Positions 1 through 34,587 of a stretch of 34,587 nt of DNA are shown here, in pieces. Position numbers and translations under genes: made by a program. This DNA comes from Filifactor alocis. GTDB lineage: Bacteria > Bacillota > Clostridia > Peptostreptococcales > Filifactoraceae. How positions within the stretch are numbered: position 1 is the stretch's first letter; each line of letters opens with the position of its first letter. The notes beneath the pieces were generated by a model. It was not told where the DNA came from, made no database searches, and saw only the letters and a list, made by a program, of their open reading frames with translations. The stretch spans positions 1 to 34,587 of the forward strand of contig JAUMWQ010000004.1 of the NCBI GenBank assembly GCA_030529565.1, in the 5' to 3' direction.

Positions 1-45
1 GGGTCACAGATTGTTTATATCCACAACTCAAAGGAAAAATAGTAT
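1..45 (+). repeat. family A repeat, right part (cut by window edge)
   Basis: The first 45 bases match the right half of the complete family A copies at 2755-2866 and 33687-33799, sharing the CACAGATTGTTTATATCCAC core and the terminal AATAGTAT. The left half lies outside the window. It directly abuts the terminator of the DUF4153 gene. Confidence 0.75.
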
Positions 46-47
46 AG

Positions 48-80
48 AAAAGAGGCACGCCTTTCGGCATGCCTCTTTGT
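48..80 (-). terminator. rho-independent terminator of DUF4153 gene
   Basis: A stem pairing AAAGAGGCA.GCC with GGC.TGCCTCTTT, followed on the minus strand by TTCTATAC. It lies about 100 bp after the stop codon of the DUF4153 gene, in the right orientation. Confidence 0.75.
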
Positions 81-178
81 AGTTCATTCTCTTATCTCCG
101 TTCTACACCCCATTGCAGAGGAAGGACTCACCAAGGTGAGATCTTCAAAAGACAGTCTCCAAAGACCTTCTCCCGAGC

Positions 179-1981
179 CTATTCCTTGATCTTATAATAC
201 AGGTCGGCCCTCATATTGACGCTCTGATATTCATCGTTCTTAATATCGTAGAGCATATACATATCTTCTATATAGAGACCGTAGTCCACCTTCTGCGTAC
301 TTCCTTTGATCACCAAGGGTTCACCTGTCTTTTCCTGAATTTCCTTGAGCTTGTCACGGAGCACATCCAGTTCCAAGACAGCCTCATCGATCTGTTTACT
401 TCCGTCATAGAACTTAAGATAGATTTTCTCATCCCTAAAAGCGACCGTCTCCTCATCCTTTGTTTCAGCCCGATCATAGACGGAGAGATCGACAAGAGCC
501 ACCTTCTCATAGCCTTTGATATCATAGATCAGATTCTCTCTGTAGTAATTGTACTTTTCAATCTCATGCTCCTCATCGATATCCATGCCTGAAGAGAAGG
601 TCTCCACAAAACCGAAGGTCTGCTTAAAGTCCGAACTCTCATAGCCTTCGGGAAGCAAGGGGACTTCACTGTCTTCAAAGCCCCTGTCCAAGTGGCTGAC
701 GATACGACTGATCTCGATCCTGGTCTTCTCGTCAAGATCCTCTCTCGGAACGATCTTTCCGTCCCGGAGCATTCCGTTTTCGGTCAGGATCTTTTCAAAC
801 CTCCTGTTCTGACTCCTTCTCTCCATATGGTAACCGCTGAAAGGACCCACGCTCACGACGAGTATGATCGCTGCAAGCATCAGGGGGATCGGAAGGTTCT
901 GCGAATCCGGCTTCCACTTATAGTAGAGCATCGAGAGTACGACAAACACTCCCGTCATCAGAACCGTATAACGCATGGCCGTGATCCCGTATTCTCCGAT
1001 GCGAAGACTCAGTGCCATAAACATAACCACCGTCATCGGGAGGATGACAAGAGGATAGATCTTTCTGAATTTCAGGACAAACGAATTCTCCTTCTGTATC
1101 GGTGCCAAAAAGAAGAGGACAATGGCACTGATAAAGCCGTACCACAGGGTAAGACTTCCCACGACCCCCTTGGGCCATTCCCAGGTGAGGAGTATCTTTG
1201 CACAGTAGGCATAGAGGATCACCGTATATACGATCAAGAGAGGGACTACGATGGCGGTAAGCAGGACCCGAAAGGCCTTAGCCATCCTATATTCTCCGCT
1301 AAGACTGTCCGTATACGGATAGGAGGAGAGGAAGATCCCCATAAAAAACGGAATAAAGGTGATATAGATACTGTATTCATACCAACGACTGTTGATATCG
1401 AGTTCAAAAAGTTTGTCCAAGGTAAACAAAATTGACGAAAGTCCGATAAAAAGCACTCCGGAGTAGATGAAGGCCTTGATACCGGCGGTCAACACCGTGA
1501 TCACATAGCCGACGAAGTTCTCCTCGTTTTTGATCTTACCGACCACGAAGGCGGTAAGGATCAGGATCATGTTAAGCCCCATCCAGAGTGTAAACTCTTT
1601 TCCTTTGATAAAGTCCTCCGTCCCCAAGCCCCAATAGAGGACAGTATACAAAAAGGGAATAAAAAGGGCTCCGATGACCTGAAAAACCAAGGTATACCTG
1701 TTCGTGCCGAGACGTCTCCTGACATTCTCATCCCAAAGTTGCAGGTTTGCAAAGAGGAGCAGACCCGTGAAGAGTACACTGGCGATCCTCCTCAAAATTA
1801 CCGTCGTGTCCAGTATCGAATCCTTGATCTCGACCATCGCCCCGTACATATCGTTCTCGAGATTCGACGAAATGATCAAAAGAAGCGATATGGCACAGGA
1901 AAACATCATCGAAACCGGAAACCTCCGAAAACTGTTGCTTATATTTTTTATCGTCGATTTGATATTTTGAAATCCCTTCAT
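179..1981 (-). CDS. DUF4153 domain-containing integral membrane protein
   Basis: A 600 aa polytopic membrane protein. The N-terminal FRRFPVSMMFS stretch and the run of about eleven hydrophobic segments over roughly the first 390 residues match the DUF4153 family, which has no established biochemical function. The last 200 residues are hydrophilic (it contains the KQTFGFVE stretch) and probably form an extracytoplasmic domain. The frame is open up to 2026, but I chose the internal ATG at 1981 (MKGFQNIK) because GGAAGG sits about 9 nt before it, whereas the upstream candidates have no ribosome site. The gene is monocistronic, ends at its own terminator, and has an 0.9 kb gap upstream. Family assignment is good; role unknown. 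Confidence 0.8.
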   Translation of the reverse strand: MKGFQNIKSTIKNISNSFRRFPVSMMFSCAISLLLIISSNLENDMYGAMVEIKDSILDTTVILRRIASVLFTGLLLFANLQLWDENVRRRLGTNRYTLVFQVIGALFIPFLYTVLYWGLGTEDFIKGKEFTLWMGLNMILILTAFVVGKIKNEENFVGYVITVLTAGIKAFIYSGVLFIGLSSILFTLDKLFELDINSRWYEYSIYITFIPFFMGIFLSSYPYTDSLSGEYRMAKAFRVLLTAIVVPLLIVYTVILYAYCAKILLTWEWPKGVVGSLTLWYGFISAIVLFFLAPIQKENSFVLKFRKIYPLVILPMTVVMFMALSLRIGEYGITAMRYTVLMTGVFVVLSMLYYKWKPDSQNLPIPLMLAAIILVVSVGPFSGYHMERRSQNRRFEKILTENGMLRDGKIVPREDLDEKTRIEISRIVSHLDRGFEDSEVPLLPEGYESSDFKQTFGFVETFSSGMDIDEEHEIEKYNYYRENLIYDIKGYEKVALVDLSVYDRAETKDEETVAFRDEKIYLKFYDGSKQIDEAVLELDVLRDKLKEIQEKTGEPLVIKGSTQKVDYGLYIEDMYMLYDIKNDEYQSVNMRADLYYKIKE

Positions 1982-2754
1982 AACCATCATCCTTCCATCC
2001 CTGTCATCCAAGCGATGACAGATCAATTCTTATCCTTGTTATCTTCAATTCTCTTTCTATATTTCTCCTATCAAAGGCATACCGTACCTTCGATGTTGTT
2101 TTGTACAGTAGAAGAACCTTGTCAGATCAACACGTACAAAAATTTTATCCTTTGCGTGAAACCGATATTGCTCCACGTTTTGATCTGTGCGGTATCTGAC
2201 TATCTATTCGAATAATTCGATCGTACCGTTTCCTATGACTTCTCAAAATGTTGCGAGCAATATATTCTGCTTACCTGACACTCCATCGGAAAGTAGTACT
2301 ATACTGACGTATGTTCGGCTATCTTTGCGACAGACTATGTCCTGCCCTTACTTTTTTTCATTATATCCCAAATAGCTTTCAAAAAACATTTCAATTTTGT
2401 CATCAATCCTTTATTCCTTTTACATTCCTTTTTCTGAGGATATCCTCATCCTCGATGTTTGCCCACATTCCTTGCACACCAGTGCTTTTAGAGATCCGCT
2501 CCCCCTTGTTTCACATCCTCCTTCGCCCGCCTTCCCTCCCCTTGGAAAAGGTTACAGTTTTGTCAACTTTTGGTATATAATGAGATGTGGGACTATCCGC
2601 TCTTCCATCGCAAACATTTTTCAGCGGTTACGCAGGGGTGTCGTGTAGCTACCGTATGCTTCTAGTATAGTGGCAGGTTGAAATTCACGGTAATTCAGAC
2701 TTTGATGTTAATTCTTTTGGTTTATAACCAAGATAAGAAATAATGCTGTATCTC
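1982..2754. other. intergenic region, no gene recognised
   Basis: About 0.77 kb between the DUF4153 gene and a family A repeat. The open frames here have no ribosome site or recognisable product. At 2209-2310 there is a weak likeness to the family A variant at 11045-11153 (shared CAATATATTCTG), too decayed to call. Confidence 0.5.
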
Positions 2755-2866
2755 ATACTATTTTTCAATAGAAGTATGGATATATCTATTTTTCGATGAC
2801 GAAAAACTATGTTGTCTTCTATGGTCACAGATTGTTTATATCCACTATTCAAAAGAATAGCAGTAT
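2755..2866 (+). repeat. family A repeat, complete copy
   Basis: A 112 bp unit beginning ATACTATT and ending AGCAGTAT, aligned over its full length with the copy at 33687-33799 (shared AATAGAAGTATGGATATATC near the left end and CACAGAT.GTTTATAT near the right end). The two halves are imperfect inverted repeats of each other for about 30 bp from each end. It ends 46 bp before the pip start codon, so it may carry part of the pip promoter. Confidence 0.8.
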
Positions 2867-2912
2867 CATATGACAAACCATACTATACTGATTTATAAAG
2901 GAGGAGTTTCCT

Positions 2913-3851
2913 ATGAAACCTTATTTGAACACCGAACCTTATCGTACCCACCGCCTCAAGGTCAGCGAGCTTCACACCCTCTATGTCGAGGAGTGCGGCA
3001 ATCCCGACGGTGAGCCCGTCGTTTTCCTCCACGGAGGACCGGGAGGATGTGTCTCCGAAAAAAGCCGACGCTTTTTCGATCCCGAGTACTACCGCATCGT
3101 CCTCTTCGACCAGCGCGGTTGCGGTAAGAGCACTCCCTTTGCCGAATTGGAAGAGAACAACATCTTCCACCTTGTGGAGGATATTGAAAAAATCCGCTCT
3201 TACCTCGGTATAGAGAGCTGGTATGTCTTCGGAGGCAGTTTCGGCTCCACCCTCGCCCTGACCTATGCCATCTCCCACCCCGAATATGTACGCGCCCTGA
3301 TCCTGCGCGGGATCTTTCTTGCAAGGGAGGAGGACATCCTGTGGCTCTACCAGGAGGGAGCCTCCTACCTCTTCCCCGATGTATTCGAACCCTTTAGGGA
3401 ACACATTGCCAAGGACAGGCAGGATGACCTCGTGGGAGCCTACTACGAGAAACTGACCCATGAGGACGAGGAGGTTCGAAGGGCGGCGGCAAAAAAATGG
3501 AGCGATTGGGAGGGAAGCATTATTACCCTGCTCCCGCCCGCAACGCTCCCTAAGGAATGTACGAACTATGATATGTCGATCGCCCGACTCGAGTGCCATT
3601 ACTTTGTCCATCGGATGTCTTGGAATGACGACAACTACATCCTCAACCGCATCGATCGGATCTCGAAGATCCGGACCTACATCGTCCACGGCAGATACGA
3701 TGTCGATTGCAGGCCCTCCGGCGCCTATGAGCTCCACAAGGCTCTACCGAACTCGGAACTGACCTTCGTCGATGCAGCCGGACACTCTCCCTACGAAGAA
3801 GGGATGTTTGACAAACTCCTCTCCATTATGGAAGAACTCAAGAAGAAGTAG
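2913..3851 (+). CDS. pip: proline iminopeptidase (alpha/beta hydrolase, S33)
   Basis: A 312 aa cytosolic serine peptidase that removes N-terminal proline from peptides, the usual length for the family. Visible motifs are HGGPGG (residues 40-45, oxyanion region), DQRGCGKS (66-73), the nucleophile elbow GGSFGS (107-112, Ser109), an Asp in the HGRYD segment near residue 266, and a His in the C-terminal AAGHS. The start is clear: AAAGGAGG lies 8 nt before the ATG. The family commonly has GGSWGS; here Trp is Phe. The gene is alone on the plus strand; its last 14 bp overlap the 3' end of the convergent exporter gene, and no terminator lies between them. Confidence 0.93.
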   Translation: MKPYLNTEPYRTHRLKVSELHTLYVEECGNPDGEPVVFLHGGPGGCVSEKSRRFFDPEYYRIVLFDQRGCGKSTPFAELEENNIFHLVEDIEKIRSYLGIESWYVFGGSFGSTLALTYAISHPEYVRALILRGIFLAREEDILWLYQEGASYLFPDVFEPFREHIAKDRQDDLVGAYYEKLTHEDEEVRRAAAKKWSDWEGSIITLLPPATLPKECTNYDMSIARLECHYFVHRMSWNDDNYILNRIDRISKIRTYIVHGRYDVDCRPSGAYELHKALPNSELTFVDAAGHSPYEEGMFDKLLSIMEELKKK

Positions 3852-5919
3852 GCTCCTCCTTTTTCTCCTTGGATCTGAGCAGAAACACTCCTATTGAGAT
3901 AAGGAGAAGGATCAAAACCCCGAAAACGATAAACTGCGGACGGGTCAGCTGTTCTGCCGCCTCCATTTGCACCTCCGCTCCTCCCTTCCCTCTTTGCACA
4001 TAGAGGGCGGCAACCGCCGTCGTATTGTTAAGAAAGTGCATCAGGGACGAGGTTACTATGCTGTCGGAGCGATACAGGGCATAGTTCAGAGAAATTCCCA
4101 GAATGGTCGTTGTAAAAAACTTCACCAAACTCATATGGAAGACGCCGAAAAAGACCGATGTGATGATCACGGCGACAAAGACCCTCCTCTTCTGTCGGAA
4201 GGCGGAAAAAATATAACCTCTGAAGAAGATCTCCTCACAGACGGCAGGAGCAAGGGCAACGACGAGGATCATCGACAGGAGCGAGCGTCCCTCAAAGATC
4301 CGATTCATCTGCTCCAAGTTTTCATAGCTCTCCGGAAAAACTTCTTGCAGAAGAAGGCTCAACACCATAACGAGCATAAACGTGCCCATCCACAAGAAGA
4401 CGGAGCCCACAATATGCCCAAGTTTCGGTAACTTAAGCGAAAAGGTCTTCTTGAGATCACACCTCGTATACAGGGCGAAGCCGAGAGGGAGGGCCATGAT
4501 ACAAAACTGGGTCAGCAGGATGCCATAGAATCCGAATTTCAGCTGAGCGTAGGTGCCGACAAAGATCAGAGCCGCCAAGCCGACGACAAGCAGAAAGATC
4601 GCTTCGGCTACCATGGGAACTCCTCCCTTTTTCAAGTTGGAGCGTCGCTCGAACAGTCGGATAAAGTGAATGTCTTCTTCAAACATCATCTCTTCCTTGT
4701 CAAAGACTCCTGTCATAAAGCTCATGGTAAGCAGTCCATAGAGCAGGTTGCTCGCCAATACCCCCATCATCAGCGGAAGGTGGAATTGAAACTGAAAGGC
4801 CGACTTAACGAGGAGGACGACGTTGGCGACGGGAAGAAGGGCGGTCTTCCAAGTCAGCTCCATATTGGGAATAAAGCCGATATAGGAGATCAAACTGACG
4901 ATCAGCCCCAAGGGCATGGCATAGTTCTGCGCTTCTTTGACGCTCTTCGAAAAGAAGAAGAGCGTCAGGGAGACCGCCGTGATAAAGACGGCAAACAGGA
5001 TGATACACAGCAGAACGACACTCATCACCGGGATAAACTCAGCAAGACGGAAGCCCTGCGCCATATCGTTGCCCGTTTCGGACATCAGTTTGTAGAAGTA
5101 GGCGCCCATCAGAGACATCGACACAAAGTTCAAGATGACCGAGATGACCGCCATGGTCGCTACAGCAAAGAACTTCCCGTAGAGCACTTCCTTACTTGTA
5201 ACAGGAAGGGAAAACAAGGTCTCCAGCGTACCCCTCTCCTTTTCGCCTACGCTTACATCTATGGCGGTATGGATCGCTCCTCCGACCAGACCCATTACCA
5301 AAAAGAAGGGGATCAATCCTCCGAGAAGGGAACCCATCGACTGCTCCTTCGTCGAGTGATCCGAGGCCTCAAAACTTGCGGAATGAAGAACATCTTCCGC
5401 ATCCCCTCCAAGCTGTCGTATCTTCTCCTCCCTGACTTCCTCCTGATAAACTTCCATCAGAGATTCCGCCTTTCTCAAAGCCGTCCTCGAGTTTACCACA
5501 GAGGAGATGTAATGGAGCTTGTAGCCCCCACCCTCCTCATCTTCTTCGATATATAGGTCTATAACCTTGTTCTCCAAGTCTTCGCGAAGGTTTTTACTCT
5601 CCTTGAGTTCAAAATAGACGGGAGCATCTCCCGCTACAAGCTGCTCGGAAGAGGGCTCGACCTTCTTATCCCGTTCTTTTGTCTCTTCCCTTTGCAAAAA
5701 GGCATAGAGAGGGCCGCCCTTCACTTCTTCCGAAACAGCAATGAGATAGGTTTTTTCGTCCATCGATGTGTTTACAAACATAAAGACTTGAGTTGCCAAA
5801 ATGGTGATCAGAGGATAGAGGATGATCGGAATAAAAATATTCATAAACACCGCTTTTTTGTCCCGAAAAATATCGAGCATCTCCCTCTTATACAGGGACC
5901 ATATCATTTGAGATCTCAT
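3838..5919 (-). CDS. ABC-2 permease fused to CPBP intramembrane protease (NatB-like)
   Basis: A 693 aa membrane protein with two parts. Residues 1 to about 410 are an ABC-2/NatB-type permease: one N-terminal transmembrane helix, a large extracytoplasmic loop (about 50-195), then a cluster of helices including the GEKERGTLETLFSLPVT segment typical of these exporters. Residues about 430-640 are a CPBP (CAAX protease-like) domain with all three motifs: EEIFFR (562-567), FxxxH (Phe591, His595) and HxxxN (His628, Asn632). A final helix precedes a charged tail. The start overlaps the ATPase stop by ATGA, so the two are translationally coupled. Substrate is unknown; peptide or sodium export are family guesses. 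The fused protease might process the exported substrate or its modifying partner, which is inference. Confidence 0.88.
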   Translation of the reverse strand: MRSQMIWSLYKREMLDIFRDKKAVFMNIFIPIILYPLITILATQVFMFVNTSMDEKTYLIAVSEEVKGGPLYAFLQREETKERDKKVEPSSEQLVAGDAPVYFELKESKNLREDLENKVIDLYIEEDEEGGGYKLHYISSVVNSRTALRKAESLMEVYQEEVREEKIRQLGGDAEDVLHSASFEASDHSTKEQSMGSLLGGLIPFFLVMGLVGGAIHTAIDVSVGEKERGTLETLFSLPVTSKEVLYGKFFAVATMAVISVILNFVSMSLMGAYFYKLMSETGNDMAQGFRLAEFIPVMSVVLLCIILFAVFITAVSLTLFFFSKSVKEAQNYAMPLGLIVSLISYIGFIPNMELTWKTALLPVANVVLLVKSAFQFQFHLPLMMGVLASNLLYGLLTMSFMTGVFDKEEMMFEEDIHFIRLFERRSNLKKGGVPMVAEAIFLLVVGLAALIFVGTYAQLKFGFYGILLTQFCIMALPLGFALYTRCDLKKTFSLKLPKLGHIVGSVFLWMGTFMLVMVLSLLLQEVFPESYENLEQMNRIFEGRSLLSMILVVALAPAVCEEIFFRGYIFSAFRQKRRVFVAVIITSVFFGVFHMSLVKFFTTTILGISLNYALYRSDSIVTSSLMHFLNNTTAVAALYVQRGKGGAEVQMEAAEQLTRPQFIVFGVLILLLISIGVFLLRSKEKKEEPTSS

Positions 5920-6713
5920 TGTACCTCCTCCTTCCTCAGATCCACCATCGAGATAAACGCATCCCTGAGGTTAGAACAGGAAGTTTTCTCACGGATCTGC
6001 TCAGGGCTACCTTCGATCAGGACCCTCCCCTTATGGATCATAAGCACCCTATCGCAGAGATACTCCGCCTCTTCCATATAGTGGGTCGAATAGAGGATGG
6101 ATTTGCCCCTTTGTTTTTCCTTCTTCATAAACTCCACGATGGTATGACTGCTTATCACATCGAGGCCCAGGGTCGGTTCATCGAAGATATAGTTGTCCGG
6201 ATCGTGGAGGAGGCAGCGGGAGATCGAAGTCCTCTGGAGCTGTCCGGTAGAGAGTTTCTCTATCTTGTTGTCGCAGAAGGAGGACATATCCAAGAGTTCA
6301 ATGACCTCCTGCATCCTCTGATCGATCAGTTTCTTATCAAAACCGTATACCCTCCCGATAAAGACGAGTAGCTCCTTTGGAGTCATCCGTCCATATAGTT
6401 TCGTATTCGCCGAAAGATAGCCGATCCTTCGCTTAGCCTCCAGCTCATCCCCCGCCTTTCTTCCATTCTGATCGGTGATCACAATCTCGCCCTTCGTGGG
6501 CGACATAATATGCCCGAGGATGCGAAGCAGAGTCGTCTTCCCCGCTCCGTTCGGGCCCAAGATGCCGAGAACCTCTCCCCTGTCTACGGAAAGGCTCACA
6601 CCTTCCACGGCAAAGAACTCTTCCTTCGTTCGTTGAGACCGTTTGGGTTTTTTATCTCCCTTGCGCCCTATGTTTCTGACAAAGGTCTTCCCGATATTCG
6701 TACAATAAATCAT
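5916..6713 (-). CDS. ABC exporter ATP-binding protein (NatA-like)
   Basis: A 265 aa ATPase that energises the permease-protease encoded next. Walker A GPNGAGKTT is at residues 53-61; the signature is LSTGQ instead of LSGGQ; Walker B ends in FDEPTLGLD. The Q-loop region reads IGYLSANTKLYGRMT, which resembles NatA proteins. A basic insert (residues about 13-32, KGDKKPKR) separates the first strand from the core. I chose the ATG at 6713 (MIYCTNIGKTF), which aligns with the usual family N-terminus and has GGAG 6 nt upstream. The ATG at 6725 has AAGGAG only 1 nt away. It overlaps the permease gene by 4 bp. No terminator lies between the two. Confidence 0.9.
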   Translation of the reverse strand: MIYCTNIGKTFVRNIGRKGDKKPKRSQRTKEEFFAVEGVSLSVDRGEVLGILGPNGAGKTTLLRILGHIMSPTKGEIVITDQNGRKAGDELEAKRRIGYLSANTKLYGRMTPKELLVFIGRVYGFDKKLIDQRMQEVIELLDMSSFCDNKIEKLSTGQLQRTSISRCLLHDPDNYIFDEPTLGLDVISSHTIVEFMKKEKQRGKSILYSTHYMEEAEYLCDRVLMIHKGRVLIEGSPEQIREKTSCSNLRDAFISMVDLRKEEVQ

Positions 6714-6844
6714 TCTCGTCTCCATTCTCCTTCATACTTCTTGTAAAATGACAAGACTTGCGCCCTGCGACCATTGACGAAATTTTGTTGTTTCTATCAT
6801 TTGTGTTATTTCTATTGTAACCGGATTCTATATTGTTTCCACTG

Positions 6845-7096
6845 ATACTATTCTCCGTTTGAAATGTCGAGTATACAGAATATACAATTGCCGAAAAACA
6901 ATTCGGATGCTTCTATACTTCAAAGTATTAAAGCTCTCAATTCTTAAGAAAACACCGCATAATGCAAAAAAACGGTATAAAACCAATGTTGCGTGAAGGA
7001 TGAAATTGTTGATATGACAACTTTTCGTATTTTGTAAAATCAAAGAGAAATTAGCAATTTCCCTTTGTTCGGTATTTTCCTAATAGATAATAGTAT
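6845..7096 (-). repeat. family A repeat (variant) interrupted by a family B repeat
   Basis: The left piece, 6845-6943, begins ATACTATTC.. and follows the reverse complement of the variant copy at 11045-11153 (shared GTTTGAAA, ATACAGAATATA and TTCAAAG). The right piece, 7084-7096, is the matching end ATAGATAATAGTAT. Between them sits a whole family B element with TTAA at its left edge and CTAA at its right edge. Confidence 0.65.
6944..7083 (-). repeat. family B repeat, complete copy
   Basis: About 140 bp whose reverse complement aligns along its whole length with 30485-30632: both share ACCG.ACAAAGG near one end, ATTGGTTTTATAC.G.TTTTT in the right half, and ATTATG.GGT before the far end. The ends are inverted (TTAAGAAAACACC and GGTATTTTCCTAA). 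Confidence 0.75.
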
Positions 7097-7144
7097 AAAT
7101 CCTATATTTGTTTCCATCGAAAAAAATCAAACTCTTCTCCCTAT

Positions 7145-7180
7145 GCAAAAAATATCTGCCGAGATCTCTCCCGGCAGATA
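7145..7180 (-). terminator. terminator of the tolC-like/ligase operon
   Basis: A strong hairpin, TATCTGCCG paired with CGGCAGATA, followed on the minus strand by TTTTTTG. It lies 61 bp after the stop of the O-antigen ligase-type gene. Confidence 0.9.
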
Positions 7181-7240
7181 CCTTATAGTTAGATATTCGT
7201 ACAAGATTGGTCTCACATTCGTTTGACCTTCGATATCGTT

Positions 7241-9592
7241 CTAGGCCTCTTCTTTTCTCAACCTTCTCACCCAGGAGTTGGCACCGAAGCCAAGACCGAG
7301 CAGACACCAGAAGATCGGTGCTACCGAGACCACCGAGTCGTTGAAGAACCCTGCTCCCATATAGCCGATCACAGCCAGGAAAAGGCCGATCGCAAAGACC
7401 TCCGTCTCACTGTACTCCTTGCGGAAGGTATAGAGCAGAATACTGTCTATCACATAGAGGAGCAAGAGAATCAAGAGGGCCGCCAAAGCGACCAAACCTT
7501 GGTTGATCGCCAGCTGTAGATACCAGTTGTGAGGCTTGTCCACCGTCATATTCGGCGTACCGTAAGCATACCACTTCGCCAAGATATCTCCCTGCGGAAA
7601 GTGAAGCATGTAGGTATCAGGGCCATAACCTGCTATGATAGTATCCTTGAGCAGCGGAAGAGATCTCGACCAGATATAACCACGCGCCGAACCGATCTTC
7701 TCCTTGCCTTCAAAGCCGATGTAAGGAGCATCCTTCGGTGTAAATTCATAAAACTTGGGTGTATAGAAGCGAATTTCGCTCGGGTTGCTCAAATTTAGGA
7801 TCAACACGTCCTGATCCAGATATTTCAAGAGAAGGACGTCGACGATCTCTTCAGTTCTGTTTACCGTCCTCTTGATCTTTCCTTTTGAATAAGAGAATTC
7901 TGCAAACCTCGTATCCGTTGTCCTGTGTATCTTGTCTTCTCCCTTCTCGTAGGAGATCAACTCCATCTTCTCGTCGAAGAGGTTAATATTGCCCGTCGTA
8001 TTGTCCACAACCAACATACGATCGCCTTGGAGCTTGAGGAAGAGCTGCTTTCCGTCCACCGATATCGCACGGATGGGCACATGGTCATGATAGTCAAAGT
8101 TTTGCTGTACCCCTCCTACAATTCCCAAATCCTCCAACAAGGTCGGTACCCTCGCAAAGATAGCTCCCTGGGTCGCAATGCTGAATATCGCAATAGCAGC
8201 CAGCAGGATGGTAAAGGTCGTCAAACTGACCTTCCAATAGCGGAACAATTGTCTGAGCAGTACCAAGAGGAAGAAGACCACCACCAAAGCAAGTCCTACA
8301 ATTCCTGCTCTGGACGTACTTCCAAACAGTACAAAAAGAGCACACAGAGTCAAAAGCGCCGCTACGATACGTTGGAACATCTCCTTGGAAAATAGAGCGA
8401 TCACAAGGAAGAACGGAACCATCATAGCTCCAAAACTACCCATATAGTTGTAGTGGAACATCGTTCCATAAATTCTTTCCTTCTCAAATTGAAAGTTCAG
8501 TGTCGCATTTTGATACTCAGGAGGCAGGATGAAACTTCTCGCCCCGGGTGTCTGTAGGAGATCTTGCCCAAAAAACTGACTGATCCCCATGATCGTCGTT
8601 ATCAGCATCAGGAAGGACAGACTCCAAAAGATGATCTTCCTATTCTTTTCACTTCGATACGAGGTGATCGCATACATAAACAGTACCGCATAGGCAAGAA
8701 GGACGATCATCCCTTCCCTTCTGTCAGGAGCACCCCAGATCGCAACTCCGGGATAGAGAGCGATCACAGTCGAAATAAGACTGAAGGCCAAATAGACCAT
8801 AAGCAAACCAAAGGAAAATCTAAGCAGGATATCCTTCTTTGATCTGTCCTTTCGTCGAAACAGAGCCATAAAGACCAGAGACGCTCCAGCCAAACCGATA
8901 ACGGCAAGAGACTTATAATAGGAGAAAAAGTCATAGACAACCCCTGCCGAGGACCAGTAGGCATCGATTTCCGGCTCCAAAGGAAGAACCTTCAAAAAGA
9001 CGATCAAAGGAACGATCGACAGCACAAGTGCTATCGGAAGTAGACCGATCCAATTTGCACTGCCCGTAAGAAACTCCCTCACTGCATTGGACTGTTGTTT
9101 GGGCTGTTCTCCCTCACTCTTCTTCTGTTGCTCCTTATCCCTCTCTCGCTTCGACTTCTTCCTGCCTTGATCCTTCCCCTTAGGATCTTCGTCCGCCGAA
9201 GACGCAGGAACCGCTTCGGCCTCCCCTGACGGAGAAGATGTCTCATCCTTGGTCAAAGAAACCGTCCCCTTTTCTTCTGCCGAAGAATCCGCCTTGACCT
9301 CCCGAGACGGAGAATCTTCTTTGACCTCTTCTGTCAAAGTAACAGGAACAGCTCCGACCTCCTCTGAGGAAGGAAGGGGGCCGATTTCATCCTTTTCCAA
9401 AGAAACTGAGTCCTCAGGCTTATCCAAGATAACCTTCTCAGATCCATCCGGAACATCGACCGTTTCTTTTAAAGATTCTCCCTCCAAGGTTTCAACGTCC
9501 ACATTTTCCGTATGATCTCTTTCCGGAACAGGTTTGGGCTGTTCCGATCCCTTTTTGTTTTTATCCTTCGAAATTCGTTTTGATTTTCTCAT
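7241..9592 (-). CDS. O-antigen ligase/Wzy-type polytopic membrane protein
   Basis: A 783 aa protein. Residues 1-170 are a hydrophilic tail rich in Glu, Ser, Lys and Pro, with no membrane segment. From about 175 there are a dozen or so membrane helices of the Wzy_C/O-antigen ligase type, with STSRAG (425-430), GYGPDTY (655-661) and KPHNWYLQ (686-693), the family's conserved periplasmic-loop residues. An extracytoplasmic insertion of about 165 residues (475-640), predicted mostly beta, splits the helices. Known relatives join or polymerise undecaprenol-linked glycans; here a surface or wall glycopolymer is the likely substrate, which is inference. GGGAG sits 6 nt before the ATG. The start is 11 bp after the TolC-like gene, so they form one operon ending at 7145-7180. 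Confidence 0.82.
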   Translation of the reverse strand: MRKSKRISKDKNKKGSEQPKPVPERDHTENVDVETLEGESLKETVDVPDGSEKVILDKPEDSVSLEKDEIGPLPSSEEVGAVPVTLTEEVKEDSPSREVKADSSAEEKGTVSLTKDETSSPSGEAEAVPASSADEDPKGKDQGRKKSKRERDKEQQKKSEGEQPKQQSNAVREFLTGSANWIGLLPIALVLSIVPLIVFLKVLPLEPEIDAYWSSAGVVYDFFSYYKSLAVIGLAGASLVFMALFRRKDRSKKDILLRFSFGLLMVYLAFSLISTVIALYPGVAIWGAPDRREGMIVLLAYAVLFMYAITSYRSEKNRKIIFWSLSFLMLITTIMGISQFFGQDLLQTPGARSFILPPEYQNATLNFQFEKERIYGTMFHYNYMGSFGAMMVPFFLVIALFSKEMFQRIVAALLTLCALFVLFGSTSRAGIVGLALVVVFFLLVLLRQLFRYWKVSLTTFTILLAAIAIFSIATQGAIFARVPTLLEDLGIVGGVQQNFDYHDHVPIRAISVDGKQLFLKLQGDRMLVVDNTTGNINLFDEKMELISYEKGEDKIHRTTDTRFAEFSYSKGKIKRTVNRTEEIVDVLLLKYLDQDVLILNLSNPSEIRFYTPKFYEFTPKDAPYIGFEGKEKIGSARGYIWSRSLPLLKDTIIAGYGPDTYMLHFPQGDILAKWYAYGTPNMTVDKPHNWYLQLAINQGLVALAALLILLLLYVIDSILLYTFRKEYSETEVFAIGLFLAVIGYMGAGFFNDSVVSVAPIFWCLLGLGFGANSWVRRLRKEEA

Positions 9593-9603
9593 AACTCTCC
9601 CTT

Positions 9604-10713
9604 CTACATCGAAGATCCGGTCAGATAGATCTGGTTGAAGTGGATCTTCGCCGTTTCATATGCCTTTATCAATTCTCGGATCTGAACATCCATCTGCTCC
9701 AACTCCATCTTCTTCTTCTCCAGACTAAAGGAAGAGACCTTGCCTGCAACGAGCTTGATCTTCTCATTCTCAAGCTCTTCAACCTTTATCTCTCTCTGCT
9801 GTTTCAATAATTCTATCCTCTCCTGCAAAAGTTTGAGGTTTTGGTACTCCCTTTCCACTCCCGAACGAACGTCTTCCTTCAACTTGAGGATCTCCGTCTC
9901 ATCAATGTAGATATCCGCTTGACGGATCGCTCTGCTTCCTTCATACAGATTTCTGTCCAATATCAATTTTTGCAAACTGACTCCGTGTTCCTTAGCGACC
10001 ACCTGCATATTTGCAGAAGAAGCTTGCATTCCCTTCAGTTTTACTTCTTCGTCCTTCAGATTGAGAGGTTTGAAGCTATAAGGGATCTCAACGATGGAAT
10101 ATTCGTTCAAATCCTTCAAATTCAAGTATTTATTTAATTCTAACAAATGTTTGTTCAAAGTCAAATACTTTTGCGTTTTATTTTTCTGCATCTCCTGCAA
10201 AGAGTTGTTTAGGGAATTGTAGTCATATTTGCTGATCAAGCCCCTCTCCTTTTTGACATCGGCAATTGCGATCTCCTTCTTAAGCATCCCGATCTCCTTA
10301 TCATGGAGTTTGATCTCCGCATAGACAGTATCGATCTCATTGAAGAGGTTACGAATGGCAAACTCGAGCATCACCTTGGTATAGCGGACCTGCTTGTCGT
10401 AGAAATCCTTCTCCAACGTCGATTTTTCCAAGCCGAAGGCTACCTTGTCCATCATCTCGCCATACTCAGGATTTTGGTTCATCATCTCTACCAAAATTCT
10501 GCCCTGAACATCCAATTCCTCATCCGAAGTCTCCTGCTTCGAGATCTGTTTTTCGGTTCTCTTTATCTCCAAGCTGTTTTTTACTGCAAGTTCGACCGCC
10601 TTTTCATAGGTAAGAAGCTTAGCTTCCTTCCTATCTGTGTGATCTGCATAAGAAACTGTGGTACAAACCATTGCCAGACTTAAAACTACAGGGATTATTT
10701 TTTTTATCATCAT
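9604..10713 (-). CDS. TolC-like (outer membrane efflux family) secreted coiled-coil protein
   Basis: A 369 aa protein with a signal peptide (MMIKKIIPVVLSLAMVCTTVSYA) followed by a TolC-like opening, LTYEKAVELAVKNSLEIKRTEKQI. The rest is almost all charged amphipathic helix, with long heptad stretches at about 95-190 and 260-350. Real TolC proteins form outer-membrane channels in diderms; this organism looks monoderm, so a periplasmic-like or wall-associated scaffold is more likely. Only the general TolC family resemblance is visible; I see no beta-barrel strands of the TolC type, and no HlyD adaptor gene lies nearby. AAGGAGG precedes the ATG by 5 nt. First confirmed gene of the operon with the ligase-type gene; the small ORF upstream may be its first cistron. 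Confidence 0.75.
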   Translation of the reverse strand: MMIKKIIPVVLSLAMVCTTVSYADHTDRKEAKLLTYEKAVELAVKNSLEIKRTEKQISKQETSDEELDVQGRILVEMMNQNPEYGEMMDKVAFGLEKSTLEKDFYDKQVRYTKVMLEFAIRNLFNEIDTVYAEIKLHDKEIGMLKKEIAIADVKKERGLISKYDYNSLNNSLQEMQKNKTQKYLTLNKHLLELNKYLNLKDLNEYSIVEIPYSFKPLNLKDEEVKLKGMQASSANMQVVAKEHGVSLQKLILDRNLYEGSRAIRQADIYIDETEILKLKEDVRSGVEREYQNLKLLQERIELLKQQREIKVEELENEKIKLVAGKVSSFSLEKKKMELEQMDVQIRELIKAYETAKIHFNQIYLTGSSM

Positions 10714-10727
10714 GCTACCTCCTTAAG

Positions 10728-10982
10728 TTATCCAACCTTTCTCTTTTCGTCCGTTTCTTCGACTTCCATCCCCGAAAGGCCCAACCTTCTAAAAGATCGG
10801 ATCCTCTCCCAACTCGGACACGACAAGATTTCATCTCCATTCTCCCGCATCCACAACTCCCGGACTTCTTTTCCGAAAGCCGGCACTTCACAGCGCCAAC
10901 AGATATATAGGAGATACCATACTTCTACCTCAAGAGAAATATCTCGATCCTTCCGATCTCGTCGTCGATCGCTAAAAAGCAA
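10728..10982 (-). CDS. possible small zinc-ribbon-like ORF, perhaps decayed
   Basis: An 84-codon frame that stops 14 bp before the TolC-like start. It reads YICWRCEVPAFGKEVREL then ENGDEILSCPSWERI, which looks like a zinc ribbon with a first CxxC pair, and a second pair where the last Cys is Trp. Codon choice resembles the neighbours. Against it, the only start in frame is a TTG with no good ribosome site, and the best ribosome site (GAGG before an ATG near 10949) opens a different frame that stops after ten codons. It may be a decayed gene or chance. Not recognised as a named family. Confidence 0.35.
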   Translation of the reverse strand: MLFSDRRRDRKDRDISLEVEVWYLLYICWRCEVPAFGKEVRELWMRENGDEILSCPSWERIRSFRRLGLSGMEVEETDEKRKVG

Positions 10983-11044
10983 TCACCGACTTGTATTCTC
11001 CGTTCTTAAGTTATTGGTCCTCGAAGGAAACAAGAAGGGTGTAT

Positions 11045-11153
11045 ATACTATTATCCATTTAAACTGACAGGATGGATGCTTTGAACTATCGTTATCAAAG
11101 TTATCTATAACAATATATTCTGTATGGCCTGCGTTTCAAACAAAGAATAGTAT
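11045..11153 (+). repeat. family A repeat, divergent variant
   Basis: A 109 bp unit bounded by ATACTATT and AATAGTAT. Its interior differs from the copies at 2755 and 33687, but its reverse complement follows the left part of the interrupted copy at 6845-7096. It lies between the TolC-like operon and the 685 aa surface protein gene. Confidence 0.65.
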
Positions 11154-11223
11154 CATATCAAACTGTATTATAAGCATAGTATAATAATACCACAAAAAAA
11201 TTAAGAAATCTTTGCAAATCAGT

Positions 11224-11272
11224 AAAAAAACAAAAAATCGGAGGCCGAAAGAAAGACTTCTCTCGGCCTCTG
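11224..11272 (-). terminator. terminator of the 685 aa surface protein gene
   Basis: Stem AGAGGCCGA paired with TCGGCCTC around an A/G-rich loop, followed on the minus strand by GATTTTTTGTTTTTTT. It starts 42 bp past the stop codon. Confidence 0.9.
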
Positions 11273-11313
11273 ATCTCATCCCTCCATTTTATTTACAAGG
11301 AAGGCCTCTATTC

Positions 11314-13371
11314 TTAGTGCATTACGATAACTTGCTTTGTCGCAGGAACCCAAACATAACCGGTACCTCTTTCCAAACCAAAGGCATCTCCCAGAGAGCT
11401 TAGCGGTAAGAACAGGCTTCCTTTTACGTTTTGGCTTGCTGTATTCATCTTGATGTCCACGCCGTTTTTGTTCAAGGTTTTTCCATTGGATTTTACCTTA
11501 ACTACGGTATCTCCCTTTGTAAAGGTCGCTGTCTTGCTTGCGTTGTCCCAAGCCACCTGTACTCCGATGGTCTCTGCTACGACCCTCATCGGCAGCATGG
11601 TATAGCCATCCTTGGTGTATACGGCGGAAGTCATTTGCTTCTCTATATCTCCGACCATATACTTATTGGAACCTAAGGTAAAGGTTGTCTTTGTTTTTAC
11701 CTCAGGAACAGGTTGAGGTTGAGGCTGCGGTACAGGTGTCGGTACAACAGGAGCTGCACCTATCGTAAAGAAGTCTTCTTTTGCGATCGGTTCCATTGCG
11801 TATTCTTTTCCGTCTGCCAAAATCACGCTGTCAAGTTCTTTGGAAGGTTTGACCGCCTTAAAGAAAACCACTTTATAGTTTCCATTCGGGATCGATCTTT
11901 GTGTTGTTACCTTCAGACCCGAAATTGTGATCCTACCCATATCGGAACCGCTGGATTCTCTATTCAGAGTAAATTGAACAACATCTTCGTCCTTACCGAG
12001 TTTTGCATCTTTTACCGTTATTTTTTCTGCATCGACTTTTGCATCTTTAGCGAAAAGTACCTTGTCAAATTTTCCTCCGGCAACTTTAATTCCATAGATC
12101 TCAGAAGATTCCAAAGCCTTCGTCTTCTTCTCTTCGATCACGATATTTCCTACCTCTTCGTTGACAATTCCTCCGGAGATATTCTTTTTGTCTACGCTAA
12201 GGCTTACTCTAGGAGAAAGCTTAACTAGCTCTGTTTTGAGGTCTGCATTTCTAAGCTTCGCTTCCAAAACGACTACATCCGCATCTTCATCCGGTGTTAC
12301 CTTAAGATCAAGTTTCATCGTACCACCTTGATCGTTAGTACGGAAGGAGAAGTCGTCTACGGGATTACCCTTCTTATCTTGGATCTTAGCCTTGTCCGCT
12401 ACCTCTTTTGCATCCTTTGCTTCTCCCTTGACAGTTCCGCCTACCACTTTGAAGTCTACATAAGAAGTCTGAGGAAGTCTTCCACCCGTAGATTTTAAAA
12501 CTACAGTAACAGGAATATCCTTACTTCCTGCAAATTCCATCTTAACACCGTTTTGTACTTCAAGCACAGGCTTGTACTCTTCTATCTTTCCAACTACCAA
12601 CTTTGCACTGTTGGAAGCAGCCTTGACATCAACTTCGATCTCATCTTGAGACGCGCTGTCATCAACATCTACGAGCGGCTTTACAATTACAGCCTTATCA
12701 GAAGTAGCTCTTAAAACAAGTTTTCTTGCCTCTACACTTACAACTGTCGCTTCGCTTACACGCTCCGCCTTCTTCATCTCAGTCTCATCCCACTCCACTC
12801 CGCTCGGAAGTGTCAATGTAACTTCTTCACCGGATTTCAAAGAAAGCATAAAATGAGCAAGTTCCGTATCTCTTTGATAACCCACACTGGGAACCTTGTT
12901 GAGTATCTTAGCAAAAGAAGTATCTTCTTCCGTCATAATTGCAAATACCTTGGTTTCTTTTCCAAGACCTACCGCATTTGCATCAACAGTAAGTTTCTTC
13001 TCTCCAAGTCCGTCAACGTCTACGATACCGCTTATATTAATTTTGTCTCCACCTTTAACAAGCGCGATGTCTTCTGCACTTAAAGTAATTACGATACTCT
13101 TTTCTGTAACTACCAACTGAGGTTTCAAGTCCTTTACTCCCAAAGTTGCTTTTACGTCAGCTGAAACAAACATTCCTTCTTCCAAAGATACCGTCATGGC
13201 TCCGGCTTGAAGAATATCCGCGCTGTTTGCATTGAGTACCACTTGGAACGGCATATTTGTATCTTGTTTCGCCGTTCTTGAGCTCACATTGATCTCAGCT
13301 CCGAACACCGTTGTGGGGATCATAGCCAAAACCAAAAGAGCTGCTGCCGCTTTTCCTGCATACCTTTTCAT
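11314..13371 (-). CDS. secreted surface protein with C-terminal copper amine oxidase N-like domain
   Basis: A 685 aa exported protein. Signal peptide MKRYAGKAAAALLVLAMIPTTVFGA, a long beta-rich Val/Lys/Asp-rich middle, a Pro-Gln linker (about 548-558, PTPVPQPQPQPVPE), then a PF07833-type domain: TTFTLGSNKYMV, GYTMLPMRVVAETIGVQVAW and SLFLPLSSLGDAFGL. The domain name comes from the family; no amine oxidase activity is implied. Its order of domains and several segments (GNIVI, RITISGL, TTQRSIPNG) match the 697 aa paralogue at 15679-17772. A surface-array or wall-binding role is inferred. It has its own promoter (13477-13506) and terminator (11224-11272), and GGGAG 7 nt before the ATG. Confidence 0.85.
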   Translation of the reverse strand: MKRYAGKAAAALLVLAMIPTTVFGAEINVSSRTAKQDTNMPFQVVLNANSADILQAGAMTVSLEEGMFVSADVKATLGVKDLKPQLVVTEKSIVITLSAEDIALVKGGDKINISGIVDVDGLGEKKLTVDANAVGLGKETKVFAIMTEEDTSFAKILNKVPSVGYQRDTELAHFMLSLKSGEEVTLTLPSGVEWDETEMKKAERVSEATVVSVEARKLVLRATSDKAVIVKPLVDVDDSASQDEIEVDVKAASNSAKLVVGKIEEYKPVLEVQNGVKMEFAGSKDIPVTVVLKSTGGRLPQTSYVDFKVVGGTVKGEAKDAKEVADKAKIQDKKGNPVDDFSFRTNDQGGTMKLDLKVTPDEDADVVVLEAKLRNADLKTELVKLSPRVSLSVDKKNISGGIVNEEVGNIVIEEKKTKALESSEIYGIKVAGGKFDKVLFAKDAKVDAEKITVKDAKLGKDEDVVQFTLNRESSGSDMGRITISGLKVTTQRSIPNGNYKVVFFKAVKPSKELDSVILADGKEYAMEPIAKEDFFTIGAAPVVPTPVPQPQPQPVPEVKTKTTFTLGSNKYMVGDIEKQMTSAVYTKDGYTMLPMRVVAETIGVQVAWDNASKTATFTKGDTVVKVKSNGKTLNKNGVDIKMNTASQNVKGSLFLPLSSLGDAFGLERGTGYVWVPATKQVIVMH

Positions 13372-13476
13372 AAGTAACTCCCTCTCTTTTCTTTTAATTT
13401 TTTATTTTATACCTTTTAAATTTCAAGAAAAAGGCATAATACCTGAGTAATAACCTTCCCGGTTTCTTTTAGCAAT

Positions 13477-13506
13477 ATTATACCATTAAAAGAATATATT
13501 GCACAA
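13477..13506 (-). promoter_or_regulatory. sigma-A-type promoter for the 685 aa surface protein
   Basis: On the minus strand, TTGTGC, an 18 bp spacer, then a perfect TATAAT preceded by TGG. The expected transcript start is about 100 nt before the ATG. Confidence 0.7.
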
Positions 13507-13513
13507 CAAAATC

Positions 13514-14341
13514 TTACTCTAAAATCTTAAATGGTATCATCAAACTTCTCTTTGTTCCATCTTCCTTTTGATAGAAGAACTTGACAATACACTCGGATTT
13601 TTTTGACTCACGAGAGACACTCTCAAAGTAAAGACCTCCCGTCAAGGAATCGTCCTTGTTATTCATAAAATTATACAGTGGCAGACCCACCCCTTCAACT
13701 GTTGCGACGTATTCCTTTCCGTTGAGAGAAAGTATGGTCTCCGTAGGAAGCAGGCTCACCCCATCGCTGTACTTACTCACGTTTTCAAGTTGAAGATCCA
13801 AGTACAAATCTCTTCCGCCATTAACAAAACCCGCTTCCCTGATATTGATACGAATATTCTCATCCATATTGTATTGGGGCAGTAAAGCGTATTTTGGGGT
13901 CAACCCTGCATCAAGAGCCTGTTTCTGTAAAGAATTCTTTTGCTGAGCAATATCCTTCTTCAGCTCACTGTTCTCCTTCTCCAGTTCAGCCACCCTCTTC
14001 TCCAAGGCCCTGATCTTATCATTTGAGGTGATATAAGGACAAGAGAGTTTCTCCACCTCCGGTCTCGGCGGAGCAGTGATGCTGATCACCTGTCCCTTTT
14101 CGTCATATTGAACTTTCATATTAAGGGCTTCGGCGACAAAACGAATAGGAACATAGGCCCTCTTATCATACTCCAAAGTCTGATACTCTTTACCCATCGG
14201 CCTGATATCTCCATTAAAAGAGTAGACATAAGGCTTCGACACCACATCATACACAGGCTTTGTCTTTCTTGTCTCTGCTGTAACCATGGGTGTAAAAACA
14301 AAGGAAAGAAGCAAACCTACCGATATTATTTTTTGCTTCAT
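13514..14341 (-). CDS. secreted protein with copper amine oxidase N-like domain and coiled coil
   Basis: A 275 aa exported protein. A signal peptide (MKQKIISVGLLLSFVFTPMVTA) is followed by a short PF07833-type domain: PYVYSFNGDIRPMGKEYQTL and RAYVPIRFVAEALNMKVQYD. A heptad-repeat coiled coil follows (about residues 105-140, IRALEKRVAELEKENSELKK), then a beta-rich C-terminal domain. The frame opens at 14371, but the ATG at 14341 has AGGAGGT 5 nt upstream and begins the signal peptide, so I used it. The domain is at the N-terminus here but at the C-terminus in the two large paralogues. Role unknown; probably envelope-associated, with the coiled coil for self-association or partner binding. Confidence 0.82.
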   Translation of the reverse strand: MKQKIISVGLLLSFVFTPMVTAETRKTKPVYDVVSKPYVYSFNGDIRPMGKEYQTLEYDKRAYVPIRFVAEALNMKVQYDEKGQVISITAPPRPEVEKLSCPYITSNDKIRALEKRVAELEKENSELKKDIAQQKNSLQKQALDAGLTPKYALLPQYNMDENIRINIREAGFVNGGRDLYLDLQLENVSKYSDGVSLLPTETILSLNGKEYVATVEGVGLPLYNFMNNKDDSLTGGLYFESVSRESKKSECIVKFFYQKEDGTKRSLMIPFKILE

Positions 14342-15379
14342 AACGCACCTCCTGCAAATCAAAACTCCCAAACAACTCTCCCAAGGTGCGGCTTTGGAAA
14401 ATACACCGAAGAAAACTCCATCCTAAGCCTTTCTATTCAAGGTCGTTCAAAAGAATCCTACAGACAGGAACCCTTTCTCTTCCTTATAGGAACTACGTTT
14501 ATTAAAAAGCTCCCAACAAAAAAGTAAAGACCTCCTATGCCTGCTTTTATTATACTACATTTTATCAACTATTCTCCTCTTTGACTGTAACTGTAATCAA
14601 ATCGTAAGTATTCCGCCACATTTTTTAAATTCCCCGCTGAACTTGCTTTTTTACTTATTGATACCTTCTTGTCAAATATCAAGCCTCTCTTGATTATTAT
14701 CTCATCCTTGCAAAAATAAAATAAATACATCTAAAAACGATCTACTTCACGAAATTATTTCTTTGCATCCAAAACTAATAGAATGGTAGAAAACCTGTTC
14801 TGTGTATATGCTAATCTAAAAATGGTCCACAAATAACAAAAAATCTCTTTGAAAACCGGTCCAATCAATCACAAAATATACATTTCAGAATTTAAATTTT
14901 TTCGCAAAAAACCGTATATGCCAATTTAAAATCCTCCACAAACAGCAAAAAATCTTTTTAAAAATCAGTCCGATGAATCACAAAAAACTTTTAAAATTTT
15001 TAGTAAACTTAGCATCTCCCCTTCCTCTTCATCTTATAGATACAAGATCGAATTTTCAACACTGAAATGAGATTTTTTCTCTTTTTAATGTATAATATAT
15101 GTTTTTTTCAATTTTTTATCTCCTAAAATGAGCGTTTTTTTGTTAAAGGTGTTAGACAAATCCTGTATATCAGTTGATTCCATCTTATAATAAGATAGAG
15201 TGTTTATGTCATTTATCCCCATTAAATGATAGGTTCTCCACTAAATAAAGTTGTTCTTATAATATCAACTTCACATTTGACGCCAGTGCTACGCCTCACT
15301 CCCTCCCTCGAACGGTATAAATCAGACCGGTGATATTGATCTCATCTATAGATATTAAAGTTCTCTTGCCTCGCATATA
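14342..15379. other. AT-rich intergenic region, no gene recognised
   Basis: About 1.0 kb, clearly richer in A and T than the coding DNA around it. It holds a direct repeat (14804-14985), several TATAAT-like sequences (for example near 14550 on the minus strand and 15090 on the plus strand) and a small hairpin near 15209-15230. The composition is compatible with acquired or decayed DNA. Confidence 0.5.
14804..14985 (+). repeat. pair of direct repeats about 73 bp long
   Basis: Copy one is 14804-14876, copy two 14914-14985; the period is 110 bp. Both run GTATATGC.AAT.TAAAA, TCCACAAA.A.CAAAAAATCT, then GTCC.AT.AATCACAAAA. Only two copies are seen and the spacer is AT-rich. Confidence 0.75.
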
Positions 15380-15577
15380 CTAATCTTCACAAACTCCAAA
15401 TATATCACTTGGAGTAAAATTCATTGCTCTACATATTCTTTCTAAGTTTTTCATAGAAATATATTCGTCTTTGCCCATACCGGCTAAGCTATTTGAGGTA
15501 ATTCCTGTAAGCTTGATTAGGTCAGTTCTTTTCATATTCTTTTCTATTAAACGGATCCATAATTTTTTAAGAAACAC
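15380..15577 (-). CDS. small XRE/Cro-type HTH protein, 5' end probably frameshifted
   Basis: A 65 aa protein of the short HTH type: KKLWIRLIEKNMKRTDLIKLTG (first helices), ITSNSLAGMGKDEYISMKNL (recognition region) and LERICRAMNFTPSDIFGV. The whole protein is essentially the DNA-binding domain, as in other members. Only a GTG at 15577 is available in frame, a TGA lies just before it, and no ribosome site is seen. Four bases upstream an ATG opens another frame, ATG AGT GTT TCT (MSVS), which would continue naturally into YKKLW if two bases were restored before the six A residues. That fits the usual xSYKKLW beginning of this family. It may be a pseudogene, a sequencing slip in a homopolymer, or a poorly translated gene. 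It sits in AT-rich DNA beside the major surface protein gene. Confidence 0.6.
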   Translation of the reverse strand: MFLKKLWIRLIEKNMKRTDLIKLTGITSNSLAGMGKDEYISMKNLERICRAMNFTPSDIFGVCED

Positions 15578-15624
15578 TCATAGTGCAATTACGCCGGGTA
15601 ATATAACAGATAATAGTATTAAAT

Positions 15625-15660
15625 AAAAAAAGAGGAAACATTTCTGTTTCCTCTTTTTTT
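15625..15660 (-). terminator. strong bidirectional terminator after the 697 aa surface protein
   Basis: A perfect 15 bp stem (AAAAAAAGAGGAAAC with GTTTCCTCTTTTTTT) around a 6 nt loop, 19 bp past the stop codon. The U-run is good in both directions. Confidence 0.92.
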
Positions 15661-15678
15661 ATTTATGATTTTTGATAC

Positions 15679-17772
15679 TTACTTAACGTCTTCAGCCTTA
15701 ACTTCCTCAGCTGTTACTTCTTCAGCTGCAGCAGGCATAGCCTTAGGATAGATAGTTACTTCTTTAGAAGTCTTGTTGTAGAGGTAGTCATAATCTCTTG
15801 TCAATCCGAAAGCATCTCCTACAGAAGATACAGGGATGAACATTCTGTCAGCTTTAACAGTAGCCTTTGTTACCATCGGGTAAGAGTTACCGTTTTTGTA
15901 AAGCATTTTAGCATCTTGAGTTACAGATACTACGATATCTCCATCGATGAAGGTAGCTGTCAAGTTCTCTTGGTTCCATACAACATCTACTCCAAGAGCA
16001 TCAGCGATAGCTCTTACAGGAAGCATTGTGTAGTTGTCTTGTGTGAATACAGGAGTGTCAAGTTTCATAGCTTGTCCATCTACTGTATAGTCAGCAGAAC
16101 CAAGTGTGAATACTGTAGTTTTCTTAACTTTGCTCATTTTGTCAACAACTTTGATGAACTCAGCATCGTTGATTGTATCCAATAGAGCATGTTTGTTGCT
16201 TGTCAAAGCATATCTGCTTCCACGCTTCATTCCAGGATCGTTTACAAACTCACCTACATGAACGAATGTCAATTTGTGTGTTCCGAAGGGGAAAGAACGT
16301 GTAGATACAACTTCTACATCTTTCAATGTGATCTTTCCGGGTGCATCTGTCTTAGATCTTGTTGCGATTGTGAAGTACAATGTTTGGTCAGCTTTATCCA
16401 AAGTATAAGACTTAACTGTCAATCCTTCAGCTTCGATCTTACCTTTAACATCGAATTTAACTTCGTCAGCAAATTTCAATCCTGTCAAAGTAACTCCGAA
16501 CACTGTTCCGTTCTTCATTGCTCCACCTTGTGTTTCAGTGATCACGATGTCAGCTACTGCAACCTTAGAGTCTCCACCAAGAACTTCTTTAGTTTCAACT
16601 TTCATTTCAGCAACAGGCTTAACTTTAAGGATTACTAGAGAAAGGTCATCCATTCCTCTACCTTTAGCTTTAAGAACTACGTCTCCGCTTGCATCCCAGT
16701 CAGGAGCAACTTCCAATTTAACTGTGAAGTTGTTAGCTCCACCTTGAGGAGAGTTCCATGTAAAGTTGTCGCCGAAGTCGCCAACAGCATCTCCTTCAAA
16801 GTTTGTTGCGCTAAGAACTTTAACATCAGCGCCTTCAACTTCGAAATCCATTACTTTAGGAAGGTAATCTCTGTCAGAAGTCTTAACTTTAACGTCAACT
16901 TTGTAGGTGTCTCCGTTAGCAAGTTTCTCTTGAAGAGCTTTTACCAATTCCATAGTAACGCCGTAGTCAACATACTCAGCTACTTTGATTGTATCAGTTG
17001 CAGAACCTTTTTTAACGTCGAATTCTACATCGCCTTTTCCTGCATCTCTTGTTACAGTAAGAACTGCTTGAACAACAGCTTTTGTGCTTGTCAAGTTGAA
17101 TGTCATTGTTCCTTTGTCATGATCAAACACAGGAGTTGTTCCGTTTGTTACTCTTGTTCCTGCTTCAAATTTGAAGTCTGTGGAAGGAAGTTTAACTACA
17201 ACAGTTTCTCCAACTTTACCTGTTACTTCGAAAGGAGCAACATCTTGGTCTTTACCTCTTGCGATTTTCTTAACTGTTCCTGTTACTTTTGTGAATCCGC
17301 CATCTTTGTCATTCAATTTAGCAAATACTCTTTCGGGATATGTCGGAAGACCAACACCGCTCAAATCATAGATGATTTTGTATTCGCCGTCAACTGCGTT
17401 TTTAAATCTAACTGTTCCGTTGATTTTCAAAACTTGTCCAGCTGCGTTTCCAGGTGCCAACTCAGCTTTAGTCAAGTTTGCAACTTCGTAGATAGAGTTT
17501 GTAGCAGGTGTAATTGCTGTTGCAGTTGCTACACCGATGTTCAATCTCTCGAACACTACATCATCTCCTACCAATTGAACCGCTACAGAACCATCTTTCA
17601 AACCGATGATGTCGTTTTCTTCGATTTTGAAAGTTGCAGAGAATGTAGCTGTTCCTTCGCTGTCGTCAACAGAAACAACACTGCTGTACTTAGCTTCAAC
17701 AGCGAACGCGCTAGCAGGTACCAATGTAAGCATCATCAGCACTGCTACTAATAAAGAAAGTCTCTTCTTCAT
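15679..17772 (-). CDS. abundant surface protein with C-terminal copper amine oxidase N-like domain
   Basis: A 697 aa exported protein: signal peptide MKKRLSLLVAVLMMLTLVPASAFA, a beta-rich, lysine- and aspartate-rich extracellular body, then a PF07833-type domain near residues 550-675 (TVFTLGSADYTV, NYTMLPVRAIADALGVDVVW, RMFIPVSSVGDAFGL). The tail is Glu/Ala-rich (EEVTAEEVKAEDVK). It is a paralogue of the 685 aa protein. Codons are mostly GTT, GCT, ACT, GAA, AAA and AAC, unlike nearby genes with mixed G/C third bases, and the promoter is near consensus; together these point to very high expression, as for an S-layer or major wall protein. No SLH or CWB2 repeat is seen, so anchoring may rest on the PF07833 domain (inference). 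AAGGAGG lies 9 nt before the ATG. Confidence 0.87.
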   Translation of the reverse strand: MKKRLSLLVAVLMMLTLVPASAFAVEAKYSSVVSVDDSEGTATFSATFKIEENDIIGLKDGSVAVQLVGDDVVFERLNIGVATATAITPATNSIYEVANLTKAELAPGNAAGQVLKINGTVRFKNAVDGEYKIIYDLSGVGLPTYPERVFAKLNDKDGGFTKVTGTVKKIARGKDQDVAPFEVTGKVGETVVVKLPSTDFKFEAGTRVTNGTTPVFDHDKGTMTFNLTSTKAVVQAVLTVTRDAGKGDVEFDVKKGSATDTIKVAEYVDYGVTMELVKALQEKLANGDTYKVDVKVKTSDRDYLPKVMDFEVEGADVKVLSATNFEGDAVGDFGDNFTWNSPQGGANNFTVKLEVAPDWDASGDVVLKAKGRGMDDLSLVILKVKPVAEMKVETKEVLGGDSKVAVADIVITETQGGAMKNGTVFGVTLTGLKFADEVKFDVKGKIEAEGLTVKSYTLDKADQTLYFTIATRSKTDAPGKITLKDVEVVSTRSFPFGTHKLTFVHVGEFVNDPGMKRGSRYALTSNKHALLDTINDAEFIKVVDKMSKVKKTTVFTLGSADYTVDGQAMKLDTPVFTQDNYTMLPVRAIADALGVDVVWNQENLTATFIDGDIVVSVTQDAKMLYKNGNSYPMVTKATVKADRMFIPVSSVGDAFGLTRDYDYLYNKTSKEVTIYPKAMPAAAEEVTAEEVKAEDVK

Positions 17773-17804
17773 TTCTTGTTTCCTCCTTAAAAGTTATTAT
17801 AATT

Positions 17805-17835
17805 TTTTGAAGGGCTTAGGGGCCCCCTCCCTTGT
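17805..17835 (-). promoter_or_regulatory. GC-rich leader hairpin of the major surface protein mRNA
   Basis: On the minus strand AAGGGAGGG can pair with CCCT and CCCTT across a short loop and a 3 nt bulge, within an otherwise AT-rich 5' leader of about 88 nt. Similar leader stems stabilise abundant mRNAs; here that role is inferred. Confidence 0.45.
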
Positions 17836-17866
17836 ATTCAGTGTATCACCGAATTAACATAGAAGG

Positions 17867-17895
17867 ATTATAGCATTGCACTTTTTTACCGTCAA
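17867..17895 (-). promoter_or_regulatory. near-consensus sigma-A promoter of the major surface protein
   Basis: TTGACG, a 17 bp spacer, TATAAT, with an extended TGC just before the -10. The predicted transcript start is near 17860. Confidence 0.9.
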
Positions 17896-17899
17896 CGTT

Positions 17900-18554
17900 T
17901 TTTCCCCGATGTAATAAAACTGTAATGAACACTGAATCTTATTCAATCCCACAGTAGAAGCAGGTTGCGAAATGATGGCGAATTAGCACCGCCCTTCCTG
18001 TTGTCATGAATCGAATTTAATAAGGAAACCGAACGTACGCCGCCATCCTCACAGGGACAAAATCCCTGCTCATGATCTCGCCGAATTTAAGAAAGCAAAT
18101 CATATATCTTATAATCATATATGATTTTGCGCCTTCCACCTGACGGTTATCGGTCAAATCATATTGATTACTTATTTACTTTCGTTTTTCCTAGTTAAAT
18201 TCTATTACTATATTACCCTATTTTGTAAAAAATGTCTATTACAAATTTGTTTCATTTTGACTTTTTTCCTGTAAGATACTTGGTTTGCGTTTTCCACCTC
18301 GTGTTTTTTTCATCCGAGACCTCCCTATATAGTGGGCGTTCTCTCCTCTATGCAGTTTTATATACAACATGTTGTGCAAGGCTATTTTTCGGCCGAAAAA
18401 CGGAAACAAACTTCCTGCGAAGTGCAAAAATAGTTCATACCTTCATAAAATAAAAGACCATGAAAGCATTCGGGTATACAAAGAGACACTGTATCAATGC
18501 TATCTCGTGTTTAAGGATCGCGCACATGTTCTAACATGAATCGATACAGAGCTG
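17900..18554. other. intergenic region rich in inverted repeats, no gene recognised
   Basis: No coding frame with a ribosome site. It holds GATGGCG/CGCCATC (17974-17980 and 18041-18047), CAGGGA/TCCCTG (18052-18069), a 13 bp AT-rich inverted repeat at 18096-18131, and perfect palindromes at 18364-18375, 18385-18400 and 18525-18538. It separates the major surface protein promoter from the PhnM-like gene's terminator. Confidence 0.5.
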
Positions 18555-18590
18555 AAAAAGACGATATTTCGCTTTGAAAGATATCGTCTT
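18555..18590 (-). terminator. terminator of the PhnM-like gene
   Basis: AAGACGATAT pairs with ATATCGTCTT, extended by TTTC/GAAA, and is followed on the minus strand by TTTTTC. It lies about 50 bp past the stop codon. Confidence 0.8.
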
Positions 18591-18640
18591 CGTTAAGTGC
18601 TTGGTCCGAACTCTCGGTATGAATTCCGTTTCCGCGCATA

Positions 18641-19768
18641 TTATGAATGATAAGAGACCCGGCTTACGACCTTGCCCTTGCATATCGTCATCATATTCAT
18701 AGGAAAACCGTCATCGTATTCCACGACGATAAGGTTTGCAAAACTGCCTTTTTCAATACTACCTCTTCCTTCAAGTCCGAGGGCTTTCGCCGGATTATAG
18801 CTCACCATTCGGACCGTTTCGACAAGTCCGATCTCGTGCGACATCATAAATACGGATTCCAACAAATCTTCCGCGTTATGCGAAGCAGTGAGAATATTAA
18901 AACTGCGCTCGGCAACTCCCGAGGAATAGTTTGAGATTTTATCGAGATCCCAGAGATTACAGGTGTCTATAGTCGCATACTTATGATTCTTTTGAACATA
19001 GTCCAAGGCCTCCGGCTCGCTCGGATCCAAAATGATAGAGATTTTTGAGTTGTATTTTCTCTCCATGCTCTCGGACAGTCTATACTTCGTGGTTGCAACG
19101 GGTATTCCCGCTGATGCTGCATATTTGAAACGATAAGAGACATCTTCCTGATTTATTTCAAAGCGACGTTCTTTGATCCTCTCCAAAATGGCCCAGGCCA
19201 ACCTATCCTTGATATCAAACTTCTCCTTGAGATATTCCAAGAAGTACTCGTCCTTAAAATACTCCTGTTCTCCTCTTACACTACCCATATAAGTGATGAG
19301 ATCAACCAATTCATTGGAGATCAACTTTTTCATAAACTCAATGTTGCGAATATCCCCGATCCTGAATTTCAAATGGATCTTATGCTCGACGAGATGTTTG
19401 TTCTCTTTACAAACACGCAACTTCTCAAGCCTTTCGAGCCCCTGTTCCTCCGTATAGTCTTTGAGGAATCCGTCGATATCGATGCTGTGATAGACCGTCG
19501 TGATCCCGGACAACGCATTCATCCGATCCGCTCGATTGAATTGTTTAAGGGCAGGATGTTGACTAAAGTAACGCTCGTCTTCTCTAAGATCAAAGTTACG
19601 ACTTTGGATGTTGATCATCCCAGGCATAACGATTCTTCCCGTGCAGTCGATAAATTCCCCCTCGGGTTTCTCCCCGATCCGAACTTCTTTGATATGCTCT
19701 CCCTCTATCTCGATAGTCCCCTCGGCTATACTGTCTTTCAAAACAATATAGTTGCTATACAGTCTCAT
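18641..19768 (-). CDS. PhnM-like amidohydrolase homologue lacking metal ligands
   Basis: A 375 aa protein with the amidohydrolase fold outline: an N-terminal beta sandwich (YSNYIVLKDSIAEGTIEIEG), VMPGMI (48-52), SGITTVYHS (88-96), HKIHLKF (129-135), and a C-terminal NPAKALGLEGRGSIEKGSFANLIVVE. These fit PhnM (ribose methylphosphonate triphosphate diphosphatase). The catalytic positions do not: the family's HxD after PGMI is Gln55-x-Arg57; the HDD motif aligns with Thr227-Lys228-Tyr229; the conserved Asp after Ser is His297. A metal-dependent hydrolase is therefore unlikely; a binding or regulatory pseudoenzyme, or a new chemistry, is possible. No other phn gene is in the window. GAGGTG lies 5 nt before the ATG; the gene is alone with its own promoter and terminator. 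Confidence 0.75.
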   Translation of the reverse strand: MRLYSNYIVLKDSIAEGTIEIEGEHIKEVRIGEKPEGEFIDCTGRIVMPGMINIQSRNFDLREDERYFSQHPALKQFNRADRMNALSGITTVYHSIDIDGFLKDYTEEQGLERLEKLRVCKENKHLVEHKIHLKFRIGDIRNIEFMKKLISNELVDLITYMGSVRGEQEYFKDEYFLEYLKEKFDIKDRLAWAILERIKERRFEINQEDVSYRFKYAASAGIPVATTKYRLSESMERKYNSKISIILDPSEPEALDYVQKNHKYATIDTCNLWDLDKISNYSSGVAERSFNILTASHNAEDLLESVFMMSHEIGLVETVRMVSYNPAKALGLEGRGSIEKGSFANLIVVEYDDGFPMNMMTICKGKVVSRVSYHS

Positions 19769-19862
19769 TCTCTCACCTCGCCCTTAATCGTTTACCCTAC
19801 CCATCGGCGATAAAATACAAACCGCTTTCCACGCTTTGCATCTCTTCATAATAACTCTTTTT

Positions 19863-19871
19863 ATTATAGCA
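19863..19871 (-). promoter_or_regulatory. extended -10 promoter of the PhnM-like gene
   Basis: TGCTATAAT on the minus strand, an extended -10 element, with no good -35 at 16-18 bp. The leader would be about 88 nt. Confidence 0.5.
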
Positions 19872-20189
19872 TAATTACTTCTTGAGTGGGGCTATTTTTT
19901 GTTTTTTCATACTTGTTCAAAAAGGTTTAGTTTCCTTCTTCTTGCTGAAATAAGATGAGCTTTTCATGTCCAAAGCTTTCTCCTTTTAACTAAAGAGAAC
20001 CATGTTCGAGACGTCCCTATGACAAGGGACACCTTTCTACACAAAACATTCCTTCTTCTACACAAGTTCTAGCGCGAAAAACCTCATCCTTGTCGTTGCA
20101 CTGCCTTCCGATGCGATCCGGATCCGATTTCTTACAATTCTTCTGTAATTGTACCCTCTATCTTGAAGAATTTCAATACCTTCTCCACT
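19872..20189. other. intergenic region, nothing recognised
   Basis: About 320 bp without an open frame carrying a ribosome site, without a hairpin of note and without a copy of the repeat families. Confidence 0.5.
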
Positions 20190-20230
20190 AAAAAACGGAG
20201 AAGCCGTCCCAAGACGGTCTCTCCGTTTTT
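20190..20230 (-). terminator. terminator of the beta-propeller gene
   Basis: A long stem: AAAACGGAGA with TCTCCGTTTT, and CCGTC with GACGG inside, followed by a U-run on either strand. It lies 23 bp past the stop codon. Confidence 0.9.
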
Positions 20231-20252
20231 AGATCTGAAAGATAAGGAGATC

Positions 20253-22415
20253 TTACTTTGTATTCCATTCCAACACATCGATCAACTTCATATCTTTTTC
20301 ATTCGTTGACATGATCTTGTTCTCCGATATGGAGTACACCACATCTCCGATATAGAGAAGTCTTTGAATGCGGTTGCGATAATCATGTTGAAATCTCTGA
20401 CCTTCTTTATTATGTGTTACCATTCCCTTTAATTGCAAGTGATAGCTCTTGTCTATCTGATAAAGGTAAGCTCCGTCAAAGACCTGTTTTTGTTCCATCC
20501 ATTCCCCGTAAGCATCCCTTCTCGGGATCTCGTCAGTCAGCACAAGAGGGAAACCGAAGTACTTCTTATCCGAGTGGTACATAAGAGCCTTATGGTCATA
20601 TTCCAGAGGAGTGTAGGATCCACCCTTGCCGAGTACGACGTTGCTCAACTCTTTGGGGTTTGCTACATCTCTCACATCGAACATAGAAATCTTAACTCCC
20701 GCATTTCGAACATTTTCGCCCGTTACCTTAACATCATAGCCGAAACCGAGGACATAGGTGTCGTTAACAGGATGCAGGTAAGTGCTGTATCCAGGTATCT
20801 TCAAATATCCAAGCACCTTCGGTGCAGATGCGTTCTTCATGTCGATAACGAAGAAGGGGTCAACTTGTCTAAAGGTTACCAGATAAAGTTTATCTCCCAT
20901 AAAGCGTACCGAGTAGATCATCTCTCCTTTTGCAAGTCCCGAGAGAGTTCCCAGTCTATTCATACTTTTGTCGAAGGTCTCCACGGAGGTCTCTCCGATC
21001 ATGTTGTTTGTATAGGCAACTCTCAAAGTTCCCTTGTGTTCATCCATTGCAAACTGGTTGATCAGAATTCCGCTTATCTTATTCTCACCGACATAGGAAA
21101 TATCGCTTCCCTTTATCGCAAAGCGTTTGATCACCGTTTTAACTCCGGTATCTTCGATTGGAGGCTCCGGTGCAATATCAGTCGTGATCTTTTCTTTTAA
21201 ACCTTCCGCCGTGTCTTCACTCACGACGTCCACCTCGGGGTTGGGGCCGTCAAATACCAAGGGAACCCAAGGGTGCCAAGGATAGATCTCATAAGATACC
21301 GCCATGGTGTTCTTGGACATATAGAGGGTTTGTGCATCTCCGACATAAGCGATCTGCTTGGCCAGAGTTTTAGAATCGGTCGGAAAACTGCTTATCGTTA
21401 CGATCGATCGGTTTTGATATCCGGGGAAGACCATGATCTTATTGAGTTCAAGCGTGGAAGTGGTCTCCTTCCTTCCCAACATACTCTCTTTCAAGACCGG
21501 GATCATAGGTTCGATCTGGCCGGAGTACATATGAGTCTGTGTAACGATCCTCATCATGTCTCCGTCTTTTCTCGAAGTAATGTAGGATCCGTCCTGTGTT
21601 GTTTCACGAATCTTTTTAGGAGACTCCGGTTTGGTCAAATCATAGACATACACCGTCGTTCTGGCCTTTGAATCACCTCTGTAATCCGACAGGATGACGC
21701 TGAGCTTCTTGTTTGATACGTAGAGTTCCAAGGGTAGAAGATTTTCCGCAAACTCAAGACTCTTCTCCTCTTTCAAGACTCCCTTGGTCGCTTTTACGAT
21801 CCTGACCTTCTGTTCAAAGATGGAATAGATCCTCTCTCCGTCCGTCTTTATCATATCGGCCTCATCGACACCCTTTACCTGTGTGTTGGTTGTACTGAAA
21901 TCCGCTCCGCCATTAGCTCCGTTATCCGCGCTCTCTTTTACTACCATCGCTTCTCTTCGAAGCTCCACCCTCTCATCTGACACAGCGAAATTTCCCGTCA
22001 TCGGCATAATAGGTTGAGCCTGTTCAAGCGCCTTCGAAAGATGCTTCAAGTTCTGTTTGTCGTTCAAGTGGACGATCTCATCGGTGTTTTCTATCTTATA
22101 TTCCTTAGGATTCAAATTGATCTTCATATTGATCTCTTGCCTGTTTTTGTACAGGGGGAGGATCAGGTATTCTTTTTTCTTATTGTTGTTGACGATATAA
22201 GGAACCCTCTTTCCATTCTTATCGGTGATAACGATCTTGGAATGGATGTTGTCAATATCGCCCTTCGTCGTCAACTTCATAGTCTCATAGACATTCAAGT
22301 CTTTTTTGTCGAGCAGGTTCTTGGAACTGCTTCTGTTCTGAGCAAAGACAGTCGTTACAAGCACAACCATGATCAATAGGCTGGTAAGTACGACTCTTAT
22401 GGCTTTACGTTTCAT
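20253..22415 (-). CDS. secreted beta-propeller protein (PF09826 type)
   Basis: A 720 aa protein with a signal peptide (MKRKAIRVVLTSLLIMVVLVTTVFA). A lysine-rich N-terminal region (about 26-165) is followed by the family hallmark STTNTQVKGVDEADMIKTDG (174-193), which starts a beta-propeller running almost to the C-terminus; blades show repeats such as GDKLYLVTFRQVDPFFVIDM and YVLGFGYDVKVTG. The family is found in Bacillota and archaea and is thought to be extracellular; its substrate is not known. No enzyme motif stands out. AGGAGGG lies 8 nt before the ATG. The leader carries a hairpin at 22451-22475. It is not in an operon: a terminator follows and the gap upstream is 0.8 kb. Confidence 0.85.
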   Translation of the reverse strand: MKRKAIRVVLTSLLIMVVLVTTVFAQNRSSSKNLLDKKDLNVYETMKLTTKGDIDNIHSKIVITDKNGKRVPYIVNNNKKKEYLILPLYKNRQEINMKINLNPKEYKIENTDEIVHLNDKQNLKHLSKALEQAQPIMPMTGNFAVSDERVELRREAMVVKESADNGANGGADFSTTNTQVKGVDEADMIKTDGERIYSIFEQKVRIVKATKGVLKEEKSLEFAENLLPLELYVSNKKLSVILSDYRGDSKARTTVYVYDLTKPESPKKIRETTQDGSYITSRKDGDMMRIVTQTHMYSGQIEPMIPVLKESMLGRKETTSTLELNKIMVFPGYQNRSIVTISSFPTDSKTLAKQIAYVGDAQTLYMSKNTMAVSYEIYPWHPWVPLVFDGPNPEVDVVSEDTAEGLKEKITTDIAPEPPIEDTGVKTVIKRFAIKGSDISYVGENKISGILINQFAMDEHKGTLRVAYTNNMIGETSVETFDKSMNRLGTLSGLAKGEMIYSVRFMGDKLYLVTFRQVDPFFVIDMKNASAPKVLGYLKIPGYSTYLHPVNDTYVLGFGYDVKVTGENVRNAGVKISMFDVRDVANPKELSNVVLGKGGSYTPLEYDHKALMYHSDKKYFGFPLVLTDEIPRRDAYGEWMEQKQVFDGAYLYQIDKSYHLQLKGMVTHNKEGQRFQHDYRNRIQRLLYIGDVVYSISENKIMSTNEKDMKLIDVLEWNTK

Positions 22416-22450
22416 CTTTTTCCCTCCTAAACTCGTCTAATGCAAGGCCT

Positions 22451-22475
22451 CGGAGGACGGTTACTTCCGTCTCCG
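22451..22475 (-). promoter_or_regulatory. leader hairpin of the beta-propeller gene
   Basis: CGGAG and ACGG pair with CCGT and CTCCG across a 6 nt loop and one bulged G. No U-run follows. It lies 36 bp before the start codon, downstream of a TATAAT at about 22510. Confidence 0.5.
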
Positions 22476-22499
22476 CTTAAAATATCGTGATAAAATTCA

Positions 22500-22964
22500 C
22501 CATTATACTCATGATAACATATTTATCTCATTCGTTGATTTCAAAAAGGCGACAATTAAATGACAATACGGAAACAAGGAACAAAAAAGGCTTTGAAGCT
22601 GACCTGATCTTTGCCCCCACATTCGCCTGCCGGAAGGTTCGCTTGATATCATCTCACTACTTTCTTCTCTCGACTCTTTTGTCGGCAGGGCTTACTCCTA
22701 GAACGCACCATGCTCATCTACTCCCTGTTGAATAGACTTACGTGGATCCCTTCGCCTGCGTCTGGCATGGATTTTCAATCACAGACCTTCAAAGCCATCT
22801 CCAGTGTAGCAGAGTTAAGAGATCTTGTCCATGATTTTCATCGACCAAGATACGCTTGCATCTGTCGCACATCTGCCTTTCAAAGTACAAAACTTCAGTA
22901 AAAATCGGCGAGCGCAATCCTGCCTTTATCGAAATCCCCACCCTCCCAAAAGCAGGGCTCCTTC
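22500..22964. other. intergenic region, no gene recognised
   Basis: The short frames in this stretch have no ribosome site and no recognisable product. No RNA gene was seen. Confidence 0.45.
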
Positions 22965-23110
22965 CTATCTGTATGCGTCAAATACAGGCAAGCTCTTTAT
23001 TTTTTCGAGTTTGTAAAGTACAAAAATTTGTCAAATGAAAATATTTGAGAACCTCACTCCTCGCACAAACTTAGCTTTAAGCTGATTTTTCGAACGGCGC
23101 GAAATCGCCT
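22965..23110 (+). repeat. family B repeat, divergent copy
   Basis: The part 23041-23093 matches the right half of the copy at 30485-30632 (ATATTT, CTCCTCGCACAAA, TTAGCTTTAAGCTGATTTTTCGAA). The left part (AGGCAAGC, then TTTGTAAAGTAC) follows both other copies less closely. End points are approximate. Confidence 0.6.
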
Positions 23111-23243
23111 CAGCGTTTCCTAACCATGCCGGTTTTGATTAAAAATGCTCCCGAAGAAAGAGCGACTGAATCGGAACATCTCACTTCGGAAGCATAGATC
23201 ATCAGGCAAAGTTCCGTCATCAAGCACGGCTTGACGATGGTAG

Positions 23244-24128
23244 CTAACCCAGATCCCTCTTGAGTCTGAGCAAGAGGGTCTCTATTCTCTTTTCATTTAC
23301 TTTGATCGCCTTCAACTCAACGTTCCCGATCTGTATCCCGGTAGGGTCTCCTTCATTGTCGGGAAGTTTGCCCAGCCCCTCCAACAAAAGTCCTCCCATC
23401 GTCTCATTGACATCGGTCGGCAAATTGAGTGAAAGCTTTTCATTTACCGTCTGTATGTTGGTAAATCCGTCTATCTTGTAGGTGGTTTCACTTATCTTTG
23501 TGATCTCCTGGACCTCTTCGTCCTCATCGTCTTCATCGGCGATATCTCCGACGATCTCTTCCAGAATGTCTTCCATAGTCAACAAGCCTGAAAATCCGCC
23601 GTATTCATCGATGACCACAGCGATCGGCTGTCTGTTTCTCTGCATTTCAAGCAGGAGTTCATCCAAGGCCTTGTACTCATGGATGAGGTAGGCTTCTCTC
23701 AAAAGTCCCCGAATATTGATCAACTCAAGGTTTCCCTTTCGCACCTGCGCAAAAAGGTCTTTGATGTAAAGCATCCCTATAATATTGTCGATGTCCTTGT
23801 CGTAGACCGGTATCCTGGAATACCTCTCTTCGATGATCTGGTCGAGCACCTCTCCCACATCTTCATTTACATCGATGGTAAATGCCGATGTCCTCGGTGT
23901 CATCACATCCTTCGCCTTGGTTTCGTTAAACCTCAGCACCCTCTTGATCATATCTTTTTCAAGATCGGTTACAACGATGTTTTCATCGTCGATGATCGCT
24001 GTAATAATACCTTCTCTCGCGTTATCATCTTCCACACTCGTATCTCTACGAAACGTTTTTCCGTTTGCTACAATGCCCAAGGGCGGTCTCAAAAAGTTCT
24101 GTAACAAACTCCCGGCGCCATCGTCCAT
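23244..24128 (-). CDS. CorC/HlyC-type CBS domain protein without membrane domain
   Basis: A 294 aa soluble protein. Two CBS motifs occupy about residues 70-195: DVMTPRTSAF, YSRIPVYDKDIDNIIGMLYIKDL, then PIAVVIDEYGGFSGLLTMEDILEEIVGDI. An acidic linker (ADEDDEDEE) leads to a CorC_HlyC transporter-associated domain (about 210-292). The N-terminal DUF21/CNNM transmembrane domain of the full-length family is absent, and the length fits the CorC/YbeX class. CBS pairs usually sense adenosine nucleotides or Mg-ATP; family links are to magnesium or cobalt efflux and to ribosome processing (YbeX). The ATG has GGGAGGG 8 nt upstream and a promoter at 24161-24188. It is monocistronic. Confidence 0.85.
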   Translation of the reverse strand: MDDGAGSLLQNFLRPPLGIVANGKTFRRDTSVEDDNAREGIITAIIDDENIVVTDLEKDMIKRVLRFNETKAKDVMTPRTSAFTIDVNEDVGEVLDQIIEERYSRIPVYDKDIDNIIGMLYIKDLFAQVRKGNLELINIRGLLREAYLIHEYKALDELLLEMQRNRQPIAVVIDEYGGFSGLLTMEDILEEIVGDIADEDDEDEEVQEITKISETTYKIDGFTNIQTVNEKLSLNLPTDVNETMGGLLLEGLGKLPDNEGDPTGIQIGNVELKAIKVNEKRIETLLLRLKRDLG

Positions 24129-24160
24129 ATACGTTCCCTCCCATTTTATTTCTTGTCTTT

Positions 24161-24188
24161 ATTATAACACTTTTTTTCTTTTTTTCAA
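24161..24188 (-). promoter_or_regulatory. promoter of the CorC-type gene
   Basis: TTGAAA, a 16 bp spacer, TATAAT on the minus strand; the spacer is a run of A residues. The leader would be about 25-30 nt. Confidence 0.75.
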
Positions 24189-24351
24189 TCCATAGCCAGT
24201 TACAAAACAATGTCAGGTCGAAAACACTTTTATTTCCGCAAAATATAACGAGGAAACACTACACAAAAACAAGGCCCCCTCTTGTGCAACTCCCCTTCCT
24301 CCTTTATCTGAGAAAAACTTACGAAACAAGCCTTATCCCTTTTCTTCGCGA

Positions 24352-24393
24352 GAAATAAAAAAGAATCGTACTTCTCGGCACGATCCTTCTTTT
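24352..24393 (-). terminator. terminator of tRNA-Ser
   Basis: AAGGATCGT pairs with ACGATTCTT (one G-U), followed by TTTTTTATT on the minus strand, 12-50 nt after the CCA end. Confidence 0.8.
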
Positions 24394-24404
24394 GAATTAT
24401 GTAC

Positions 24405-24494
24405 TGGCGGAGAGACGGGGATTTGAACCCCGGATACGGTTCCCCGTATACACGCTTTCCAGGCGTGCTCCTTAAGCCACTCGGACACCTCTCC
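24405..24494 (-). tRNA. tRNA-Ser (anticodon GGA)
   Basis: On the minus strand it reads GGAGAGGTGTCCGAGTGG at the 5' end, has the CTGGAAAG anticodon loop (anticodon GGA, codons UCC/UCU), a long variable arm (TATACGGGGAACCGTA), the TTCAAATCC T-loop and an encoded CCA. The acceptor stem pairs over seven positions with one G-U. The long variable arm confirms serine. Confidence 0.96.
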
Positions 24495-24512
24495 TCAACT
24501 CATAACTCGTTT

Positions 24513-24541
24513 ATCTTATCATACTCTTTTAAGTTTTGCAA
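24513..24541 (-). promoter_or_regulatory. promoter of tRNA-Ser
   Basis: TTGCAA, a 17 bp spacer, TAAGAT on the minus strand; the -10 ends 19 bp before the mature 5' end. Confidence 0.6.
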
Positions 24542-24823
24542 GATGTTTTCTCTTCTTTGTTCAAATTTGTGTTCTCGCCTTCCCGGACCGTAGCACAAGG
24601 CTCTTTCAAAATATGCAAGCCTCCTGTTTTACGGAAACCTCCTCACATATCCCTCGAGTCCTTCGAGCTCTCTCACCCAAGGCGATCCCCTTCAAGAGAC
24701 AGGTTCTGCGCTTATTCTCTATCAGATCTGTTTTGCAGCAACCCTCTTCCAACTTCGAGATCTTCGTAATACTATTCCCTGAGAAAAACAGGATCCGATC
24801 TTTTTGAATGACGCGATGCCGAC
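24542..24823. other. intergenic region, nothing recognised
   Basis: About 280 bp between the GutM-like gene and the tRNA promoter. No terminator was found for the dnaX-recR-GutM operon here. An isolated ATACTATTCCC near 24770 resembles a family A end but no partner end follows. Confidence 0.4.
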
Positions 24824-25207
24824 CTACTTTTCGTTATAGGAGTTCAGTGCGTTATCCAAGGCGATGGCACGGCTTTTTTCAAAACCTCTCTTATCGATGG
24901 ATACAGCGATGATCTTCTTCCTGATATCATCCAAACTCATTCCCTCGATCTCCGGATAGTCCTTGAATCGACTGAAGGCTCCCATTCCCTTTGTGATCTT
25001 TGCTTTTTTGACGATCTTTTTCTTGCTGACCGCAAGAGCAACGGAACAACCTCTTGCAAAGGTAGGTTTGTGCTTGCCTGCAATGACTCTTCCCTGTTCC
25101 CTGAGCTCTGCTCCCACCTTCTTCATATGTTGTACCTGCAAATAGATCGCAAGACCCTCCAATACAATAACGGCGATCAGAAGGACCGTTCCTATCTTCA
25201 TTTCCAT
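24824..25207 (-). CDS. GutM-like protein (glucitol operon activator family)
   Basis: A 127 aa protein with one N-terminal membrane helix (IGTVLLIAVIVLEGLAIYL), then LREQGRVIAGKHKPTFARG, VALAVSKKKIVKKAKITKGM and FSRFKDYPEIEGMSLDDI. This order matches GutM/SrlM, which in enterics helps switch on the glucitol (sorbitol) PTS operon. No PTS or sugar gene is in the window; the gene follows recR with a 115 bp gap (10 bp for the open frame), so it may belong to the dnaX-ybaB-recR operon and do something else. I chose the ATG at 25207 (MEMKIG), which has GAGAGG 6 nt upstream, over the open frame starting at 25312, whose first 35 residues look non-coding. Confidence 0.75.
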   Translation of the reverse strand: MEMKIGTVLLIAVIVLEGLAIYLQVQHMKKVGAELREQGRVIAGKHKPTFARGCSVALAVSKKKIVKKAKITKGMGAFSRFKDYPEIEGMSLDDIRKKIIAVSIDKRGFEKSRAIALDNALNSYNEK

Positions 25208-25322
25208 TTCTTTCCTCTCCATTCCTATGTAACTGTTATCTTCTATTCTCCCAAGATCCGTTCTTCCTCCTTGAGGAAGCGGCGGGGTTGAACCGTTCTT
25301 CGATCCAAACACCCTCTTCTTC

Positions 25323-25925
25323 CTACAAGATCTCCCTGCGACCTTCCAAGGCTTTGCCTATCGTAACATCGTCCGCAAACTCCAAGTTCGCCCCCACCGG
25401 AAGCCCGTGAGCGATCCTGGTAACCTTTATGCCGAAGGGCTTGATCAGTCTTGCGATATACATCGCCGTCGCCTCTCCGTCGATCGTGGTATTGGTCGCA
25501 ATAATGACTTCTTTTACCTTGTCGTCATGCAACCTTGAGACCAACTCCCTGATCCTTATCATATCGGGAGTAATGGAGGACGACGGTGATATCGTTCCGT
25601 GCAGAACGTGATACTTGCCGTGGTACTCCCTTGTTCTCTCCATCGCAGCAACGTCTCTGGGATCCTCGACTACACAGATCAGGCTCTCATCCCTGTTGGG
25701 CGAGTTACAGATACTGCACGGATCCTTATCCGAGATATTGTAACAGATCTGACAGTAGGCGATGTTCTCCTTGGCATTGCGTATCGCATCCGCCAGACCC
25801 GTAACTTCCTCCTGTGGCATATTGATGATGTAGAATGCCAACCTCTGTGCCGTCTTATAGCCCACTCCCGGCAATTTGCCCAAACGCTCGATCAACCGAT
25901 CGATATGACCGGAATAGTGTTGCAT
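25323..25925 (-). CDS. recR: recombination protein RecR
   Basis: A 200 aa protein of normal length that works with RecO to load RecA on single-stranded gaps. It shows the helix-hairpin-helix [17 protein letters not shown] (15-31), a four-cysteine zinc finger (Cys58, 61, 70, 73), and a Toprim domain starting at [15 protein letters not shown]. The ATG shares one base with the ybaB stop (TAATG), so translation is coupled. Third gene of the dnaX operon. Confidence 0.97.
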
Positions 25926-26269
25926 TAGAACAGCCCCGGTATATTCATACCGCCCGTGATCTGCGACATCTTGCTGCCTGCCATCTCATCGGCAAGACGA
26001 AGTGCCTCGTTGACTGCCGACAACACGAGATCCTGTAACATTTCGATATCCTCGGGATCCACAACCTCGGGATCGATCGTGATCGATAGGATCTCCTTCT
26101 TTCCGTTGGCTACAACCTTTACGGTTCCTCCTCCTACGGATGCTTCGACCTGCTTTTCTTCCAGTTCAGCCTGCATCTTCTCCATGTCGCGCTGCATCTT
26201 TTGTACCTGCTTGAGCATATTGTTCATATTTCCCGGCATACCCGGGAATCCACCTCTTTGTTTTGCCAT
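25925..26269 (-). CDS. ybaB: YbaB/EbfC family nucleoid-associated protein
   Basis: A 114 aa DNA-binding protein. It starts with a Gly/Met-rich stretch ([20 protein letters not shown]), then a long helix and the conserved [23 protein letters not shown]. The C-terminal part reads [21 protein letters not shown]. It lies between dnaX and recR as in most bacteria, 20 bp after dnaX, with AGGAGGA 7 nt before its start. Confidence 0.95.
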
Positions 26270-26289
26270 TGTACTTCCTCCTAAAACTG

Positions 26290-27882
26290 TTATTTTATCT
26301 CGATCGGAACTCCGGGAAACCTCTCCCTGAGCTCCTGTAATACCGCATCTTCTTCCACTTCTTCCCGGGAGAGATTTGAAACCTGACTCGAAAACAGGAA
26401 ATAAACTTCGACTTCTTCTCCCAGAGCCTGAGAAAACAAGCTGCCGATCAACTCCCTGTTCTCCCGGGTATCGATTTTATTCTTATGAAAATCAAAAGGT
26501 TCATCGTAAGCGATGTAGAGCTTATCTCCGATCCGCCGTGCGACTCTCCCCTCCTGCAACAGGGCCTTGGTGCTTGCAAAACGTTGCTGTTTGAGAAGGT
26601 CATAGACCTGCAACATTGCTTGGTTCGCCTGTTCGATCCTCTCCCTCTCTTCGTCGGAACAGTTCTGTGCAAGTTCCTTCAAATCCGGTTTGGCATCGAT
26701 CCGTGAGTTCTTAACCTCCCTTTCTTTTCCGAATATCTCGGGAGCAGGAGACTCCTTCAACTTCTTGATCTCTGCCTGTAGCCGGAAGAGTTCTTCCCTG
26801 AGTATCGCGATCTCTTTTTTGAGGTCCAAAATATCGGAGACTTCTCCCCCTTGCGGTTTCTCTCCCTGAGAAAGGTAGCGAATAACAGCAAGTTCCAAGG
26901 TCTCTCGAGGTGCTGACGACATCCTCATCTTCGCCTGTGTTTCTCCAAAAAACTCCATCCGCGAAATCAGACTCTCGATCTCGTACCCGTCCTTAAAATC
27001 GTCCTTCGCTTCTATCCCGTAGTGCTCCATCAAAGACTCCCTCAAATACAGGAGAAGACCCCTGACAAAGAGCTTGATGTCCGCACCTTCCGCATGAACC
27101 GCTTCAATTAATTCCAAAATCCTTGGGATATCCGAGGCATCCATCGCTCTCAAGAAATCCCTCTTCTCCTCCTCGATCGAACCTCCGACCAGGCTGAGGA
27201 CTTCCTTCAAGCCCACCTTCTCCAAACTCATCATCTTGTCGAGGAGACTCAGGGCATCGCGCATCCCTCCGTCGCTTTCCCTGGCGATAAACTCGAGTGC
27301 CGCTTCCTCAAAAGGCTTTCCTTCTCTTTCGAGAACGAGGCGGAGGTGCTTTGCTATCACCTCATCATCCAGTCGTTTGAAATCAAAACGCTGACAACGC
27401 GAAAGCACCGTTGCCGGTATCTTGTGAGGCTCGGTCGTCGCCAGGATGAAGATAACGTGATCCGGCGGTTCCTCCAAGGTCTTGAGCAGAGCGTTGAAGG
27501 CGCCTTGAGACAACATATGAACCTCGTCGATGATGTAGACCTTATACCTGCCGACCGTCGGCATAAAGACGACGTTATCCCTGAGATCTCGGATGTTGTC
27601 CACTGAGTTGTTGGAAGCTGCATCCAGTTCGATCTCGTCGAGGTCCCCGTCTACACAGGCCTTACAGTGATAGCAGGGCCTATCTTCAGACAGACAATTG
27701 ACCGCCTTCGAAAAAACCTTGGCCGTCGATGTTTTGCCCGTACCCCTGGAACCGCAGAACAAATAGGCGTGGCTGACACTTCCTTCCCGGATCTGGCTCT
27801 TGAGCACGGATACGATATGTTCCTGGCCCACAATATCTTCAAACCTTTTAGGTCTGTAGCTTCTATACAGTGCCTGATGCAT
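26290..27882 (-). CDS. dnaX: DNA polymerase III subunit gamma/tau
   Basis: A 530 aa clamp-loader subunit: AAA+ core with Walker A GSRGTGKT (44-51), a zinc module (Cys63, 70, 73, 76), Walker B DEVH (119-122) and the SRC arginine finger. Past residue 370 comes a charged coiled stretch ([13 protein letters not shown]), then a tau-like C-terminal domain. I chose the ATG at 27882 ([14 protein letters not shown]), which has AAGGAGG 5 nt upstream; the earlier GTG at 27900 lacks one. First gene of the operon with ybaB and recR. Confidence 0.97.
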
Positions 27883-27913
27883 ATGGACCTCCTTCCTCAC
27901 GACTTATCCTTTG

Positions 27914-27942
27914 ATTATATCACGATATTCTTATATTTTCAT
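27914..27942 (-). promoter_or_regulatory. promoter of the dnaX operon
   Basis: ATGAAA, a 17 bp spacer, TATAAT on the minus strand, about 30 bp before the dnaX start codon. The -35 matches four of six bases. Confidence 0.6.
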
Positions 27943-27970
27943 CCGATTTGCCCAAAATCTGAGTTCCGCA

Positions 27971-28002
27971 ACAAAAAACTACGGTTGTTCTCCCGTAGTT
28001 TT
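27971..28002 (-). terminator. terminator of the SRP RNA gene
   Basis: AAAACTACGG pairs with CCGTAGTTTT, followed by TTTTTTG on the minus strand, 38-69 nt after the mature 3' end. Confidence 0.88.
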
Positions 28003-28039
28003 CCGATTTGTAAGTTTTGTCGTATTTATATAAATAAGA

Positions 28040-28305
28040 GCTGTGCACCGTCCTTCGAACTCTTTCAATGATCTGTGTCTACAAGCAACGCTCATTGCCG
28101 GCACTCCCGCAACACACGAAAGACATTACTTATTGCTGCTTCCTTCCGGACCTGACACGGTTCGTAAGCTCCCGTTGCGCGGGACCGACAAATCAACACG
28201 TTCCTCCTTAGGCATAACAACCGAAAACAGCCCTCGAGACGGCTTCTATCCTGCTAAAGCGGATTGCAGGTTACAAGGCACCGCTAACTCCCCATATAGC
28301 ACAGC
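28040..28305 (-). ncRNA. ffs: signal recognition particle RNA, large type
   Basis: A 266 nt RNA. The 5' end (GCTGTGC) pairs with the 3' end (GCACAGC). It contains the Alu-domain elements of the Bacillus-type RNA (ACCTGCAATCCGC, TTTAGCAGGAT, GCCTAAGGAGG) and the S-domain core GTCAGGTCCGGAAGGAAGCA with the GGGAGC..GAACCGT arm. The large form with an Alu domain supports a Bacillota host. It acts with Ffh in co-translational targeting of membrane proteins. Confidence 0.93.
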
Positions 28306-28350
28306 AAATCCTTATTTACGATATCAAAGGGCATTACCCTCCGTCTATTT

Positions 28351-28379
28351 ATTCTACCAAAAGAAACCTTTATCGTCAA
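28351..28379 (-). promoter_or_regulatory. probable promoter of the SRP RNA gene
   Basis: TTGACG, a 17 bp spacer, TAGAAT on the minus strand. The -35 overlaps the last codons of the CcdA-thioredoxin gene. The transcript would start about 38 nt before the mature 5' end, so 5' trimming is implied. Confidence 0.65.
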
Positions 28380-29737
28380 TTCTTTTTCGCCGCTCGCGCA
28401 TCCTCGATCGCCGACTGCATGATCTCCTTTGTCAGCATCCCCTGCGCGTAGCCGACCAAAGTGCCGTTTCCGTCAATGATGAAGGTCGTCGGAAAGGCGC
28501 TGATGCCGTAGGCTCCAAACATATCTCCACTCGAATTCAAGATCGACGGGAAGGCATAGTTGCCCTTCTTCAAAAAGGCCTTCATTTCTTCTTCATCGAT
28601 ATCGGAAGAATTCGGATTCTGTGCATTCTTCGTATTGGTAACTCCCAAGATGATAACATCGTTCTTGTTCTCTCCGTACTCATGATAGAGAGCTTCCACA
28701 TCGGGCATCTCCCTCTGGCAAGGCCCGCACCAGCTCGCCCAGAAGTTGAGAAGAATGACCTTACCCTTGTAGTCCGCAAGATTGTGAACCGTTCCGTACT
28801 GGTCCGCTCCACTGAAATCAGGTGCCACATACTCCTCCTGTGCTTGAGCCTCTTCCTCCTGTGATCCTGCCGCCTGTTCTTCCTGTTGACCGCTTTGCTC
28901 CGTACCGGTTGCTGCATCAGGCTTTTGCGCTTCTTCAGCATCAGGCTTTTGTGCCTCCTCGGTCGCAGGCTTTTGCGCCTCCAAGCTCTCCTGAGGCTGT
29001 TCGCTGACAACAGAAGGAGCCGGCGTCTTGCTGAGGTATCCTGTTACGGAGTTCATCCAACCGGTAAAGACACTGATCCCCATAAGGATGAGGATGACTC
29101 CTCCCACCTTCGGGATCCATCTCGACATCGATGGATTCTTCTCCAACCATCCCATGATCTTCTGTGTGAAGATCCCGAACAGAAAGAAGGGGATCATAAA
29201 ACCGAGGGCATAGACGGCAACCAGAAGGTTCCCTGTTACCGCCGTCTTGGCACCCGAAGCCATGATCAGGACCGATGACAACATAGGGCCTACGCAGGGA
29301 GTCCATGCAAAACTGAAGGTAAAGCCCATAACGAGAGCGACGAGAGGACCTATCTCCTTGTCTCCTCCTATTACGGGAAGCCTTCTCTCCTTATTGAGGA
29401 AATTGCTCTTATAGAAGCCTACCTGGTAGAGGCCCAGCAGAATGATGATGATTCCGCCGATACGACTGAACAACATCTTTTTCTCGTTAAAAAACTGCCC
29501 CACCATCGTAAAAGCGACTGCCAACAAAAAGAAAGAAAGTACGATCCCAAGGCCGAAAAACAGCATATTGAGCTTCGACTTCGACTTATTCTCCTGCACA
29601 TCCTGCCCCGCCATCATCCCGAAGTAGATCGGAAGGATGGGAAGGACGCAGGGAGAAAAGAAGGAAATGATCCCTTCCAAAAACACCAGAACAAAACTTA
29701 TATTTTCCACTTGAATAACCTGATTCAACTTCACCAC
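28376..29737 (-). CDS. CcdA-type electron transfer protein fused to TlpA-like thioredoxin
   Basis: A 453 aa fusion. Residues 1-235 are a CcdA/DsbD-type membrane domain with six or so helices and the two redox cysteines, Cys30 in SPCVLPILPIY and Cys148 in TPCVGP. A low-complexity linker (about 240-302) includes tandem EEAQKPDA repeats. The extracytoplasmic part (303-453) is a TlpA/ResA-like thioredoxin: FWASWCGPCQREMP with Cys337-Gly-Pro-Cys340 and the cis-Pro of FPTT (416). It would pass electrons from cytoplasmic thioredoxin to an outside disulfide target. The start is uncertain: GTG at 29737 is listed, but TTG at 29728 has GGAG at better spacing. No cytochrome c gene is nearby, so the target is unknown. 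Confidence 0.88.
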   Translation of the reverse strand: MVKLNQVIQVENISFVLVFLEGIISFFSPCVLPILPIYFGMMAGQDVQENKSKSKLNMLFFGLGIVLSFFLLAVAFTMVGQFFNEKKMLFSRIGGIIIILLGLYQVGFYKSNFLNKERRLPVIGGDKEIGPLVALVMGFTFSFAWTPCVGPMLSSVLIMASGAKTAVTGNLLVAVYALGFMIPFFLFGIFTQKIMGWLEKNPSMSRWIPKVGGVILILMGISVFTGWMNSVTGYLSKTPAPSVVSEQPQESLEAQKPATEEAQKPDAEEAQKPDAATGTEQSGQQEEQAAGSQEEEAQAQEEYVAPDFSGADQYGTVHNLADYKGKVILLNFWASWCGPCQREMPDVEALYHEYGENKNDVIILGVTNTKNAQNPNSSDIDEEEMKAFLKKGNYAFPSILNSSGDMFGAYGISAFPTTFIIDGNGTLVGYAQGMLTKEIMQSAIEDARAAKKN

Positions 29738-30484
29738 TCCATCTTTATATTTTTATATTATACCCTCTCCTGTTTCATTGTCCGTTAACGCAGTTCCTGT
29801 GCTCACTGCAAACGCCTCGAGCTCTTAGATAACTTATATTCCGGGCATCTCGATCAAAGCCGGTATACACGCCACGGTCTTGGAATCCCATTTTCCTTGT
29901 GCGGTTTCCGGCACAGAAAATTATCGGATCTTCGTGCGAGGGACGATCGATCCCAAGATTCAAAACCTCGATCCCCTCATCGTTTTCTCTCCGACAAGAA
30001 CGATCCTCTTCCACCAGCGACCCACCCCTTCTTTTACACAGAACAAGGATGACCCGACTTGTCCAAGCCCTTGACTGGTGTTAGACTCCAACACACGATC
30101 CAAGATAAACTTCCTTAAAAATAAGGTTTGCACCCAAAAAAGCGACAAATCTGCTCTGCGTCTAGAAAATCGGTTTTTCATGTTGCGGTTGCTGTCATCG
30201 ACTTAAATCTATCGATTGAGTCCTTGAAGTCTATAATGACCCAATTTGTTCTCGCCAGCTATGTGGCCAACAACCCTGGCACTTGATACAGAACAGCATA
30301 AACAGTGTGAATACTCTCTGATTATACCCTAAAATAAGAGTCGAAAACATCCGAAATCGAGACGACCAAACAAGGTGCGTTGTAAGAACGGATTGCATTC
30401 AAACAACCATTCGTCAAACGAGATCGGACGACCTCGACTACTTTAGAAGATTTTTTACCATAAGACAGAAACTCTTCCTTGCCT
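29738..30484. other. intergenic region, no gene recognised
   Basis: About 0.75 kb. A TATAAT at 29757-29762 (minus strand, extended by GGG) probably starts the CcdA-thioredoxin transcript, with a very short leader. CCTTA/TAAGG near 30112-30125 is the only other hairpin noted. Open frames here lack ribosome sites. Confidence 0.45.
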
Positions 30485-30632
30485 TTAAGGAAACACCGCA
30501 CAAAGGCAAGTTTCTGATTTTCTCCCATTTTTATAAAACACGAAAGTCTTTCTTATCAATATTTTCAAGAATTCATCCCTCGTACAAAATTGGTTTTATA
30601 CTGATTTTTCGAATTATGAGGTATCTCCTTAG
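30485..30632 (+). repeat. family B repeat, complete copy
   Basis: A 148 bp unit beginning TTAAGGAAACACCGC and ending GAGGTATCTCCTTAG, so its ends are imperfect inverted repeats. It aligns along its length with the reverse complement of 6944-7083. It lies 47 bp downstream of the LysR stop codon. Confidence 0.78.
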
Positions 30633-30678
30633 TTTTTATCATAAATCTGCGCGATGTATCTTCCTGATATTTTGCAGA

Positions 30679-31596
30679 TTACCTTCCTTCTTCCGCTTCC
30701 TCTGTATGATATCGATCTTTGATAAAGTTCAAAAACTCCTTGATATAAGAGGGCATATTCATCTTATCGTTCCACACCAGGTAGAGGTGGCGATATCTTT
30801 GCTCCGCATTCCCCAGAGGAATCTCCACGAGTTTGCCCTCCTCGACCAGGTTCTTCACCGCGATCTTAGATAAGAAGGACACACCTATACCTTCAACCAC
30901 AAGACGTTTCATAACCTCGACATCGTTGATCGAGGCGACTATATTGATATCCTGAATCTTCACTCCGCAGGACTTCATGATCATCTCCATATGCTTCTTC
31001 ACCCCGGAACCGCTCTCCCTTACAATAAAAGGCTCCTTTGCAAGGGTTTGTATCGAGGGATCGCTCTCCTTAAGATCTCGATAATAGGGTGTGTTCGGCG
31101 CCACAAAGACGAACTCGTCCTTGTAGATGGGAAAGAAACAGCAGTTCTCCTCCTCGGTCTTCATCCCTACGATTCCGATATCCACCCTCTTGTCCGCAAT
31201 GGAATTAATGGTATCGCGGCTGTTTTTTTCTTCCACCTTGATGGAGATATCCGGGTTCTTCTTGTAGAAATTTCCCATAAGATGAGGAAGGAGATAAGTT
31301 GCCGATATCGTCGAGACTCCTACAACAACTTCTTTTCTTCTCAACCTCGTAAAATACTCCATCATCTGATTTTTCTTCAAGATCAGCTCCTTTGCTTCCT
31401 TATACAGGAGCAGAGCCTCATCGGTGATCTTCATATCCCTCGTCGAACGCACGAACAGAACCGTATCGAGTTCTTCTTCCAAGTTCTTGATATGGATACT
31501 TACCGTCGGCTGTGAAAGGTTTAGTGCCTTTGCCGCCTTAGAGAAACTCTTAAGTTCAACCAAAGCAACAAAAACTTCCAGTTCTTTAAATTCCAT
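30679..31596 (-). CDS. LysR family transcriptional regulator
   Basis: A 305 aa regulator. Winged HTH at residues 3-60 (FKELEVFVALVELKSFSKAA, LNLSQPTVSIHIKNLEEEL, LFVRSTRDMKIT), then the effector-binding domain from about 90 (VVVGVSTISATYLLPHLMGNF, VDIGIVG, EPFIVRESGSGVKKHME). AGAGAGG lies 9 nt before the ATG. A perfect inverted repeat, GTATCA-TCGG-TGATAC, lies 71-86 bp upstream and may be its own operator. No divergent target gene is adjacent: the next gene, tyrS, has its own T-box. Effector unknown; it resembles the CysL-like group in general. Confidence 0.93.
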   Translation of the reverse strand: MEFKELEVFVALVELKSFSKAAKALNLSQPTVSIHIKNLEEELDTVLFVRSTRDMKITDEALLLYKEAKELILKKNQMMEYFTRLRRKEVVVGVSTISATYLLPHLMGNFYKKNPDISIKVEEKNSRDTINSIADKRVDIGIVGMKTEEENCCFFPIYKDEFVFVAPNTPYYRDLKESDPSIQTLAKEPFIVRESGSGVKKHMEMIMKSCGVKIQDINIVASINDVEVMKRLVVEGIGVSFLSKIAVKNLVEEGKLVEIPLGNAEQRYRHLYLVWNDKMNMPSYIKEFLNFIKDRYHTEEAEEGR

Positions 31597-31666
31597 TCTA
31601 TTTTTCCTCTCTTATCTCTCTTCCTCAATATAGACCCAAAACTCTATCTTCTACCAAAATCTGACA

Positions 31667-31682
31667 GTATCATCGGTGATAC
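31667..31682. promoter_or_regulatory. perfect inverted repeat, possible LysR operator
   Basis: GTATCA, a 4 bp centre TCGG, TGATAC, located just upstream of a TATATT -10-like sequence for the LysR gene. LysR proteins commonly bind dyads with a T-N11-A pattern upstream of their own promoter. Confidence 0.45.
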
Positions 31683-31699
31683 AAACTCCAGCATCACCT

Positions 31700-32060
31700 G
31701 AGAAACCGCCGATCAAAGAGGAAACTGCGCTTTTCCTTTATTTCAAAAAAGCCCTTCCTATCCTCCCGTATTGTCTTTGTGATATGGGTATATACTACTC
31801 TAATTCACGGTTCATTTCAAGCCCAATGCCCAACTGATCCCGTTGAAATATCGAAATACCAAATACCGTCTGTTGCCTCATGATATAACCGATCTTTGCT
31901 TTATACAAACCGCAAGGATCCCCTGTACTATCAAAACCGATCCCTGCACTTCGATCAGATCACAGCACAGATCCAGTCTCCTCGAAATCAGGATACTCCC
32001 ATTGCATGCGTCCTCTCAAAAATATTTCAGCACAAAGCTCTCCCCTTCAAAGGGTTCAAA
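31700..32060. other. intergenic region, nothing recognised
   Basis: About 360 bp between the LysR upstream region and the tyrS promoter. No frame with a ribosome site, repeat copy or RNA gene was seen. Confidence 0.4.
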
Positions 32061-32068
32061 AAGAGATA

Positions 32069-32097
32069 TTGACATTTCAAATGAAATATACTACAAT
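32069..32097 (+). promoter_or_regulatory. promoter of the tyrS T-box transcript
   Basis: TTGACA (full consensus), a 17 bp spacer, TACAAT. The transcript should start at about 32104. Confidence 0.85.
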
Positions 32098-32103
32098 TAG
32101 CTT

Positions 32104-32333
32104 CAATATAAGGCGTTGAAAAAGAGAGACGCGGAAGCATTCCCACCAGAGAGTCGATGGCCGGTGAAAATCGACGGGAAGATCCGAGTTATACACTTTG
32201 GAGCCGACACCTGAATCACAGTAGGGTGCTCCGCTGCCTGCGTTAACGGCTAATGAGATGTGTTTGGCACAATCAGGGTGGTACCGCGGACGATTCGCCC
32301 CTGTCTGAAAGACAGGAGAATTGTCCTTTTTTA
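32104..32333 (+). promoter_or_regulatory. T-box riboswitch of tyrS, tyrosine specifier UAC
   Basis: A leader of about 230 nt. Stem I carries AGAGAG (32140s), GGTGAAAA and the closing ACTTTGGAG; the specifier triplet TAC (tyrosine) is at 32192-32194. The T-box core AGGGTGGTACCGCGG is at 32275-32289. Uncharged tRNA-Tyr should stabilise the antiterminator and allow tyrS transcription. Confidence 0.93.
32288..32333 (+). terminator. T-box attenuator terminator
   Basis: GGACGATTCGC pairs with GAGAATTGTCC and CCTGTCT with AGACAGG, followed by TTTTTT. It overlaps the T-box core, as expected for a switch. Confidence 0.9.
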
Positions 32334-32398
32334 TTTCGATTTTTCCCCAAAACAACAGAGGAGAAATCGAAGACAGAGATAGTATAAGGAGGAAAAAC

Positions 32399-33637
32399 AT
32401 GGAAACAAGAAACGTTTACGACGTATTGCTCGAGCGCGGATTTATCGCACAGGCGACACACGAGGATGAGATCAAGGAACTTTTGGGAAAGAAAAAGGTG
32501 ACCTTCTATACCGGTTACGATCCTACCGCAGACAGCCTTCATGTCGGACACTTTCTGCAAGCGATGGCAATGAGACACCTTCAACTTGCAGGCCATAGGC
32601 CCATCATCCTTATCGGAGGAGGGACCGCTATGATCGGCGATCCGTCGGGACGTTCCGATATGCGTTCCATGATGACGGAAGAAACCATCGCCCACAATAG
32701 CGAGTGTTTCAAAAAACAGCTTTCCCGATTCATCGATTTCAGCGAGGACAAGGCGATTATGGTAAATAACGCCGATTGGTTGATGAAACTCGAATACATC
32801 CCCTTTATTCGCGATATCGGTATTCATTTCTCCGTCAATCGGATGTTGACGGCGGAGTGCTTCAAGACCCGTATGCAAAACGAGGGCGGCCTGTCCTTCC
32901 TCGAATTCAACTACATGATCATGCAAGCTTACGACTTTATGAAGTTGCATGAACTGTACGACTGTGAGCTCCAGTTCGGAGGAGACGACCAGTGGTCCAA
33001 CATTATAGCCGGAACGGATCTGATCCGTAGAAAGAAGGGTGCTTCCACCTACGGTATGACCTTCCAGCTCCTCGCACGTGCCGACGGAGTGAAGATGGGC
33101 AAGACCATGTCCGGAGCGGTGTGGCTCGATGCCGAAAAAACCTCCCCCTACGACTTCTACCAATACTGGAGAAACATCGAAGATGCCTCTGTTGAAAAAT
33201 GCCTGGCCCTCTTGACCTTCCTTCCCATGGATGAGGTCCGTCGTCTGGGAGCCCTCGAGGGTGCTGAGATCAATCAGGCCAAGGAAGTCCTCGCCTTTGA
33301 AGTTACCAAGATCGTTCACGGAGAAGAAGAGGCTCTCAAGGCGCAAAATGCTGCGAGGGAACTTTTCGGTGCAGGTGTGAGCTCCGCCGACGCTCCTACG
33401 ACCGAGATCAGCAAGGAAGAATTGGATAAGGGGATCGGTCTTCTTGACCTTTTAAGACAGGTCGGACTCTCTCCCTCCAACAGTGAAGGAAGAAGGTTGG
33501 TAACCTCGAACGCCGTATCCGTCAATGACGAGATCATCAGTGATCCCAAAGCCGTGATCGACAGTTCCTACCTGAAAGACGGTATTATCATGCTGAAAAA
33601 AGGAAAGAAAAAATTCCATCAGGTCAAGGTCAAGTAA
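32399..33637 (+). CDS. tyrS: tyrosyl-tRNA synthetase
   Basis: A 412 aa class I synthetase that charges tRNA-Tyr. HVGH (48-51) is the HIGH motif, GDDQWSN (195-201) the tyrosine-binding segment, and KMGKT (232-236) replaces KMSKS. A C-terminal S4-like RNA-binding domain follows (about 345-405, [20 protein letters not shown]). I chose the ATG at 32399, with AAGGAGG 8 nt upstream; the open frame begins at 32321 inside the T-box terminator. Controlled by the T-box leader. Confidence 0.96.
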
Positions 33638-33686
33638 CTTCAGCCCTACCGGATCGAAGAACCCCGTCCGAAAAAACAGTATAATA

Positions 33687-33799
33687 ATACTATTCTCCAA
33701 TAGAAGTATGGATATATCTATTTTTTGATTACGAAAAATTGTTCTGTCTTCGATCGTTCACAGATGGTTTATATTCACAACTCAAAAGAATAATAGTAT
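33687..33799 (+). repeat. family A repeat, complete copy
   Basis: A 113 bp unit bounded by ATACTATT and AATAGTAT, the twin of 2755-2866 in the same orientation. It lies between the tyrS stop codon and the tyrS terminator, so it is transcribed as 3' UTR. Confidence 0.82.
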
Positions 33800-33827
33800 A
33801 AGGCGAAGGCCAATCTCATTCAAGCAC

Positions 33828-33855
33828 AAAAGCACGCTGAAATCAGCGTGCTTTT
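33828..33855 (+). terminator. terminator of tyrS
   Basis: AAAGCACGCTGA pairs with TCAGCGTGCTTT, followed by TTTACT, about 190 bp after the stop codon. The A-run on the other side could also let it act in reverse. Confidence 0.85.
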
Positions 33856-34013
33856 TACTGTGATTTTTCCTTATCGGAATTACTTTTCCAACAACCTCTT
33901 TCTTACAGTTTGGTATTGGAAGATCTCTTTAAATCGGTACTGTTATCGATCTTTACCTGAGCAAGTGTCGAATAAGCCTTTGTGATGAGCGGAACGGATA
34001 TTTCGCCCTTCGA

Positions 34014-34070
34014 GCAGAAAAAACCGGTACTAATTCTGCTCTCAACATGTCAACAAACCGGTTTTTCTGC
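34014..34070 (-). terminator. long-loop terminator of the wall protein gene
   Basis: GCAGAAAAA.CCGGT pairs with ACCGGTTTTTTCTGC across a loop of about 28 nt; on the minus strand the right arm supplies a run of six U. It lies 25 bp after the stop codon. Confidence 0.6.
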
Positions 34071-34094
34071 GCTATTGCTCTTACTCAGATCGTT

Positions 34095-34587
34095 CTATCT
34101 ATACTTTCTTCTCAGACCGAGACCTAACAACAAGAGCCCCGGTATCACCGAAAGGATAAAAGGAGCTTGCTCTCCACCCAAGACTCCTGTCTTAGGCACG
34201 CTTCTTCTTGCTCGGTTTGCATTTGCATTCTTGACTACACCTGCACTCTTGGAAGCAACTTGGGGTTTTTTTGCCTTCTTCTGCTCTTCTTGTACCTTCT
34301 TCCCTGCATTATTATTCGCCGACTCTTTCTCGACATTGCCTTGAAGAGCTTTTTGTGCCTCCTCATCTACCTGTGCAGATGCGACTTCTTCCTCTGTAAC
34401 AACCTCGTTTACAGGATCAGAAACACCTTCTTCTGTTATAAGATTCTCTGAAACCACAGGGGTTTGCGACGTTGTCTCATCTTGGGAAGAGGATTTGTCT
34501 CGAGCCTTGTCCCTGTCGCTTCGATCATCTCGATCTTCGCGGTCTTCCCTATCATCTCGATCGGAATTATTAGGATCGTTGGGAGTT
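34095..34587 (-). CDS. cell-wall anchored surface protein, C-terminal part (5' end outside window)
   Basis: The last 163 residues of a larger protein; the frame is open to the window edge. It ends with a sortase signal: VPKTG, a hydrophobic stretch (FILSVIPGLLLLGLGL) and the basic tail RRKYR. Val replaces the Leu of LPXTG. Before it lies a Lys/Ala/Gln-rich spacer, and near the edge a run of about 24 residues built of alternating Asp/Glu and Arg, an unusual repeat of opposite charges. It would be linked to peptidoglycan by a sortase; no sortase gene is in the window. This supports a monoderm, Gram-positive type of envelope. Confidence 0.82.
   Translation of the reverse strand, partial: TPNDPNNSDRDDREDREDRDDRSDRDKARDKSSSQDETTSQTPVVSENLITEEGVSDPVNEVVTEEEVASAQVDEEAQKALQGNVEKESANNNAGKKVQEEQKKAKKPQVASKSAGVVKNANANRARRSVPKTGVLGGEQAPFILSVIPGLLLLGLGLRRKYR

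Follow-up and report, generated by a model that had tools for sequence, protein, structure and literature searches.

A single-copy PhnM homolog of the Filifactoraceae has lost its presumed metal ligands and is probably a pseudoenzyme

The gene at positions 18641..19768 (-) of the window (the whole stretch of 34,587 nucleotides of Filifactor alocis DNA analysed here) encodes, from an ATG start codon, a 375-amino-acid homolog of PhnM, the alpha-D-ribose 1-methylphosphonate 5-triphosphate diphosphatase (TIGR02318, NF011990), without the presumed metal ligands of that enzyme. This raises the question of whether the protein is still an enzyme or is maintained for some other role. Pfam models Amidohydro_1/3 matched only the C-terminus of the protein, and the NCBIfam PhnM models matched it nearly full length, with E values down to 6.7e-45. 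All curated PhnM cut-offs were missed by the protein, the scores being 153.4 bits for NF011990 (cut-off 233) and 146.9 bits for TIGR02318 (cut-off 390.6). An hhalign comparison with canonical PhnM extended over 371 columns (probability 100, E 1.3e-56), indicating full-length homology. The fold motifs listed in an earlier note on this DNA (PGMI, H-x-x-H-L with H129/H132, and NPAKALGL..GSIEKGS) were all found in the protein, whose C-terminal NPA..G.I..G.AD motif is common to PhnM.

Expression signals were also considered, the earlier note having credited the gene with an intact ribosome site, promoter and terminator. A Shine-Dalgarno-like GAGGTGA (19773..19779, -) lies 4 nt 5′ of the ATG, and a hairpin followed by a U-tract is found 3′ of the gene (18555..18591, -; fold of −13.7 kcal/mol for 70 nt), which is a likely intrinsic terminator and is absent from the list of a consensus scan. 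The proposed promoter, by contrast, could not be substantiated: the sole upstream sigma-70-like match on the gene strand is about 380 nt distant, and shuffled sequence contained matches of this kind at about the same frequency.

The six presumed ligands correspond, in the numbering of the window protein, to H55, D57, E136, H163, H227 and D296, each at the C-terminal end of a barrel strand; their role is assumed from what is known of NagA and other amidohydrolases. The combination HDEHHD was present in 42 out of 42 PhnM proteins from outside the Filifactoraceae, made up of a first set of 23, which takes in Thermus, Haloarcula, Sinorhizobium, Citrobacter and Mycolicibacterium, and 19 from a phylum-wide sample. 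The window protein shows QRRSTS and retains none of the six, with the same losses in four alignment settings; chance is excluded as the source of this result, because all six positions that are invariant in the 42 other PhnMs have changed. As the earlier note had read, Gln-Ser-Arg replaces His-x-Asp at codons 55-57 at the end of strand beta1 (Gln55-x-Arg57; 19598..19606, -; alignments and secondary structure), and Thr227-Lys228-Tyr229 replaces His-Asp-Asp at codons 227-229 after beta5 (19082..19090, -). Its claim that every metal-ligand motif had been replaced holds for the six positions, although its list was incomplete: Arg instead of Glu at codon 136 of H-x-R-x-E, at the end of beta3 (19361..19363, -), and Ser instead of the His of MDHTPGQGQ at codon 163, after beta4 (19280..19282, -), had been overlooked. 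In addition, the late Asp, said there to be replaced by His, aligns with Ser296 after beta8 (18881..18883, -), the neighbouring His297 sitting at a PhnM Tyr. Further PhnM invariants are gone or mostly gone in Filifactoraceae (R66, R134, P165 and residues of PGQGQ, HDD, EFP, GAPN, GGSH and DYxP), whereas the structural ones are kept (D41, P49-G50, G88, T90-T91, H132, P326-A327, G336 and G365).

A structure model was obtained with AlphaFold on six sequences (pLDDT 80.7, pTM 0.81); the other four models ranged from 73 to 47, so the model deserves moderate trust. It predicts the fold of the amidohydrolase superfamily, a TIM-like barrel capped by a beta-sandwich, with all six ligand positions at or just past strand ends. 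Foldseek matches of the model were NagA, dihydroorotases and CRMPs, with an E value of 3e-16 to NagA. The NagA proteins of E. coli and V. cholerae, the best structural matches (TM 0.67-0.69), are active metal-dependent deacetylases with 14-17% identity to the window protein. A model of the Acetoanaerobium homolog was poor (pLDDT 61.5) and was left out of the conclusions, and a sequence search of the PDB found no PhnM structure.

The loss of ligands is not a peculiarity of the window copy. A single homolog with a broken site was found in each of the 11 Filifactoraceae genomes searched (5 genera), among them those of Proteocatella sphenisci, Acetoanaerobium pronyense and [Eubacterium] yurii; Proteocatella and Acetoanaerobium are placed in the Filifactoraceae by NCBI taxonomy. 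A scan of genome contigs with an alignment returned five full-length homologs and four short weak matches, and the same scan with a single protein query gave no match. Each of the 11 members keeps at most one of the six ligands exactly: Asp296 is retained in four of them (genera g4 and g5), and five still have one of His55/Asp57, which indicates that erasure was stepwise. The 11 sequences form one clade (support 100/100) on a long stem of 1.44 changes per site, whose sister group, tentatively (94/84), is the PhnM proteins of genus g40, which belongs to the same order. Beyond the Filifactoraceae, no ligandless PhnM was present among the matches read in samples of 297 genomes of the order, 391 of the class and 399 of the phylum, searched with E limits of 1e-15 to 1e-25. 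In two other genomes of the phylum, G670 (locus L087) and G820 (L088), two PhnM homologs lie about 6 kb apart, and the one of each pair that was read has its ligands intact.

The long stem and the variable active face could be taken as signs of a functionless relic that is decaying slowly. This is very unlikely, given that the gene is present in 11 of 11 genomes, that the Filifactoraceae copies have no internal stops and a conserved start and ribosome site, and that between the two closest species (G006 and G002) pN is 0.048 and pS 0.72, a pN/pS of ~0.07 that is approximate because pS is near saturation. Purifying selection on the gene is thus strong in relatives of the window copy, and the statement of the earlier note that the gene is maintained is borne out. 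For the same reason, together with the lack of the ligand set in all 11 homologs, the possibility of a lone decayed copy was rejected. The gene combines ligand loss with selection, as known amidohydrolase pseudoenzymes do.

The pathway in which PhnM acts was then searched for in the same genomes. PhnJ and PhnI were found in none of the 11, of which 7 are at least 90% complete and that of the window ~80%, and the E. coli control was positive for both proteins; their absence throughout indicates that the C-P lyase pathway is gone from the Filifactoraceae. On the other hand, the canonical PhnM genes examined in the order are located within phn operons, that of genus g40 being part of a complete one. 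Compared with PhnM, the window protein is without the six presumed ligands, has lost most of the remaining invariant residues of the active site and belongs to genomes without C-P lyase. An ordinary active PhnM that had been misaligned in the first reading would account for the NCBIfam matches; it is hardly credible, as even the best score falls short of its curated cut-off (153 bits against 233), the four alignment settings agree, and PhnJ and PhnI are missing.

The distribution of conservation within the clade bears on what the protein may do at present. At 26 active-face positions invariant in PhnM, mean conservation was 0.122 in the Filifactoraceae clade vs 0.975 in canonical PhnM, in comparison with a whole-protein mean of 0.335 in the clade; a mean this low was reached by only 4 out of 20,000 sets of positions drawn at random. 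The structural invariants reached 0.934 in the clade. Conservation was higher in the clade than in canonical PhnM in the N-terminal strands of the beta-sandwich (0.473 vs 0.338) and in the helix of codons 188-219 (0.474 vs 0.169; 19112..19207, -), a candidate contact surface with R202, D/E209, Y212 and K215. It has to be noted that these statistics are limited by the sample of 11 divergent sequences. Such a shift would be expected if the pocket had gone out of use and another surface were used. The possibility that a metal site had been rebuilt from other residues found no support, the former active-site face being variable within the family.

Three residues of the barrel interior require separate mention. 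N53, H94 and H132 are invariant in 11 of 11 members and, in the model, lie on the neighbouring strands beta1-beta3, so that they could be a remnant pocket or even a new, deeper metal site of a metalloenzyme of another kind. The latter is unlikely: H94 (~19/23) and H132 (~22/23) are mostly shared with canonical PhnMs, in which position 53 is Asp/Glu, so these residues look second-shell or structural, and the active face lacks any invariant Asp/Glu that would replace a ligand. A metal-independent activity or the sensing of a small molecule in the remodelled pocket, for example nucleotide or phosphate binding, is doubtful but less so. In every member of the clade, position 136 is occupied by Arg, Lys or Gln and position 228 by a charged residue, which would suit such a function, although the pocket rim is variable overall. 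Binding of a nucleotide or phosphate was suggested by the ribose triphosphate substrate of PhnM and by the location of the gene near guaBA: guaA was found 2-13 kb away in 7 of the 7 assemblies with both genes on one contig. This linkage may, however, only mark an inherited position, as the gaps range from hundreds of bases to more than 10 kb, often with other genes in between. As a partner operon, guaBA was rejected for this reason, the neighbourhood being constant and an operon not evident.

Other neighbours differ by genus. In the window, the gene is on its own, flanked by genes for a beta-propeller protein and for a protein with a Cu-amine-oxidase domain, and tyrS is 12.5 kb away. In genera g2 and g3 (5 of 5) a type IV pilus/competence-like operon is directly upstream, and in 3 of these 5 contigs murB-PHP-rapZ-cofD-nudix-whiA-...-tyrS follow downstream. 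In genus g4, rnc and an Elp3-like radical SAM gene precede it, with guaA farther on, and in genus g5 it is preceded by larB/larC or fatty-acid genes and adjoined by ABC transporter genes, IMPDH and guaA lying farther away. The pilus/competence-like operon was rejected as a general partner, since its ATPase gene is elsewhere in other genera. With a pilin operon, rnc plus the Elp3-like gene, LarBC or none of these beside it, the context names no partner: operon partners vary and the locus is largely inherited.

Several features of these regions were recorded in passing. The small genes of the pilus/competence-like operon (L023 of G002, L026 of G009, and also G001, G005 and G006) mostly have no Pfam match. 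The window also encodes a 369-amino-acid protein matching the outer-membrane efflux family (TolC-type OEP; 9604-10713, -; E 2.8e-10) in a genome of a Gram-positive family, adjoined by a 783-amino-acid O-antigen-ligase-like protein (7241-9592); three nearby proteins with a copper amine oxidase N-terminal domain (11314-13371, 13514-14371 and 15679-17772, -); and a dnaX-ybaB-recR block with a short GutM-like gene after it (24824-27900, -).

The alternative left open by the earlier note, a pseudoenzyme or a new activity, is supported in its general form, with the pseudoenzyme the likelier of the two in view of the ligand loss shared by 11 of 11 members, the purifying selection and the variable former active face. 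We give a probability of roughly 0.6 to a pseudoenzyme derived from PhnM, left behind after loss of the phn operon and acting through protein contacts. In an ancestor of the Filifactoraceae, a canonical PhnM would have remained when the other genes of the C-P lyase (phn) operon disappeared, an order of events that we infer; later, the metal ligands and substrate-binding residues would have been replaced, with the barrel and its capping beta-sandwich retained. At present the protein would perform no chemistry at the old site and would make protein-protein contacts via the N-terminal beta-sandwich and helix 188-219, most likely serving a housekeeping complex as a structural or regulatory subunit. 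In evolutionary terms, it is reasonably probable that the proteins form a lineage-defining pseudoenzyme family descended from one PhnM, with a core single-copy role and either a new contact surface (N-terminal sandwich, helix 188-219) or a new pocket chemistry.

Two known systems serve as precedents. The Pseudomonas pseudo-DHO is inactive, yet it is required for the activity and assembly of ATCase (PMC7053772); like the window protein, it is a maintained protein of amidohydrolase fold without the zinc ligands, although it derives from dihydroorotase instead of PhnM and its partner is the ATCase catalytic chain, which depends on it. The CRMP/dihydropyrimidinase-like proteins, also among the Foldseek matches, have likewise kept the fold and lost most metal ligands; CRMP-4 keeps two out of six, and CRMPs lack dihydropyrimidinase activity (PMC4051505). 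Unlike the window protein, CRMPs occur in animals, descend from dihydropyrimidinase and take part in neuronal development. By analogy with these proteins, a non-catalytic scaffold or regulatory subunit would be the best-supported role.

Dihydroorotase and dihydropyrimidinase have both given rise to known pseudoenzymes of amidohydrolase fold; in the open-access literature, we found no description of one derived from PhnM and no paper on these Filifactoraceae proteins. If this reading is true, the family would offer a clear example of an enzyme that has outlived its own pathway, the pathway genes being absent and the gene kept as a single copy in 11 of 11 genomes. It would also document a stepwise erasure of the active face, with intermediates in some genera (Asp296 or one of His55/Asp57). 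Finally, if these genes were annotated as PhnM or as amidohydrolase, the anaerobes that carry them would wrongly be predicted to use phosphonates.
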